DNA of 64,000 nt from contig CANQFK010000001.1 of assembly GCA_947598585.1 (NCBI GenBank), positions 62,001-126,000 on the forward strand, in the 5' to 3' direction. Made by a program: the position numbers and the translations under genes. Positions 1 through 64,000 of this stretch are shown here, in pieces. The notes beneath the pieces were generated by a model. The model saw only the letters and a program-made list of their open reading frames with translations. It was not told where the DNA came from and did not search any database. Within the stretch, counting starts at the first letter, position 1, and each line of letters begins with the position of its first letter. The stretch is from an uncultured Clostridia bacterium. Its GTDB lineage: Bacteria > Bacillota > Clostridia > Christensenellales > Pumilibacteraceae.

Positions 1-1
1 A

Positions 2-976
2 AAAGGACGGGGACTGAAAGATGCCGAACTTCATCCCGACGCTTATCACGGCATTTCGCCCGAGGGCGAATCGAAACTCAGATCCATGTCCGAAGTGGCA
101 GGCAAGACGCTTTGCGAACTTGCCGAGAGCAAAAAAATAGCCGTTGTTACCGCCGCCATGACCGACGGATTGAAGTTCAACGAATTTGCTTTGCGCTATC
201 CCGATCTTTTCTTTGACGTAGCCATAGCGGAGCAACATGCCGTATCGTTTTGCGCAGGGTTGAGCAAAAACGGCGTAAAACCGTTTTTCGGCGTATATTC
301 CACGTTTCTGCAACGCGGATTCGACCAGGTCCTGCACGACGTTTGCCTCAACGACTTGCCCGTCACGTTTCTTATCGACAGGGCGGGCGCGGTAGGCTCG
401 GACGGCGTAACGCATCAAGGCATATTCGACCTCAGCTATCTTTCGCTCATTCCCAATCTCGCCATTGCGTCCCCCAAGGACGGGACCGAATTGCGTGAAC
501 TTATCAAATTTTCCGTCGGATACGATCACCCCATGGCGATACGATACGCCAAATCTTATGAGATCGAATTTCTCGCTCACGAAGAGATAAAGTTGGGCAA
601 ATGGGAAACTTTTATAAAGTGTGATTCGCCGATAACCGTGCTTGCCGTTGGGCGTACCAACGAGATAGCTGTCAAAATAAAAAACGCAAACATAGTCAAT
701 GCGCGGTTTGTGGCGCCGCTCGACAGCGAGCTGCTCGATTCGTTGAGCGGCACGGTCATAACGCTCGAAGACAATATTTTGCACGGCGGCTTCGGAGAAG
801 AGGTCAGAAACTATCTGTACGGAAAATGCAAAGTCATAAATATCGGACACAAAAATGAGTTCTGCGACATAAGGAATGTCAAGAGCGCTTTTGAATTTTC
901 GGGACTTACCTGCGAAAATATACAAAAAATAGTGGATAACGAGCTACTTTCACTTGAAAACAGTCAAAAAGTGTAG
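2..976 (+). CDS. dxs: 1-deoxy-D-xylulose-5-phosphate synthase, 3' part
   Basis: DXS condenses pyruvate and glyceraldehyde 3-phosphate with thiamine diphosphate in the first step of the non-mevalonate isoprenoid pathway. The frame is open from the first bases, so the gene begins upstream of the window and the N-terminal thiamine-binding domain is missing. What remains is the end of that domain (KGRGLKDAELHPDAYHG, a DXS-type linker), the central pyrimidine-binding domain with the catalytic-glutamate motif IAEQHA and the DXS signature DRAGAVGSDGVTHQG, and the C-terminal transketolase-like domain. The promoter of nadK overlaps its last codons. In many Clostridia dxs is followed by tlyA; here nadK follows directly. 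Confidence 0.96.
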   Translation, partial: KGRGLKDAELHPDAYHGISPEGESKLRSMSEVAGKTLCELAESKKIAVVTAAMTDGLKFNEFALRYPDLFFDVAIAEQHAVSFCAGLSKNGVKPFFGVYSTFLQRGFDQVLHDVCLNDLPVTFLIDRAGAVGSDGVTHQGIFDLSYLSLIPNLAIASPKDGTELRELIKFSVGYDHPMAIRYAKSYEIEFLAHEEIKLGKWETFIKCDSPITVLAVGRTNEIAVKIKNANIVNARFVAPLDSELLDSLSGTVITLEDNILHGGFGEEVRNYLYGKCKVINIGHKNEFCDIRNVKSAFEFSGLTCENIQKIVDNELLSLENSQKV

Positions 977-982
977 TATAAT
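954..982 (+). promoter_or_regulatory. promoter of nadK-argR-recN
   Basis: TTGAAA at 954-959 and TATAAT at 977-982 are separated by exactly 17 bases. The site lies across the end of dxs, 20 bases upstream of the nadK start, so nadK-argR-recN can be transcribed independently of dxs. Confidence 0.7.
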
Positions 983-1001
983 TTTATTGTAGGTGAAATA
1001 A

Positions 1002-1841
1002 ATGACGATCGGAATTTATACAAATTTATACAAGGACAACGATCTGTCGGTGACCAAAGCCGTGATAAAGATCCTTGAATCCGCGCAAATAGATTTTTGT
1101 ATATCCCAAGGGCTCAAACAATATTTTCCTCAATATCCGACTTACGACAAGGATAATTTTTCTTCGCTGAAATTATTGCTCACGGTCGGAGGGGACGGAA
1201 CGATACTCAACGTGGCGCGTCAATGTATCGACGATAACGTGCCCATTCTCGGCGTAAACAGGGGTACGCTCGGTTTTATGGCGGAAATCGAGTTGGGAAA
1301 TCTCGAAAGCATAATAGACGTGATCAAAAAGGGCGAATACAAGATAGACAAACGTTCGCTCTTATGCGCCGAATACGGCGGTTCGGTCTATCTTGCTCTC
1401 AACGAGGCTATCGTTTATCGCAGAGATACGAAGATGCTTACGGTGGACGTAAAGATAGAGGAGCAGCTTGTGGACAAATATTCTTGCGACGGCTTTATTG
1501 TTTGCACGCCGACGGGATCGACGGCTTATTCGCTTTCGGCGGGCGGTCCTATCATGAGTCCTACCGTCAACGCAATGTGCCTTACGCCGATAAATTCCCA
1601 TTCGCTTCACACCCGTCCCGTGGTGGTGAGCGCCGACGAAAAGGTGCAGATCTCTGTTTGTCGCGCATATGAAGCGCCCGTACTCATCATAGACGGAGTA
1701 GAGGTGGCTAAAATAGATCTGAATGAAAATTTGTATTTTTATAAATCGAAAAAGACTTTGAGTTTTATAAGGCTCAAAGACAGCAATTTTTACAACAGAC
1801 TTTTGTCCAAACTCAATATTTGGGGATTGACCGAAAATTAG
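1002..1841 (+). CDS. nadK: NAD kinase
   Basis: Phosphorylates NAD+ to NADP+ in the cytoplasm, the only route to NADP. The 279-residue product has the family's GGDGT motif (TVGGDGTILNVARQ, around residue 65), which carries the catalytic aspartate, followed by NEAIVYR and the glycine-rich TPTGSTAYSLSAGGPI segment of the second domain. Length is normal for the bacterial family. An AGGTG site precedes the start. argR begins 8 bases after the stop, giving a compact nadK-argR-recN operon of a type common in Clostridia. Confidence 0.96.
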   Translation: MTIGIYTNLYKDNDLSVTKAVIKILESAQIDFCISQGLKQYFPQYPTYDKDNFSSLKLLLTVGGDGTILNVARQCIDDNVPILGVNRGTLGFMAEIELGNLESIIDVIKKGEYKIDKRSLLCAEYGGSVYLALNEAIVYRRDTKMLTVDVKIEEQLVDKYSCDGFIVCTPTGSTAYSLSAGGPIMSPTVNAMCLTPINSHSLHTRPVVVSADEKVQISVCRAYEAPVLIIDGVEVAKIDLNENLYFYKSKKTLSFIRLKDSNFYNRLLSKLNIWGLTEN

Positions 1842-1849
1842 GAGCAAAA

Positions 1850-2275
1850 ATGGAACGAAACGAAAGGCAAATAAAAATTCTCGAACTCATATCTACGAAA
1901 AACATCGAAACACAAGATGAACTTGCATATGAGCTCAAAAAGCTGAATTACAATGTCACTCAGGCTACCATATCGCGCGATATAAAAGAACTCGGGCTTG
2001 TCAAGACGCGCTACATAGCTGCGGGCGTCGATTCCGTAAACGAACGCATAAAACGTATTTTTAAACTTGCGGTGCTTTCGGTCAACATAGCGTGTAATAT
2101 AATCGTGATAAAGACTTTGCCCGGTTGCGCCAATGCGACGGGCGACATGCTGGATAAGATGCATGACAGCGAAGTGCTCGGTTGCGTAGCGGGCGAGGAC
2201 ACGGTAATGGCAGTTTGCGCCGATGAAAAAGCGGCAAAAAACACCGTTGAAAAATTATACGAACTTATAGAATAA
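1850..2275 (+). CDS. argR: arginine repressor ArgR/AhrC
   Basis: Hexameric regulator of arginine biosynthesis and catabolism that binds DNA in response to L-arginine. The 141-residue protein has an N-terminal winged helix-turn-helix with the diagnostic TQATISRDIKELGL recognition segment and a C-terminal trimerisation and arginine-binding domain (LPGCANATGDMLD, then GCVAGEDTVMAVC, matching the family's G-T-x-A-G-x-D-T region). The ATG at 1850 follows AGGAG at 1840-1844; a start at 1820 inside nadK has no ribosome site and adds a non-homologous leader. No arginine genes are in the window, but the position next to recN is conserved in Bacillota. Confidence 0.95.
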   Translation: MERNERQIKILELISTKNIETQDELAYELKKLNYNVTQATISRDIKELGLVKTRYIAAGVDSVNERIKRIFKLAVLSVNIACNIIVIKTLPGCANATGDMLDKMHDSEVLGCVAGEDTVMAVCADEKAAKNTVEKLYELIE

Positions 2276-2276
2276 T

Positions 2277-3971
2277 ATGTTACAGAGCATAGTGATAAAA
2301 AATCTTGCGCTGATCGGCGACGCCGAATTGCATTTCGGCGAGGGACTCAACGTGCTCAGCGGCGAAACGGGCGCGGGCAAGTCCATTATTGTTGACGCTA
2401 TCATGCTTCTTCTCGGCGCAAAATACGATAAGTCGCTGTTGAGATTCGGCGAAGCGCGCGGCTTTGTAGAGGGCGTATTTGACGTTACGCCGTCGGCAGA
2501 AGAAACGCTTGCCGAAATGGGACTTGACGCGGAAAGCGAAGTTATAGTAACTCGCCGTTTTTTCGATAATGGCAAGAACGAAATTCGCGTCAACGGCAGG
2601 GTAGTAACGGCGTCCATGCTCCGCCGTCTTACCGAGAGGTTGGTGGATATTTACGGTCAACACGAGTACATTTCTGTGGCAAATATAGCCGAACAAGGCA
2701 GACTTTTCGATTATTATGTCAGACATAATATAGGCGATATGCTCAAAAAGATAGAGGAAAAGGTCGCTGTTTTGCAAAATATCGATAAGCAACTGTCACA
2801 GATCGGAACGAGCGACGACAGAGAACGCCTCATAGATATTCTTAAATTTCAGATCGAAGAAATAGAAAACGCGAACGTAAAAGAGGGCGAAGAGGACGAG
2901 CTTACGGCAAAGCGCAAGGTCATAGCTTCGGCGGAGAAGATAAACAGCGCGCTTTCGGCAGCTATAAACAAACTTTCCGAGGACGAGATAAATGCGGTGG
3001 GACTTGCCGACGAGGCGGGAGTTTTACTTGGGTCGATAAGCCATATAGGCGAGCAGTACGGCGCATTGAGCGATCGTATCAGATCGGCGTCCGCCGAACT
3101 TTCCGATATAGCCGACAGTATACGCGACGAACTTGACAAGGACTTCGATGAAGCGGATCTCGACAAGATAGAGGAGCGGCTTGACGTGCTGAAAAGAATA
3201 CGCAAAAAATACGGCGACTTCGAACGCATGACGGAGTTTTACAAGGAGTCCAACGAAAGACTTTATAACCTTGTGAACAGCGACAAACTTTTCACGAAGT
3301 TCAGCGCCGAAAAGGAAGCCGTTCTCGACGAGATCTACGAACTTTCGGTCGCATTGAGCAACACGCGCCGAAAACTCGCAAAAGGTTTTGAAAAGGAGAT
3401 AGAAAAGCACCTCGGCGAACTCGGAATGGGCTCGGTCAGATTCGAGATCGAATTTGCACCGTTGCCGACAAGAGAAAATTGCGAAAACAGCGTTACGACA
3501 AAGGGCATGGACAAACTCGAATACTATTTCAGCCCCAACAGAGGACAACCTCTCCAACCAATGACCAAAATAATTTCCGGCGGAGAAATGTCGAGATTTA
3601 TGCTCGCGTTAAAGGTGGTAAATGGCGAAAAGGACGAGATGCCCACTATGATCTTCGACGAGATCGACGTCGGGATAAGCGGAAACACGGGCAGAGCGGT
3701 GGCGCAAAAACTTCAACAGATCGCAAAGAATCATCAGGTGTTGTGCGTTACGCACCTTGCGCAGATCGCCGCCATGGCGTCTAAGCAGTTCTTTATCGAA
3801 AAAGACGTCGTCAACGAGCAGACGTTTACCCATGTCACAGAACTTGACCGCGACGGCATGATAAAGGAAATAGCGCGCCTTAGCGGAGTGGGCGTAAGCT
3901 CTCAGGCGGAATCCGCCGCAGCCGAACTCAAAAAATGGTGCGACGATTATAAACAGAGTTTGATATCTTAG
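2277..3971 (+). CDS. recN: DNA repair protein RecN
   Basis: SMC-like ATPase acting early in double-strand-break repair. The 564-residue length is typical. Walker A is GETGAGKS near residues 30-37; a long coiled coil occupies roughly residues 150-390; the ABC signature ISGGEMSRFMLALK and Walker B MIFDEIDVGISG lie in the C-terminal half, followed by the D-loop/His region CVTHLAQIAAMA. It starts one base after the argR stop, indicating cotranscription and probably translational coupling. A copy of the palindrome discussed in the findings lies within the gene at 2712-2730. In sporulating relatives spoIVB and spo0A commonly follow recN; here a LysR gene on the other strand follows. Confidence 0.97.
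   Translation: MLQSIVIKNLALIGDAELHFGEGLNVLSGETGAGKSIIVDAIMLLLGAKYDKSLLRFGEARGFVEGVFDVTPSAEETLAEMGLDAESEVIVTRRFFDNGKNEIRVNGRVVTASMLRRLTERLVDIYGQHEYISVANIAEQGRLFDYYVRHNIGDMLKKIEEKVAVLQNIDKQLSQIGTSDDRERLIDILKFQIEEIENANVKEGEEDELTAKRKVIASAEKINSALSAAINKLSEDEINAVGLADEAGVLLGSISHIGEQYGALSDRIRSASAELSDIADSIRDELDKDFDEADLDKIEERLDVLKRIRKKYGDFERMTEFYKESNERLYNLVNSDKLFTKFSAEKEAVLDEIYELSVALSNTRRKLAKGFEKEIEKHLGELGMGSVRFEIEFAPLPTRENCENSVTTKGMDKLEYYFSPNRGQPLQPMTKIISGGEMSRFMLALKVVNGEKDEMPTMIFDEIDVGISGNTGRAVAQKLQQIAKNHQVLCVTHLAQIAAMASKQFFIEKDVVNEQTFTHVTELDRDGMIKEIARLSGVGVSSQAESAAAELKKWCDDYKQSLIS
2712..2730. repeat. palindrome copy 1, inside recN
   Basis: TATTATGTCAGACATAATA is a perfect inverted repeat with 9-bp arms and one central base. 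It is the longest of the one-base-centre copies of a motif seen eight times in the window. Here it encodes part of Tyr-Tyr-Val-Arg-His-Asn. Confidence 0.7.
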
Positions 3972-3994
3972 ATAGATCTATCTTTTATTATTTT
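3970..3994 (+). terminator. weak possible terminator after recN
   Basis: AGATAGATCTATCT (3970-3983) can form a 5-bp AT-rich stem with a GATC loop and is followed by a T-rich run. The stem is weak, so this is tentative. Confidence 0.3.
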
Positions 3995-4017
3995 AAATCA
4001 AGAACGCGCAAATCAAA

Positions 4018-4049
4018 GCCGAGCGACCGCATTGCCTATGTCGCTCGGC
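4018..4049. terminator. stem-loop between convergent recN and lysR
   Basis: GCCGAGCGAC (4018-4027) pairs perfectly with GTCGCTCGGC (4040-4049), a 10-bp stem with a 12-base loop. It sits between convergent genes and could stop transcription from either side, but the flanking T-tracts are short on both strands. Confidence 0.55.
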
Positions 4050-4055
4050 ATTATT

Positions 4056-4100
4056 CGATATAAAATATCGTATTTCTGTAATTTCCTATGAAATATTACA
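4056..4100. other. two short dyads downstream of lysR
   Basis: CGATAT-AAA-ATATCG (4056-4070) and TGTAAT-N12-ATTACA (4077-4100) are inverted repeats lying between the stem-loop and the lysR stop. The second ends in ATATTACATGG, close to ATATCACATGG beside the dyad upstream of korD. They may be extra regulator sites; no function is shown. Confidence 0.3.
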
Positions 4101-4172
4101 TGGGAAAAGTCATTTATTTTTTGTGGAAAGCCGCGCAAATAACAGCTTATCGGTTGTGGGTATGACAATATT

Positions 4173-5111
4173 TCACTTGTCGATTTTTGCCTTATTTTGC
4201 CAATTGTTTACCGCTATCTCGATAAAATCCTGCACGGCTTTGCTCAGATATCTGCCTTGCGCATAGCTTACGGCGAGGGTTGCGAGCGTTTCTTCGCTCG
4301 TTATGGGGAAGAAATCCACCTCGTTGTAAACGGCGGCGGAACTTAGGAACATTTCGGGATAAACGGCAATGCCCATACCTTTCAGCGCAAGAGCGAACGC
4401 GGTTTCGGTGTTTTCGGTTTCGAGGATTATATCGGGCGCGATCTTGTTTTTCGACATATAGTTGTCCATTAGCGTTCTTATTCTGTTTCCCTTTGTAAGT
4501 AGGAGAAACGGGCAGTTTTTGAACGCCGTGATATCTACCGATTGCGAAAATTTACCGCGCATGTAATCGGTCTTTTCGCCGAACAGCTCATTCATGAACT
4601 TTCGGTGTACGACCAAAAGCAATCTGTCGGTAACGAGTTTTATGCTTTCTATCCCGTCCTGAATGCGCGGAGTAAAACTTAAAACGACGTCTATTTCGCC
4701 GTGACGAAGTTTACTTTCGAGCGTTTCGGTGTTTCCCTCTATCAAATTGACCTCATAAAGGGGATATTTTGCCTGAAATGACGGTAAAATGTCAGGCAAA
4801 AGCACTCTGCCGCGCGTGTGCGAAACGCCGAGTTTGATCATGCCGCGCTTGTTGTTTTTGATGTCCTCGATCTCGCTCAACATCTGGTTGTGCAGGTCGA
4901 GAATGTTCCGCGCGTGATTGAGTAGGCACGTTCCCGCATAAGTGAGCGCGAGCGAGGGCGTGCGGGTAAACAGCTTTATATTGAGTTCGTTTTCGAGTTT
5001 GATTATCTGGTTCGAGAGCGACTGTTGAGAAACGTATAGTCGCTCGGCGGCTTTTGTGACGTTGAGATCTTCGGCGACAGCCACAAAATATTCGAGATTT
5101 GAAAAATTCAT
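4173..5111 (-). CDS. LysR-family transcriptional regulator
   Basis: The 312-residue product has an N-terminal winged helix-turn-helix (residues about 1-60: NLEYFVAVAEDLNVTKAAERLYVSQQ, then SLSNQIIKLENELNIKLF) and a C-terminal periplasmic-binding-protein-like effector domain (about 90-300), the standard LysR layout and length. It is transcribed divergently from korDABC-sucCD, the usual position of a LysR regulator relative to its target, so control of 2-oxoacid oxidation or succinate formation is the likely role; the effector cannot be read from sequence. AAGGA precedes the start on the minus strand, and a good promoter lies at 5142-5170. Confidence 0.93.
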   Translation of the reverse strand: MNFSNLEYFVAVAEDLNVTKAAERLYVSQQSLSNQIIKLENELNIKLFTRTPSLALTYAGTCLLNHARNILDLHNQMLSEIEDIKNNKRGMIKLGVSHTRGRVLLPDILPSFQAKYPLYEVNLIEGNTETLESKLRHGEIDVVLSFTPRIQDGIESIKLVTDRLLLVVHRKFMNELFGEKTDYMRGKFSQSVDITAFKNCPFLLLTKGNRIRTLMDNYMSKNKIAPDIILETENTETAFALALKGMGIAVYPEMFLSSAAVYNEVDFFPITSEETLATLAVSYAQGRYLSKAVQDFIEIAVNNWQNKAKIDK

Positions 5112-5141
5112 TATACGATCCTTCTTTTTATCGATGAGATA

Positions 5142-5170
5142 ATTATAACTTAATTCGATATTAAAATCAA
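5142..5170 (-). promoter_or_regulatory. promoter of the lysR gene
   Basis: On the minus strand TTGATT (5165-5170) and TATAAT (5142-5147) are separated by 17 bases, and the -10 hexamer is a perfect consensus. The start codon is 30 bases downstream of it. Confidence 0.7.
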
Positions 5171-5237
5171 CCGATTGCCGCGTTCAAAACCCATAAACCT
5201 TTTAATTGTCTAAAAAAAATTCTCCACAACCGTTTGA

Positions 5238-5266
5238 TTGTTACGGTTTAACCATAAAAGTGTTAT
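5238..5266 (+). promoter_or_regulatory. possible promoter of korDABC
   Basis: TTGTTA (5238-5243) and TGTTAT (5261-5266) are 17 bases apart. The -10 match is only 4 of 6, as might be expected of an activator-dependent promoter. Other placements closer to korD are possible. Confidence 0.35.
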
Positions 5267-5302
5267 TTAACGGCGCAAAAATAATGTACTTTTAATTTTC
5301 GT

Positions 5303-5319
5303 TGTGATAAAATATCACA
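5303..5319. promoter_or_regulatory. 17-bp dyad upstream of korD, candidate LysR operator
   Basis: TGTGATA-AAA-TATCACA is a perfect inverted repeat with 7-bp arms and a 3-base centre. It contains the T-N11-A pattern (T5305, A5317) of LysR-type boxes. It lies between lysR and korD, ending 37 bases before the korD start. Confidence 0.5.
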
Positions 5320-5356
5320 TGGATTTGATTATCCAAATTTAACAGGAGCTATTTAT

Positions 5357-5557
5357 ATGACTAAAAGATTGGTTGTCGATCCTTCTTGGTGCAAGGGCTG
5401 CGGTATTTGCGCGGAATTTTGCCCGAAGAAGGTACTCAAAATTGTCAAAGAAAAGGTCACGGTCGTAAATCCGGACGATTGCATCAAGTGCGGTCTGTGT
5501 GAACTCAGATGCCCGGACTATGCAATATATATAGAGGAGGTCAGGGATGAAGAATAG
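5357..5557 (+). CDS. korD: 2-oxoacid:ferredoxin oxidoreductase, delta (ferredoxin) subunit
   Basis: The 66-residue protein is a two-cluster ferredoxin: cysteines 12, 15, 18, 22 and 42, 45, 48, 52 form two complete C-x2-C-x2-C-x3-C/P-type 4Fe-4S motifs. It carries electrons from the TPP site of the alpha/beta subunits to soluble ferredoxin. AGGAG lies 8 bases before the ATG. The next gene, korA, starts 11 bases inside the end of this one, so the subunits are translationally coupled. This is the first gene of korDABC-sucCD-transporter. Confidence 0.93.
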   Translation: MTKRLVVDPSWCKGCGICAEFCPKKVLKIVKEKVTVVNPDDCIKCGLCELRCPDYAIYIEEVRDEE

Positions 5558-6677
5558 AGTTTTGATGCAGGGAAACGAAGCGTGCGTCGAGGGCGCTATC
5601 AAAGCGGGAATGAGATTCTTTGCGGGTTATCCCATTACGCCTTCCACCGAGATCGCCGAGCAGTCTGCGGTAAGACTTCCGCAGGTGGGCGGGCACTTTA
5701 TCCAGATGGAAGACGAAATAGCAAGTATGGCGGCTATAATAGGCGCTTCGGCGGTCGGAACAAAGTCCATGACGGCTACCAGCGGTCCGGGATTTTCGCT
5801 CAAACAGGAGAACATAGGTTATGCGTGCATGACCGAAATACCGTGCGTTATCGTGGACGTTCAGCGTTCGGGACCCTCAACGGGATTGCCCACGTCGCCC
5901 TCTCAAAGCGACGTAATGCAGGCAAGGTGGGGAACTCACGGCGATCATTCGATAATCGCTATTTCTCCGTCCTCCGTTCAGGAGTGCTATCATCTCGCTA
6001 TCCGCGCATTCAATCTTGCCGAAAAGTACCGTACTCCCGTCATCTTCCTTATGGACGAGATCGTCGGACATTTGAGAGAGGGCATCGAGATAGATGACGA
6101 CGAAAATATAGAGATCATCGAAAGAAAAATGAAACAGCGTCCCGATACGTTGCACCTTCCTTATCATGTGTGCGAGGGCGAAGACGTTCCTCGTTTCCAC
6201 CTTACGGGATACGATATAAGATACAATATCACGGGTCTTGCGCACGGCGCAGACGGCTTCCCGACAAACAACAACGAGATCGCAGGTCAGCTTGTTACAA
6301 GACTTATGCAAAAGATCGAGCACAACGTTGACGACATAGTTCAGGTGGAGGAGAAGTATTGCGACGACGCCGAAACGGTCATAGTTTGCTACGGCGGCAC
6401 GACGAGATGCGTTATGTCGGCTGTGGAAGAACTCAGAGCAAAGGGCAAAAAGGTGGGATATTTCCGTCCCATAACGATATGGCCTTTCCCCGAAAAGCAG
6501 CTTAAAGCCCTTTCCGAAAAGGTGAAGAACATAATCGTTGCGGAGCATAACTACGGTCAGATCCTTTTGGAAGTACAGAGAATAGTAAAGAATTGCAAGA
6601 TAGGCTTTGTAGGGAAAGTAGACGGTACTGTGATCATGCCGAAAGAGATCGTCAAAGCGGTCGAGGAGGTAAAATAA
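5547..6677 (+). CDS. korA: 2-oxoglutarate:ferredoxin oxidoreductase, alpha subunit
   Basis: Alpha subunit of the enzyme that decarboxylates a 2-oxoacid to its CoA ester while reducing ferredoxin. The 376-residue protein has the pyrimidine-binding domain (GNEACVEGAIKAGMRFFAGYPITPSTEI, around residues 9-36) with the family signature GYPITPS, the segment TATSGPGFSLKQENIGYA, and a C-terminal transketolase-like domain (around residues 265-375). The gamma subunit is a separate gene, as in four-subunit enzymes. The substrate is inferred from sucCD immediately downstream, which consume succinyl-CoA; branched-chain 2-oxoacid specificity cannot be excluded from sequence alone. Confidence 0.9.
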   Translation: MKNRVLMQGNEACVEGAIKAGMRFFAGYPITPSTEIAEQSAVRLPQVGGHFIQMEDEIASMAAIIGASAVGTKSMTATSGPGFSLKQENIGYACMTEIPCVIVDVQRSGPSTGLPTSPSQSDVMQARWGTHGDHSIIAISPSSVQECYHLAIRAFNLAEKYRTPVIFLMDEIVGHLREGIEIDDDENIEIIERKMKQRPDTLHLPYHVCEGEDVPRFHLTGYDIRYNITGLAHGADGFPTNNNEIAGQLVTRLMQKIEHNVDDIVQVEEKYCDDAETVIVCYGGTTRCVMSAVEELRAKGKKVGYFRPITIWPFPEKQLKALSEKVKNIIVAEHNYGQILLEVQRIVKNCKIGFVGKVDGTVIMPKEIVKAVEEVK

Positions 6678-7498
6678 TGGCAAGCGAACTTATTACGAAA
6701 TATATGCGCGAAGAACACCTTCCGCATATCTGGTGCCCCGGCTGCGGACACGGTATTCTCATGCGCGACGTTGCGCAGGCGGTGAAAAATCTCGGTATCG
6801 ATCAAGAAAAGGTTTGTCTTGTGTCCGGTATAGGTTGCGCGTCGAGAGCGGCGGGCTATATGGACTTTCAGACCATGCATACCACGCACGGCAGAGCGAT
6901 AGCGTTTGCCACGGGCGTAAAGATGGCTCGTCCCGACCTCGAAGTCATAGTTATTGCGGGCGACGGCGATTGCGCGGCAATAGGCGGAAATCACCTTATC
7001 CATGCCGCACGTCGAAATATCGGCATTACGGTCATAGTATTCAACAATGATATTTACGGCATGACGGGCGGACAATATTCTCCGACGACTCCTACCGGCG
7101 AATTCGGCACGACCGCACCATACGGAAACATCGACAGACCGTTCGATATAGCGGTGCTTGCCGCTGCCGCAGGCGCTTCTTATGTGGCAAAGGGGACCGC
7201 TTATCATGCGACGCAGACCATAAAACTCATCGAAAACGGGATCAAGCACAAAGGATTCGCGCTCATAGATTGCGCGGGCATTTGCGCGACATATTACGGC
7301 AGAAAAAACAAGAAGGGCAGCGCCGTCGACATGATGAAGTTCCAACGCGACAATACTATCACGGTAGAGCAAGCCAAGTCGTTGCCTCGTGAAGAGCGCG
7401 AGGGTAAGTTCATTCTCGGCAAACTTGTGGAAAACGATTTCCCCGAATTTACCGATGAATATCAAAAGATAATCGACAGATTAAAGGAGGGCAAGTAA
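6677..7498 (+). CDS. korB: 2-oxoglutarate:ferredoxin oxidoreductase, beta subunit
   Basis: The 273-residue beta subunit binds thiamine diphosphate: WCPGCGHGI near the N-terminus supplies an iron-sulfur/TPP region of the family, and GDGDCAAIGGNHLIHAARR followed by NNDIYGMTGGQYSPT is the TPP-Mg motif (GDG...N-N). The ATG at 6677 shares one base with the korA stop and follows GAGGAGGT at 6663-6670; upstream in-frame starts lie inside korA and are not homologous. It works with KorA, KorC and KorD in the cytoplasm. Confidence 0.93.
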   Translation: MASELITKYMREEHLPHIWCPGCGHGILMRDVAQAVKNLGIDQEKVCLVSGIGCASRAAGYMDFQTMHTTHGRAIAFATGVKMARPDLEVIVIAGDGDCAAIGGNHLIHAARRNIGITVIVFNNDIYGMTGGQYSPTTPTGEFGTTAPYGNIDRPFDIAVLAAAAGASYVAKGTAYHATQTIKLIENGIKHKGFALIDCAGICATYYGRKNKKGSAVDMMKFQRDNTITVEQAKSLPREEREGKFILGKLVENDFPEFTDEYQKIIDRLKEGK

Positions 7499-7499
7499 A

Positions 7500-8036
7500 A
7501 TGAGTAAGATGGAAATCAGACTTGCAGGTTCGGGCGGACAAGGCGTTATCCTCGCGACGATAATTCTTGCCGAAGCGGCTATAATCGCGGGCAAAAACAC
7601 CGCTCAATCTCAATCGTACGGTCCCGAAGCGCGAGGCGGCATGTGCAAAGCCGAAGTTATCATTTCGGACGAGAATATAGGTTTTACTAAGGTTACAAAG
7701 CCGACTTTCTTGCTTGCGCTTACTCAGGTATCGCTCGATAAATACGCTAAGGAAGTCGATGAAAACTGCATAGTTATGGCGGATTCTTCGCTCGATATCC
7801 CCAAGGACCTTAAAGTTAAAAAGATATATTCTTTGCCCATTCTCGAAACGGCAAAGACCGAAGTGGGCAAGGCGTTCACCGCCAATATAGTTGCGGTCGC
7901 CGCCATCAACGAGGCGCTCAAACTTGTCGGAGTAAAAGAGTTGGAAGAAGCGGTATTCCGCCATATTCCCAAGGGCACCGAGGAGATAAATCGCAAGGCT
8001 TTGTATGCGGGCGAAAAACTTGCCAAGAAAATTTAA
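7500..8036 (+). CDS. korC: 2-oxoglutarate:ferredoxin oxidoreductase, gamma subunit
   Basis: The 178-residue protein is the CoA-binding gamma subunit of the 2-oxoacid:ferredoxin oxidoreductase family. It shows the family's N-terminal AGSGGQGVILATIILAEAA and the SYGPEARGG motif around residues 40-48. It starts one base after the korB stop with AAAGGAGGG ahead of it, completing the order D-A-B-C. sucC follows 9 bases later. Confidence 0.93.
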   Translation: MSKMEIRLAGSGGQGVILATIILAEAAIIAGKNTAQSQSYGPEARGGMCKAEVIISDENIGFTKVTKPTFLLALTQVSLDKYAKEVDENCIVMADSSLDIPKDLKVKKIYSLPILETAKTEVGKAFTANIVAVAAINEALKLVGVKELEEAVFRHIPKGTEEINRKALYAGEKLAKKI

Positions 8037-8045
8037 GGAGTTATT

Positions 8046-9203
8046 ATGAAAATTCACGAATATCAAGCAAAGGAATTGTTCGCCGCTTACGGTGTTACCA
8101 CTCAGGAGGGCTTTGTTGCTCATACCAAGGAAGAAGCCGTTGAATGTGCGAAGAAACTTTCCGATAAAGCATATGTTGTAAAAGCGCAAGTGCATTGCGG
8201 CGGAAGAGGCAAGGCGGGCGGCGTAAAACTCGCTCATTCGCTCTCGGAAGTGGAAGATGCGGCAGGTAAGATCCTGGGTATGCGTATCATAAACAGGCAA
8301 ACGGGCGCCGAAGGTAAACTTGTTCGCAAGGTTTTGGTGACAGGCGCGATAAATATAAAGAAAGAATACTATCTCTCGCTTGCTGTCGATAACGAAAACG
8401 CGTCCGTAATAATCATTGCTTCGGGCGCGGGCGGAACGGAGATCGAAGAGATCGCCGCGACAAAGCCCGAACTTATAGTGAAACAGCTTGTGAGCCCTAT
8501 GATGGGACTTCGCGATTACGAAGCGCGCTATGTGGCAAAAAAGATAGGTATACCTAAGGAAAATGTAAAAGAGTTTATAGCAATGCTCAAAAATATGTAT
8601 CGTCTTTTTATTGAAAAGGATTGCTCTTTGGTCGAGATAAATCCTCTTGTCGAAACGGAAGAGGGCAAACTCGTTGCGATAGACGGCAAGGTCAATTTCG
8701 ATGATAACGCATTGTTCCGTCATTCGGATATTGCGGAACTTCGCGATATAGACGAGGAGAACCCCAAGGAGTATGAAGCGGGCAAGCACGATCTCAATTA
8801 TGTTTCGCTCGACGGCTCGATAGGCTGTATGGTAAACGGCGCGGGACTTGCTATGGCAACAATGGATATTATCCACGCGTTCGGCGGAGAACCCGCTAAC
8901 TTCCTTGACGTAGGCGGAACGGCGACGACCGAAAGAGTGACCGCGGCATTCAAAATTTTGTCCGATCCGAGCGTAAAGGCGATCTTGGTCAACATCTTCG
9001 GCGGCATAGTTAAGTGCGACGTTATCGCCGAGGGCATTGTCATTGCCGCAAGGGAAGTCGGATTGAACGTGCCCCTTATCGTAAGACTCGACGGTACCAA
9101 CGTTGAAAAAGGCAAGAGTATTCTCAAAGAATCGGGACTCAAAATTTACGCGTGCGACGATCTCCGATCGGCGGCAAAAAAGGCCGTGGAAATGGCTCAT
9201 TAG
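8046..9203 (+). CDS. sucC: succinyl-CoA synthetase (ADP-forming), beta subunit
   Basis: Beta subunit of the enzyme that converts succinyl-CoA, ADP (or GDP) and phosphate into succinate, CoA and nucleoside triphosphate. The 385-residue length is typical. The N-terminal ATP-grasp domain starts [17 protein letters not shown] and contains [17 protein letters not shown]; metal-binding and catalytic residues occur in [14 protein letters not shown] and [12 protein letters not shown]; the C-terminal flavodoxin-like domain has [15 protein letters not shown]. Directly downstream of korDABC and upstream of sucD, so the product of KOR can be used at once for substrate-level phosphorylation. Confidence 0.96.
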
Positions 9204-9212
9204 GAGGACATT

Positions 9213-10118
9213 ATGAGTATTTTGATAAATAAAGAAACAAAACTTATCGTACAGGGCATAACAGGCGGACAAGGTCAGTTCCATACGGCTCAGATGATAG
9301 ATTACGGTACCAAAGTCGTTGCGGGCGTTACACCCGGTAAGGGCGGAATGGAAGTGCTCGGCGTTCCCGTGTTCGATACGGTCAAAGAGGCAAAGGAAGC
9401 GACGGGCGCGAACACTTCGGTCATATATGTTCCTGCGCCGTTTGCCGCAGACGGAATAATAGAGGCTGTCGACGCTGAACTCGATCTTGTCGTTTGCATT
9501 ACCGAGGGCATTCCCGTAATGGATATGATGAGAGTAAAAAATTATATGGTAGGCAAAAAGACGAGGCTTATAGGACCCAACTGCCCGGGCATAATTTCTC
9601 CCGACGAATGCAAAGTCGGCATTTTGCCCGCGCGTATCCACAAAAAAGGTCATATCGGCGTAGTTTCACGCTCGGGAACGTTGACCTATGAGGCGGTGGA
9701 CCAACTTACCAAAAACGGACTCGGTCAATCCTCGGCTGTGGGAATAGGCGGCGACCCGATAAAAGGTACGGGCTTTATCGACGTTCTCAAAATGTTCAAG
9801 GACGATCCCGAAACGTATGCGGTGGTTTTGATAGGCGAAATAGGCGGCAGCGGTGAAGAAGACGCGGCGGAATGGATAAAAGAAAACATGAAAAATAAGC
9901 CCGTTGCGGCATTTATCACAGGCAGAACCGCCCCCGCAGGCAAGCGAATGGGACACGCAGGCGCAATCATTTCGGGAGGAAAAGGCACTGCGGCAGGCAA
10001 AGTCGCAACTTTGGAGGCATGCGGAGTTAAGGTGGCACCCACGCCCGACAGAATAGGCGAAACGCTGATAGAGGCAATTAAGGAGGCAGGTATTTACGAT
10101 AAATGCCTGATTAAATAG
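9213..10118 (+). CDS. sucD: succinyl-CoA synthetase, alpha subunit
   Basis: The 301-residue alpha subunit contains the CoA-binding Rossmann domain ([20 protein letters not shown] at the N-terminus), the motif [14 protein letters not shown], and the active-site histidine that becomes phosphorylated, in [17 protein letters not shown]. It pairs with SucC to make succinate and ATP or GTP. A GGAGG ribosome site precedes the start, 9 bases after sucC. The transporter gene begins one base after the stop. Confidence 0.96.
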
Positions 10119-10119
10119 A

Positions 10120-11424
10120 ATGGGCATAAATTTGCTTTCGACGGGCACTTTGAATTTCTTTCAGGAAATGTGGTACCAACTGTGCAAGATGTTTGTAAAT
10201 CCGCTTTTCGGCATCTTTCTCGTTCTTGTACTCGGATATTTGCTCGGCAGAATTAAGATAAAGGGTGTTTCTTTGGGAAGTGCCGGCGTATTTATTATGG
10301 CGATCGTTGTAGGCATTGTGGTTACATTTATCAAGGAGCCTATAAACGAAGCGTTTACGGCGGCATTCGCCGATAAAGGAGCGTCGCTTTCGCTATCATG
10401 GGGTGCGTCTACATTCTCGATAGTGAAGAATATCGGACTTGCTCTGTTTGTTACTGCCGTAGGCCTTATAGCCGGACCGAAATTTTTCCGAAATTTCAAA
10501 AGCAAGGCGGTAGCTTATATAGTACTCGGCGTAGTTATTATAGTGAGCGGCACCATAGTATGTGTGCTTGTGACGGTACTCGACAGCAGCGTCGACGCGG
10601 CAACGGCAACGGGACTTCTTATGGGATCGCTTACATCTACTCCCGGTTTTTCGGCGGCGCAAGGCGTTTTCAGTGACAAGGCGGCGCAGGTGGCGGCGGC
10701 AAACGGTGCGGCGTATCCGTTCGGCGTCCTCGGCGTGGTTTTGTTTGTGCAACTCATTCCCAAGTTTTTCCGTGCCGATATGGCAAAGGAAAGGGAATTG
10801 CTCTTAAAGCAGGGCGCGCCCAAAGGTGCGGATATTGACGAAGTGGGGGGCGCAAGCGAAGAACCGAAAAAGAAGTTTTTTACTTTTGATAAGTTCGGTC
10901 TATGTGTGTTCTCGATAACCGTTTTGCTCGGTCTTATAATAGGTTCTATAAGTTTTAAGTTTACGGATAGCATTGTGTTCAACCTTACGTCCACGGGCGG
11001 TTGCTTGCTTGCGGGATTGTTGTTCGGGCATTTCGGTCATGCGGGAAAAATTTCACTTCAAGTACCCGATCACACGCTCAAAGTATTCCGTGAACTTGGT
11101 CTTGTAATGTTCCTTATGGGTTCGGGCTTTGAGGGCGGACTTGCTTTCCTCGATCTTGTAAGTAAGACTCCCATAGTATTCCTTTACGGTGTGCTTATGA
11201 CGCTTATACCGATGATAGTGGGCTTCATTGTTGCCAAGTTCGGATTCAAACTCTGCTTGCTTAACAATCTCGGCTCGATCACGGGCGGCATGACTTCCAC
11301 GCCGGCGCTCGGCTCGCTTATTTCGGTAGCGGAAACAGAGGATGTTGCGTCGGCATATGCCGCTACATATCCCATAGCGCTCATATTGCTGGTGTTTGTT
11401 CCGCAAATAATGAATCTGCTTTAA
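10120..11424 (+). CDS. AspT/SucE (AAEx) family membrane transporter
   Basis: A 434-residue integral membrane protein built as two related halves of about five membrane helices. Each half carries the family's Thr-Pro signature: GSLTSTPGFSAAQG in the first and GGMTSTPALGSL in the second. The family includes the aspartate-alanine antiporter AspT and the Corynebacterium succinate exporter SucE. The regulatory TrkA-C domains often found between the halves are absent; only a short charged loop is present, so the protein is shorter than AspT. Because it is the last gene of kor-sucCD, export of succinate or exchange of a dicarboxylate is the best guess. The start lacks a good Shine-Dalgarno and probably relies on coupling to sucD. 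Confidence 0.8.
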   Translation: MGINLLSTGTLNFFQEMWYQLCKMFVNPLFGIFLVLVLGYLLGRIKIKGVSLGSAGVFIMAIVVGIVVTFIKEPINEAFTAAFADKGASLSLSWGASTFSIVKNIGLALFVTAVGLIAGPKFFRNFKSKAVAYIVLGVVIIVSGTIVCVLVTVLDSSVDAATATGLLMGSLTSTPGFSAAQGVFSDKAAQVAAANGAAYPFGVLGVVLFVQLIPKFFRADMAKERELLLKQGAPKGADIDEVGGASEEPKKKFFTFDKFGLCVFSITVLLGLIIGSISFKFTDSIVFNLTSTGGCLLAGLLFGHFGHAGKISLQVPDHTLKVFRELGLVMFLMGSGFEGGLAFLDLVSKTPIVFLYGVLMTLIPMIVGFIVAKFGFKLCLLNNLGSITGGMTSTPALGSLISVAETEDVASAYAATYPIALILLVFVPQIMNLL

Positions 11425-11437
11425 AAATTCAAACAGT

Positions 11438-11475
11438 AAAAAAATTCGGCATTGTAATAAATGTCGAATTTTTTT
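11438..11475. terminator. bidirectional terminator between the transporter and lgt
   Basis: A 16-bp stem (11438-11453 with 11460-11475, one G-T pair) has a run of A on one side and T on the other, so it reads as an intrinsic terminator on both strands between convergent genes. Confidence 0.9.
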
Positions 11476-11494
11476 ATATGGATCTTTCGATCAA

Positions 11495-12274
11495 TCAGGT
11501 CGGATCGGAATTATCGATATGTTTTTTCCGTCTTATCAAGATCACGTTGAGTACGACGGCGCCTATAAACATGATCACGGAAATAACTTGACTTGGAGAT
11601 AACCCCAAGATAAACGCGCCGCGCGGATCGTCGCGAACAAATTCGATAAGGAATCTGAACACGGAGTAGGAATAGAGGTAAATTACAGCCAAAAAATCGA
11701 GTTTGCCGAATCTGAATATAAACAAAAGCAATGTTATGCCTAACATAATCAGGAACAATGCCTCTATAAGTTGTGTCGGAACGCGCGGATCGCCGAATAT
11801 CCATTCTCCGTCCGAAGTTATGCTTTCTACAAATCTGACGCCTAAAAAGTCGGTCTTTATGCCGTAACAACAACCTGCCAAAAAGCAGCCGATCCTGCCG
11901 AAGAAATGTCCGAATGCTATGCACGGCATGGCTATATTCACTATTTTAAACAGATCCTTTTTGTAATGTTTGCCAAACAGGGCATACAGAATAAAGAATG
12001 TGACAACGCCGCCGATAAGTCCGCCCAAAAAGGTGATGCCCGTTCCGACATCGCGCGTTTCCATATAATTATAGAGCATCTGAAAAAGTCGGGAGAATAC
12101 GAAACCGAGCCCGATCGAAACTATAATTATGATACCGTAAAAGCGAAAAGATTTTTCGGAAACGGACAATTTGAAGGCTAAATATCTGAAAAGTATAAGA
12201 GCGACGAGCACTCCTATACATATAAAGATGATGTAGGACTCCAAAAATTGTGAATGAAATAAATACGGATACAT
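11495..12274 (-). CDS. lgt: prolipoprotein diacylglyceryl transferase family protein
   Basis: A 259-residue protein with about seven membrane helices, of the family that transfers diacylglycerol from phosphatidylglycerol to the lipobox cysteine of prelipoproteins. The GGLIGG and GRIGCFLAGCCYG segments place it in the family. It departs from well-studied Lgt: the residue before GGLIG is Leu rather than His, and the usual G-R-x-G-N-F-x-N-x-E signature is replaced by a cysteine-rich version. It may be the lineage's normal form or a paralogue with a changed role; two lipoproteins in this window need some Lgt. The start codon is only 9 bases from the -10 box, with no ribosome site. Confidence 0.78.
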   Translation of the reverse strand: MYPYLFHSQFLESYIIFICIGVLVALILFRYLAFKLSVSEKSFRFYGIIIIVSIGLGFVFSRLFQMLYNYMETRDVGTGITFLGGLIGGVVTFFILYALFGKHYKKDLFKIVNIAMPCIAFGHFFGRIGCFLAGCCYGIKTDFLGVRFVESITSDGEWIFGDPRVPTQLIEALFLIMLGITLLLFIFRFGKLDFLAVIYLYSYSVFRFLIEFVRDDPRGAFILGLSPSQVISVIMFIGAVVLNVILIRRKKHIDNSDPT

Positions 12275-12283
12275 TATTTATAG

Positions 12284-12312
12284 ATTATACTACTTATTTT
12301 TATTTATGTCAA
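12284..12312 (-). promoter_or_regulatory. consensus promoter of lgt, likely leaderless transcript
   Basis: On the minus strand TTGACA (12307-12312) and TATAAT (12284-12289) are both perfect consensus with a 17-base spacer. Only 9 bases separate the -10 box from the lgt ATG, so transcription should begin 2-4 bases before the start codon. Confidence 0.85.
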
Positions 12313-12325
12313 GGGGGCAAATCTG

Positions 12326-12354
12326 TTGACGAAAATTCTATTTAGTTGTATAAT
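12326..12354 (+). promoter_or_regulatory. near-consensus promoter of gatC-like/gatA, likely leaderless transcript
   Basis: TTGACG (12326-12331) and TATAAT (12349-12354) with a 17-base spacer. The ATG at 12361 is 6 bases past the -10 box, so the transcript should start at or next to the A of the ATG. The two -35 boxes of the divergent promoters are only 13 bases apart. Confidence 0.8.
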
Positions 12355-12360
12355 TTTATC

Positions 12361-12507
12361 ATGACAAAGCAAGAGTTTGACATCATAATCGGCAAGGCGA
12401 AGATCGATGTCGGCAATGACTGTGACAGGTTGTTTAATATAGTGAATGCCGCGCTCGGCTCGCTTTGTATACTTGAAGAATATGACGGAGATGCGTATGA
12501 GAATTGA
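12361..12507 (+). CDS. small GatC-like protein, 48 residues
   Basis: A short reading frame beginning MTKQEFDIIIGKAKIDVG and ending EEYDGDAYEN. Its first 40 residues follow the pattern of GatC's N-terminal helices (EVxHIAKLARLxL...LxxILxxVxxLxxxD), and it immediately precedes and overlaps gatA by 11 bases, the usual gatC position. Normal GatC is about 95 residues; the half that wraps around GatA is missing. The promoter and reading frame fit a real gene: the ATG sits 6 bases after a TATAAT box, and gatA's ribosome site (GGAG) lies within its end. Identification as GatC is inference from position and a weak pattern. Confidence 0.6.
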   Translation: MTKQEFDIIIGKAKIDVGNDCDRLFNIVNAALGSLCILEEYDGDAYEN

Positions 12508-13798
12508 TCGAATTTCCGATTTAAGACAAAAGATATTGTCGGGAGTGATTTCATCAGAGGAAATTACTCTCGAATTTTTAAGTAGGATAGAAAAAAACAA
12601 AAAGTTGAACTGCTTTATCACCATGCTTGACGCTTTGGAGCAGGCAAGGGCTGTCGACAAAAAGATCAAGGACGGTTTTGTCGGACGACTTGCGGGCATA
12701 CCCGTGGCTATAAAGGACAATATGCGTTATAAGGGCAGCGTCACGACGTGCGGATCCGCCATTTTACAAGACGCATTGCCCGACGCGTATGACTGCGAAG
12801 CCGTAAAAAAGTTGAAAGCCGAGGGTGCCGTTATATTGGGCAAAACCAACATGGACGAGTTCGCCATGGGGTCGTCAAACACATCTTCCGTTTTCGGTCC
12901 CGTACTCAATCCCTTGGATAACGGTCGTGTGCCCGGCGGAAGCAGCGGAGGTTCGGCTGTCGCGGTGAGCGCGGAACTTTGCTGTGCCGCGCTCGGATCG
13001 GATACGGGCGGAAGTATTCGTCAACCTGCGTCCTATTGCGGAGTGGTGGGATTAAAGCCGACTTTGGGCAGTATAGACGGGAACGGAATGTTTGCTTTGT
13101 CGCAGGATATGGATCAAATAGGACCTCTTACGCGAAATGTGGACGATTGCAAACTCATGTTCGAAGTTTTGAGCGGCAGAAAAACGGTCGATATCGATTG
13201 TCGCGGACTTAAAATAGGATTCATAAAGGAATTCGAGAGCCGTTATAACGACGATACGCGCAAAGTGATAGAAAAAGCCAAGGAACTTTTGTCGGACTTC
13301 GGTTGCACGTTTGTCGAACTGTCGGCTCCGTCGGTCAATGCCGCGTTTGCCGTGTATCTCGTTCTCGGCAACGCCCAGTCGGCAAATAATTTGCGTAATA
13401 TAGGCACTTCCGAAGAGCGCGGAAAGAAACTCGGCGACGAGGTGAAAAAGCGCGTAATAATAGGAGAGTACGTCCTTTCGCATCCCGAGATCGTCGATAA
13501 GGCAAAAAGGGTAAAAAGCGGAATGATCTCCGAACTTGACCGCGCGTTGAACGAATGCGACGCCATCGTTTCGCCGACGGCTCCGAGCGTTGCGTTTACG
13601 TTCGATGAAAATAGGAGCAAAGACGAGATCGTTTATTCGGATATATTCACTCAGCCTGCGAGCATTGCGGGGTTGCCCGCGTTGAGCGTGCCGTGTTATA
13701 CGCGAAACGACGGCTTGACTGTCGGCGCGCAGATAGTCGCAAGGAAAAATTCCGAAAGCCTGCTGTTCTCTTTGGGACGATTATTTGAAAATCAATAG
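12497..13798 (+). CDS. gatA: Asp-tRNA(Asn)/Glu-tRNA(Gln) amidotransferase subunit A (GatA-type amidase)
   Basis: Amidase-signature enzyme that releases ammonia from glutamine for transamidation of mischarged tRNA. The 433-residue protein has the catalytic lysine in GIPVAIKDNM, the glycine-serine stretch VPGGSSGGSAVAVSAE, and the nucleophile region LGSDTGGSIRQPASYCGVVGLKPT, which matches GatA more closely than generic amidases, as does GKTNMDEFAMGSSNTSSVFGPVLNP. It is about 50 residues shorter than usual, mainly toward the C-terminus. GGAG 7 bases before the ATG at 12497 fixes the start. gatB, which normally follows, is absent here; a CoA-transferase with its own promoter comes next. Confidence 0.88.
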   Translation: MRIDRISDLRQKILSGVISSEEITLEFLSRIEKNKKLNCFITMLDALEQARAVDKKIKDGFVGRLAGIPVAIKDNMRYKGSVTTCGSAILQDALPDAYDCEAVKKLKAEGAVILGKTNMDEFAMGSSNTSSVFGPVLNPLDNGRVPGGSSGGSAVAVSAELCCAALGSDTGGSIRQPASYCGVVGLKPTLGSIDGNGMFALSQDMDQIGPLTRNVDDCKLMFEVLSGRKTVDIDCRGLKIGFIKEFESRYNDDTRKVIEKAKELLSDFGCTFVELSAPSVNAAFAVYLVLGNAQSANNLRNIGTSEERGKKLGDEVKKRVIIGEYVLSHPEIVDKAKRVKSGMISELDRALNECDAIVSPTAPSVAFTFDENRSKDEIVYSDIFTQPASIAGLPALSVPCYTRNDGLTVGAQIVARKNSESLLFSLGRLFENQ

Positions 13799-13851
13799 TG
13801 AAAAATAATTCTCAAAGAGTGTAAAATTTGTAAAAACAAGCAATATTTTGA

Positions 13852-13880
13852 TTGACATTTATTGCTGTATTTAATATAAT
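13852..13880 (+). promoter_or_regulatory. promoter of the CoA-transferase operon
   Basis: TTGACA (13852-13857) and TATAAT (13875-13880), both perfect consensus, with a 17-base spacer, 28 bases before the start at 13909. This separates the gene from gatA. Confidence 0.85.
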
Positions 13881-13908
13881 TGATGATATTGATTAGGAGA
13901 TGATATTT

Positions 13909-15216
13909 ATGGCAAAGACAATTACTATCGACGAAGCGCTTGCGCTTGTAAAAGACAATTACAAAATTGCCGTAGGCGACGGTACAGTAGAGCCTCAGGC
14001 TTTTTTGAGCAATTTGCATAAGATCCTCGATAAAGATCGCGGACTCAGCATATGGATGTGCCTTACTTTAAGATCGTATCCGTTTCTCGAAAAAAGAGAA
14101 TACGGCAACAATATAAAGATAAACAGTTTGTTCTTTTCGGGTCCAATGCGAAACGCATATAATGTTCTCGACACCGTTTCTTATGCGCCCACTCATTTGC
14201 GTAAGACGGCTATAACGATCTGCGCGGGAGGGGATCCCGATCTCTTTGTGGGAACGTGCACACCTCCCAACAAGGACGGCAAGATCTCGCTCGGACTCAG
14301 CGACATTTATGACCGCGAAGTCATGAAACGCGCAAAAACCGTCATAATGGAAGTGAATCCCAATATGCCGTTCACTTACGGTGACGCGATAATAGACGAG
14401 TCTGATGTCGATTACTATGTAAACGTGGATTTCCCCATGCTTCAAGACAATCCCGCGCCCGTCAACGAAAAGGACAAGATAATAGGCGGATATATTTCCG
14501 AATTTATCAAGGACGGAGATAATCTTCAAATAGGCATAGGCTCGATACCCAATTCGGTAGTTCAATTCCTCGAAACAAAAAAAGATCTCGGAATACATAC
14601 CGAACTTTTGGGCGACGGAGTTGCCGAACTCGCAAAGAAAGGTATTGTCAACGGCAGCAAAAAGACTTTGCACCCGGGCAAGATAGTCACCAGCATTGTA
14701 ATGGGCACCGACAAAGTATATGACTTTGTAAATAACAATCCCGACGTACTCGTTATGAATTGCAGCTATTGCAACGCATACGAAACGCTTGCAAAAAACG
14801 ATAATCAAGTTTCCATAAACACCACGCTCGAAGTTGATCTTTCGGGTCAATGTTGCAGCGAAAGTCTGGGGACAAAACAATACAGCGGCACGGGCGGACA
14901 GGCGGATACGGCAATAGGCGCTCAGATGTCCAAGGGCGGCAGAGCGTTCATAGCGCTTTATTCTACCGCAAACGTTCGTACGGGCAACGGTGACGAAAGA
15001 AAGGAGATAAGCCGTATAGTGCCCACATTAAAGCCGGGCGCCACTGTTTCGCTTTCCCGTAACGATGTGCAATATCTTGTTACGGAATACGGCGTGGTAA
15101 ATTTGCGCGGCTTGTCCGTAGCAGACAGAGCAAAGGCGATAATTTCCATTGCTCATCCTAAATTCAGAGATGAATTGACTGCAAAAGCGAAAGAACTCGG
15201 ACTTATAAAAGGTTAG
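13909..15216 (+). CDS. acetyl-CoA hydrolase/transferase family CoA-transferase (4-hydroxybutyrate CoA-transferase-like)
   Basis: Transfers CoA between acyl-CoA esters and carboxylic acids through a glutamyl-CoA intermediate. The 435-residue product has the family N-terminal half (MAKTITIDEALALVKDNYKIAVGDG), IGIGSIPNSVVQFL, the likely active-site glutamate in NTTLEVDLSGQ, and GTGGQADTAIGAQMSKGG, a conserved acetyl-CoA-hydrolase C-terminal signature. Acyl-CoA specificity cannot be read; 4-hydroxybutyrate, succinate, acetate or butyrate are all known in the family, and exchange with succinyl-CoA from KOR is possible. The ATG at 13909 is 9 bases past AGGAG; the ATG at 13900 directly abuts that site and is rejected. 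Confidence 0.87.
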   Translation: MAKTITIDEALALVKDNYKIAVGDGTVEPQAFLSNLHKILDKDRGLSIWMCLTLRSYPFLEKREYGNNIKINSLFFSGPMRNAYNVLDTVSYAPTHLRKTAITICAGGDPDLFVGTCTPPNKDGKISLGLSDIYDREVMKRAKTVIMEVNPNMPFTYGDAIIDESDVDYYVNVDFPMLQDNPAPVNEKDKIIGGYISEFIKDGDNLQIGIGSIPNSVVQFLETKKDLGIHTELLGDGVAELAKKGIVNGSKKTLHPGKIVTSIVMGTDKVYDFVNNNPDVLVMNCSYCNAYETLAKNDNQVSINTTLEVDLSGQCCSESLGTKQYSGTGGQADTAIGAQMSKGGRAFIALYSTANVRTGNGDERKEISRIVPTLKPGATVSLSRNDVQYLVTEYGVVNLRGLSVADRAKAIISIAHPKFRDELTAKAKELGLIKG

Positions 15217-15233
15217 AGATCAGAGGAATTTAT

Positions 15234-16859
15234 ATGAGTTATACCGAAAAATATGAACTGTGGAAAAAAAAGGTAAAAGATCGTAAACTTCATAAGGAAC
15301 TTCTCAAAATGACGGAAGATGAAAAAAGAGAGGTCTTTTACAAAGATTTGGAGTTCGGAACCGCCGGTATACGAGGCATAATGGGAGCCGGAACGAATCG
15401 GCTGAATATTTACAATGTGCGCAAGATAACTCAGGGCGTTGTGCTTTATATGAAAAAGCATGGCATGAAAAAGGCGGTTATAAGTTACGACAGCAGGATC
15501 AATTCGGATATTTTCGCGCAGGAGGCCGCAAGCATTTTCGCGGCATCCGAAATGTCCGTGTTCGTTACGACCGAACTTATGCCTTCGCCGTTTTTGTCTT
15601 TCGCAACACGAAGAACGGGTGCCGATATAGGAATAATGATAACGGCAAGCCATAATCCTCGCGAATACAACGGTTATAAGGTGTATGACAGCACGGGTTG
15701 TCAGCTTCGTGACGAATCCACAAAAGAAATTGCAAACTTTATATCAAAAATAGACGCATTCAGATTGCGAACTCATAGCTTTGATTATTACCTCAAACGC
15801 GGCGGGATTGCATATCTTCCGCACGAGATAGAGGAAGAATATCTTGCCGAAATAGATAAGATCGACTTGGGGCGAGCGAACATAAACGTCGTATATACTC
15901 CCTTGAACGGGACGGGTTATCGTCTTATCCCGCAAATGCTTACGAGGTTGGGCTGCAAAGTCGTTTCGGTCCCCGAGCAATGCGAGCCGAGCGGCAGATT
16001 CGCAACTTGCCCCGTGCCCAATCCCGAAAAGAAAGAAGCGCTTCGCCATGGTGTCAGACTGCTTAAAAGCACCGACGCCGATGTCCTCATAGCCTCCGAT
16101 CCCGACGCCGATCGAATAGGCGTAGCTTATATGAACGACGGAAAAGAGGAGATCCTTAGCGGAAACGAAATGGGAATACTCATGAGCGAATTTCTTTTGC
16201 GACATTGCAAGGTAGATTCTCCCATAATAGTAAAGACCTTGGTAAGTACCGACCTTGTCGTAAAGATCGCCGACGATCACGGTGCGAAAGTTATCAACGT
16301 GCCGACGGGCTTCAAATACATCGGCAACGTGATAAACGAGTTGGAGGCAAAAGGAGCGGTCGAAAGATTTTTGCTCGGTTTTGAGGAGAGCCAAGGTTAC
16401 CTTGTCGGGACGCATGTGAGAGATAAGGACGCGGTCGTGGCTGCAAAGATCATGGCGATCATAGCCGACGAACTTAAAAAAGAGGGCAAAACTTTCGGTG
16501 ATAGACTAAAAGAGATCTACGAAAAATACGGCTATTATTCCGATTGCCAATTGTCTTATCGCTTCGAGGGAGAAGAGGGCGAGATGAAAATGAGATCTCT
16601 TCTTCAACGTTTGAGAGATGAGCCGCTCAATGCGATAGCAGGCTATAATGTCGATAAGACGATAGATTATCTTACCGACAACGCAGGGACCACCCCCGTA
16701 AATATGATAGCATACATTTTTGACGGCGGCAAAGTTATTGTGCGACCGTCGGGGACCGAACCTCTTATAAAGTTGTATCTTTCGGCGCGGATAGGCGAAG
16801 GAGAAAACGATAAGATCTTCAATAAGATAAAAAGGCAATTTAACGAAATTTTTGCTTGA
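15234..16859 (+). CDS. pgcA: phosphoglucomutase/phosphomannomutase (PgcA type)
   Basis: Interconverts hexose 1- and 6-phosphates, supplying glucose 1-phosphate for glycolipid and wall polymers or glycogen. The 541-residue alpha-D-phosphohexomutase has all four domains: FGTAGIRGIMGAGTNRLN at the N-terminus, the phosphoserine loop TASHNP (Ser139), the metal loop SDPDADRIG, the sugar loop GFEESQGYL, and the C-terminal phosphate-binding RPSGTEPLIKLY. Length fits the 550-660-residue bacterial PgcA class, at the short end. It starts 17 bases after the CoA-transferase in the same operon, though no metabolic link between the two is evident. Confidence 0.93.
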   Translation: MSYTEKYELWKKKVKDRKLHKELLKMTEDEKREVFYKDLEFGTAGIRGIMGAGTNRLNIYNVRKITQGVVLYMKKHGMKKAVISYDSRINSDIFAQEAASIFAASEMSVFVTTELMPSPFLSFATRRTGADIGIMITASHNPREYNGYKVYDSTGCQLRDESTKEIANFISKIDAFRLRTHSFDYYLKRGGIAYLPHEIEEEYLAEIDKIDLGRANINVVYTPLNGTGYRLIPQMLTRLGCKVVSVPEQCEPSGRFATCPVPNPEKKEALRHGVRLLKSTDADVLIASDPDADRIGVAYMNDGKEEILSGNEMGILMSEFLLRHCKVDSPIIVKTLVSTDLVVKIADDHGAKVINVPTGFKYIGNVINELEAKGAVERFLLGFEESQGYLVGTHVRDKDAVVAAKIMAIIADELKKEGKTFGDRLKEIYEKYGYYSDCQLSYRFEGEEGEMKMRSLLQRLRDEPLNAIAGYNVDKTIDYLTDNAGTTPVNMIAYIFDGGKVIVRPSGTEPLIKLYLSARIGEGENDKIFNKIKRQFNEIFA

Positions 16860-16868
16860 ATGTAGCAC

Positions 16869-16907
16869 TTCCTCCGTTTTTTGCATAGATGTTATAAAAC
16901 GGAGGAA
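16869..16907 (+). promoter_or_regulatory. hairpin sequestering the dapF ribosome-binding site
   Basis: TTCCTCCGTTTT (16869-16880) pairs perfectly with AAAACGGAGGAA (16896-16907): 12 bp around a 15-base loop. The right arm contains the dapF Shine-Dalgarno GGAGG at 16901-16905, 7 bases before the ATG. No T-run follows, so it is not a typical terminator. Confidence 0.75.
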
Positions 16908-16912
16908 TAGTT

Positions 16913-17722
16913 ATGAAATTTGTTAAATTGCATGGCGCGGGTAACGATTATATCTTCGTCAACTGCTTCGATGACGTTGTATCCGACATGAGCGGACTTG
17001 CCGTAAGAATGTCGGACAGGCACTTCGGAGTAGGCGGAGATGGCGTGGTCTATTTGTATCCGTCGTTTGTGGCGGATGTAAGAATGAGAATGTTCAATGC
17101 GGACGGAAGCGAGGGCGCAATGTGCGGCAATGCTTTACGTTGCATAGGCAGAATATTTTCGGAGAAAAATGTCGAAAATACGGCAGTGGAAACCAATGTT
17201 GGCGTTAGATATGTCAGACATAACAAGGACGATACCTTTACTGCCGATATGGGAAAGCCCATTATAGGCGAAGTTTTAAAGCCTATATTCGTGTGCGGAA
17301 AGCAGTTCGATTATACCTATGTTTCCATGGGCAATCCGCATTGTGTGATATTTTGCGACAATATCAATATGACAGACAGCGATATAGGCATTGCCTTAAA
17401 TACGCATTCCTATTTCCCCGACGGCGTCAATGTCGAGTTCGTAGAGGGAACGGGAAGAAATATCAAAGTGCGTGTATTCGAAAGAGGAAGCGGCGAAACA
17501 TTGTCATGCGGAACGGGAGCTTGTGCCTCGGTAGCAGCGAGCGTAGCGTGCGGCAGATGCGAAAAGGACACCGAGATCACTGTGTCGCTCCGCGGCGGCG
17601 ATTTGAAAGTAAATTATTCAGACAATATATTTTTGATCGGTAATGCGGTCAAGGTATACGAAGGAGATTATTATGACCAAATACATTTTTGTGACAGGTG
17701 GAGTAGTCAGCGGACTCGGTAA
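16913..17722 (+). CDS. dapF: diaminopimelate epimerase
   Basis: Converts LL- to meso-diaminopimelate for lysine and peptidoglycan synthesis. The 269-residue protein has both catalytic cysteines in their motifs: EGAMCGNALRCIGR (around residue 70) and LSCGTGACASVAAS (around residue 200). HGAGNDYIFVN opens the protein as expected. The family usually ends near VYEG; here about 17 more residues are read through the start of pyrG, giving a 50-base overlap. The ribosome site is held in a strong hairpin that a ribosome finishing pgcA could open. A palindrome copy lies at 17210-17222. Confidence 0.95.
   Translation: MKFVKLHGAGNDYIFVNCFDDVVSDMSGLAVRMSDRHFGVGGDGVVYLYPSFVADVRMRMFNADGSEGAMCGNALRCIGRIFSEKNVENTAVETNVGVRYVRHNKDDTFTADMGKPIIGEVLKPIFVCGKQFDYTYVSMGNPHCVIFCDNINMTDSDIGIALNTHSYFPDGVNVEFVEGTGRNIKVRVFERGSGETLSCGTGACASVAASVACGRCEKDTEITVSLRGGDLKVNYSDNIFLIGNAVKVYEGDYYDQIHFCDRWSSQRTR
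17210..17222. repeat. palindrome copy 2, inside dapF
   Basis: TATGTCAGACATA, perfect 6-bp arms around one base, followed by ACAAGG. It encodes part of Tyr-Val-Arg-His-Asn. Confidence 0.65.
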
Positions 17723-19286
17723 AGGAATTACCGCGGCTTCTCTCGGAATGATGTTGAAAGCCAAGGGATTAAAGGTCATAGCGCAAAAGCTGGATCCTTA
17801 CATAAACATCGATCCGGGCACTATGAGTCCTTATCAACACGGTGAAGTTTACGTCACCGAGGACGGTTGCGAAACCGATCTCGACCTTGGACATTACGAA
17901 AGATTTATAGATGAAAACCTTAACAAATATTCGAACCTTACTACCGGCAAGGTGTATTGGAATGTGCTCAATAACGAACGTAGCGGCGTATACAATGGCG
18001 AAACCGTACAAGTTATACCACACATAACAAGCGAAATCAAAAAATTTATTTACTCGGTAGGCAAAAAAAGCGACGCCGATATAGTCATAACCGAGATAGG
18101 CGGAACTACCGGCGACATAGAGGGATTGCCGTTTTTGGAATCCATAAGACAGGTCGCAAACGAGGTCGGCAGAGAAAATTGCCTGTTCATTCATGTTACG
18201 CTGGCTCCGTATATCCGCGTTTCGGGCGAAATAAAGACAAAGCCTACTCAACATTCGGTAGCCGAACTTCAATCGAAAGGTATATTCCCCAATATCATAG
18301 TAGTACGCAGCGAATCTCCGCTCACGCAATCCGCGCGTAACAAGATATCCCTGTTTTGCAACGTCAAACCCGATTGCGTCATAGATAATCTCGATGTGCC
18401 TTTGCTTTACGAAGCGCCGCTCATGCTCGAAAAGAGCAATTTTACAAAGATCGTGTCGCGCGAACTCGGATTGCCGGATAACGAACCCGATCTTTCGGCA
18501 TGGAAGAAGATGCTTGAAAAAGCGCATAATCGCACTCAGACGGTCAAGATAGGGCTCGTAGGCAAGTACGTCAAAATGTACGACACTTATTTGTCCGTCG
18601 TCGAAGCGCTCACTCATGCCGGCATCGAAAACGGCGCCTATATCGATTTGAAGTGGGTGGATTCCGAAGAGATCATTCCCACGACGGTCAAAAATTTGCT
18701 CGGAGATTGCGACGGCGTTATTTTGCCGGGCGGCTTCGGCGATCGCGGTGTGGAGGGAATGGTCCTCGCCGCTAAATATTGTCGCGAACACAACATTCCG
18801 TATTTCGGCATTTGTCTCGGTATGCAGATCCTTACAATAGAATTTGCCCGCAACGTAGCGGGACTTGCCGACGCCAACAGCAGAGAATTCAATCCCAATT
18901 CGCACAACAAAGTCATAGATATCATGAGCAATCAGGTAGGCTTGCAAAACACGGGCGGAAGCATGAGGTTGGGAGCGTACGAGTGTATGGTAAAGGACGG
19001 CACCAAACTGTATGAGGCATATAAGACAAGATCCGTTTTCGAGCGCCACAGACACAGATACGAATTCAACGACGACTATCGCGATCTGCTTTCAAGTTAC
19101 GGTCTGACTATTTGCGGAACGTCGCCCGACGGCACTTTGGTCGAAGCTGTGGAATTGAAAGATAAATTGTTCCACCTCGGTGTGCAATATCATCCGGAAT
19201 TCAAGTCAAGACCTCATAAGCCGCATCCGCTTTTCGTGCTTTTTATAGCGCAATCTCTCAAAAATCAAAAGAAATCGAAAAAATAA
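17673..19286 (+). CDS. pyrG: CTP synthase
   Basis: Makes CTP from UTP, ATP and glutamine. The 537-residue protein has the amidoligase domain (TKYIFVTGGVVSGLGKGI at the start, then KLDPYINIDPGTMSPYQHGEVYV) and the C-terminal class I glutamine amidotransferase domain with nucleophile Cys381 in GICLGMQ and the His-Glu pair in YHPEF. The ATG at 17673 is 6 bases after AAGGAGA and gives the canonical N-terminus; the in-frame start at 17643 has no ribosome site. Its first 50 bases overlap the dapF end. A stem-loop follows at 19295. Confidence 0.97.
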   Translation: MTKYIFVTGGVVSGLGKGITAASLGMMLKAKGLKVIAQKLDPYINIDPGTMSPYQHGEVYVTEDGCETDLDLGHYERFIDENLNKYSNLTTGKVYWNVLNNERSGVYNGETVQVIPHITSEIKKFIYSVGKKSDADIVITEIGGTTGDIEGLPFLESIRQVANEVGRENCLFIHVTLAPYIRVSGEIKTKPTQHSVAELQSKGIFPNIIVVRSESPLTQSARNKISLFCNVKPDCVIDNLDVPLLYEAPLMLEKSNFTKIVSRELGLPDNEPDLSAWKKMLEKAHNRTQTVKIGLVGKYVKMYDTYLSVVEALTHAGIENGAYIDLKWVDSEEIIPTTVKNLLGDCDGVILPGGFGDRGVEGMVLAAKYCREHNIPYFGICLGMQILTIEFARNVAGLADANSREFNPNSHNKVIDIMSNQVGLQNTGGSMRLGAYECMVKDGTKLYEAYKTRSVFERHRHRYEFNDDYRDLLSSYGLTICGTSPDGTLVEAVELKDKLFHLGVQYHPEFKSRPHKPHPLFVLFIAQSLKNQKKSKK

Positions 19287-19294
19287 AATTTTAC

Positions 19295-19328
19295 GGATTC
19301 GTCGGTGCGCCGACGGATCCTTATTTAA
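19295..19328 (+). terminator. stem-loop terminator after pyrG
   Basis: GGATTCGTCGG (19295-19305) pairs with CCGACGGATCC (19310-19320), 11 bp with one G-T pair and a TGCG loop, followed by TTATTT. The T-tract is short but the stem is strong. Confidence 0.65.
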
Positions 19329-19347
19329 TGTAAACGGAAAAAAAGTT

Positions 19348-20622
19348 ATGCAATTGCCTGTAAGGTTTTTAGAAGAAATGAAGTCGATCGTACCCGATTT
19401 CGACGCGTTCCAACACTCGTATAATGAACCGCCCGTGAGAGCGTTCAGGATCAACAACGTCAAGATCGACGACGACAAACTGTTGCTTGCCATGGGCGAG
19501 CACGAACGGGTGCCTTTTTCGCCGCATTGCTATTATCTCGACGAAAAAGAAAAATGGGGTAACGATCCGATACATCACGCGGGTCTTATCTATATACAGG
19601 AGCCGTCGGCTATGGCTGCCGTCAACGCTTATAAAGTTGACGCGGCCCTTGCGCTCGATATGTGCGCCGCTCCCGGAGGAAAGACGATCCAACTTGCGAG
19701 CAAGGTGGATTATCTTGTTTCCAACGAGATAAACGCGTCGAGGGCGGCGGTATTAAAGAGCAATGTCGAACGAATGGGCTTGAAGAACGTCGCGATAACG
19801 AATAATTCGCCCACCGAACTCGAAGTTTACAAAGAGGTTTTCGATCTTGTGCTTGTGGACGCGCCTTGTTCGGGCGAGGGAATGTTTCGTAAATCGGAGG
19901 ACGCCGTAAGAGAGTGGAGCGTAGAACATTCGGAAGGTTGCGCCTTTCGACAGTCCGCCATATTGGAAAGCGCCGATAAAGTTTTGAAAAGCGGCGGTAT
20001 GCTCATATATTCCACTTGCACATTCTCGCCGCGTGAAAACGAAGAAGTGATCGAAAAATTTCTCGGCGAACACGATTATGAACTTGTCATGCCACTGCCC
20101 GAAATATTCCCGCAAACCGTATGCCTTACGGACGAGCGAATGAGAAGATTTTATCCTCATATCGGCAGAGGCGAGGGGCAATTCTTCGCTGCTATGATAA
20201 AGCGAAGCGGGGGAGCCTCATCTTTGAGAGCGGTCAAATTTGCGCGCAATAAACTTGTGTCCGATTTTTTGATGCGCACTCTCGATCACGATATGGATTA
20301 TTGCGAACATAACGGGATATTTTACGTTCCCGCACTGCCGTTTGAGTTGCATAGCGGAAGATTTGTTTCGGGCGGCGTCAGGATAGGCAAACTCGACGGA
20401 AAGATATTTAGGCCCGACCATTATTTCTTTTCCGCATACGGGAAAGAGATGTTTTGTTATGAGCCTAAGCCCGACGAACTTAACAGATATCTTCACGGCG
20501 AGGAACTTGCGGGAGATCATAGGGGATACGGAGCCGTAACTGTGTTGGGCGCGCCGCTCGGCGGATTCAAGGGGAGCGACGGAAGATTGAAAAACCTTTA
20601 TCCCAAGGGCGCAAGAATATAA
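19348..20622 (+). CDS. rsmF: RsmF/YebU-type rRNA (cytosine-5) methyltransferase
   Basis: SAM-dependent m5C methyltransferase of the NOL1/NOP2/Sun family acting on 16S rRNA. The 424-residue protein has the SAM-binding MCAAPGGKTIQLAS, the catalytic cysteine motifs DAPCSGEGMFRK and YSTCTFSPRENEEV, and a C-terminal extension of about 130 residues ending DGRLKNLYPKGARI that distinguishes the RsmF type from RsmB. The ribosome site (CGGA) is weak. The gene appears monocistronic, lying between the pyrG stem-loop and the degV promoter. Confidence 0.88.
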   Translation: MQLPVRFLEEMKSIVPDFDAFQHSYNEPPVRAFRINNVKIDDDKLLLAMGEHERVPFSPHCYYLDEKEKWGNDPIHHAGLIYIQEPSAMAAVNAYKVDAALALDMCAAPGGKTIQLASKVDYLVSNEINASRAAVLKSNVERMGLKNVAITNNSPTELEVYKEVFDLVLVDAPCSGEGMFRKSEDAVREWSVEHSEGCAFRQSAILESADKVLKSGGMLIYSTCTFSPRENEEVIEKFLGEHDYELVMPLPEIFPQTVCLTDERMRRFYPHIGRGEGQFFAAMIKRSGGASSLRAVKFARNKLVSDFLMRTLDHDMDYCEHNGIFYVPALPFELHSGRFVSGGVRIGKLDGKIFRPDHYFFSAYGKEMFCYEPKPDELNRYLHGEELAGDHRGYGAVTVLGAPLGGFKGSDGRLKNLYPKGARI

Positions 20623-20632
20623 TATAAAATGC

Positions 20633-20661
20633 TTGCAAATTAAAAGAAAATAGATTATAAT
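20633..20661 (+). promoter_or_regulatory. promoter of degV
   Basis: TTGCAA (20633-20638) and TATAAT (20656-20661) with a 17-base spacer, about 63 bases before the degV start. The leader contains a small GAGGC-AAGAA-GCCTC hairpin at 20668-20682. Confidence 0.8.
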
Positions 20662-20724
20662 ATATTCGAGGCAAGAAGCCTCAAAACCAATGTTGATAAA
20701 AAATTGACAAAGGAGGCGAATGTT

Positions 20725-21576
20725 ATGAGCAAGTTCTTTTGCGATGCGGATTGCGAACTTGATTATAAAATGATAGATGAGCTCGGGATCACGTTGATCG
20801 AAATGCCTTATACCCTCGACGGTGAAGAAAGTCTTTTCGATTGCGGTCGAACCACCGATTTCAAAGGCTTTTTCGATAAGATGAGAAAGGGAGCGTCCGC
20901 GAAAACTCAGGCGCTGAACGAATACGATTATTTGCAATATTTCGAGCCGGTGTTCGCGGCGGGCGAGGATATAATATATGTAAGTTTTTCACATAAGATG
21001 AGCGGCACTTTTCTTTCCATGAACAAGGCGCTCGAAGAGTTGAAACTTAAATACCCCGAAAGGAGATGCCTTGTCGCCGATACGCAAAGCATAAGCATGG
21101 GCACGGGCATTATGGTATACTATGCGGCAAAGTTACATAACGGCGGGGCTTCGGACGAGGAAGTCGTCGCCTTTGTGGATGATTTCAAAAACAAAGTTCA
21201 GGTGTATTTTACGGTAGACGATCTGGTGTATCTCAAACGCGGCGGAAGACTGTCGTCTTTTAAGGCGGGTATGGGTCAGCTTCTCGGAATAAAGCCCATA
21301 ATAGGTATAAAGGACGGCGAACTTGTAAACCTCGAAACGGTCAAGGGACGCAAAAAGGCATTGGCTACTCTTGTAGGGTACATGCAAAAGAAAGATATCG
21401 ACATTACCCGTCCCATGGTGTTGCTCAACGCCGATTGCGACGAGGACAAAGATTATATCACCGAACTTATAAAAGATTCGTTCCCCGACCTTGAAATATG
21501 GCAGTATAACGTTGGACCCGTAATAGGGTGCCATTGCGGACCGGATACGATAGGGATCATATTCATTTCCAAATAA
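20725..21576 (+). CDS. DegV family fatty-acid-binding protein
   Basis: The DegV/FakB fold binds a fatty acid and presents it to the kinase FakA for phosphorylation, feeding exogenous fatty acid into phospholipid synthesis. The 283-residue protein shows SFSHKMSGTFLSMNKAL (lipid-headgroup region), the family motif YLKRGGRLSSFKAG, and an N-terminal DCELDYKMIDELGITLIEMPYTLDG. FakA is encoded elsewhere in this window (58744-60381). The ATG at 20725 follows AAAGGAGGCG; the earlier in-frame TTG at 20704 lies before that site. Confidence 0.9.
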   Translation: MSKFFCDADCELDYKMIDELGITLIEMPYTLDGEESLFDCGRTTDFKGFFDKMRKGASAKTQALNEYDYLQYFEPVFAAGEDIIYVSFSHKMSGTFLSMNKALEELKLKYPERRCLVADTQSISMGTGIMVYYAAKLHNGGASDEEVVAFVDDFKNKVQVYFTVDDLVYLKRGGRLSSFKAGMGQLLGIKPIIGIKDGELVNLETVKGRKKALATLVGYMQKKDIDITRPMVLLNADCDEDKDYITELIKDSFPDLEIWQYNVGPVIGCHCGPDTIGIIFISK

Positions 21577-21580
21577 GGGA

Positions 21581-21609
21581 TTAACGCGGTAAACGCGATT
21601 GATTACAAT
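21581..21609 (+). promoter_or_regulatory. possible promoter of the aminotransferase-tyrS operon
   Basis: TTAACG (21581-21586) and TACAAT (21604-21609) with a 17-base spacer, 20 bases before the start codon. The spacer contains a repeated AACGCG. Confidence 0.5.
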
Positions 21610-21629
21610 ATGTGTAAGGAGATTTTTTA

Positions 21630-22826
21630 ATGGTTTACAATTACAGCGAAAGAATGAGTAAAATGAACGGAGCGGCGACAAGAGAAATTCTGAAACTTTT
21701 GACAAGACCGGAGATTATTTCTTTTGCGGGCGGTTTTCCGGCAACTCAATGTCTTCCACAAAAGGAAGTTCAGGAGATCGCGCACGAACTTCTGAGCGAG
21801 GGGCGCGCTACCGATTCCTTGCAATACGGTACGACCGAAGGTTTTGTGCCTTTCAGACAGCAGCTTATCGAATATGTCAAAACTGCCGGGATCGAAAACA
21901 TTTCGCTTGACCAGACGCTTGTAATAAGCGGAGGACAGCAGGGCATAGACCTTATGAGCAAGACGTTCCTCGATAAGGGAGATGTGGTTTTTGTGGAAAA
22001 TCCTACATATCTTACCGCTTTGCAGATCTTCGATTCGTATCAAGCGAAGATAGTGGGAATAAACGCCGATAAAAACGGTCTTGATATCGAAGATCTCGAA
22101 AATAAGATCATTCAATATAAGCCGAAATTTTTGTATTGCGTATCTACTTTCTCCAATCCTACCGGAAAAACTTATACGGTAGCCAATCGCAAAGAGATAG
22201 CGTCCGTTACGGCAAAATACAACGTAATGGTCCTCGAAGACGACCCGTACAGCAAATTGAGATTCGAGGGAGAAAGCGTTCCGAGCATAAAGAGTTTTGA
22301 CACTCACGGCAACGTCGTATACATTTCGAGTTTTTCCAAAGTACTTTCGCCCGGACTCAGAGTGGGCGTAGCGGTAGGCGATAAGGAAGTCATTCGCAAG
22401 ATGACGATCTGCAAGCAAGGCGTAGACGTAACGACTTCCAATCTTTCGCAACTTATAGTTTACGAATATCTCAAACGCGGTTACTTGTTCCCCAATATCG
22501 CAAAAAGCCTTCCCATTTACAGAGAACGCAAAAACGCAATGATCGACGCGATAAACAAATATATGCCCGAGGAATTCAAGTATATCAACGCTGAGGGCGG
22601 ATTGTTCATTTGGGGTGAATTCGACGCTCCCATAAATACGGTGGAACTTGCTCCCGAGGCAATAAAGCACGACGTGGCTTATATCCAAGGTCAGGTGTTC
22701 TATCCCGACGGCGGCGGACTCAATACGTTAAGACTCAACTTCTCCAATGCTACGGTAGATCGTATAGACGCGGGCATTCACAGATTGGGAGATATGTTCA
22801 AGGAAGAAATAGCAAAATTAAAATAG
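21630..22826 (+). CDS. PLP-dependent aminotransferase, class I/II
   Basis: A 398-residue fold-type I aminotransferase resembling 2-aminoadipate aminotransferase (LysN) and the catalytic half of MocR regulators, but without a DNA-binding domain. Key features: SFAGGFPATQCLP near the N-terminus, ISGGQQGIDLMSKTF, STFSNPTGKTY, LEDDPYSKLRF, and the PLP-binding lysine in SSFSKVLSPGLRVG (around residue 235). The amino donor could be an aromatic, branched-chain or aminoadipate-type amino acid; sequence does not decide. AAGGAG precedes the start; tyrS follows 15 bases later. Confidence 0.88.
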   Translation: MVYNYSERMSKMNGAATREILKLLTRPEIISFAGGFPATQCLPQKEVQEIAHELLSEGRATDSLQYGTTEGFVPFRQQLIEYVKTAGIENISLDQTLVISGGQQGIDLMSKTFLDKGDVVFVENPTYLTALQIFDSYQAKIVGINADKNGLDIEDLENKIIQYKPKFLYCVSTFSNPTGKTYTVANRKEIASVTAKYNVMVLEDDPYSKLRFEGESVPSIKSFDTHGNVVYISSFSKVLSPGLRVGVAVGDKEVIRKMTICKQGVDVTTSNLSQLIVYEYLKRGYLFPNIAKSLPIYRERKNAMIDAINKYMPEEFKYINAEGGLFIWGEFDAPINTVELAPEAIKHDVAYIQGQVFYPDGGGLNTLRLNFSNATVDRIDAGIHRLGDMFKEEIAKLK

Positions 22827-22841
22827 ATCAAGGGTTTTTTA

Positions 22842-24050
22842 ATGAAGAACGTTTTAGACACATTATACGAAAGAGGATTCATAAAGCAGACTGTCTATGA
22901 AGATGACTTGCGCAAACTTCTCGGCAGCGAGAGCGTACCGTTTTACGTCGGGTTCGATCCCACTGCCGACAGCTTGCATATAGGTCACTATATACCCATC
23001 ATGGCAATGGCGCATATGCAAAGGGCGGGGCACAAACCTGTCGCCCTTATAGGCGGCGGCACCGCCATGATAGGCGATCCTTCGGGCAGGACCGATATGC
23101 GCAGTATGATGACGCGGGAAACCATTGCTCATAATTGCGAAACGTTTAAAGAGCAACTCAAACACTTTATTCGTTTCGACGGCGAGAATGCCGCGCTCAT
23201 ACTCAATAATGCCGATTGGCTGATGGATCTCAATTACATCGGCTTTTTGCGCGAGGTTGGCACATACTTTTCGGTAAACAAAATGCTTACCGCCGAGTGT
23301 TACAAGGCGCGAATGGAAAAGGGATTGAGTTTTTTGGAGTTCAACTATATGCTTATGCAGGCATATGATTTCCTTGTTCTGTATAAAGATCACGGAGTCA
23401 AACTTCAAATAGGCGGCAACGATCAATGGAGCAATATGCTTGCTGGTGCCGATCTGATAAGGCGCAAGGAAGCTGCCGACGCTTATGCCATGACTTTTGC
23501 GCTACTCGAAACATCCGACGGCAAAAAAATGGGCAAGACGGCAAAGGGCGCTTTGTGGCTGGACGCAAACAAGACTACTCCTTATGAATTCTATCAATAT
23601 TTCCGCAACGTTGAAGACGTTAAAGTGGAAGAATGTCTGAAACTTCTGACTTTTGTGGAACTTGACGAAATTGCCGAGCTTTGCAAATATAAAGATGAAC
23701 GAATAAACGAGGCGAAAAAAAGACTTGCTTTCGAGGTGACCGCATTGGTGCACGGCGTGGAAGTCGCGACCAAAGTTCAAGCCGAGGCGCAAGGTGCTTT
23801 CGGCGGCGGCGGAGAAATGCCGACCTTATCTCTCAAAGTCAATGGGGAAACGCTTATCGTGGATCTTATGATAATGGCGAAAACAGCGTCCTCCAAAAGC
23901 GATGCGCGCAGAGTGATAGAGGGCGGCGGAGTGAAGATCGATGAGCAAAAGGTTGCGGACGTAGGCGCGAAAATATCCGACTTTACCGCAAAAAAAGAGT
24001 TCGTTCTTCATAAAGGTAAAAAAGCGCACATTAAGATCTTAGTCGAATGA
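22842..24050 (+). CDS. tyrS: tyrosyl-tRNA synthetase
   Basis: Class I synthetase charging tRNA-Tyr. The 402-residue protein has the HIGH-type motif (DSLHIGHYIP, around residue 48), the KMSKS-type loop as DGKKMGKTAKGALWL (around residue 230), the tyrosine-site segment YDFLVLYKDHGVKLQIGGNDQWSN, and a C-terminal S4 RNA-binding domain (SKSDARRVIEGGGVKID). No T-box leader is visible; it is internal to an operon. The stop overlaps the next gene by four bases. Confidence 0.96.
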   Translation: MKNVLDTLYERGFIKQTVYEDDLRKLLGSESVPFYVGFDPTADSLHIGHYIPIMAMAHMQRAGHKPVALIGGGTAMIGDPSGRTDMRSMMTRETIAHNCETFKEQLKHFIRFDGENAALILNNADWLMDLNYIGFLREVGTYFSVNKMLTAECYKARMEKGLSFLEFNYMLMQAYDFLVLYKDHGVKLQIGGNDQWSNMLAGADLIRRKEAADAYAMTFALLETSDGKKMGKTAKGALWLDANKTTPYEFYQYFRNVEDVKVEECLKLLTFVELDEIAELCKYKDERINEAKKRLAFEVTALVHGVEVATKVQAEAQGAFGGGGEMPTLSLKVNGETLIVDLMIMAKTASSKSDARRVIEGGGVKIDEQKVADVGAKISDFTAKKEFVLHKGKKAHIKILVE

Positions 24051-24646
24051 AATATGTCACGCTGACAGAGGGACGATCCGAATCGGTCATTCTCAGATCT
24101 CGCTTTTTGGGTTTTGCATATGGCGTAAACGATGAAACGGATGTGCTTGAAAGATTGAAAGAACTCAGAAAGCTGTATCACGATGCGACTCATGTTTGCT
24201 ATGCGGCTATCTGGGACGAGAAGGGGACGTTGTCCCGTTTCTCCGACGACGGAGAGCCGAGCGGTACTGCGGGCGCGCAAATAATGGGCGCGATAAAGAG
24301 CGCGGATCTCAAAAAATGCTTGGTCGCTGTGGTGCGATATTTCGGCGGGACAAAGTTGGGCACGGGCGGTCTTACCAAGGCATATGCCTCGGTAGCAGCC
24401 GATTGCATAGCAAATGCGAGGCTTGTTACCTATGTTATGTCAGACATATACAGGTGCAATACGGACTTTTCGACATTCAAAAAGATAAGTAATGTGGTCG
24501 GGATAGACGACGTAAGTTATTCTAATGACGTATCGTTTACTTATTCTTGTCCGACAAACGAGAGCATTGCGCCGCTTATCGACAAGGTCAACGGTAAGAT
24601 AAATTATTCTTTATTCAAACAAGATTATAAAATTGTCAAAAACTAA
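24047..24646 (+). CDS. IMPACT/YigZ family protein
   Basis: The 199-residue protein has the conserved UPF0029 N-terminal domain with SRFLGFAY, HDATHVCYAAI, SDDGEPSGTAGAQIMGAI and VVRYFGGTKLGTGGLTKAYA, all diagnostic of the YigZ/IMPACT family. Bacterial members are proposed to bind nucleic acid or act near translation; a definite function is not established. The start codon overlaps the tyrS stop (ATGA), so it is translated with tyrS. Palindrome copy 3 lies inside it. Confidence 0.92.
   Translation: MKYVTLTEGRSESVILRSRFLGFAYGVNDETDVLERLKELRKLYHDATHVCYAAIWDEKGTLSRFSDDGEPSGTAGAQIMGAIKSADLKKCLVAVVRYFGGTKLGTGGLTKAYASVAADCIANARLVTYVMSDIYRCNTDFSTFKKISNVVGIDDVSYSNDVSFTYSCPTNESIAPLIDKVNGKINYSLFKQDYKIVKN
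24436..24448. repeat. palindrome copy 3, inside the YigZ gene
   Basis: TATGTCAGACATA, perfect 6-bp arms around one base, followed by TACAGG. Read in a different frame from copies 1 and 2 (Met-Ser-Asp-Ile). Confidence 0.65.
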
Positions 24647-24657
24647 CGCGAAAGCGT
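24646..24657 (+). other. small GAAA-tetraloop hairpin before ilvE
   Basis: ACGC-GAAA-GCGT forms a 4-bp stem with a GNRA loop between the YigZ stop and the AAAGGAG site of ilvE. It may mark a processing or stability element; no function is shown. Confidence 0.3.
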
Positions 24658-24675
24658 AAAGGAGAAATAAAAATT

Positions 24676-25737
24676 ATGGAACTTAAAATTATCAAGACGG
24701 AAAACAAAAAGGCTAAGCCGACAGGCAAACTCGGATTCGGTAAATATTTCACTGATCATATGTTCATCATGGAATATGAGGGCGGAGAATGGAAGAATGC
24801 CCGTATACAACCGTATCAGGATCTGCATTTGGCACCCTCTGCGTCTGTGCTTCACTATGCTCAGGGCGTATTCGAAGGCGCAAAAGCCTATAAGAACAGC
24901 AAAGGGGAAATTCGTCTTTTCCGTCTTAATGATAATCTTGACAGAATGTGCGATTCCGCCGAGCGACTTTGCATGCCGACCTTCGATAAAAAGTTCGTAT
25001 ATGACGCTATCAAGCAACTCATTTTCATCGACGAAGATTGGATACCTACCGATGAGGGAACGGCTCTTTACATAAGACCCACCATGATAGCTACCGAACC
25101 TGCGCTTGGTGTTCACGCTTCCAAAACTTACTATATGTACGTTATCGTAAGCCCCGTCGGAGCATATTACGCAAACGGACTTGCTCCCGTAAAACTCTTG
25201 GTAGAAGAGAACTATGTTCGTGCGGCAAAGGGCGGCACGGGCGGACACAAGGTAATAGGCAACTATGCGGCGAGCATGAAAGCGGGCGAGAACGCTCAGG
25301 CGAAAGGATACGATCAGGCTATGTGGCTTGACGCAAAACATCATCGCTATGTCGAAGAAGTAGGCGCGATGAATATCTTCTTCGTGATAGACAACGTTGC
25401 TTATACGCCTGCACTTCGCGGCAGCATTTTGCCGGGCATCACGCGCAGAAGCGTAATTGCTCTTTTAAAATCGCACAATATCAAAGTTCGCGAGATGAAC
25501 GTCGATATCCGCAAGGTAGCGGAGGCTGCCGAAAACGGCAAACTTAACGAGATCTTCGGAACGGGCACCGCAGCTGTCATTTCTCCCGTAGGCTGGTTCG
25601 GTTATCACGGTAAGGATTATGAGGTAAATAAGGGTCAGATGGGCGAGATAAGCAAGATGCTCTATGACGAACTTACGGGCATTCAGAACGGTAAATATCC
25701 CGACAAGTTCGGCTGGGTAGATATCATCAGAAAGTAA
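24676..25737 (+). CDS. ilvE: branched-chain amino acid aminotransferase
   Basis: Fold-type IV PLP enzyme that interconverts leucine, isoleucine and valine with their 2-oxoacids, using glutamate/2-oxoglutarate. The 353-residue length is that of the long bacterial and eukaryotic BCAT class. Features include the N-terminal LGFGKYFTDHMFIMEYEGGEW, LHYAQGVFEGAKAYK, the PLP lysine in GTGGHKVIGNYAASMKAG, YVEEVGAMNIFFV, and LPGITRRSVIALL. AAAGGAG precedes the start. No T-box or leader peptide is seen. It is the last gene before an intrinsic terminator. Confidence 0.95.
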   Translation: MELKIIKTENKKAKPTGKLGFGKYFTDHMFIMEYEGGEWKNARIQPYQDLHLAPSASVLHYAQGVFEGAKAYKNSKGEIRLFRLNDNLDRMCDSAERLCMPTFDKKFVYDAIKQLIFIDEDWIPTDEGTALYIRPTMIATEPALGVHASKTYYMYVIVSPVGAYYANGLAPVKLLVEENYVRAAKGGTGGHKVIGNYAASMKAGENAQAKGYDQAMWLDAKHHRYVEEVGAMNIFFVIDNVAYTPALRGSILPGITRRSVIALLKSHNIKVREMNVDIRKVAEAAENGKLNEIFGTGTAAVISPVGWFGYHGKDYEVNKGQMGEISKMLYDELTGIQNGKYPDKFGWVDIIRK

Positions 25738-25760
25738 TCTCACATATATAATTTCGCGTA

Positions 25761-25775
25761 TTATGCGTGACATAA
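25761..25775. repeat. palindrome copy 4, between ilvE and the chromate transporters
   Basis: TTATG-CGTGA-CATAA, perfect 5-bp arms, followed by ATAGG at 25776-25780, abutting the ilvE terminator. This copy is intergenic. Confidence 0.65.
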
Positions 25776-25779
25776 ATAG

Positions 25780-25810
25780 GCTGTTGCAAATAGCAACGGC
25801 TTATTTTTTG
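25780..25810 (+). terminator. terminator after ilvE
   Basis: GCTGTTGC (25780-25787) pairs with GCAACGGC (25793-25800), 8 bp with one G-T pair and a 5-base loop, followed by TTATTTTTT. Confidence 0.9.
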
Positions 25811-25860
25811 CTCAACAAAATAAAAAATGCAACGAAAATCACCTTTTAGTATGCAAAAGC

Positions 25861-25889
25861 TGGACTTATTCTTGCCAATGTGATAGAAT
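25861..25889 (+). promoter_or_regulatory. promoter of the chrA pair
   Basis: TGGACT (25861-25866) and TAGAAT (25884-25889) with a 17-base spacer, 15 bases before the start codon. Confidence 0.6.
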
Positions 25890-25904
25890 ATCCGAGAGGT
25901 GGCG

Positions 25905-26549
25905 ATGAAAAAACTTTTAAATTTATTCATAACGTTTTTCAAGATCGGGCTGTTTACTTTCGGCGGTGGCTATGCGATGCTATCGCTTATCCAGTCGGAA
26001 ACGGTAACGAAAAAACAGTGGTTAAGCGGAGAGGAATTGCTCAATATCATAGCGATCTCCGAGTCCACGCCGGGTCCCATTTCGATAAATTGCGCCACTT
26101 ATATAGGGCAAAAGCGCGCGGGATTTTTCGGCGCAGTTTTTGCCACATTGGGAGTCGTGCTCCCGTCCTTTCTCATCATATTCGCAATATCCTTTTTTAT
26201 AGAGGATTTCCTGAAAATCGAACTCATCAATAAGGCGTTCAGGGGTGTTCAGGCGTGCGTAGCCGTCCTTATCATAAGAGCGGCGTTCAAAATGGCGAAG
26301 AGCATAAAAAAAGACGTCGTTTCATTCGTTATCCTCGGCTTGGCGGCGGCTGTCACGATCATACTCGATTTCGTGTCTTTCGATCTGTCGAGCATCTATC
26401 TCATAATAGCGGGCGGCTTTGTCGGCTTTATCTATTACGGACTTATAAACAAGAAAAAGGAGCCTTTGCCCGAGGCAAATAACGCCATGACCGAAGAAAA
26501 CGGAAAAGAGGAAGAGGTCGCTACCTCGCAAAACGAGGAGGAAAAATGA
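25905..26549 (+). CDS. chromate-type transporter half-protein 1 (CHR family)
   Basis: A 214-residue membrane protein with one CHR domain: FITFFKIGLFTFGGGYAMLSLIQSE at the start and ISESTPGPISINCATYIG, the family's hallmark motifs, then five or six hydrophobic segments and an acidic, Glu-rich C-terminal tail from about residue 185. Short CHR proteins usually work as a pair made by adjacent genes, as here. Known members export chromate, but in organisms without chromate exposure the natural substrate is often unknown. ATG at 25905 follows AGAGGTG; the in-frame GTG two codons earlier is less likely. Confidence 0.9.
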   Translation: MKKLLNLFITFFKIGLFTFGGGYAMLSLIQSETVTKKQWLSGEELLNIIAISESTPGPISINCATYIGQKRAGFFGAVFATLGVVLPSFLIIFAISFFIEDFLKIELINKAFRGVQACVAVLIIRAAFKMAKSIKKDVVSFVILGLAAAVTIILDFVSFDLSSIYLIIAGGFVGFIYYGLINKKKEPLPEANNAMTEENGKEEEVATSQNEEEK

Positions 26550-27112
26550 TATATCTGCAACTCTTTCTGACCTTTTTCAAGATAGGACTTTTCACGTTCG
26601 GCGGCGGATACGGCATGATCGCCATAATTCAGCAGGAAATGGCGAAAAACGGCTGGGTAGGCGACGAAATGCTTGCCAACTTTATAGGTATAAGCGAAAC
26701 CACTCCGGGGCCGATAGCCATAAATATGGCGACTTTTGTGGGCAGCTCGGTAGGCGGAGAGGCGGGCAGCGCTTTTTTGGGAGCGCTCATGGCGACTTTG
26801 GGCGTCGTATTGCCGTCGTTTATCATAATCCTGCTTATAGCGATGCTGTTCAAGCACTTTATGGAAAACAGAGTCGTTTTCTCCGTATTGAGCGGAATAA
26901 AACCCGTCGTGTTGGGACTCATATTCGCGACGGGAATAGTTCTTGCGTATAACAATATGTTCAAGGCGGGATTCGACTATCGCGCGCTCATAATAATGAT
27001 ATTGATAGGGGCGGCAGCCATAGCGTTCAAACGGATCCGCAAAAAGGATCTTTCGCCCATAATAATGATAATTGTGTCGGCGGGGCTCGGCATGCTTTTA
27101 TATTCGATATAA
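26546..27112 (+). CDS. chromate-type transporter half-protein 2 (CHR family)
   Basis: The 188-residue partner of the preceding gene, overlapping it by four bases (ATGA). It repeats the CHR motifs: FLTFFKIGLFTFGGGYGMIAIIQQE and ISETTPGPIAINMATFVG. The hydrophobic pattern suggests five to six membrane helices. With its partner it should form one heterodimeric transporter. No clear terminator follows; a 437-base gap separates it from the next gene. Confidence 0.9.
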   Translation: MIYLQLFLTFFKIGLFTFGGGYGMIAIIQQEMAKNGWVGDEMLANFIGISETTPGPIAINMATFVGSSVGGEAGSAFLGALMATLGVVLPSFIIILLIAMLFKHFMENRVVFSVLSGIKPVVLGLIFATGIVLAYNNMFKAGFDYRALIIMILIGAAAIAFKRIRKKDLSPIIMIIVSAGLGMLLYSI

Positions 27113-27377
27113 AAATTCCGCATAATCGGTCGTATTGCAAACACAATCTCAACACCAAAGCCGTCTTTTTACATTTTTCAAAACCGTTGGCAAACTTTTG
27201 CATTGTGAAAATTATGTTATAATGCCCAATATAGATTGTATGACCGCGCGGACGTGCATACTATATGTACAATTATAAATGTTTTGTGCAAAAATCTGAA
27301 TAAATGCCGTTTAATCCGCCGAAAACCGCGAAATCACTATAAAAATTATTTTCAATAAATTCACACCTGTAAATAAC
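27113..27377. other. gene-free AT-rich region upstream of the VWA cluster promoter
   Basis: Part of a 437-base gap (27113-27549) with no credible gene. It has a TATAAT at 27210-27215 without a good -35, and the first copy of a 13-bp direct repeat at 27322-27334. No RNA gene is recognisable. The remainder of the gap holds the promoter at 27378 and a long leader of about 140 bases before 27550. Confidence 0.6.
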
Positions 27378-27396
27378 TTGACAAAAACCGCGAAAT
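27322..27396. repeat. 13-bp direct repeat around the VWA-cluster promoter
   Basis: AAAACCGCGAAAT occurs at 27322-27334 and 27384-27396, 62 bases apart start to start (about six helical turns). The second copy fills most of the spacer of the promoter at 27378-27406, the position of a typical repressor site. Confidence 0.55.
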
Positions 27397-27406
27397 AATG
27401 TAGAAT
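27378..27406 (+). promoter_or_regulatory. promoter of the MoxR/VWA cluster
   Basis: TTGACA (27378-27383) and TAGAAT (27401-27406) with a 17-base spacer. The spacer contains the repeated AAAACCGCGAAAT. Confidence 0.8.
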
Positions 27407-27549
27407 ATATTTAACTTTATTATTATGGTTTTTTATTGGTAAATTTATACAATAATGAATGCCGTGATATGTTGATTTACAAAAATGTTTGTCTGCATAT
27501 AATAAAGTAAATATATTACGCTGTGATTTTAACGGCGAAAGGAGTAGAG

Positions 27550-28641
27550 ATGGATACCAAGAAGCTGTTCGAAAAATATCGCGCGCGCTTGGTTTGCGAA
27601 GGAATTCTGAAATCTTTTCTTTGCGGATTGATAGTAGCTTTTGCCATAGACGCCGTATTCGCGTTGGTGACTTCGGTGCGGTATTTTACGGAGATTTTCA
27701 AATGGTGGTTTTTGGTTGCTCTCGGAGTGGGGCTCGTTATCGGCTTGATAGTGGCGATCGTTCTTTATTTTACCGTGTTCAGACCGGACACAAAGAAGAT
27801 CGCAAGGAGAGTCGACAAACTCGGCCTCGAAGAGCGCGCGATCACGATGCTCGAACTCGAACAGGACGAATCGTACATTGCAATGCGCCAACGAGATGAC
27901 GCCAAAGCCAAGATCAAGGAAGCCAACAGCAAGTCCATGCATTTTTCGATAGCGAAACCTTTGATAATAGCGGTCGCTGTCGTTTGCGCGGTCGGAGTGC
28001 TTTCGACTACGTTCAATGTTCTGGCGACATTCAATGTTATGGATAATCCCTTTGATCAGTATGAAACGGTTTATGTTACCGTTGAATACAGAGTTCTCAA
28101 TGATAACGGCGGCAGGATCGAAAGCGGAGAGAACGGTCTTATTTATAGTATAGAGAAAGGTGAGAGTACCACCAATCCCGTATTTGCGGTCGCCGACGAC
28201 GGATTCGAGTTTTTGTATTGGTTGGACGAAATGGGCAACGTGTTGAGCGAATGGCCCGAAAGGCAGGAGATAGAAGTGAACAAGGACATGGTCATCTATG
28301 CCGCATTCGGTCCTTTGATGATCCTGGACTCCAACGATCCCACTCAACCTTACGACCCGTACGCTTACCCGAGACCCACCGACCCGGGCGACGATCCCGA
28401 GCCTAAGCCGGATCCGAATGCTCCGCCCGAGGACGGCAATTTGAAATGGGAAGAAAACAATCAGATAAAAGATAACAATTCTTCATATTATCCCGAATAT
28501 GATCTCGAAAAAAATGACGCTATGGAAGAAATAGAAAACGATTCCAATCTCAGCGGTAAACATAAAGAAGGCGTGGGATCTTATTATGAAATGCTCGATC
28601 CCCCGGAAAAAAGCGATTCCGACCTCGATGTCGGACAGTAG
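27550..28641 (+). CDS. membrane protein resembling DUF4175 proteins, with an extracytoplasmic B-repeat-like domain
   Basis: A 363-residue protein, first of the VWA cluster. Three hydrophobic helices are visible at about residues 15-38, 46-73 and 140-165. Between the second and third is KKIARRVDKLGLEERAITMLELEQDES, resembling the DUF4175-type membrane proteins often found next to moxR. After the third helix comes a region with AVADDGFEFLYWLDEMGN...YAAFG, similar to InlB B-type repeats, then a proline/aspartate-rich linker and an acidic Asn/Asp/Glu tail. The tail is predicted outside the cell. AAAGGAG before 27550 fixes the start. Family assignment is by eye and tentative. Confidence 0.7.
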   Translation: MDTKKLFEKYRARLVCEGILKSFLCGLIVAFAIDAVFALVTSVRYFTEIFKWWFLVALGVGLVIGLIVAIVLYFTVFRPDTKKIARRVDKLGLEERAITMLELEQDESYIAMRQRDDAKAKIKEANSKSMHFSIAKPLIIAVAVVCAVGVLSTTFNVLATFNVMDNPFDQYETVYVTVEYRVLNDNGGRIESGENGLIYSIEKGESTTNPVFAVADDGFEFLYWLDEMGNVLSEWPERQEIEVNKDMVIYAAFGPLMILDSNDPTQPYDPYAYPRPTDPGDDPEPKPDPNAPPEDGNLKWEENNQIKDNNSSYYPEYDLEKNDAMEEIENDSNLSGKHKEGVGSYYEMLDPPEKSDSDLDVGQ

Positions 28642-28652
28642 ACGTAAATAAT

Positions 28653-28694
28653 TATGCCTGTTTTTTGTCGATTTGTCGATGAGGGACGGGCATA
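28653..28694 (+). other. stem-loop and tandem TTGTCGAT upstream of moxR
   Basis: TATGCCTGT (28653-28661) pairs with ACGGGCATA (28686-28694), 9 bp with one G-T pair. The loop holds two tandem TTGTCGAT units (28665-28680), each one base from the Spo0A box core TGTCGAA. No T-run follows, so it is more likely a processing or regulatory element than a terminator. Confidence 0.4.
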
Positions 28695-28767
28695 AAACGG
28701 TTAATTAAACTTTTAAACAAAAAATAAAAAAATAAAATAAAATTAAAAATCAAAGAGAGGCAAAAAA

Positions 28768-29826
28768 ATGGAAATAACAGAACAAAACATTCAGAAGTTC
28801 AGTGAGAAATGCAAAAACATATTCACACAGCTCAGACGCGACGTAGTCGGTCAAAATGAAGTAGTAGAGGGAACCATCATTGCGATGATCGCAGGCGGCA
28901 ACGTATTGCTCGAAGGTGTGCCCGGCGTAGGAAAGACAAGACTTGTAAGATCGCTCGGAAGAGTATTCAATCTTCCCTTCGCGAGAATACAGTTCACGCC
29001 CGACCTCATGCCCGCGGACGTTACAGGTACCAACATTATAGTAAAGGACGAATCGGGCAACAGCAAGTTCCAATTCCAGAAAGGACCCATTTTCAGCAAC
29101 ATAATACTTGCGGACGAAATCAACCGTGCGACCCCCAAGACGCAGTCGGCGCTTTTGGAAGCGATGCAGGAGCATAGCGTAACCGTAATGGGCGAGTCCC
29201 GTAAGTTGAACGAACCTTTCTTTGTACTTGCAACGCAGAACCCGATAGAGCAAGACGGAACGTATCCGCTTCCCGAAGCGCAAATGGACCGTTTCATGTT
29301 CAAGTTGATAGTACCTATGCCGAGCATGGACGAGCTTATGGACATAGTAAATATGACGCAAAAGACCATGGCGGAAGTTGCGGATTCGGCTTGTACGGGC
29401 GAAGAGCTTTTGGAAATGCGCCAAACGGCAAACGGGATCCCCGTAGCGGAAGAAGTAATGAGATATGCAATGACGCTCGTATCCGCAACGCATCCTGACA
29501 GCACGGAAGCGTCGGAAGCCGCTAAGAAGTATGTTCGTCTCGGAGCCAGCCCGCGTGCGGGACAGGCGCTCATATCGGCGGCAAAGGTAAGAGCATTGAT
29601 GCAAGGCAGATACAACGTAGCGTACTCCGATCTTAATGCGCTTGCTTATCCCGTACTCAGACATCGTATGAAGATGAACTTCGAGGCTGTTGCGGAGAGA
29701 GTAAGTGCGGACGCCGTAATAGGCATGATAATCGACGAATTGGGCAAAGGCGAAAAGCCTGCCGCAAAGTCCGAAGCTCCCGCAACGGAGGACGATAAGA
29801 AAAAACGCGGTTTGGGGAGAAAATAA
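28768..29826 (+). CDS. MoxR-family AAA ATPase
   Basis: MoxR AAA+ ATPases act with VWA proteins as chaperones that insert metals or remodel protein complexes. The 352-residue protein has Walker A GVPGVGKT (residues 50-57), Walker B IILADEINRATPKTQSALLEAMQE, the sensor region FFVLATQNPIEQDGTYPLPEAQMDRF, and the C-terminal lid (SPRAGQALISAAKVRALMQGR). It ends with a basic tail, DDKKKRGLGRK, after a Pro/Ala/Glu-rich linker, not usual in the family. AGAGAGG precedes the start. The DUF58 gene follows 4 bases later. Confidence 0.95.
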   Translation: MEITEQNIQKFSEKCKNIFTQLRRDVVGQNEVVEGTIIAMIAGGNVLLEGVPGVGKTRLVRSLGRVFNLPFARIQFTPDLMPADVTGTNIIVKDESGNSKFQFQKGPIFSNIILADEINRATPKTQSALLEAMQEHSVTVMGESRKLNEPFFVLATQNPIEQDGTYPLPEAQMDRFMFKLIVPMPSMDELMDIVNMTQKTMAEVADSACTGEELLEMRQTANGIPVAEEVMRYAMTLVSATHPDSTEASEAAKKYVRLGASPRAGQALISAAKVRALMQGRYNVAYSDLNALAYPVLRHRMKMNFEAVAERVSADAVIGMIIDELGKGEKPAAKSEAPATEDDKKKRGLGRK

Positions 29827-29830
29827 TTAA

Positions 29831-30730
29831 ATGAAAGTCTCTTACTTAAACGATGAGTTTTTCAGTCGGTTAGAGACGTTGGCATTGAATTTGCGAGCAA
29901 ATCTCGCGGGATATTTCGGCGGTAAACATCTTGTAAAGACTTACGGACAAACGGTCGAATTTGCAGATTACCGCGAGTACATGCTCGGAGATGATATCAG
30001 GCGTATCGACTGGAATCTATACAGCCGTTTCGAGAAGTACTTTCTTAAATTGTTTACGGATGAGAGGCAGATGCACGTCCAGATATTCTTGGATTGCTCT
30101 GCGTCCATGCAGAAGGAAAGCCCTCAAAAAGCCGCATATGCGATAGGCGTGGCTGCGGCATTGGGATTTTTGGCTGTACACAACATGGACAAGGTTTCGT
30201 TCAACCTTATAAAGAAAGATAAAGCCGAGAACAATAACGGAATGATCGTCGGCAAGACGACGTTCTTCAAGGCTATCTCGGATCTCGAAAATATCGAATT
30301 CGCCGACGAGGCGGATCTGGCAGCGGCTATAACAAGCAGTCAGAACACCGGAACAAACGACGGTTTGACTGTAATAATTTCCGATTTCTTTTCCGAAAAC
30401 GATTGGAAGAAAGCGATAGACTTTCTTACATACAAGCGTCGTCAGGTATTATTGGTGCAAGTGCTTTCGTTGGATGAGGTAGACCCGTCATATAGCGGAA
30501 GAGTGCATATGATCGACGCCGAATCGGGCGATATAGCCGATTCGAGGAATATGAGAATAAGGATCACTCCGAGTATGCAGGAGGCATATCAAGAGGCGTT
30601 AAAAGATTATATCGCCGATATAAAGCAATTCTGTGTTTCACGCGGTGCTGATTTCATATCGGTAAGCAGTGATCAGCCTATCGAAAAAGTCCTGTTCGGT
30701 GAGTTATTTAAGGTAGGTATAATGGAATGA
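29831..30730 (+). CDS. DUF58 domain protein, MoxR partner
   Basis: A 299-residue soluble protein with the DUF58 signature around residues 44-62 (FADYREYMLGDDIRRIDWNLY) and a VWA-like core whose metal-ion-dependent adhesion site is intact (Asp88-x-Ser90-x-Ser92). DUF58 proteins are almost always encoded next to moxR and are thought to link the ATPase to its VWA clients. Unlike longer members it has no N-terminal membrane helices, so it should be cytoplasmic. Its stop overlaps the next start (ATGA). Confidence 0.92.
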   Translation: MKVSYLNDEFFSRLETLALNLRANLAGYFGGKHLVKTYGQTVEFADYREYMLGDDIRRIDWNLYSRFEKYFLKLFTDERQMHVQIFLDCSASMQKESPQKAAYAIGVAAALGFLAVHNMDKVSFNLIKKDKAENNNGMIVGKTTFFKAISDLENIEFADEADLAAAITSSQNTGTNDGLTVIISDFFSENDWKKAIDFLTYKRRQVLLVQVLSLDEVDPSYSGRVHMIDAESGDIADSRNMRIRITPSMQEAYQEALKDYIADIKQFCVSRGADFISVSSDQPIEKVLFGELFKVGIME

Positions 30731-33024
30731 CATTAGCGAATATTTTAGGTCTACTTGGATTGTTGTCGATAATCGGGCTTATTATCATATATATAATCAA
30801 GCCCAATTTCCAACAAAAATTCGTTTCCAGTACGTTTATCTGGCGACTGAGTTTAAAGTACAAAAAAAGACGTATTCCCATCAGCAAGCTCAGAAATCTG
30901 CTTTTGATAATTTGTCAACTTTTGATACTTACTTCATGTTCGTTGATATTGGCGCAACCCGTAAGGGCGACCGATCCGACGCTTGATTATATAGAAAACA
31001 TTTATATAGTCGACGCGTCCGTCAGCAGCATGGCGCTCAGCAGAAATCCCGAAAACACCGAAAGGCCCGTTACATCTCGATTCGAAAGATCGATCCAACA
31101 GATCAAGGAACGTGTAAATGAGGTCTTTGAAACAGACGAAAACGGCAAGATATCTATCATACTTGCGGGCGACGAAGCGAAATTCCTTACGTTCAATGTA
31201 GGCGGTTCGGGCTCCATGCAAGTGAACAGAGTGACCAAGGACATGGAAAGCGACGACGGAGCGTACCTTAGTGCATTGAACATTGCATTGGATAATATCA
31301 TACAAGACGTTGCCATAAAGCCGCTTTCGAGAGATGACAATAATCTTTCCAAATATTGCACATACGGCTCTGCCGATGTAGAGGGCGCAATGGAACTTGC
31401 CGATGACGTTTTGAGATTGAATCCGGACGCCGAAGTGTTCTACTTTACAGGTAAAGAATACAAGGGCGCCATCGATAATCTTACCGTCGTCGACGTCGGC
31501 ACCGATACGGAGAGGAACGTTGCCATTTTGGACGGTTCCGCAACGCTCAATGTCAACGGCACATACGTCTTTACCGTAGACCTTGCCATTTACGGAGCGG
31601 ACGCTCGCGCCACGGTTTACTTTACCGCAGAGGGCGTCAATGCCAATCCCAAGGACGAGGACAATCTTAACGGCAAAGATTATCTCGGCACCGATATCAC
31701 TTCGTCCGACAATATGTATTGCCCCGAGCCGATAGAGGTAGACCTCAAAGCGGGCGAAACGACGAGGATCACGTTCGACACCTGGGAAGATCTTATCACC
31801 GATGAAGAGCGCGAAAGATACAAAGATAATCCCGAGGATATCGTACCCGCCGACCCCAGGGTCACATATTCCTTTAAGTCGGTAACGGCGATAGTCAAAC
31901 TCGAAGGCGTGACGGAATTTCAATTCTATGACGCATTGACGTTTGACGACGAATTCCGTTTTTACGGCGGAGAAGTTCCCAACCTCGATATATTGTATGT
32001 TTCGACATTGCCCAATCCTTTCATGAAAGCGATCGACAGTATATGGCGTTCGCTCAATGCAAATGTTTGGAATATCAATGTTACCGAAATGACTTACGAT
32101 ACATATAAAGCTACTCCCGAGGCATATTTAGCGGATCTGTATATTTTCGAACATGCAGTGCCTCCCGAGGTCCCCGAAGACGGTATAGTATTCTTGTTCG
32201 ATCCCGAAATTGATGTAAGTACCAGTTCTTCGACTACGAGATACGAAAAATACGGTCTGCAATATCTCGGTCAGGTAGGTAATGCCGATGACGAAAACGG
32301 AGATCACATTGCATGGGATAGCGCTATACCTATCGAAATGACCGAAGTGAAGCATCCGTTGAACTCCCATATAGCAGGTATTTTCGACAGCACCGTTCAA
32401 GAGGTGAAGACGACGAAATATACAAGGTTGGGTGCATTCGATGATAATTTCGAAAAGTTCCAGGTCCTTGCTTCCATACATTATGACGGTAACAATGATC
32501 CGGCGCTTATGATAAACGACGAGGACGGCATATTCGTTATGACTTTCGATATTCACGCGACGAACTTCGCGATGAAACCCGCGTTCCCGGAATTTATGAT
32601 CGATCTGTTCGATCATTTCTTCCCGCAAACTTTGTCCCGGTACAGTTACACCGTAGGCGATACCGTTTCGTTCAACGCGTTCGCCAAGAAAGTGGATTGG
32701 GCTTCGAGAACGAAGGACAGTATGCGCGGCGATGAAGACGCACAGCCGTTTGAAACTTTCCCCGCTTCGTTAAAACTTAACGAATGGGGTACTTATACTT
32801 TGACGCAGCAGCTCAAATCTTCCGTTCAGGTCAAGACACAATTATATGCAAAGATACCTTCGTCGGAAAGCGACATAAAGAATGTTGCCGGCAACACGAT
32901 CGAAGGACCTCATGTGTCCAAGGTGGAAGAAATTCCGTATGAGGATCTGCTTATATGGTTCGCGGCTGCGCTTGTGGCATTGTTGTTTGCCGAGTGGTGG
33001 TTGCAGTCACGCGATAACTTCTGA
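30727..33024 (+). CDS. BatA-like membrane VWA protein
   Basis: A 765-residue protein with the BatA arrangement: two N-terminal helices (about 4-25 and 57-79) separated by a basic cytoplasmic stretch, an extracytoplasmic VWA domain with the site Asp96-x-Ser98-x-Ser100 (IVDASVSSM), a long beta-rich and acidic region (about 270-735), and a C-terminal helix (LLIWFAAALVALLFAEWWL). Thus most of the protein faces outward and is anchored at both ends. It overlaps the DUF58 stop. Likely forms a complex with the next protein and is acted on by MoxR; the substrate is unknown. Confidence 0.85.
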   Translation: MTLANILGLLGLLSIIGLIIIYIIKPNFQQKFVSSTFIWRLSLKYKKRRIPISKLRNLLLIICQLLILTSCSLILAQPVRATDPTLDYIENIYIVDASVSSMALSRNPENTERPVTSRFERSIQQIKERVNEVFETDENGKISIILAGDEAKFLTFNVGGSGSMQVNRVTKDMESDDGAYLSALNIALDNIIQDVAIKPLSRDDNNLSKYCTYGSADVEGAMELADDVLRLNPDAEVFYFTGKEYKGAIDNLTVVDVGTDTERNVAILDGSATLNVNGTYVFTVDLAIYGADARATVYFTAEGVNANPKDEDNLNGKDYLGTDITSSDNMYCPEPIEVDLKAGETTRITFDTWEDLITDEERERYKDNPEDIVPADPRVTYSFKSVTAIVKLEGVTEFQFYDALTFDDEFRFYGGEVPNLDILYVSTLPNPFMKAIDSIWRSLNANVWNINVTEMTYDTYKATPEAYLADLYIFEHAVPPEVPEDGIVFLFDPEIDVSTSSSTTRYEKYGLQYLGQVGNADDENGDHIAWDSAIPIEMTEVKHPLNSHIAGIFDSTVQEVKTTKYTRLGAFDDNFEKFQVLASIHYDGNNDPALMINDEDGIFVMTFDIHATNFAMKPAFPEFMIDLFDHFFPQTLSRYSYTVGDTVSFNAFAKKVDWASRTKDSMRGDEDAQPFETFPASLKLNEWGTYTLTQQLKSSVQVKTQLYAKIPSSESDIKNVAGNTIEGPHVSKVEEIPYEDLLIWFAAALVALLFAEWWLQSRDNF

Positions 33025-33036
33025 GGGAGATGAATT

Positions 33037-36024
33037 ATGTCAAATTTTCAAATTAACTTTACAATTCCATGGCTCCTTTTGTTGTTGATACCGGCGGTAT
33101 TCCTTACACTTTTGCCGTATTTCCGTTCGGCAAAGAGATATCGACGCACTCGAAATCGCATAACGTCCATTGTTCTTCACATGATCATAATGGTATTGTG
33201 TATTTCGGTACTTTCGGGCATGACTTTTTCTTACGACAAAGTAAACAGAAATGCCGAAGTGGTATATGTTGTGGACTATTCTTACAGTTCAGATTCGCAA
33301 CAGATAAATAGCGAAAAGAGCCAATTCGTGCTTAATGCAATAGATCGCAGTCGCGGAAATTTCAGAGTGGGAGTAGTTGCTTACGGTTACAATCAACACA
33401 CGATCGTAGAGCCTTCTTCCGATACGGCTCATGTTCGTGAAGCGTATCTCAGATTTTTGGATAGCGATACGAGCACTAATATCGACGATACGGCTACCGA
33501 CGTTTCTTCCGCGATCCTCTATGCCGCCGATATGATAAAGAACAAGCAAGGCGCAAAGATAGTCCTTGTTACCGACGGTGTGGAAACAGACGGAAAAGCC
33601 GCCAACATAATCAACACGTTAGTGGCGCAAGGCATCAAGGTTGACGCCGTTAAGCTGCCGAGCACTTACAGCTCTACGCTCGACGACGTGCAGATAGTGG
33701 ACGTACAGCTTTCGGAAGATATAAAGGTGGCTACCGATTTCGAAATAAATGTCACTTTGCAAAGCTCGATCACAACGACCGTTTCCCTGGATATCACGGA
33801 TTCCTTGGCGGATAATGACGAAGAGGAGGACGGCGGTGACAGTGAAGTCGATCCCAATCGTACTTTCGTTATAGAGCCGGGCGTAAGCGAACATTCGTTT
33901 GTGTACAAATTCGATTCCACAGGCGTTCATAAGTTGCAAATAACGGCGAATGTACAGGCGGATCCATACGATGCCAATCAGAGGAACGATCCGTATGAGC
34001 AAAATAACGTTTATTATACTTATTACGATCTTATAAGTTTTAACCGCATCCTTATTCTCGAAGGATATAAGGATTACGGTAAGCTCGTAGCAGACTCACT
34101 CGAAGTCAACAATATCGGTGAAGCGAACAATGTAACGAGAATAAATATCAATCCCGAAGATGGCGATTTCGAAAATATTCCCCGCACTGCGCTCGAAATG
34201 TGCGAAAGTTACGATCAGATAATATTGGTCAACGTTGCCAACAGCGACCTTACCAATATAGAAACGGCGGAAGACGCCCGCGACGGTATGCCGGAAAACT
34301 TCCCCAAAGAACTCAATAAATTTGCAAAACAGTACGGTGGCGGCGTCCTCGTAGTAGGCGGTAACGATCCTACCGAAACGGTAGATGACGGCGACGGCGG
34401 TACAAGACCGAAGCCGCACGGACTTGCTTTCGAGGACATGAAAAATGCCGACGAAGCGTATTCGGATATGCTTCCCGTAGTAGTAGAGGACTTCAAGCCC
34501 CCCGTTGCGCTCGCATTGGTAATAGATACATCAGGATCTATGGGAACTTCCACAGGTGAAGGAAGAAGTATATTGTACTATACGCAGCAGGGTGCAAAAG
34601 CCATTCTCGATGACGGTTTGACACACCGCGACTATGTGTGCGTAATACAGCTTACCGATGTTACAGCCGACATTATGGATATGACTTCCGTGCGAACGAA
34701 TACGCCTGCCATAAGAGCGGCGATAGACCGTTTGACGGCGGGTAACGGTACGAAATATGCTCCGTCCTTATCTGCGGCTGTTACAAAACTTCAATCTCTC
34801 GATAATGACCAGGTGTCCAGGCGTCACATTATCCTTATAAGCGATGGCGACGCAAAGGATGATTATCAGAATGCAGACGGTACGGGTTATTACGATGTGG
34901 TCTTAAAGGCCGCACAGGATCCCATTAAGCCCGTTTCGTTCTCCATGATACAATTCGGCAACGATAACCGTGAGAATATGGAAAATCTTGTTGGCATAAG
35001 TCAACAGTATACAAAGAACGGTTCGTATCATAACGTAACTTCGGGTGAGGCGAACCAGATAGGTCAAGTGATGAGCAACGAGCTCAAAAGCAAGAGCATC
35101 ACGGCTTACAGCTTCTCTTCTTTCAGACCCGAAGTTCCGACAGCTTATCGCGGAAGCGATATTCTGAAAGATATTCCCAGCAATAACAACTATGAGGCTA
35201 TACCTCAGCTCGGCGGATTCTTTGCTTCGCGCGAGAAGAACAATACCGACGTGTATCTTACGGGTCCCATGGTACCTCTTTATGTTCAGTGGAGATTCGG
35301 CGAGGGCAGAGTTGGCACGTTCATGTCGGCTCTCGACGGACAGACCACGGGCGGATTCAACTTTACGGGCGACTTCCTCAAAAACGGTAGTAACGGCGAA
35401 AGAATATTGCGCAATATGGTAAGTTCGCTTATGCCCACTTACGATATAAGACCCAAGAATATCGACGTTTTGTTCAGTGACGACAATTACAGATCGACAT
35501 TGAGTATTTATTCGAGCTTGGAAGAGGGTCAGAGGATACGCGTAAAAGTTTACGATCCCACTCAGGATGTAGACGATATCCAAAGCGAACCGCAGGTCGT
35601 ATTCATGGATTCCTCGTCGCGTGCGACCGTGGAGATACGACAACCTGGCGTTCATACTCTGGTCGTCGAAAAGTTGAGTTACGAAAATAATAGAGATGGC
35701 GAAGTCATAGACTCTGTCACACTTTACAAGAGTTTCTCTTATTCGGAAGAGTATGATTCGTTCGTCGATCTTTCTCTCGTGGACGAATACTTGTCCAATA
35801 TTGCGACCGCAGGCAAGGGCAACGTTGTTTCGTCGGCAAATATGGATATGATCTATGACAACATAGATAATATTATTCATAAAAATTACGATCCTCGTTT
35901 CCTGTTTATCATCATTTCGATAATATTGTTCTTGCTTGACGTAGCGGTTCGCAAGTTCAAGTTCAAGTGGATCCACGAGATCATACGCGACCGCAAAGAG
36001 CGTCAAAAGCTCATGGGCAAATAA
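33037..36024 (+). CDS. large membrane protein with two VWA domains flanking a glutamine-amidotransferase-like domain
   Basis: A 995-residue protein with N-terminal helices at about 8-28 and 43-64, then VWA domain 1 (Asp80-x-Ser82-x-Ser84, followed by VTDGVETDG), an acidic beta-rich segment, a Rossmann-like region resembling class I amidotransferase-like domains of BatA-type proteins (RILILEGYKDYGKLVADSL ... GGGVLVVGGND, about 330-450), VWA domain 2 with a full site (Asp497-Thr-Ser499-Gly-Ser501, then ISDGDAKDD), further extracytoplasmic sequence, and a C-terminal helix (FLFIIISIILFLLDVAV) with a basic cytoplasmic tail. GAGGGAGA precedes the ATG. Function unknown; it is the largest VWA member of the cluster. 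Confidence 0.85.
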   Translation: MSNFQINFTIPWLLLLLIPAVFLTLLPYFRSAKRYRRTRNRITSIVLHMIIMVLCISVLSGMTFSYDKVNRNAEVVYVVDYSYSSDSQQINSEKSQFVLNAIDRSRGNFRVGVVAYGYNQHTIVEPSSDTAHVREAYLRFLDSDTSTNIDDTATDVSSAILYAADMIKNKQGAKIVLVTDGVETDGKAANIINTLVAQGIKVDAVKLPSTYSSTLDDVQIVDVQLSEDIKVATDFEINVTLQSSITTTVSLDITDSLADNDEEEDGGDSEVDPNRTFVIEPGVSEHSFVYKFDSTGVHKLQITANVQADPYDANQRNDPYEQNNVYYTYYDLISFNRILILEGYKDYGKLVADSLEVNNIGEANNVTRININPEDGDFENIPRTALEMCESYDQIILVNVANSDLTNIETAEDARDGMPENFPKELNKFAKQYGGGVLVVGGNDPTETVDDGDGGTRPKPHGLAFEDMKNADEAYSDMLPVVVEDFKPPVALALVIDTSGSMGTSTGEGRSILYYTQQGAKAILDDGLTHRDYVCVIQLTDVTADIMDMTSVRTNTPAIRAAIDRLTAGNGTKYAPSLSAAVTKLQSLDNDQVSRRHIILISDGDAKDDYQNADGTGYYDVVLKAAQDPIKPVSFSMIQFGNDNRENMENLVGISQQYTKNGSYHNVTSGEANQIGQVMSNELKSKSITAYSFSSFRPEVPTAYRGSDILKDIPSNNNYEAIPQLGGFFASREKNNTDVYLTGPMVPLYVQWRFGEGRVGTFMSALDGQTTGGFNFTGDFLKNGSNGERILRNMVSSLMPTYDIRPKNIDVLFSDDNYRSTLSIYSSLEEGQRIRVKVYDPTQDVDDIQSEPQVVFMDSSSRATVEIRQPGVHTLVVEKLSYENNRDGEVIDSVTLYKSFSYSEEYDSFVDLSLVDEYLSNIATAGKGNVVSSANMDMIYDNIDNIIHKNYDPRFLFIIISIILFLLDVAVRKFKFKWIHEIIRDRKERQKLMGK

Positions 36025-36078
36025 AACTTAAAGGCTATGCGATTCGGGATGACCTCCCGAATTGCGGCTTAAAGTTTT
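36023..36078 (+). other. stem-loop between the VWA gene and the LRR lipoprotein gene
   Basis: An 8-bp core stem, ATTCGGGA (36042-36049) with TCCCGAAT (36055-36062), is enclosed by AAAACTT/AAGTTTT (36023-36029, 36072-36078). The trailing TTTT is short. It could be a partial terminator or an mRNA-end element allowing the lipoprotein genes a different level from the VWA genes. Confidence 0.5.
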
Positions 36079-36107
36079 GTATGCTTAAATATAACAAGGA
36101 GATTAAA

Positions 36108-39100
36108 ATGAAAAAAGCTCGTTTACTTATATTATTAAGTATTATGGCATGCATTATCTTATCGGTGGCGGCATGTAACAGACCTTCGTTGAGCGCCCCG
36201 GTGGGATTATATGTAGATGATGCGGTGACGAGATTGTCCTGGCAGGGTGACGCGGAAGCTGTCAGCTATACGATAGAAGTATCTCAATTTTCGGACGGAA
36301 AATGGAGTTTTTACAGGGAGTCGACCAGCGATACAAACAGCCTCAGAATAGCCGAACTTCCCACAAATTACAATTACAGATTCAGGGTAAAGGCGGTTTC
36401 GGACGGCAGAATGTATTCAAGCTCGGGTTGGAGCGAAGAACTCGAATGTTTTAAGCCTTACGAAAACGGTTTGTCGTTCGAGTATATAGGTGGCGGTACC
36501 GAGGCGCGTCTTACTTCCTTGGGTACGGCGATCCCCGATAACGGCGTTGTCGAAATACCCTCGACATTCAGAGGAAGGACCGTGACCGAGATAGGCAATC
36601 GTGCGTTTTTCAGACAGACGGCTATTACGTCCATCATCATTCCCAATACCGTAAAGACGATAGGCAAGGAAGCCTTTCGTGAATGTAAACAACTTGAAAG
36701 TATAGAGATCCCCGATTCGGTTACTTCCATGGATTCGTATACGTTCTTCGGTTGCTCCAAACTTACCGATGTCAAACTTTCCGACTCTTTGGAAACGATC
36801 CCCGTAAACTGCTTCGGCAATTGTATCAATCTCGAAAATATCGATTTCGGTACGGGAGTCAAGACGATTGCCGACTATGCTTTCCAGAACTGTTGGACCC
36901 GTACCTACGAAAACGCGGGAACGACCGACGGAGAAGACAGTGACAAGTTCGATACCATTTATCATGGCTTGATCAACGTTACTTTGCCCGATTCCGTAGA
37001 GAGCATAGGGCTCGGCGCTTTCTCGAACTGTCAGAACCTCGAAACGTTCACTTGCGGCGAGAATCTTCAAGTGATCGGCTCTGCCGCATTCGGCAACGAT
37101 TCGATGTTGAGTGAGGTTAATTTCAACGATAACCTCTTGGCGATCGAGGATTCGGCGTTCGCAAGGTGCGGCGACTTGGCTGCGATAGATATTCCGGATA
37201 GCGTAATTTCTATCGGATCTTCCGCATTTGCTTATTGCGGTTCGCTCAATGATATTTCGATAGGCACAGGCGTTATGGCGATAGGCGATGACGCATTTGC
37301 GGAAACATTTTTTTATTCGAATTCTACCGACGACATAATTTACGTCGGCAAAAAGGCGCCCGAAGGCAACGGCGTAAGATGGGCTGTCGGCACAAGGGAA
37401 ACGACCGATGAAAGTGGCGAAAGTGTAAATAGAGTTCATACCACGCCTAACTACACGGCAACATTGGAAGAGGGTACGGTGGGTATTGCGTCTATGGCGT
37501 TTTATTATTTGAGAACGAAATATAATGATCAGTCCGAACAGGACGACTATGTTTTCAGTCAATTGGACTCCGTAGAGATCCCCGATTCCGTAAAATACAT
37601 CAATGACGGCGCATTCAGACTTTGCACCGAATTGTCGCAAGTTAAGTTGGGCATAGGAGTAGAGTCGATAGGCGCGGCTGCATTTGAAATGTGCTATGGA
37701 CTCAGGACGGTCGATATACCCGATGGCAGCCACCTCAAAACGATCGGACCTTATGCGTTTTCGTGCGCTCCGCGATCGATAGGCGGACCACTTGGCGAAC
37801 AATTGAATGGTCGCCACTCTCGTCTTGGACAGCCCCTTGGCGGTGAAGGCATTGATGATATGAACTTGCCCGAAGGTCTTGAATCCATAGGCTCGTTTGC
37901 ATTCTATAATACTTATTACACCGAATATTACAGTACCATAGTTTATGTCGGAGGCTGGGCTGTCGGAACCAATGCGAGTAGCGAAGCAGGGCTCGGCGCG
38001 ATAAATATCGAAGAACATCCGAGCGGTTATCCGTCGGATAGACCTATCATCGGTATAGCGGATTACGCCTTTACCGAGATAGCTTCTCCCACCGAGATAT
38101 CCATAGCCAATTCCGTAAAGAGGATAGGTATAGGCGCATTCAGTAAGTGTACTGCCGTTACTTCGGTGACCATTCCCGATGGCGTGACCACTATCAACGA
38201 GTCTACCTTTTACGGTTGCAGCGCATTGCTCGAAGTAAATCTTCCTCAGTCGCTCAGAGAGATAAAGGAACTTGCCTTTTACGAGTGCGGCGTCGATGAT
38301 GATATCCCCGCCGAAGCGGAATTTAAGGTGACGGGTTTGGATAACGTAGAAACCATAGGCAGATTTGTATTCTATGGTTGCACTCATCTCAAAGAGATAG
38401 ACCTCGGCGATAATCTTACCGAACTCGGCGGAGAGGCGTTCTGCCTGTCCGGGCTCGAAAGCATTACTATCCCCGATTCTCTTACGGTAATAAACAACTA
38501 TACGTTCAGTAACTGCGCTCAACTTGTCGACGTGATTTTGGGAAGCGGAGTGGAAACGATAGGCGACTTCGCATTCCGCGGTTGCGGTATCGAGAACTTG
38601 CTCATACCCTCCAATGTAAAGACTTTGGGCGACAGCGCATTCCGTAAATGCGACTCCATGGGTTCGTTGAAGATAGAGGACGGCTTGCAAGTCATCGGTC
38701 AATATGCGTTTTACGGTTGCGAGCTTTTGGGACTTGTCGATAGCGTCGAGATCCCCCAAAGCGTAACGACGATAGGCGACTATGCGTTCCGCAATTGCAT
38801 AAGCCTTACCTCGGTGGTATTGGGCGATTCCATAACGTCCATGGGTATGCATGTATTCAACAAGTGCGACGCTCTTGTTATCTATACCGACATGACCGAA
38901 ACGCCCGAGGATTGGAACGCAAAGTGGAATTCGAGTTACAGACCCATTTTGTACGGCTGTGAAATCGAAGACGGATACGTTTCCTCGTTTACGAAGAACG
39001 AAAGCACCGTCGGCAATTACTTCGCAAGTTACAGTGAGTTCAGCGAGCCTATAAGGGACGGATATTACTTCGAGGGTTGGCAAGGCTCGGACGGTGAGAT

Positions 39101-39164
39101 CTACACTGCCGAAGAACTTATGAACGCTCCTGACAATACTACGCTTACGGCTATTTGGAGCTAA
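36108..39164 (+). CDS. BspA-like leucine-rich-repeat surface lipoprotein
   Basis: A 1018-residue lipoprotein. The signal peptide MKKARLLILLSIMACIILSV ends in the lipobox VAAC. A fibronectin-III-like domain follows (about 28-108), then BspA/LRR_5 repeats of the I-x3-AF-x2-C type; I count 27 of these, up to about residue 950, interrupted by short acidic or Tyr-rich insertions. The last 60 residues (GYYFEGWQGSDGEIYTAEEL ... LTAIWS) resemble an InlB B-type repeat. Such proteins bind host or neighbouring-cell ligands or surface polymers. The ATG at 36108 follows AAGGAG; earlier in-frame starts overlap the VWA gene and would put 47 residues before the signal peptide. Confidence 0.9.
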   Translation: MKKARLLILLSIMACIILSVAACNRPSLSAPVGLYVDDAVTRLSWQGDAEAVSYTIEVSQFSDGKWSFYRESTSDTNSLRIAELPTNYNYRFRVKAVSDGRMYSSSGWSEELECFKPYENGLSFEYIGGGTEARLTSLGTAIPDNGVVEIPSTFRGRTVTEIGNRAFFRQTAITSIIIPNTVKTIGKEAFRECKQLESIEIPDSVTSMDSYTFFGCSKLTDVKLSDSLETIPVNCFGNCINLENIDFGTGVKTIADYAFQNCWTRTYENAGTTDGEDSDKFDTIYHGLINVTLPDSVESIGLGAFSNCQNLETFTCGENLQVIGSAAFGNDSMLSEVNFNDNLLAIEDSAFARCGDLAAIDIPDSVISIGSSAFAYCGSLNDISIGTGVMAIGDDAFAETFFYSNSTDDIIYVGKKAPEGNGVRWAVGTRETTDESGESVNRVHTTPNYTATLEEGTVGIASMAFYYLRTKYNDQSEQDDYVFSQLDSVEIPDSVKYINDGAFRLCTELSQVKLGIGVESIGAAAFEMCYGLRTVDIPDGSHLKTIGPYAFSCAPRSIGGPLGEQLNGRHSRLGQPLGGEGIDDMNLPEGLESIGSFAFYNTYYTEYYSTIVYVGGWAVGTNASSEAGLGAINIEEHPSGYPSDRPIIGIADYAFTEIASPTEISIANSVKRIGIGAFSKCTAVTSVTIPDGVTTINESTFYGCSALLEVNLPQSLREIKELAFYECGVDDDIPAEAEFKVTGLDNVETIGRFVFYGCTHLKEIDLGDNLTELGGEAFCLSGLESITIPDSLTVINNYTFSNCAQLVDVILGSGVETIGDFAFRGCGIENLLIPSNVKTLGDSAFRKCDSMGSLKIEDGLQVIGQYAFYGCELLGLVDSVEIPQSVTTIGDYAFRNCISLTSVVLGDSITSMGMHVFNKCDALVIYTDMTETPEDWNAKWNSSYRPILYGCEIEDGYVSSFTKNESTVGNYFASYSEFSEPIRDGYYFEGWQGSDGEIYTAEELMNAPDNTTLTAIWS

Positions 39165-39235
39165 TAGTTTTTGGTTACAATTCTTAGGAATTTAACATAT
39201 ATAAAAGCAAAAATCTAAAAAAAGGAAGGCATTTT

Positions 39236-42200
39236 ATGAAAAAAATTTCGAAAATCCTGCTGATATTGGTTATGCTTATGGCGGCTGCATTTACCGCGAT
39301 AGCTTGTAACAATAGAAGTATCGATTCGATCAACGTTGAAAATGCGGATCTGCCTATAAAAACCGTATATATTTACGGCGTAGATACGGAATTTCAACCT
39401 TTCGGCGGTAGTTTGACTGTTCATTATACCAATGGCGATACGGAATCCGTTTCGCTCGAAGACAGCAGAGTAACTTGCAGCGGCTTCGATCCCGAGAAAA
39501 TAGGTAATCAGACAATTACCGTTACTTTCAACGGCAAGACCTGCGAATTTCCCGTAAGAATGGTTCAGAGAATCGCGGCAAGCAGCGGAGTTGTTACAAA
39601 TTACTTCATTGGCGAAAAGTTCGATAGATCAGGCTCGTTGGTCCTTACAAGAGATGATCTGTCCACTCAGACGATCTCCTTTGAGGATCCCGGCGTCAAT
39701 GTATCGGGCATCGAAGATTTCAGCGCTACCGAAGGCAGAAAAGAGATAAAGATATCTTACGAAAGCTATTCGGATACATTGGTAGTCAATGTTTATCAGG
39801 CGGGGACCGTCACTGCAACGTACGGAAACACCCGTTATGATTCGCATGAGCACCAACTCAATTTGAGCCAGGCTGTCCTTCATGTCGCTACCGCGGACGG
39901 AAACATAAAGAAAGACGTTCCGCTCACCGAAGAGATCCTTAGTGATAGCGGCGTAAACGACGTGCAAATATTCGACGAGGCTCGCGAGGAACTTTTACAG
40001 AGGATCGTTTCCAAGGATTTACAGGGAAATGATTTGTCCGAAGAGTTCACTACCAGAACTATAAACTACAAATATGCAGGTAAAGATCTTCATTTCGATA
40101 TTTCCGTATATTTGAGCCGTCAATCTTACATAATGTACTTTGCCGACAAATACGCAGGTATTGATTACAGAGGCGTAGAGGAAGAGAACGAGGACGGCGA
40201 AATGGAGCAGGTCATCAAGTTGACGGAAGACCAAAATAATTACGATAAAGTTACTTCCGTAGCTCAGATGTATTTCGATCTTTCCGATGATCAAAAGGCG
40301 GGAGTGGAGGAAGCAAAGAGAGATGACCTCGTTAAACTTGCCGCATATCATTGGTATCATAGATGGGTCGAGATCGTTACCACGGGTAAGCTCGGCGAAA
40401 CGTTCAACCTGACTTACGATCCGTATTCGTATGACGCATACCTTACTTTGAACGCGGGCTCGTCATATGATTTGGCTGTGGAAACGCTTGCATACCTTAG
40501 AGAAGAAGATACGCTTAAAGACCTCAACGCTGTCAACAACGCATTGTGGCAAGTTCTCGGCAACGACGAACTCAGCAATCTCGTTGTATACCAATACGAT
40601 GTAGATAGGGACGGCGACGGTGAGCTTGACGTCGAAACATTGTCGAGCTTCCTCTTCCTTGCTATTCCTCAATCGGATGTCGATTTGCTTATTACCCAGC
40701 TTGACAAAGCGATAAAACTTTACGATATCCTCGATGGCGTAACTTTGGACGAGATTTCCGAAGTGCCGGGCAACCCCAATGTTCCCCAAGAAACAAAGGA
40801 CAAGATCAAGGCAGCATATGCAGAGATAATCGATACGACGAGTCCGTTCTTCTCCAACAGAAATCACTATGCTTTGATCAAACTTTGGAATGAAGACTTC
40901 TTCGATATCATGTATCAATATTATTGGAACATCACTCGCGATCATAATCTTGACGGAACACAGGCTTCTACCGACGCCTGGACCGCGCTCGTATATCTTG
41001 CGGCTTATTCGATCTTGCCGTCGGATGACCTCGAAAACTTTTACAGCACCGCAGTTACCTTGCTCCAATACATGCAAACGGATCTTTACGACGCTACTCC
41101 CATATATTACTATTACAATTTGATGATGGATTATTATGGCAAGCTCGAAGATCTTCCCGAGGGATTATACAAAAATCTTTATGAAGAGATAGGTTATAAC
41201 TTCCCGATCATATACGACTCATTCGGACTTGTTCCTATCGATCTTGCTTTGGATCAGATCGAAACATATCTTATCCAATATCGCGGCGCTTCCAAAGAGA
41301 TCCCCGAAGTACAAGAATATATCAACTTCTATGTAGATATGTATGCTCATTCGATGGAAAACGGCTATTATGAGAAGTACAATGAGGAAACCGACAAGAT
41401 AGAATTTACCGAGAATTTCACAAAGGATATGGATAAACTTATCGGTGACTACTTCAAGTTGTCGCCGGCAGATCAGACCATTTTCATGAATGCCGTTTCC
41501 TACCTTTACGGTCAGGGCGTAAGATTCTTCGATCTTAAATCGTATTCCAGCGCAGACGGCGCGATAACCTCTTTCACGGGATTTATTGCTTCTTACTATA
41601 ACAATATCCTCGGTGAAGACGCTTTGCAGGCATGCGACGATCTGTTCTTCGCTTACGAGTATTATCTCCACAGGAACGATGATGGCGAAGCTAAGAATAA
41701 TTTCTTCACATATTATTACTTGGGTCAAGATGAGTATGAGGCGCTCGAAAGCGATGAGCAGAATAAGATAAAAGTCGTTTATGACGCTTTGACCAAAGTA
41801 TATGATTTGTATGACGATAACGAAGAAGTCAAAGAGATCCCCTTATCGACGATAGGTGATGATGAATGGGAAGAGAGAATGGCAAACCTTGCCAAAGCGG
41901 TAGATAATTTCTATTTTGCATTCCTTAATTACAGCGGAACCAATACCCTTATTCAAATGCCTTTGATCTGCTCGTTTATCAACGCTAAGAAGGTATACGA
42001 TGAATTTGTCGAAGAATTGAATAAGGTTCAGGACGCTGAGCTCAAAGCTCGTATACTTAATTGCTATAACTACGGCGAATACGTTGTTCTTTCCGTTCCC
42101 AAGGGAGATGGTACAGGCGGCGTAGAAGAAGCTAAAAACAATGTCGAAACCATATTCAAGACGACTTGGAACGATTATTGCTTCTATGAGTTGAATACTC

Positions 42201-42853
42201 AATTCGATTTCAGCGGTACCAACGTATCCGTTCGCGCGCTTTTGGATGACGATATCAACCCGGGCGTAAGAGCTATGTTTGCGGAAGTTGCCGACATCAT
42301 CGTTCAAGCGCAGAACTTGCTTTATGATGATAATTGGGATATAAAGTTTACAGACAAAGACGGTGAAGCGTTCAGGAAATTCCTTGCGGCTCCTTCGAAT
42401 GGCGGTTACACATACGATCAAAAATCCGTTATGTACATGATCGATTCCGCAGCAGGACAAACGACAATGCCGTTGTTCACGATAAGCATGCTTTTGTATT
42501 ACAATTCGCAGTTTGCAGATGTAGCAGGCGCGACCGAGGCGGAAATACAAGCGTTCACTTCGGCAATAAGCAATTATATCATATTGGTAGAAAGCTATGT
42601 CGATTACAGAATGTTGTATGAGTACGATCCGGAGGTTTTGGCTCAATTCGACGCTCAGAATCAGTTGGCATTCCAGGCTGCTCTCAACGAAATGGCTCAG
42701 GGCTATGACGACGCAAAATCTACGTTCAATACTTCATATAATGCTTTGACGGGTAAAGCCAAGGAGGAATTCGATAAGATCGCAACAAATGCGGATATCG
42801 AATATTTCAAGACGAGTCCCGATAAGGCTCCCGACAAATCGACCGCAGACTAA
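39236..42853 (+). CDS. 1205-residue lipoprotein with Ig-like N-terminal domains, unknown function
   Basis: The signal peptide KKISKILLILVMLMAAAF leads to a lipobox-like AIAC. Two bacterial Ig-like (Big_3-type) domains follow, at about 25-110 (FGGSLTVHYTNGDTESVSL ... IGNQTITVTFNGKTCEFPV) and 110-190. From about 190 to the end the sequence is acidic, rich in Tyr and Asp, and looks almost wholly helical, with loosely recurring segments such as LSDDQKAGVEEAKRDDL, LSPADQTIFMNAVSYLYG and LESDEQNKIKVVYDALTKV that suggest degenerate helical repeats. I recognise no catalytic motif. It ends the VWA cluster, followed by a terminator, and is probably a surface-anchored partner or client of the MoxR/VWA proteins. 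Confidence 0.8.
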   Translation: MKKISKILLILVMLMAAAFTAIACNNRSIDSINVENADLPIKTVYIYGVDTEFQPFGGSLTVHYTNGDTESVSLEDSRVTCSGFDPEKIGNQTITVTFNGKTCEFPVRMVQRIAASSGVVTNYFIGEKFDRSGSLVLTRDDLSTQTISFEDPGVNVSGIEDFSATEGRKEIKISYESYSDTLVVNVYQAGTVTATYGNTRYDSHEHQLNLSQAVLHVATADGNIKKDVPLTEEILSDSGVNDVQIFDEAREELLQRIVSKDLQGNDLSEEFTTRTINYKYAGKDLHFDISVYLSRQSYIMYFADKYAGIDYRGVEEENEDGEMEQVIKLTEDQNNYDKVTSVAQMYFDLSDDQKAGVEEAKRDDLVKLAAYHWYHRWVEIVTTGKLGETFNLTYDPYSYDAYLTLNAGSSYDLAVETLAYLREEDTLKDLNAVNNALWQVLGNDELSNLVVYQYDVDRDGDGELDVETLSSFLFLAIPQSDVDLLITQLDKAIKLYDILDGVTLDEISEVPGNPNVPQETKDKIKAAYAEIIDTTSPFFSNRNHYALIKLWNEDFFDIMYQYYWNITRDHNLDGTQASTDAWTALVYLAAYSILPSDDLENFYSTAVTLLQYMQTDLYDATPIYYYYNLMMDYYGKLEDLPEGLYKNLYEEIGYNFPIIYDSFGLVPIDLALDQIETYLIQYRGASKEIPEVQEYINFYVDMYAHSMENGYYEKYNEETDKIEFTENFTKDMDKLIGDYFKLSPADQTIFMNAVSYLYGQGVRFFDLKSYSSADGAITSFTGFIASYYNNILGEDALQACDDLFFAYEYYLHRNDDGEAKNNFFTYYYLGQDEYEALESDEQNKIKVVYDALTKVYDLYDDNEEVKEIPLSTIGDDEWEERMANLAKAVDNFYFAFLNYSGTNTLIQMPLICSFINAKKVYDEFVEELNKVQDAELKARILNCYNYGEYVVLSVPKGDGTGGVEEAKNNVETIFKTTWNDYCFYELNTQFDFSGTNVSVRALLDDDINPGVRAMFAEVADIIVQAQNLLYDDNWDIKFTDKDGEAFRKFLAAPSNGGYTYDQKSVMYMIDSAAGQTTMPLFTISMLLYYNSQFADVAGATEAEIQAFTSAISNYIILVESYVDYRMLYEYDPEVLAQFDAQNQLAFQAALNEMAQGYDDAKSTFNTSYNALTGKAKEEFDKIATNADIEYFKTSPDKAPDKSTAD

Positions 42854-42880
42854 GAAAATATCGTTCTTAACCGAATGATC

Positions 42881-42923
42881 AACAAAAAAACAGGCTTCTT
42901 TTTGAGGTCTGTTTTTGTTTTAT
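42881..42923 (+). terminator. terminator at the end of the VWA cluster
   Basis: AACAAAAAAACAG (from 42881) pairs with CTGTTTTTGTT (42909-42919), with partial inner pairing (GGCTTC/GAGGTC), followed by T-rich sequence. Confidence 0.75.
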
Positions 42924-43045
42924 CGAGCGATTTTTCGTTATTTTTATAAACCCGCTTTATTCATTCTATTTTTGTCGAAAAAGAACTGCTTTTGTTTGAT
43001 AAAATCGAATTTTACCTCTATGCCGCCACCGTTTTGGATATATGC

Positions 43046-43051
43046 TATAAT
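43046..43051 (+). promoter_or_regulatory. extended -10 promoter of the 136-residue protein gene
   Basis: TATAAT at 43046-43051 is preceded by TGC, the extended -10 form (TG-n-TATAAT). No good -35 is seen, as is normal for this class. The start codon is 19 bases further on. Confidence 0.6.
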
Positions 43052-43070
43052 CTGAGCATGGAGGTGCATT

Positions 43071-43481
43071 ATGACAAAAAAATCAATGAACGAATTAAAA
43101 AAGCGCGCTTTGCTCGCAAAACAACGCATGAAAATGGGTTATTGGGAGCAGATGATGAAAGATCGGGACAAGATGATGGGCGAGGTAGGCTCTACATTCG
43201 AGGCTCAAAAGCGCGTCAGCGACTATCAACGCGAAAAATACAATAGGGAGTTCAACATTACCGTAAGCAAGACGGCTCAGGACGAAAAGCTCTACTCAAA
43301 GGTGTGCGATATCCTCGAATCGGATGAGATAGTGCTCAATCCGATCGCTCGCCTTATTGATAACGAGGAATACGACAATATGGACAACGAGGCGAAACAG
43401 CGATATATCCTGGAACTTTCAAAGAAATTCCGCGAACTCAAAGAAAGATATTATAGGGAACAAATCAGCAAGTCTTCCTGA
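43071..43481 (+). CDS. small hypothetical protein, 136 residues
   Basis: I do not recognise this protein. It is highly charged and helical, starting MTKKSMNELKKRALLAKQRMK, rich in Lys, Arg, Glu and Met, with no cysteine-pair, membrane or nucleotide-binding motif apart from a single Cys near residue 80. GGAGGTG sits 5 bases before the ATG and an extended -10 promoter is in place, so it is very likely expressed. The next gene, pcrA, has its own promoter starting 16 bases after the stop. A nucleic-acid or cytoskeletal role would be a guess. Confidence 0.75.
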   Translation: MTKKSMNELKKRALLAKQRMKMGYWEQMMKDRDKMMGEVGSTFEAQKRVSDYQREKYNREFNITVSKTAQDEKLYSKVCDILESDEIVLNPIARLIDNEEYDNMDNEAKQRYILELSKKFRELKERYYREQISKSS

Positions 43482-43497
43482 ATGGCGGTCACTTTTC

Positions 43498-43526
43498 TTG
43501 ACTATTGCGCGTTTTTCGAGTATAAT
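43498..43526 (+). promoter_or_regulatory. promoter of pcrA-ligA
   Basis: TTGACT (43498-43503) and TATAAT (43521-43526) with a 17-base spacer, 25 bases before the pcrA start. Confidence 0.85.
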
Positions 43527-43551
43527 ATTTCGGGAAAACACGGAGAAAACA

Positions 43552-45750
43552 ATGGATTATAATCTCAGTACGCTCAACAAGGAACAACTCGGACCTGTTA
43601 TGGACACCGAGGGCGCTATTTTGGTCACGGCAGGTGCGGGCAGCGGCAAAACGCGCTTACTCACGCACAGGATAGCTTATCTCATAACGGAAAAGGGTGT
43701 ATCTCCCTACAATATCCTCGCTATTACCTTTACAAATAAGGCGGCGGGAGAAATGGCGAACAGATTGTACGAAATGACGCCCGACGGCAAATACGTTTGG
43801 GTGTCTACGTTTCACTCAATGTGCGCCCGAATGTTACGAAGATACGCAGGACTTTTGGGATATACTCAGTCGTTTTCGATTTATGCCGAAGCCGAAAGGG
43901 ACAAGTTGATCTCCGCGATCGTCGCCGAAAGAGCGAACGAAAACGACGATGACGATTTGAAGAAAAAGGCGATCTATCATATTTCCAATGCCAAGGCGCT
44001 CGGGCTCGATCCCGACGAATATTTGCGGGATTTTACATATGTTGGCGATATCGAAAAAATTTGCGAGATCTACGCCGAATATGACAAAAGCCTTAAACAA
44101 AACAATGCCATGGATTTTGACGATCTGCTCATAAATACAAAAAAATTATTGTCCGATTTCAGCGAAGCCGCCGAGTATTATCGCGAAAAGTTCCATTATA
44201 TCCATGTTGACGAATTTCAGGATACAAATACCATTCAATATGATCTTATAAAATTGCTCGCAGCCAAATATCGCAACGTTTGCGCGGTAGGCGACGAGGA
44301 CCAGTGTATTTACGGCTGGCGCGGCGCGAATATCGATAATATCAAAAACTTTATAAACGACTTCAATTGTAAAGTTTACAAACTCGAACAAAATTATCGT
44401 TCGACTCAAAAGATCCTCGAACTTGCAAACACTCTTATTTCCAACAATACTTCGCGTATCGAAAAGAAACTTTGGACGCAAAACGGCGAGGGCATCAACA
44501 TCGGATATTTTGTGGCTAACGGCGACGGAGATGAGGCGGATTTCGTTGTACAGACCATTTATGCTTTGGCTGACAAAGGATACAAGTTATCCGATTTTGC
44601 CGTTCTGATGCGTATAAACGCCCTTACGCGACCATTCGAGCAAAGGTTTATGCAGTACGGGATAGCGCACAAGATATACGGTGGCTTTAAATTCTACGAC
44701 CGAAAGGAAATAAAGGATCTGCTTGCGTATTTCAGGATAGCGTCCAACCATTATGACAATGAAGCTATTACCCGTGTGATAAATTTTCCGCGCCGAGGTA
44801 TTGGCGCAAGTTCGGTCGCTACGTTGATCAAACTTGCTTCCGACACGAACAGATCCCTTTACGACGTTATATTGAACATAAGGAACGAAAACGTATCCAA
44901 CGCGTTAAAGGTCAAAACAGAGCCTTTCGCGACCGTTTTGGAGTGCTTGGACGAGCAAAAGGACAAGATAGAATTGAGCGAGTTGATGCGCTATCTTATC
45001 CTCATGCTCGATCTCAAAACCGTCTATAAGGAAGACAACGAGGAAAACGCCAATCGAAAAGCCAATATAGGCGAATTGATGAATTCCATAAAAGAATATA
45101 CTTCCAGTAATCCGAGCGCAACGCTCGAAGATTATATGCAAACCGTTACTCTTTGGACGGATCTCGACGACGCTCCCTCCGCGGATTGCGTAAATATCGC
45201 TACCGTTCACAGCGCCAAGGGACTTGAATTTAAGGTCGTCTTTATTGTCGGTATGGAAGAGGGGATCTTTCCCATAAGTCGCGCGGAAACCAAGGCGGAG
45301 ATCGAGGAGGAACGAAGGCTTTTTTATGTGGCTATAACTCGCGCCAAGGAGAGGTTGTATATCACGCGCACCCGATCGAGGTACCTGTACGGCAAAGTTA
45401 AGGACAGCATTCCCTCCGCTTTTCTGTCCGAGGTAGGGTTGGAACGTAAGGTAAAAAGAGAGTTCGAGTATAAAAGCAATTTCGACGGGCTTTATAACGA
45501 TGATTCGAGCTTTGACGCGCGCCCGACGCGCAAAACGGAATATGTTCGGACAGACAATCGCGCCGTAAAGCGGAACTCGGATACGACGGGATTTGCTGTC
45601 GGACAAGTAGTAAGACACAAAAAATTCGGTTTGGGAAAGATCGTTTCTCTCGAAGGAAGCGGAATTTCGCTCAGCGCCGTTATAGATTTCGACGGCTATG
45701 GAAAAATGAATATTGCAGTGGCTTATGCGCCCATCACCGTGGAGGAGTAA
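43552..45750 (+). CDS. pcrA: ATP-dependent DNA helicase PcrA/UvrD
   Basis: Superfamily 1A 3'-5' helicase for repair, plasmid replication and removal of recombinase. The 732-residue protein has Walker A AGAGSGKT (residues 27-34), motif Ia ITFTNKAAGEM, motif II HVDEFQDTN, motif III VGDEDQCIYGWRGA, motif IV EQNYRST, motif V VHSAKGLEFKVVF and motif VI RRLFYVAITRAKERL. The last 50 residues (VGQVVRHKKFGLGKIVSLEG) are the Tudor-like RNA-polymerase-binding domain of PcrA. GGAG precedes the ATG at 43552; an upstream in-frame TTG would add 65 unrelated residues. ligA starts at the next base after the stop. Confidence 0.96.
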   Translation: MDYNLSTLNKEQLGPVMDTEGAILVTAGAGSGKTRLLTHRIAYLITEKGVSPYNILAITFTNKAAGEMANRLYEMTPDGKYVWVSTFHSMCARMLRRYAGLLGYTQSFSIYAEAERDKLISAIVAERANENDDDDLKKKAIYHISNAKALGLDPDEYLRDFTYVGDIEKICEIYAEYDKSLKQNNAMDFDDLLINTKKLLSDFSEAAEYYREKFHYIHVDEFQDTNTIQYDLIKLLAAKYRNVCAVGDEDQCIYGWRGANIDNIKNFINDFNCKVYKLEQNYRSTQKILELANTLISNNTSRIEKKLWTQNGEGINIGYFVANGDGDEADFVVQTIYALADKGYKLSDFAVLMRINALTRPFEQRFMQYGIAHKIYGGFKFYDRKEIKDLLAYFRIASNHYDNEAITRVINFPRRGIGASSVATLIKLASDTNRSLYDVILNIRNENVSNALKVKTEPFATVLECLDEQKDKIELSELMRYLILMLDLKTVYKEDNEENANRKANIGELMNSIKEYTSSNPSATLEDYMQTVTLWTDLDDAPSADCVNIATVHSAKGLEFKVVFIVGMEEGIFPISRAETKAEIEEERRLFYVAITRAKERLYITRTRSRYLYGKVKDSIPSAFLSEVGLERKVKREFEYKSNFDGLYNDDSSFDARPTRKTEYVRTDNRAVKRNSDTTGFAVGQVVRHKKFGLGKIVSLEGSGISLSAVIDFDGYGKMNIAVAYAPITVEE

Positions 45751-47707
<1,957 letters not shown>

Positions 47708-47758
47708 GTATTCGGTAAATTCCGCTTGCATACAGCAAGCATTTTGTGAGGTACTGAT

Positions 47759-48628
47759 TTGAAAAGCATGACCGGTTACGGTAAGGGGATCTCGGTCCGC
47801 GACAACAAAACTCTGACCGTCGAACTCAAAGCCGTAAACAACAGATTTCTGGAAATAAATGCGCGACTTCCCAAATATCTCGTCGCAGGCGAGGGGATCG
47901 TTCGTCAAACCATTTCTTCGGTCGTAAGGCGCGGCACGATCGACTTTTATTTCGATTACAAGGATCTCGGATCGGATAAGACGCTGTGCATAGATTATGA
48001 GTTGGCGGCAAAGTACAAGGAGGCCGCCGATGAGATCGCCGCTCGCCTCAATGTCAAAAACGAACTTTCAACGACGGACATGATGAAGTTCGGTGATGTG
48101 GTGACCGTCGTTTCCGAAACGAATACCGAACTCATTTGCGAAATGTTGCAGGAGGCGACAAAACAAGCGGTCGACGCCCTAAACGAAATGCGCATAAAAG
48201 AGGGCGAAAGCGTTTATCGCGATTTCGTTGTTTTGATAAACAATATAAAGGAGCATTTGGAATTTATCAAAGGACGCGCTCCCGTCGTTGTGACCGAATA
48301 TCGCGAAAAACTCAAAAAGCGCATAGAAGAATATTTGGGAGAGATCGAACCCGACGAGGCAAGGATAGTAAACGAAGTCGCTTTCTTTGCGGACAAAGCG
48401 GATATCAACGAGGAAATAAGCCGTCTTGGTTCGCATATAGGGCAATTCATTGCCGCATTGGAACTTTCCGATGAGGTGGGACGCAAACTCGACTTCATAT
48501 CTCAGGAAATGAACCGCGAGATCAATACCATGGGCAGCAAGTCTAACGATATCGAGATCACCAACAGAGTGGTGGCTATGAAAAACGAACTCGAAAAAAT
48601 CAAAGAACAGATAAGGAACGTAGAATAA
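47759..48628 (+). CDS. yicC: YicC family endoribonuclease-like protein
   Basis: Conserved protein of the YicC/YloC family; Escherichia coli YicC has been reported to act in small-RNA turnover, but the role in Bacillota is less clear. The 289-residue product starts KSMTGYGKG, the family's N-terminal signature, and ends with the C-terminal DUF1732-type region ELDFISQEMNREINTMGSKSND. A TTG at 47759 gives the canonical start and lies 6-7 bases after GAGGT; the ATG at 47768 is a less well spaced alternative. The stop shares one base with the gmk start. In Bacillus remA lies between the two; it is absent here. Confidence 0.92.
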   Translation: MKSMTGYGKGISVRDNKTLTVELKAVNNRFLEINARLPKYLVAGEGIVRQTISSVVRRGTIDFYFDYKDLGSDKTLCIDYELAAKYKEAADEIAARLNVKNELSTTDMMKFGDVVTVVSETNTELICEMLQEATKQAVDALNEMRIKEGESVYRDFVVLINNIKEHLEFIKGRAPVVVTEYREKLKKRIEEYLGEIEPDEARIVNEVAFFADKADINEEISRLGSHIGQFIAALELSDEVGRKLDFISQEMNREINTMGSKSNDIEITNRVVAMKNELEKIKEQIRNVE

Positions 48629-49230
48629 TGGCGGGGTTGTTGGTAGTAATTTCGGGACCGTCGGGCGCAGGCAAAGGCACCATATATAATTCGATATTGC
48701 AACGCATGCCCGAGATCGTCAAGTCCGTTTCGGTCACGACGCGCGAGCCGCGAGGCAACGAAAAGGACGGCGTGGAATATTTTTTCAGAAGTGAAGAGCA
48801 GTTTGACAAAATGATCGAATCGGACGGATTTTTGGAATATGCGAACGTCTTTGAACATCGTTACGGCACGCCGAAAAAACACGTCCTCGATATGATAGAA
48901 GCGGGCAAGACGGTCATGCTCGAAATAGACGTTAAAGGCGCGGCGCAGATAAAAAGCAAATTTCCGTCTTGCGTAACGGTATTCATCATGCCGCCGACAT
49001 TCGCAGAGTTGGAAAAGAGATTGCGCGATCGCGCTACCGACAAAGAGGATAGCATAGTAATAAGGCTCTCCGAAGCGAAAACCGAACTTTCGCGGTATAA
49101 AATGTTCGATTATTTTATTACAAACGACGAGCTAAGCGACGCGATCGATTGCGCAGTCAGTATTATAAAAGCCGAAAGGATAAAAACGGCAAGAAACGAG
49201 AATAAAATATTAAAATTATTGAATGAATAA
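48628..49230 (+). CDS. gmk: guanylate kinase
   Basis: Phosphorylates GMP to GDP. The 200-residue protein has the P-loop ISGPSGAGKGTI near the N-terminus, the GMP-binding segment SVSVTTREPRGNEKDGVEYFF, and EIDVKGAAQIKSKFP. It is translationally coupled to yicC (TAATG overlap) and followed 17 bases later by rpoZ, a conserved arrangement. Confidence 0.97.
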   Translation: MAGLLVVISGPSGAGKGTIYNSILQRMPEIVKSVSVTTREPRGNEKDGVEYFFRSEEQFDKMIESDGFLEYANVFEHRYGTPKKHVLDMIEAGKTVMLEIDVKGAAQIKSKFPSCVTVFIMPPTFAELEKRLRDRATDKEDSIVIRLSEAKTELSRYKMFDYFITNDELSDAIDCAVSIIKAERIKTARNENKILKLLNE

Positions 49231-49247
49231 AAGGAGTGTAAATATAT

Positions 49248-49445
49248 ATGTTGATCGATCCACCTATTGACAAATTGATATCCAAAGTCGGTTGCAAATA
49301 CGCTTTGGTGTGCCTTGTTGCACAGAGAGCAAGATATCTCGAAGACAAAAAAGCAGACCTTTTGGAGCAGTGCAACGCCAACTCCATTTCATATGCTTCC
49401 AAGGAAGTTTATGAAGACAAGGTCAAACTTGCTTATGAGGACTGA
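49248..49445 (+). CDS. rpoZ: RNA polymerase omega subunit
   Basis: The 65-residue protein has the omega signature: PIDKLISKVGCKYALVCLVAQRARYL, which contacts the beta-prime C-terminus and helps assembly of RNA polymerase. AAAGGAGTG precedes the ATG. The position between gmk and coaBC is the standard one. Confidence 0.95.
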   Translation: MLIDPPIDKLISKVGCKYALVCLVAQRARYLEDKKADLLEQCNANSISYASKEVYEDKVKLAYED

Positions 49446-49448
49446 TAA

Positions 49449-50633
49449 TTGATATTAAAGGGAAAGACTATCGCAGTTTGCGTGACGGGCGGTATCGCGG
49501 CTTATAAGGCTTGCGATATTGTCAGTATGCTCAAAAAAAAGGGAGCCGAGATTCACGTTGTCATGACGCGAAATGCGACGAACTTTGTTTCGCCGCTCAC
49601 GTTTGAAACGCTTTCGAACAATAGAGTCGTCATCGAAAATTTCGATCCCGACCGTAAATGGGAAGTCGAACATATTTCGCTTGCAAAAAAATGTGATCTT
49701 TTTCTTGTCGCGCCCTGTACCGCAAATGTAGTAGGCAAGTTGGCGGCAGGGATAGCCGATGATTTTTTGACTACAACTCTTATGGCTGCGACATGCCCCG
49801 TAGTCATTGCGCCCGCAATGAATGTCAATATGTATGAAAGCGCCGCGTATAAAAATAATGAAAAGATCCTTTCGGAACGCGGATACAAATTTATCGAGCC
49901 CGAATGCGGACTTTTGGCGTGCGGCGACGTGGGCAAGGGCAGACTTGCTCAACCCGATGTTATCGTAAAAGAAGTTGTGGACATTTTGTTGCCCAAACAC
50001 GATCTTTTAGGTAAAACCGTTTTGGTAACTCTCGGTTCCACAAGGGAAGCGATAGACCCCGTAAGATATATTACCAATTCGAGTAGCGGCAAAATGGGAG
50101 CGGCGCTTATAAGGTCGGCAATGAACAGAGGAGCCGATGTTATTGCTGTCAGCGGCTTTATATCGGTGGAAATTCCGTCGGGGGCTCGAATTATGTCTGT
50201 CATAACTACGGACGAAATGTGCGAGGCGGTTCTATCACAGGTCAAAAATGCCGACTATATCATAATGGCGGCTGCTCCGTCGGATTATAAAGTAAAGAAC
50301 TTTTCCAAGTCTAAGATCAAATCCAAAGAACTCAGTCTGGAACTTGAAAAGAATGTCGATATCGCTTCGGAAGTGGGCAAGATCAAGGGCGAAAAAACGC
50401 TTGTTATCTTCGCTGCCGAAACGGAAGATCTTGTGGATAATGCAAAAGCTAAAATGTTGGCAAAAAATGCCGATCTTGTAGTCGCCAACGATGTTACCCG
50501 ATGCGGCGCGGGCTTTAATGTGGATACAAACATTGTGACATTGATTTCGCGCAACGATATCGAAGATTGCGAAAAAATGGACAAATCGTTACTTGCCGAA
50601 ATAATATTGGACAAAATGCAGAATGTACGCTAA
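49449..50633 (+). CDS. coaBC: bifunctional phosphopantothenoylcysteine decarboxylase/phosphopantothenate-cysteine ligase
   Basis: Two successive coenzyme A biosynthesis steps in one chain. The N-terminal flavoprotein CoaC domain (about 1-180) has VTGGIAAYKACDIV and the PAMNVNMY motif; the C-terminal CoaB domain (about 190-394) has LGSTREAIDPVRYITNSSSGKMG and the nucleotide/dimer segment AAAPSDYKVKNFSKSKIK. Start is TTG at 49449, 9 bases after GAGG. The end overlaps priA by 11 bases. Confidence 0.95.
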   Translation: MILKGKTIAVCVTGGIAAYKACDIVSMLKKKGAEIHVVMTRNATNFVSPLTFETLSNNRVVIENFDPDRKWEVEHISLAKKCDLFLVAPCTANVVGKLAAGIADDFLTTTLMAATCPVVIAPAMNVNMYESAAYKNNEKILSERGYKFIEPECGLLACGDVGKGRLAQPDVIVKEVVDILLPKHDLLGKTVLVTLGSTREAIDPVRYITNSSSGKMGAALIRSAMNRGADVIAVSGFISVEIPSGARIMSVITTDEMCEAVLSQVKNADYIIMAAAPSDYKVKNFSKSKIKSKELSLELEKNVDIASEVGKIKGEKTLVIFAAETEDLVDNAKAKMLAKNADLVVANDVTRCGAGFNVDTNIVTLISRNDIEDCEKMDKSLLAEIILDKMQNVR

Positions 50634-52797
50634 GGTGATCGTAGATATAAGCAATAATGAAGTGGACAAGATCTTCGATTATTATACGGGCGACTTGTCC
50701 ATTGAACCCGGTTGCAGAGTTGTCGTACCTTTCGGATCAAGACAAATCGAGGGCTATGTAATGGACATTATGGATGTTTCCGATTGTCCGCCCGAAAAAA
50801 TCAAACAGATAGAACGCAGATCTGACGATTATCCCGTGATCACAAAAGAAATGTTGAGTTTGATGCGTTTTATGTGCGATCAATATCATCTCAGAGCGAT
50901 AGATGCTCTGAGGCTCTTTATTCCATCTCAGATGAGAGAGGGTAAGGTAAAGGAGCTCAACAAAAAATATGTGACCGTCAATCCCGATATTGACGATCCG
51001 CGAAGTCTTATAAAGCCGTCCGCGTCTATGCAACTCAACGCCTATGACTATGTTCGTAATAGAGGCGAGGTTTCTTTGTCCGAACTCAATGCAAATTGTT
51101 CGGCTGCAAGCGTTCGCAATCTGATTATGCGTGACATATTCAGGGTGAAGGATATAGAAATCAAGCGAACACCGTACAAAGATCTGGTCGTCAATGACAA
51201 CGGCGTCAAATTGACAGATGACCAACAAGCTGTGGTTGACAGAGTGATGAGCATAGACGGCAAAACGTTTTTGCTTCATGGTGTGACAGGCAGCGGAAAG
51301 ACCGAAGTCTATATGCATTGCATAGCAAAGACTTTGGAAAAAGGCAAAACGGCGATCATGCTGGTGCCCGAGATCTCATTGACACCTCAGGTTTTGGCAA
51401 GTTTTCGCGCAAGGTTCGGTTCGCGCGTGGCATTGCTTCACAGCGGATTGTCCGCGGGCGAAAGATTCGACGAATGGCGAAGATTGTTGAGCGGAGAGGC
51501 GCTTGTGGCAGTAGGCGCTCGGTCGGCGATTTTCGCACCGCTGAAAAATGTCGGCATCATAATTATAGATGAGGAGCATGACGGCAGTTACACTTCGGAA
51601 AGCAATCCTCGCTATGTAACTTCCGAAGTAGCCGAATTTCGGAAAAGTTATAATAATTGCAATATAATTTTGGGCAGTGCGACTCCCTCGATAGAGAGTT
51701 ATTACAAGGCGATGAACGGCGAATACGAACTTCTCGAATTGAAAAATCGCATAAACAACCGTCCGCTACCCGAAATATCCATCGTAAATATGTGCAATGA
51801 GATCTATAACGGCAATAACGGGATCTTTTCCGCGCAACTTGAAAACGAATTGTATAATTGTATCGGATCGGGCAATCAAGCTATAATATTTATAAATCGC
51901 CGAGGATATTCCTCATACGTCATGTGCAGAGCGTGCGGTTATGTCGCAAAGTGCGAGCAATGCGACGTTTCGCTCGTGTATCATAAGGAAGAGAACGCTT
52001 TGAAGTGCCATTATTGCGGCAATACCTACAAAATGCTTTCGGGTTGTCCGAATTGCGGTTCGGATCAGATCAAGAGAGGTTTTGTGGGGACCGAACAAGT
52101 GGCAGAAAAACTCGGAGAAATGTTTCCCGACGAAACGGTCTTGCGAATGGACAATGACACAACTCAAAATAAAAACGCACACCTTAGTATTCTTCAACGA
52201 TTTGCGAGCAAGGAAGCGAAGATCCTGGTCGGTACTCAGATGATCGCAAAAGGGCACGATTTTCCCGATGTGACTCTTGTCGGGATCGTTGACGCGGATA
52301 TGAGTTTGCATTTTGCGGATTATCGCAGCGTGGAGCGTACGTTTCAGCTTATTACCCAGGTGGCGGGACGCGCGGGCAGAAACAAGAAGTCGGGCAAGGT
52401 GATTTTGCAAACTTATTCGCCCAATCACTATGTATACAAATTCGCAGTAAACGGCGATTATAAGCATTTCTATGAAAAAGAATGTAATTTGAGAGAGGTC
52501 ACGAAATTTCCTCCGTTTACAAAGATAGTACGAGTTTTGGTGTCCGGCGAGAGCGAGGCCGACGTGGCTCGGATCTTGCAGGGGATATACGAAAGTCTGA
52601 AAGCCTCGAACATAAATTTTGTGTTTTTGAATTATATGTGGGCGCCCGTGCGCGTCATAAAGAACATGCGCCGCGCCCAGATCTTGATAAGAATGGCGCA
52701 ATCCGATCGGATGACCGACATTTATCGTATCATAGACGAGCATGCGTCGCAAAAGGTCAAGATCTTTGTTGAAACAAATCCGAATAGTTTAAGCTAA
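50623..52797 (+). CDS. priA: primosomal protein N' (PriA helicase)
   Basis: Restarts stalled replication forks. The 724-residue protein has the N-terminal DNA-binding domain, Walker A HGVTGSGKTEVYMH, Walker B IIIDEEHDGSY, GSATPSIESYY, then an eight-cysteine zinc region (CRACGYVAKCEQC, then CHYCG and CPNCGSD) and C-terminal helicase motifs (GTQMIAKGHDFPDVTLVGIVDAD, QVAGRAGR). Overlaps coaBC by 11 bases. Palindrome copy 6 lies inside it. Confidence 0.96.
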   Translation: MYAKVIVDISNNEVDKIFDYYTGDLSIEPGCRVVVPFGSRQIEGYVMDIMDVSDCPPEKIKQIERRSDDYPVITKEMLSLMRFMCDQYHLRAIDALRLFIPSQMREGKVKELNKKYVTVNPDIDDPRSLIKPSASMQLNAYDYVRNRGEVSLSELNANCSAASVRNLIMRDIFRVKDIEIKRTPYKDLVVNDNGVKLTDDQQAVVDRVMSIDGKTFLLHGVTGSGKTEVYMHCIAKTLEKGKTAIMLVPEISLTPQVLASFRARFGSRVALLHSGLSAGERFDEWRRLLSGEALVAVGARSAIFAPLKNVGIIIIDEEHDGSYTSESNPRYVTSEVAEFRKSYNNCNIILGSATPSIESYYKAMNGEYELLELKNRINNRPLPEISIVNMCNEIYNGNNGIFSAQLENELYNCIGSGNQAIIFINRRGYSSYVMCRACGYVAKCEQCDVSLVYHKEENALKCHYCGNTYKMLSGCPNCGSDQIKRGFVGTEQVAEKLGEMFPDETVLRMDNDTTQNKNAHLSILQRFASKEAKILVGTQMIAKGHDFPDVTLVGIVDADMSLHFADYRSVERTFQLITQVAGRAGRNKKSGKVILQTYSPNHYVYKFAVNGDYKHFYEKECNLREVTKFPPFTKIVRVLVSGESEADVARILQGIYESLKASNINFVFLNYMWAPVRVIKNMRRAQILIRMAQSDRMTDIYRIIDEHASQKVKIFVETNPNSLS
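51125..51139. repeat. palindrome copy 6, inside priA
   Basis: TTATG-CGTGA-CATAT, four of five arm pairs matched, followed by TCAGG. Its first 14 bases are the same as those of intergenic copy 4. Confidence 0.5.
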
Positions 52798-52809
52798 GGA
52801 GAATTGAGT

Positions 52810-53259
52810 ATGGCATTACGAAATATTTTGAAATACGGGGATCCGACATTAAGACAAAAATGTTATGAAGTCACGATCTTCAACGAAAGTCTTGGAATTT
52901 TATTGGACGATATGAAGGACACAATGTTCGCCGCCGACGGCGTGGGGCTGGCAGCTCCGCAGGTGGGCATTCCCAAAAGATTGTGCGTCGTATGCGTAGA
53001 TGGCGAAACAATGTATGAACTGATAAATCCCGTTATCGTCAAAACAAGCGGCACTCAGAGGGGCCAGGAGGGGTGCCTTTCCATTCCGGGCGAACACGCC
53101 ATTGTCGAACGTCCAAAAACCGTTTGGGTGGAAGCAAAGGACAGATACGGCAAACCTTGCTCATATAAGGTAAGCGATCTTACCGCCGTGGCTTTTTGCC
53201 ATGAGATAGACCATTTGGACGGAACTCTTTTTATCGATAAAACAGTCGATAAAAAATAA
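52810..53259 (+). CDS. def: peptide deformylase
   Basis: Removes the formyl group from nascent N-termini. The 149-residue protein carries all three metal-site motifs: GVGLAAPQVG (44-53), EGCLS with Cys89, and HEIDH (131-135). The ATG at 52810 is 8 bases past AGGAG; an in-frame TTG at 52804 is too close to that site. Followed by fmt, its functional counterpart. Confidence 0.96.
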   Translation: MALRNILKYGDPTLRQKCYEVTIFNESLGILLDDMKDTMFAADGVGLAAPQVGIPKRLCVVCVDGETMYELINPVIVKTSGTQRGQEGCLSIPGEHAIVERPKTVWVEAKDRYGKPCSYKVSDLTAVAFCHEIDHLDGTLFIDKTVDKK

Positions 53260-53268
53260 GGAGAAAGA

Positions 53269-54186
53269 ATGCGCATAGTTTTTATGGGAACTCCACGTTT
53301 TGCCGTGTCGGTACTCGAAATAATTTCGGGCGATCACCAAGTGGTGGCTGCTGTTTCTCAACCTGACAGGGCAAAAGACAGAAAGGGCAATCTGCTTAAT
53401 ACTCCGCTGAAAGAATATGCTTCGAGCAAGGGTATACCCGTATACCAATTTGAAAAGATCGGCGCCGAGGTCGATACGTTAAAGGCTCTTAATGCCGATG
53501 TCTTTATAACGGCGGCTTACGGGCAAATTCTGCCGCAAGATATATTGAATATCCCAAGATACGGTATATTGAATGTGCATGCGTCGCTTTTGCCCAAATA
53601 TCGCGGAAGTTCGCCGATACAGACAGCCATTTTAAACGGCGAAAAAATTACGGGAGTTACTATAATGCAGACTGCGCTCGGCATGGATACAGGCGATATT
53701 CTTGCGGCGGAGCAGGTGGATATAAACGGAATGAATGCGGGAGAACTCTCCGAAGTTTTGGCTGAAATGGGCGGCAAACTGTTGCTCGACGTCTTGAAAA
53801 AAATAGAAAACAATACGATAATACCTATAAAGCAAGACGATTCGCTTGCCACAAAATGCAGAAAAATAAGCAAGGAATCCGCCGAAATAGATTGGAATAA
53901 AACTTCATCGGAGATATACGATATGATCCGCGCATTCAATCCAAGCCCCGTAGCTTATACGCTATATAATGGGCAAAGAATAAAGATCTATTCTGCGGAA
54001 TGTGTAGATTATAGCAGCGATCCCGGCAAGGTCTTGATATCGGATAAGAACGATGGTTTGGTAGTGGCCTGTGGAGAGGGCGCTTTGCGTATAAAGAGTT
54101 TGCAGGCTCCCGGCAAGAGGGTAATGACCTCTACGGAGTTCCTCAACGGAAATAAAATAACTGTCGGAGAAAGTTTTGGCAAATAA
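53269..54186 (+). CDS. fmt: methionyl-tRNA formyltransferase
   Basis: Formylates initiator Met-tRNA using 10-formyl-tetrahydrofolate. The 305-residue protein has the N-terminal hydrolase fold with GTPRFAVSVLE, the folate-binding and catalytic segment NVHASLLPKYRGSSPIQTAI, MDTGDI, and a C-terminal OB domain. AAGGAG precedes the ATG. The end overlaps rsmB by 11 bases. Confidence 0.96.
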   Translation: MRIVFMGTPRFAVSVLEIISGDHQVVAAVSQPDRAKDRKGNLLNTPLKEYASSKGIPVYQFEKIGAEVDTLKALNADVFITAAYGQILPQDILNIPRYGILNVHASLLPKYRGSSPIQTAILNGEKITGVTIMQTALGMDTGDILAAEQVDINGMNAGELSEVLAEMGGKLLLDVLKKIENNTIIPIKQDDSLATKCRKISKESAEIDWNKTSSEIYDMIRAFNPSPVAYTLYNGQRIKIYSAECVDYSSDPGKVLISDKNDGLVVACGEGALRIKSLQAPGKRVMTSTEFLNGNKITVGESFGK

Positions 54187-55459
54187 CGAAAGAGAATCCA
54201 TATGTTATGAACTTTTATGCGATGTCTTTATAGACAACGCTTATTCTTCCTTGCAACTGAACAATTATCTCGAAAAAGTTGCGGACGAAAGGGACAGAGC
54301 GTATATCTCCAAGCTGTTTTACGGCGTTCTCGAAAAAAACGTTCAATTTGATTATATTATCCGAAAACTTGCAAGCAAAAGACCGAAAGCAAGCGTAGGA
54401 ATTCTGATAAAGATCGGACTATATAGACTAAGATATATGAATGCGCCTTCCTATGCAGCCATAAACGAAACGGTAGAACTTGCCAAGAGAGTTGGAAAGG
54501 GCGGATTGGCGGGCTTTATAAATGCGATATTGCGAAAAAGCGAAACGTTTTTGCTCCCGCAAGAAAAAGATGTATCCGAATCCGTTTATTTGTCCGTAAA
54601 TTACAGTGTTTCCGTATGGATAGTCGAAAAACTTATTTTTCAATACGGTTATGATTTTACACGAAAATTTTTGGATCATGAACCTGATCGTCGGACGCAT
54701 ATAAGATACAACAGCAGGCTGATCACAAAGGAAGAATTTGAAAAAAAGTTGGCGAATTCAGACTTTGTCAGAAGTAAATTGGGATATTATGTCACGCATA
54801 ATATGCTCAACGAATTGAAAAAGTCGGATTTTACGGTGCAATCATTGTCGTCTATGATAGCGTCATCATGTTATCTTCCGAACGATCTTGCCGCTTTTCC
54901 GACGATATTGGATCTTTGCGGCGCGCCCGGCGGTAAGTCGGTTTATATCGAAGAGTTGTGCCCCACGGCAAAGATCTATTGTTGTGATCTTCATCCGCAC
55001 AGAGTGGAACTTATCAAAAAATATGCTAAGAGAATGAGATCGGATATCATTCCCACGCTCAACGACGCGACAAAGATATCGCCCGAATGGATAAATAAAT
55101 TCGATGTCGTAATATGCGACGTTCCGTGCAGCGGGCTCGGAGTATATAAAAACAAACCCGATATTTTGTTCAACAAAAAGCCTGAAGATATAGTCAAGAT
55201 ACGAGAGTTGCAAGCCAATATTTTGGACAACGCCAAGAACTATGTTAAAGTGGGCGGCGTTTTGAATTATTCGACTTGCACTATATTGCGTGAAGAAAAC
55301 GACGACAATATCAAGGAGTTTTTGGAACTTAACAAGAATTTTGCGTTGGATAAGATCGTTTTGCCCTTTGTTGCGGAGAACGACGGGATTGTCAGGTTGT
55401 TCCCGCATATTGACGGTTGCGACGGGTTTTTCGTTGCGCGCATGAGGAGGATCTCATGA
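54176..55459 (+). CDS. rsmB: 16S rRNA (cytosine-967-C5) methyltransferase
   Basis: NOL1/NOP2/Sun methyltransferase with an N-terminal NusB-like RNA-binding domain (about 1-140; FYGVLEKNVQFDYIIRKL, NAPSYAAINETVELAK). The catalytic domain has LCGAPGGKSVYIEEL for SAM, and the paired cysteine motifs DVPCSGLGVYKNKPDI and YSTCTILREENDDNI. The 427-residue length is standard. The start is TTG at 54176, inside fmt, with GGAG upstream; no in-frame ATG lies near. Palindrome copy 7 is inside it. Confidence 0.94.
   Translation: MANNERESICYELLCDVFIDNAYSSLQLNNYLEKVADERDRAYISKLFYGVLEKNVQFDYIIRKLASKRPKASVGILIKIGLYRLRYMNAPSYAAINETVELAKRVGKGGLAGFINAILRKSETFLLPQEKDVSESVYLSVNYSVSVWIVEKLIFQYGYDFTRKFLDHEPDRRTHIRYNSRLITKEEFEKKLANSDFVRSKLGYYVTHNMLNELKKSDFTVQSLSSMIASSCYLPNDLAAFPTILDLCGAPGGKSVYIEELCPTAKIYCCDLHPHRVELIKKYAKRMRSDIIPTLNDATKISPEWINKFDVVICDVPCSGLGVYKNKPDILFNKKPEDIVKIRELQANILDNAKNYVKVGGVLNYSTCTILREENDDNIKEFLELNKNFALDKIVLPFVAENDGIVRLFPHIDGCDGFFVARMRRIS
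54784..54804. repeat. palindrome copy 7, inside rsmB
   Basis: ATATTATG-TCACG-CATAATAT: perfect 8-bp arms with a 5-base centre. Its centre read on the minus strand is CGTGA, as in copies 4 and 6. Confidence 0.65.
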
Positions 55460-56511
55460 TAAATCTTTTGGATCTTACATATGACGAACTGAGCGAGGTC
55501 GTAAAATTAGAGCCGTCGTACAGGGTCAAACAGCTTTTTGCGGGCTTACAAAGCGGATACAAGATCTCCGAAATTTCGGCTTTGCCGCTACCTGTCAGAG
55601 AGGCTCTTGGCGATTATGCGGTAGGGGTGGATATTGACGAAACGTTCCGATCGGTCGACGGCTCGGAGAAGTATTTGTACAGATTGAGCGACGGCAATAT
55701 AATTGAGGGCGTGTATATGCCTCATGACTATGGCAACACTTTATGCGTTTCGACTCAGGTGGGTTGCCGCATGGGTTGCGCGTTTTGCGCGTCGGGCATA
55801 GGCGGGCTCGTAAGGGATCTTACGCCGGGCGAAATGCTCGGGCAGGTCTTGTCGGTAAACAGATCGCATGGCGGAACGATCAAAGATCGTAAGATCACCA
55901 ATCTGGTCCTTATGGGAAGCGGAGAACCCCTCGATAACTATGATAATGTGATAAAATTTCTCAAACTTGTTTCTTCCAAAGACGGGATCAATATAGGGAC
56001 AAGAAATATTTCGCTCTCTACATGCGGTATAGTAGAGAATATTTACAGGCTGGCAGATGAAAACCTTGGGGTAACGCTGTCCGTTTCTCTGCATGCTACC
56101 ACCGACGAAACGAGGCGCGAACTTATGCCCATAGCCAATAAATACACCTTGGCGCAGCTTATCGCTGCGGTAAAATATTATTTTGCAAAGACGGGTAGAC
56201 GTATAATTTTCGAATATTCCATGATAAAGGGTAAAAATATAGATTATTTCGACGTCGTACGTCTTGAAAGAATGGTCAAAGGTTTTTCTTGCCATGTCAA
56301 TCTTATCATGCTCAATACGGTAAAGGAAAAAAATTTGCAAGGCTGTACTTTGGCGGAGGCGAGAAGATTTTCGGAAAGGCTCAGATCCCGAAATATCTCC
56401 GCAACTATAAGGAAGTCTTTCGGAAACGATATCGGCGGGGCTTGCGGACAACTCAGGCGCAGCCGCATAAATGATAAAAAAACGACCGAGAAAGGAGAAA
56501 AGAATGAATAA
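55456..56511 (+). CDS. rlmN: 23S rRNA A2503 / tRNA A37 C2-methyltransferase
   Basis: Radical-SAM methyltransferase. The 351-residue protein has the 4Fe-4S motif at Cys104, Cys108 and Cys111 (GCRMGCAFCASG), preceded by YMPHDYGNTLCVSTQ, and the C-terminal catalytic cysteine in GGACGQL. The ATG at 55456 overlaps the rsmB stop (ATGA) and follows GAGGAGG. The end overlaps rpe by 8 bases. In Bacillus prpC, prkC and rsgA come next; they are missing here. Confidence 0.96.
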   Translation: MINLLDLTYDELSEVVKLEPSYRVKQLFAGLQSGYKISEISALPLPVREALGDYAVGVDIDETFRSVDGSEKYLYRLSDGNIIEGVYMPHDYGNTLCVSTQVGCRMGCAFCASGIGGLVRDLTPGEMLGQVLSVNRSHGGTIKDRKITNLVLMGSGEPLDNYDNVIKFLKLVSSKDGINIGTRNISLSTCGIVENIYRLADENLGVTLSVSLHATTDETRRELMPIANKYTLAQLIAAVKYYFAKTGRRIIFEYSMIKGKNIDYFDVVRLERMVKGFSCHVNLIMLNTVKEKNLQGCTLAEARRFSERLRSRNISATIRKSFGNDIGGACGQLRRSRINDKKTTEKGEKNE

Positions 56512-57154
56512 AACAATTATTGCGCCGTCGATTTTGAGCGCGGATTTCGCTCATATAGGCGAAGAGATCAAAAGAATGGAAAAAGCGGGCGCGGATTGGA
56601 TACATTGCGACGTAATGGACGGAATTTTTGTGCCGAACATCACTTTCGGGCCGAAAATGATAAAAGACATTCGCAAACTGACCGATCTTGTGTTGGACGT
56701 TCATCTTATGATAACCGAGCCAATACGTTATGTCGAGCAGTTTGTCACAGCGGGCGCGGACTATGTAACGATACATGTCGAGGCCACCGACAAGGTAGAC
56801 GAAACTTTGGACAAGATAAAGAAGTTGGGCTGTAAGTGCGGCGCGGTGATAAGCCCGCAAACGCCCGTAGACGCGTTGAAAAGTTTTATTTCAAAATGCG
56901 ATCTTGCGCTCGTTATGAGCGTGCACCCCGGCTTCGGCGGACAAAAATTCATAGAAAGTTCGCTATCTAAGGTCAAAGAATTGAGGGATATGATAGATAG
57001 GATCAATCCCAATTGTATTTTGGAGATAGACGGCGGAATAACCGAGGAAAATATAGGCGATGTAAAACGAGCGGGCGTGGAGGCTATTGTCGCGGGCAGC
57101 GCAATTTTCGGCAGCGCCGATCCCGCCGCGACCATAAAGAGAATGAGATCATGA
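56504..57154 (+). CDS. rpe: ribulose-phosphate 3-epimerase
   Basis: Pentose-phosphate pathway enzyme interconverting ribulose and xylulose 5-phosphates. The 216-residue TIM barrel has IAPSILSADFAHIGEEI, the metal-binding HCDVMDGIFVPNITFG, VHPGFGGQKF and EIDGGITEENI. The ATG at 56504 follows AAAGGAG; earlier in-frame starts lie within rlmN. The end overlaps thiN by four bases. Confidence 0.97.
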   Translation: MNKTIIAPSILSADFAHIGEEIKRMEKAGADWIHCDVMDGIFVPNITFGPKMIKDIRKLTDLVLDVHLMITEPIRYVEQFVTAGADYVTIHVEATDKVDETLDKIKKLGCKCGAVISPQTPVDALKSFISKCDLALVMSVHPGFGGQKFIESSLSKVKELRDMIDRINPNCILEIDGGITEENIGDVKRAGVEAIVAGSAIFGSADPAATIKRMRS

Positions 57155-57765
57155 AAAAAGGCATTATTTTTTTGAATGGGAACGCGCCCGCAAGGGAAAC
57201 GCTTGAAAAATTGGATTTTTCGGATAAGGTGGTCGTTTGTGCGGACGGAGCCTACAACTATCTGAAAGACTTCGATCACAGACCCGACGTTTTGCTTGGA
57301 GATTTCGATTCGATCTCTTCCGCGCCTTGCGGAGTGGAAGTAAAAAAATTTCCCGTCGATAAGGATTATACCGACGGGCATTTGGCTGTTCTCGAAATGC
57401 GCGATAGGGGGGTCGCCGAGGTGGAAATATACGGCGCTTACGGCGGCAGACCCGATCATGAATATGCCAACTATGCTTTGCTTGCTCTCGCAAATTCGCT
57501 GGGGATAAAAGCTGTTATAAAGGGCGATTACGATATCTATTTCGTCACCGACTCCATAAAACTCGATGTAAGGATCGGCGCCACCGTTTCTTTGGTACCA
57601 TACAGCGACATGGCGCATATAATAACTACCAAAGGATTGAAGTTCGACGCTTCATCGCTCACGCTCAATAAGTTGCATCTCATCGGAATGTCCAATACGG
57701 CAGTAAACGATGAAATATATGTTGAGCTGACGGGAAGCATATTGCTTTTTGTCCAAAGGAGATGA
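57151..57765 (+). CDS. thiN: thiamine pyrophosphokinase
   Basis: Converts thiamine to thiamine diphosphate, the cofactor of Dxs and the KOR complex encoded in this window. The 204-residue protein has CADGAYNYL, the substrate motif LLGDFDSI, DKDYTDGHLA and GAYGGRPDHEYAN, all diagnostic of the family, with a C-terminal beta-rich domain. Starts inside the rpe stop (ATGA). spoVM begins 4 bases after its stop. Confidence 0.95.
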   Translation: MKKGIIFLNGNAPARETLEKLDFSDKVVVCADGAYNYLKDFDHRPDVLLGDFDSISSAPCGVEVKKFPVDKDYTDGHLAVLEMRDRGVAEVEIYGAYGGRPDHEYANYALLALANSLGIKAVIKGDYDIYFVTDSIKLDVRIGATVSLVPYSDMAHIITTKGLKFDASSLTLNKLHLIGMSNTAVNDEIYVELTGSILLFVQRR

Positions 57766-57768
57766 ACC

Positions 57769-57840
57769 ATGACGATTATTTGTTTCAAGGTGCCGAAAAT
57801 ACTCGGTAAGATATTGGGACTGTTTTTCAAAAAGGATTAA
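57769..57840 (+). CDS. spoVM: SpoVM-like amphipathic spore-coat anchor peptide, 23 residues
   Basis: A 23-codon gene just after thiN. The peptide MTIICFKVPKILGKILGLFF(KKD) matches the SpoVM pattern: a short hydrophobic start, Lys-x-Pro with the conserved proline at position 9, Lys-x-Leu-Gly, a hydrophobic helix with spaced lysines, and a basic end. SpoVM recognises the curved forespore membrane and anchors the SpoIVA coat platform. Bacillus SpoVM is 26 residues; this is three shorter. AAGGAG lies 6 bases before the ATG, and thiN-spoVM-rpmB is the conserved order. Confidence 0.88.
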   Translation: MTIICFKVPKILGKILGLFFKKD

Positions 57841-57874
57841 AGTTCCGATAGGTCCGAAAAGAGTATAAAAAAAT

Positions 57875-57900
57875 TGTGTCTTTTTTCAGACACATTTTTT
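57875..57900. terminator. bidirectional terminator between spoVM and rpmB
   Basis: TGTGTCT (57875-57881) pairs with AGACACA (57888-57894) around a 6-base loop, followed by T6 on the plus strand and a run of T on the minus strand. It separates the convergent spoVM and rpmB genes. Confidence 0.9.
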
Positions 57901-57928
57901 ATCATTTCAAATAATATAAATAAAACGG

Positions 57929-58111
57929 TTAACTCTTTTTGCTTGTTCTCATGCAACGGGTGCAAACGTATTCGTTGGAAACGACTCCGTCTATTTCAAC
58001 CTGAACCTTATGAACGTTGGCGTTGAATGTGCGCTTTGTTCTTCTGTTGGAGTGGCTGACATTATTGCCGCTTGTGCGTCCCTTTCCGCAAATAACGCAA
58101 ACTCTACTCAT
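57929..58111 (-). CDS. rpmB: 50S ribosomal protein L28
   Basis: The 60-residue protein has [20 protein letters not shown], the L28 signature, and [14 protein letters not shown]. It has two CxxC pairs (Cys5-Cys8 and Cys36-Cys39 region, VCTRCM), so it is the zinc-binding form. It lies on the minus strand, as in Bacillus. AGGTG precedes the start. Confidence 0.97.
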
Positions 58112-58141
58112 AATAACACCTCCGAAATGAATTGCCTAAAA

Positions 58142-58170
58142 AATATATCATAAAGCAAATAAAAAAGCAA
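58142..58170 (-). promoter_or_regulatory. promoter of rpmB
   Basis: On the minus strand TTGCTT (58165-58170) and TATATT (58142-58147) with a 17-base spacer, 30 bases before the start codon. Confidence 0.7.
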
Positions 58171-58242
58171 CTAAAAATAGGGGGGTAAAAAGCCGAAAAT
58201 GCTTTAAAATTTAAATTTTTTTTAATTTAGCCCTAAAAACTC

Positions 58243-58271
58243 TTGCAATTAACGACCAAATAATATAAACT
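58243..58271 (+). promoter_or_regulatory. possible promoter of asp23-fakA
   Basis: TTGCAA (58243-58248) with TAAACT (58266-58271) at 17 bases; TATAAA at 58264-58269 is an alternative -10 at 15 bases. Confidence 0.5.
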
Positions 58272-58356
58272 ATTATTGTGGCAATATGTTCACGATTATA
58301 GAATTTGTTTGACTTACGATCTTGGAAATAGGATCGGGCGGTTATAAGGAATTATA

Positions 58357-58707
58357 ATGAGCGTTAATACTTCAAATGCATACGGCAGAATAACTATCAC
58401 CGAAGAAGCTATTGCACAGATAGCCGGTTGTTCCGCGCTCGAATGCTATGGAGTAGTCGAACTTGTTTCCAAAAGACTTGCGGACAGCGTTGCGGATCTT
58501 TTTCGTAAATCCAAAAATTCGCAAGGCGTACGCGTTTTGGCGAGCGGCGACAGGATCTTCATTGACATTTATATCATTCTCAAATACGGCGTCAATATCG
58601 AAGCTGTTGCGCATAGCCTGAAAAAATCTGTTAAATATGATGTGGAAAAGTTTTCCGGTATGGTCGTTGATACGATCAACGTCAATGTTTTGGGCATAAA
58701 AGTTTAG
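58357..58707 (+). CDS. Asp23/Gls24 family envelope stress protein
   Basis: A 116-residue protein of the Asp23/Gls24 family (YloU in Bacillus): YGRITITEEAIAQIAGCSALECYGVVEL and IDIYIILKYGVNIEAVAHSLKKSVKYDV are the conserved segments. Such proteins associate with the membrane and affect envelope homeostasis; the adjacent partner is the fatty-acid kinase FakA. TAAGGAATT precedes the start. Confidence 0.94.
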   Translation: MSVNTSNAYGRITITEEAIAQIAGCSALECYGVVELVSKRLADSVADLFRKSKNSQGVRVLASGDRIFIDIYIILKYGVNIEAVAHSLKKSVKYDVEKFSGMVVDTINVNVLGIKV

Positions 58708-58743
58708 GGACCGGCTAATTCCGCATCGAAGAAAGGAGAAAGT

Positions 58744-60381
58744 ATGGTTAAATCGATAACTGGCAATATGTTTCGTAAAATGATTTTGAACGGAGCTAAG
58801 CTGATAGACTTGAACAAGGAGCATGTGGACGCGCTGAACGTCTTTCCCGTTCCCGACGGAGATACGGGTACAAACATGTCGCTTACAATGCTGTCGGCTG
58901 CCAAGGAAGTCACGAACTGTCAAAGCAACAAAATGCTCGACATTTGCGACGCGTTGAGCAAGGGCGCCCTCAGAGGAGCGAGAGGCAACAGCGGCGTAAT
59001 ACTCAGTCAGATACTCAAAGGCATGGCTTCGGTCATGGCTGCAAACGAAACTATCACTCCCAAAGCGTTTGCAAAGGGATTGGAAAAAGGTACTTCGGTC
59101 GCATATATGGCGGTCACCAAACCCAAAGAAGGTACGATCCTTACCGTCGTTAAGGCGATGAGCGAGTACGCGGCAAAGAATGCCAAAAAGACCGATATGG
59201 AAACTTTGATGAAAGATACCATAGCGGCGGGCGAAGAGGCATTGAAACTCACTCCCGAGTTATTGCCTATATTGAAAAAAGCGGGAGTGGTAGATGCCGG
59301 CGGCAGAGGTTTGCTTATTATAATGCAAGGCTTTTACAATGTTATTGCCGGCATAGAGGAAGAGAATATAGAGTTTGACGACAAGGTCAAACGTGAATCG
59401 ATATCCAAATATACCGAAGAGGCGCATTTTGATATTACCGATCTTTCGGACATCGAATTTGCATATTGCACGGAGTTCTTCATCATAAATATGCACAAAT
59501 GGACTACCGAAGCGGATATCGACAGATTCAGGGAAAAACTCATGACCATAGGCGATTGCGTCCTTGTCATCGGCGACCTTTCCATGGTAAAGGTGCACGT
59601 TCACTCAAATCAACCCGGTCTTGTGCTTACTCATGCGCTCGAACTCGGCGAACTTGACAAACTCAAAATAGAGAATATGCTCGAACAGAACAGGGCTATA
59701 CTCAATAAAAAGAAAGAGGAACTCAAACCTTATGGACTTGTTTCCGTTTGCGCGGGCGAGGGACTTGCCGCAATATTCAAGGATCTGCTTGTGGACAATA
59801 TTATCGAGGGCGGTCAGACCATGAACCCAAGCGCGGCGGACATAGCGCGCGCGTGCGATTCTATCGCGGCGGAAAATATTTTTGTATTCCCCAACAACAA
59901 GAATATAATCCTTGCCGCCGAACAAGCGAAAAATATCTCAAAGCGAAAACTTACCATAATCCCGACGGTGAATGTGCCGCAAGGACTTTCCGCCGTGCTG
60001 GCATTCAATCCCGAGGATACGCTCGAAAACAATATTCAGTTTATGACCGACGCAATAAACGGCATAAGAGCAGGCATGGTAACTTATGCGGTAAGAAGTA
60101 CGAATATCAACGATATGGAACTCAAAGAGGGCGATATAATCGGCATCGATTCCAAGGATATTGTCGCCAAGGGACCTGAGGTCAAAGAGGTGACCACGGA
60201 ACTTGTGGACAAGATGATGACGAATGACGTTTCCAATATAACGCTTTATTTCGGCAATAATGTCAAGGAAGAGGAAGCGAACGACGTTGCTCAGGAACTC
60301 ACCAAAAAATACAAACGATGCGACGTCGATATTCACTTCGGCGGACAGCCTTTGTATTATTATATAATTTCGTTAGAATAA
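58744..60381 (+). CDS. fakA: DAK2 domain fatty-acid kinase FakA (YloV)
   Basis: Phosphorylates fatty acids held by FakB/DegV proteins. The 545-residue protein has the N-terminal DhaL-type nucleotide site NVFPVPDGDTGTNMSLTML (aspartates 39, 41-type Mg ligands), SKGALRGARGNSGVILSQI, a middle domain with VVDAGGRGLLIIMQGF, and a C-terminal EDD-like domain. A DegV protein that may serve as its FakB partner is encoded at 20725. AAAGGAG precedes the ATG. Confidence 0.94.
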   Translation: MVKSITGNMFRKMILNGAKLIDLNKEHVDALNVFPVPDGDTGTNMSLTMLSAAKEVTNCQSNKMLDICDALSKGALRGARGNSGVILSQILKGMASVMAANETITPKAFAKGLEKGTSVAYMAVTKPKEGTILTVVKAMSEYAAKNAKKTDMETLMKDTIAAGEEALKLTPELLPILKKAGVVDAGGRGLLIIMQGFYNVIAGIEEENIEFDDKVKRESISKYTEEAHFDITDLSDIEFAYCTEFFIINMHKWTTEADIDRFREKLMTIGDCVLVIGDLSMVKVHVHSNQPGLVLTHALELGELDKLKIENMLEQNRAILNKKKEELKPYGLVSVCAGEGLAAIFKDLLVDNIIEGGQTMNPSAADIARACDSIAAENIFVFPNNKNIILAAEQAKNISKRKLTIIPTVNVPQGLSAVLAFNPEDTLENNIQFMTDAINGIRAGMVTYAVRSTNINDMELKEGDIIGIDSKDIVAKGPEVKEVTTELVDKMMTNDVSNITLYFGNNVKEEEANDVAQELTKKYKRCDVDIHFGGQPLYYYIISLE

Positions 60382-60388
60382 TAAATCA

Positions 60389-60425
60389 AAGAGAGGGACG
60401 CGCAGATCCCTCTCTTAGTTTATAT
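60389..60425 (+). terminator. terminator after fakA
   Basis: AAGAGAGGGA (60389-60398) pairs perfectly with TCCCTCTCTT (60407-60416), 10 bp with an 8-base loop, followed by AGTTTATAT. The T-tract is weak, so termination may be partial. Confidence 0.65.
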
Positions 60426-60483
60426 GGCAGGATCTGTCGGTTTAGCCGATCGAATGGCTTAATACAAGAATACTTTTTTATTT

Positions 60484-62439
60484 ATGCTTTTTGAGGAAAT
60501 AAAAGGTTTAGGGACAAAACGAATACAAAAACTCAGAGAGGCGGGGCTTACCTCGCCGTCGGATCTGCTTACCGTTTTTCCGAGCAAATATATCTTTCCC
60601 GAAAGCAAAATGGGCGATTTTTCGGCGGGCGACGAGGCTGCGCTCATTGTAAAGTGCATAAATGACCCCGTATGCAAATTCGTCAGAAAAGGATTGTCAT
60701 TTGTGCGCGCCGAATTTACCGACGGCGTCACGGAAGTGAGTTGCGTATGGTTCAATCAGCCGTTTGTAAAAAAGCAAATATTTATAGACAAGCGGTACGC
60801 AATAGTCGGCAGAGTAAAAAAGGCGGGAAGTAAAAACGAAATTTATGTTTCCGCTATGACTTCGGTGGATAACGACGGCGATATTGTAACGATTTACAGA
60901 CCGTATAACGGGATCCCCGCAAAGATCATAAAGGACGCAATATATCAGATCTTGGATAAAGTCACCATTCAAGGACAGATTTCGGACGAAATTTGCTTTG
61001 AAAATGACCTTTTGCCAATGAATTATTGCATAAATGCCATTCACAGACCGAAATTGCGTTCCGATCTGCTAAAAGCCAAGATGAGCGCCGCCATACAGAT
61101 CTTGTCGTACAATATCGCGGTTTTTAAGTATATAAAAGGTCGGGACGTCTTAAAAAAGAGCAAGCAATATAAAGACAACGGAGCGGCTTTAAAGAAAGCG
61201 ATAAGTTCGTTGCCTTTTGAATTGACCGAGGATCAATCATGCGCGCTTAAAAGCATTATCGCCGATCTTCATTCCGCAAAAAAGATGAACAGGCTTATAG
61301 AGGGGGACGTCGGTTGCGGCAAGACGATAGTCGCATTTTTGGCGATGTACTATGTCGCCTTGTCCGGATATCAGGCGGCGATGATGGCGCCCACCGAGAT
61401 CCTCGCTCGTCAGCATTATGCCAAGGCGCTTGATTTTTTCGGAAAATCGGGAATAAAATGCGAACTCATTTGCGGAAGTCAAGGCCGCGACAGGAGAGCG
61501 GAGGCGCTTTTCAATATCGAAACGGGCAATGCGCAGATCGTCATAGGCACGCACGCGCTGTTTCAGGGCGCCGTCGTTTTTAAGAATCTGGCGCTTACGG
61601 TCGCCGACGAACAGCAACGTTTCGGCGTCGAACAGCGAGGCAGTCTGGAAAACAAAGGCGATTATGTGGACAGCTTGGTCATGTCCGCAACTCCCATTCC
61701 GCGAACGCTCGCTTTGACTTTGTACGGGGATCTCGATATTTCGCTCATAAAAACTTTGCCTTTGAACAAGGCGAAAATCGCCACGAAATTTGTTCCGAAA
61801 CATAAGGAACAGAGCATGATAGATTATGTCTATCGCAAGTCGTTGGATGGCGAAAAGACATATATCGTTTGCCCGCGAGTGGACGACGATGACAGTATTT
61901 CGGCTGTTGCCGTATATAAAGAATTGAAAGCTAAGTACGGTGACATCGTGGGTGTGGTGTACGGGCAAATGAACGACGCCGAAAAAAATTCCGTCATGGA
62001 TCGGTTCGCCTCGGGAAAAATCAAAATTTTGGTTTGTACGACTGTCATAGAGGTGGGGATCGATGTGCCCGACGCTGTAAACATGATAATATATGACGCG
62101 GAAACATACGGATTAAGTCAACTTCACCAGCTGCGCGGAAGAGTGGGCAGAGGCGATAAGGACAGCTATTGCTTTATCGTAAGCAAGTATGACGATCCCG
62201 ACGAAAGGTTGAGATATTTCATAAGGACAAGCAATGGCTTCGAACTTGCCGAATACGACTTTAAGGTGCGCGGCGCGGGCGATTTTTTGGGTAAAAGGCA
62301 ACATGGCGCGGATCCTATTTTCGGAGATATAGGGATCAACGAGGAGATCCTTTCCCGCGCAAAACTTCTTGCGGACAAGATCGACGTTGATGATAACAAC
62401 GGTTCATTCGAATATATAAAAGGATTGACGCTCAATTGA
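60484..62439 (+). CDS. recG: ATP-dependent DNA helicase RecG
   Basis: Branch-migrating helicase for fork reversal and recombination. The 651-residue protein has the N-terminal wedge domain with IKGLGTKRIQKLREAG, Walker A EGDVGCGKTIVA, Walker B VADEQQRFGVEQR, SATPIPRTLALTLYGDLD, and the C-terminal motif VGRGDKDSYC and RGAGDFLGKRQHG. No Shine-Dalgarno is visible before the ATG at 60484, nor a clear consensus promoter, although a terminator precedes it. It overlaps comEC by four bases (TTGA). Confidence 0.96.
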   Translation: MLFEEIKGLGTKRIQKLREAGLTSPSDLLTVFPSKYIFPESKMGDFSAGDEAALIVKCINDPVCKFVRKGLSFVRAEFTDGVTEVSCVWFNQPFVKKQIFIDKRYAIVGRVKKAGSKNEIYVSAMTSVDNDGDIVTIYRPYNGIPAKIIKDAIYQILDKVTIQGQISDEICFENDLLPMNYCINAIHRPKLRSDLLKAKMSAAIQILSYNIAVFKYIKGRDVLKKSKQYKDNGAALKKAISSLPFELTEDQSCALKSIIADLHSAKKMNRLIEGDVGCGKTIVAFLAMYYVALSGYQAAMMAPTEILARQHYAKALDFFGKSGIKCELICGSQGRDRRAEALFNIETGNAQIVIGTHALFQGAVVFKNLALTVADEQQRFGVEQRGSLENKGDYVDSLVMSATPIPRTLALTLYGDLDISLIKTLPLNKAKIATKFVPKHKEQSMIDYVYRKSLDGEKTYIVCPRVDDDDSISAVAVYKELKAKYGDIVGVVYGQMNDAEKNSVMDRFASGKIKILVCTTVIEVGIDVPDAVNMIIYDAETYGLSQLHQLRGRVGRGDKDSYCFIVSKYDDPDERLRYFIRTSNGFELAEYDFKVRGAGDFLGKRQHGADPIFGDIGINEEILSRAKLLADKIDVDDNNGSFEYIKGLTLN

Positions 62440-63965
62440 TAAAACGGGTAAATTTTCGAAGTTTTGTATATTCGATGGTACTTTTGATGCTGTCGATATT
62501 CTGTTGTCTGTTCGCGCTGAGAATACCTTGGCTCGGCGTTTTGCTTTTGTGCGTTACGATCATATTGCCCACGGTCCTGGCGATAGCAAAGAGAAAGAAA
62601 ATACTCGAATTTAAGTTTGTAACCGTATTGTTTACCACGTCGCTTTGTATAATCTCGACAATATTGTTCTTTGTCAATGTCTATACCTGGACGCCGTCCG
62701 AAATAATTTCGGGGAATAAATATGCTATAGAGGGGACTGTAGATGACTGTTATGATTCCGATGACGTAAAAGTGGTCGTTCTCAAAGATCTGAAAATCGG
62801 GATAAAAGCGGTAAAAGGCAAGATGACTTTGAGCGTCTATAATGGCGGGGAATTTGATGACTCATGTATAGGTCATAGATTGAGTTGCGAGTGCATTGTA
62901 TATAAAAATAATCTTATAGTCGATAACAAAGTAAACGATATGGCGCTGAATAACGATATAAGATATTCGGCGTCGATCAACTTCAAATATATATCAAAGA
63001 CGATATGTTCGCCCGATCTTATCTCCAAGATCGATATTTTTATCAAGCATAAACTTATAGATGCCATGGGGACGGAAAACGGGCTTGTCGCATACGGAAT
63101 GTTGACAGGCAATAAGAGCGGTATACCCGATGATATTGCCGACGCATTCTCCGTTGCGGGCGTGGCTCATATTCTGGCTGTTTCGGGACTTCATATCGGA
63201 TTTTTGATGACGATCGTCATGTTTTTGTTGAGAAAACTGAAAGTCCGAAGGTTGCCGTCCTTTTTGATTGGGGCCGTGATAATGTTTGCTTATGCGCTTT
63301 TGGCGGGTTTTTCTCCCTCGGTCACGAGAGCGGCGATAATGTGCGTGGTGGGAAGCGGCGCAGTACTTTTCGGAGAACAGCAAGACCCGTTTAATTCGCT
63401 CGGTTTTGCAAGTACGATCATGTTGACGTTTTCACCGTTGTTGCTGTTCAATATCGGATTTATTATGAGCGTGGGCGCGGTATTTGCCATAGTAAATTTT
63501 ACACCCGTCTTTACAAGAGGGCTGACCAAAATCGGTCTTAATGAAAAACTATGCAACGCAATATCGGTATCTGCGGCAGCTCAACTTGGGATATTTCCCG
63601 CCGTTGTTTGGGCTTTCGGCGCGTTGCAAACGTATTCGCTGCTTATAAATATCGTGCTTATGCCGCTTATGAGCGCCGCGTTTATGCTAACTTTCGTGAC
63701 TTTGATCCTGTCGATAATAATTCCGCCGCTCGGGTTTACATTGATCTTGTCCGGTGGCATAATAAAAGTGTTGATCGTGGCGGCAACTTTTTGTGCTACG
63801 CTACCGTATGCGCAGATAGGGATAACCTCGTCGATCATAGTGATGTTTCTTTATCCGTTCTATTTCGCAATTGGCGATTTCTTCAACTGTAAGCATAAAA
63901 GGGCTTTGGTCGGAGTGGGCGGCACGCTTGCAGCCTTGACCATTATCTTTCTTATTGTTGTATAA
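62436..63965 (+). CDS. ComEC/Rec2 family DNA-uptake channel protein
   Basis: A 509-residue membrane protein with three N-terminal helices, a small OB-like extracytoplasmic domain (about 85-190), and the Competence domain with its signature AHILAVSGLHIGFLM (around residue 240), followed by about seven more helices. The C-terminal metallo-beta-lactamase nuclease domain of full-length ComEC is absent; the chain ends at a natural stop after the last helix. Start is TTG at 62436 overlapping the recG stop, with AAAGGA 11 bases upstream. No other competence genes are nearby, so uptake function is uncertain. Confidence 0.88.
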   Translation: MIKRVNFRSFVYSMVLLMLSIFCCLFALRIPWLGVLLLCVTIILPTVLAIAKRKKILEFKFVTVLFTTSLCIISTILFFVNVYTWTPSEIISGNKYAIEGTVDDCYDSDDVKVVVLKDLKIGIKAVKGKMTLSVYNGGEFDDSCIGHRLSCECIVYKNNLIVDNKVNDMALNNDIRYSASINFKYISKTICSPDLISKIDIFIKHKLIDAMGTENGLVAYGMLTGNKSGIPDDIADAFSVAGVAHILAVSGLHIGFLMTIVMFLLRKLKVRRLPSFLIGAVIMFAYALLAGFSPSVTRAAIMCVVGSGAVLFGEQQDPFNSLGFASTIMLTFSPLLLFNIGFIMSVGAVFAIVNFTPVFTRGLTKIGLNEKLCNAISVSAAAQLGIFPAVVWAFGALQTYSLLINIVLMPLMSAAFMLTFVTLILSIIIPPLGFTLILSGGIIKVLIVAATFCATLPYAQIGITSSIIVMFLYPFYFAIGDFFNCKHKRALVGVGGTLAALTIIFLIVV

Positions 63966-63973
63966 TTCGCTTG

Positions 63974-63988
63974 TTATGTCTGACATAA
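63974..63988. repeat. palindrome copy 8, downstream of comEC
   Basis: TTATGTCTGACATAA: perfect 7-bp arms around a central T, in the intergenic region 8 bases after the comEC stop, next to a TATAAT at 63961. Confidence 0.65.
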
Positions 63989-64000
63989 TAAGTGTGTTGT

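Follow-up and report, generated by a model that had tools for sequence, protein, structure and literature searches.

In the window analysed here, a 64,000-nucleotide stretch of DNA from an uncultured gut Clostridia bacterium, two divergent genes are separated by a gap of 86 bp (23% GC) that holds two promoters standing back to back, each ending a few nucleotides from a start codon. An earlier note on this DNA read the gap as the source of two leaderless mRNAs that may be joined in a switch, and called for the conservation of the gap in relatives and for a genome-wide scan of the same spacing. The locus raises two questions, namely whether the messages of both genes begin at or near the start codon, and whether the closeness of the promoters links the expression of the two genes. 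At a probability of about 85%, our reading is that these are back-to-back housekeeping promoters from which the two genes would be expressed as leaderless or nearly leaderless mRNAs, as one instance of a habit found across the bacterial family.

The gene on the minus strand (11,495–12,274) is securely identified by its Pfam match (PF01790, E = 1e-33) as lgt, encoding a prolipoprotein diacylglyceryl transferase of 259 amino acids. On the plus strand, an open reading frame (ORF) of 48 amino acids (12,361–12,507), conserved as 43–48 amino acids in all eight genomes of the genus, overlaps the start of a gatA-like gene (12,497–13,798, plus strand; 433 amino acids), whose product is certain to be an amidase by its match to PF01425 (E = 2.7e-114). 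The gatA-like gene has its own Shine-Dalgarno (SD) sequence, GGAG (a 4-nt match), inside the short ORF, and would be translated from it. We call the short ORF gatC-like because of its position before gatA and its weak similarity to true GatC, the first half of which it matches colinearly (hhalign E = 0.011 at a probability of only 3.7%). The Pfam GatC family (PF02686) gave no match in this protein, nor anywhere in the genome it comes from. In another genome (G034), lgt is divergent from gatC-gatA-gatB, and a full-length GatC occupies the place of the gatC-like ORF. Of the GatCAB partners, GatA is present and GatB was not found, as GatB_N (PF02934) did not match in any of the eight genus genomes, several of which are incomplete (75–96%). 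A match to glnS was obtained in every family genome searched, and passed the family cut-off in nearly all. We infer that the operon is a GatCAB operon minus gatB and with a shortened gatC, an apparent relic. gatB was likewise not found in many other genomes of the family.

The lgt promoter consists of a TTGACA −35 box (12,307–12,312, minus strand) and, after 17 nt, a TATAAT −10 box (12,284–12,289) that lies 9 nt before the lgt ATG. The gatC-like promoter on the plus strand has TTGACG (12,326–12,331) and TATAAT (12,349–12,354), also 17 nt apart, with the ATG following after 6 nt. They score 12/12 and 11/12, respectively, and 13 bp separate the two −35 boxes; boxes, spacings and start-codon distances are as the earlier note had described them. 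When the mononucleotides of the gap were shuffled 200,000 times, a promoter scoring at least 11/12 fell 4–9 nt from one end in 80 and from the other end in 75, and at both ends in none. Sites of this strength number eight in the whole 64-kb window, two of them in this gap. A useful contrast is offered by 13,852–13,880, where a perfect TTGACA-17-TATAAT stands ahead of a gene of the acetyl-CoA hydrolase/transferase family that has an ordinary SD leader.

Within the genus, both promoters and their short spacings are kept in all eight genomes. The lgt −35 box and the gatC-like −10 box are identical throughout, the lgt −10 box is TATAAT in seven genomes and TATATT in one, and the gatC-like −35 box retains TTGAC in all. 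Pairwise identity is 92–100% across the four boxes, compared with 47–70% in the discriminators, in the spacers and in the DNA that separates the two −35 boxes. The distance from −10 box to ATG is 9, 8 and six times 6 nt for lgt, and 6 nt (five genomes) or 7 nt (three genomes) for the gatC-like ORF. The one additional conserved element is a CCCC (12,313–12,316; GGGG on the plus strand) that adjoins the lgt −35 box on its upstream side in all eight genomes.

Beyond the genus, we compared 26 scorable lgt loci of the family. The −10 box lies 6–9 nt from the lgt ATG in 21 of these, at exactly 6 nt in 18, while the remaining five are leadered, with the −10 box at 20–40 nt and an SD match of 4–6 nt in each. 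On the Lgt tree, at least two changes of state between leaderless and leadered are required. The leaderless layout occurs with several arrangements of neighbours, including in genera where the neighbour is not gatC. One genome (G011) contains a second back-to-back leaderless pair, lgt with hisH, in which both genes start 6 nt after the −10 box and 22 bp lie between the −35 boxes; in another (G030), which has a longer gap, the start codon of hisH is a GTG that follows TATAAT by 6 nt. Since the short spacing persists beside these other neighbours, hisH included, it follows the gene and the lineage rather than the pairing of lgt with gatC.

The most far-reaching reading of this distribution is that leaderless mRNA serves the whole family as a permanent alternative way of expressing genes, that lgt has been leaderless since early on, and that the lgt pairs form a coordinated regulatory device instead of a product of compact packing; taken together, we consider this unlikely. 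Another proposal links the two promoters at this locus, with a polymerase at one hindering the other, so that lgt and gatC-like/gatA would be expressed in a switch-like or balanced manner. Polymerase α-subunit contacts upstream of the two −35 boxes would overlap, and the 13-bp distance and the retention of the layout in all eight genus genomes speak for such a link. However, the −35 boxes are separated by 13 bp in six of those genomes and by 15 bp in two, and outside the genus both the partner gene and the −35 spacing change, as described for G011 and G030. Inspection of the gap by eye revealed no palindromic operator, and the layout is explained by the compact packing of a small genome. We therefore regard linkage as distinctly improbable. 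The earlier claim of two leaderless mRNAs in a switch divides accordingly: its leaderless half is well supported by conservation and by a split between genes with and without an SD, both read from sequence, while for polymerases that exclude each other we found no positive evidence; lgt has the leaderless layout beside other neighbours too.

The leaderless reading itself follows from promoter geometry. The first transcribed base usually lies about 7 nt beyond the −10 box. With a distance of 6 nt, the predicted transcript start is the A of the ATG, and the 9 nt of lgt leave 0–3 nt of leader, so that lgt is strictly to be called leaderless or nearly leaderless. From promoters of this σ70/σA type, transcripts would start at, or within about 3 bases of, the start codon, and lgt and the gatC-like ORF would therefore be translated from leaderless mRNAs. 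Ribosomes probably recognise the 5′-terminal AUG together with the initiator tRNA; we infer both this binding route and the expression level of the pair.

The SD score is 0 before both starts, while an SD match of 4 nt or more stands at an ATG close to the start of 75% of the called genes in the window, compared with 19% of random sites, in agreement with what the earlier note had observed. Alternatively, the main transcripts could have more distant upstream starts and thus leaders of the ordinary kind, leaving the close promoters as minor sites or decoys. There is precedent in C. phytofermentans, where potentially leaderless genes mostly also have an upstream start and retain a ribosome site (PMC5171806), and a weak 9/12 promoter site does occur on the minus strand at 12,362–12,335. 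Yet even a longer transcript would offer no SD before either ATG, whereas the leadered lgt relatives all have one, and the close promoters are both the best sites present and the conserved elements. Upstream starts are, in our view, very improbable.

Both ATGs are likely the true starts, judging by the conserved N-terminal residues of the two proteins. The start codon of lgt is fixed at 12,274 because P3 and L5, near the N-terminus, hardly vary in the family alignment. Miscalled start codons are common, but true starts further downstream, giving ordinary short leaders, are extremely unlikely here, as the residues right after the lgt ATG are conserved in leaderless and leadered relatives alike and the gatC-like ORF opens with MT and a conserved EF in all genomes of the genus.

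The same spacing recurs elsewhere. In the genome of origin, covered by a 371-kb sample and by whole-genome pattern searches, the pattern TTGACN-16..18-TATAAT-4..9-ATG matched 26 times, and the reversed pattern, used as control, once. The matches correspond to 25 distinct sites, 11 of them at exactly 6 nt. About half open a long ORF, including uvrB-like, csoR-like and rqcP-like genes (assigned by eye), and about half only short ORFs. Across 37 genomes of the family, 940, 398 and 647 sites have the ATG at 4–9, 10–15 and 25–30 nt, respectively, and the corresponding counts in 24 genomes from other families of the order are 219, 179 and 246. The ratio of the first class to the second is much higher in the family than outside it (p = 3e-8), and promoter-to-ATG distances peak at 6 nt.

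Among genes called with a home-made gene caller, promoter-to-start distances are bimodal, with one class at 4–9 nt and another from 16 nt upward. In this set, the contrast between the family (25/106) and outside (4/43) is not significant by itself (p = 0.07). An SD is present in 1 of 25 genes at 4–9 nt and in 50 of 60 at 16–45 nt, a contrast that owes something to geometry, as the −10 box occupies the place of an SD. In our reading, a minority of promoters in the family have their −10 box some 6 nt ahead of the start codon and do without an SD, and leaderless messages would seem to belong to the normal gene expression of the family.

Leaderless genes are a known kind, found here in a lineage for which our literature search, with most subscription journals outside its coverage, gave no earlier report. 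Using a TANNNT box located some 12 bp ahead of the start codon, Zheng et al. (2011) made predictions of such genes for 56 of 209 Firmicutes genomes, mainly those of Lactobacillales and Mycoplasma (PMC3160421). The genes described here resemble those in having a −10 box immediately ahead of the start codon, no SD and an inferred 5′-terminal AUG, but differ in their full TTGACA −35 boxes and in a host family that is not among the lineages named in that study (PMC3160421). The closest architectural parallel is Deinococcus-Thermus, where a −10 motif, mostly 6–7 bp before the ORF, precedes nearly a third of genes and drives leaderless expression, as tested by experiment (PMC12340547). In comparison, the present arrangement concerns a minority of genes, has full consensus boxes with a −35 element, and belongs to a clostridium that is otherwise SD-led. 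Mapped clostridia, which are SD-led, are of the same broad bacterial group and also have some leaderless transcripts, which amount to 2–4% of transcripts or to only 15 genes (PMC9045289, PMC5171806, PMC7438776). Unlike most such genes of C. phytofermentans (PMC5171806), the conserved leaderless-type genes here are without an SD. The same literature search returned nothing specific on leaderless genes in Borkfalkiaceae or uncultured gut Clostridia, nor on back-to-back leaderless promoters.

That lgt, the gene for a lipoprotein-modifying enzyme, would be leaderless in the majority of genera, and that each of the few leadered exceptions has an SD, makes the lgt genes of this family a natural experiment on the passage of genes from one mode of translation start to the other. 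There is also a practical consequence for metagenome-assembled genomes, in which the start codons of leaderless genes may be wrongly placed by gene finders that look for an SD.

Two further observations come from the genome-wide sites. At four loci (L064, L066, L072 and L074), the ATG that lies 6–8 nt after the −10 box opens an ORF of only 4–13 codons, just upstream of a longer ORF that mostly has an SD; these short ORFs may represent a 5′-terminal AUG or leader peptides. At the csoR-like gene (L065, 1,501–1,538; assigned by eye), whose ATG follows TATAAT by 6 nt, the promoter spacer contains the palindrome ATACCCCATGGGGTAT, which looks like an operator.
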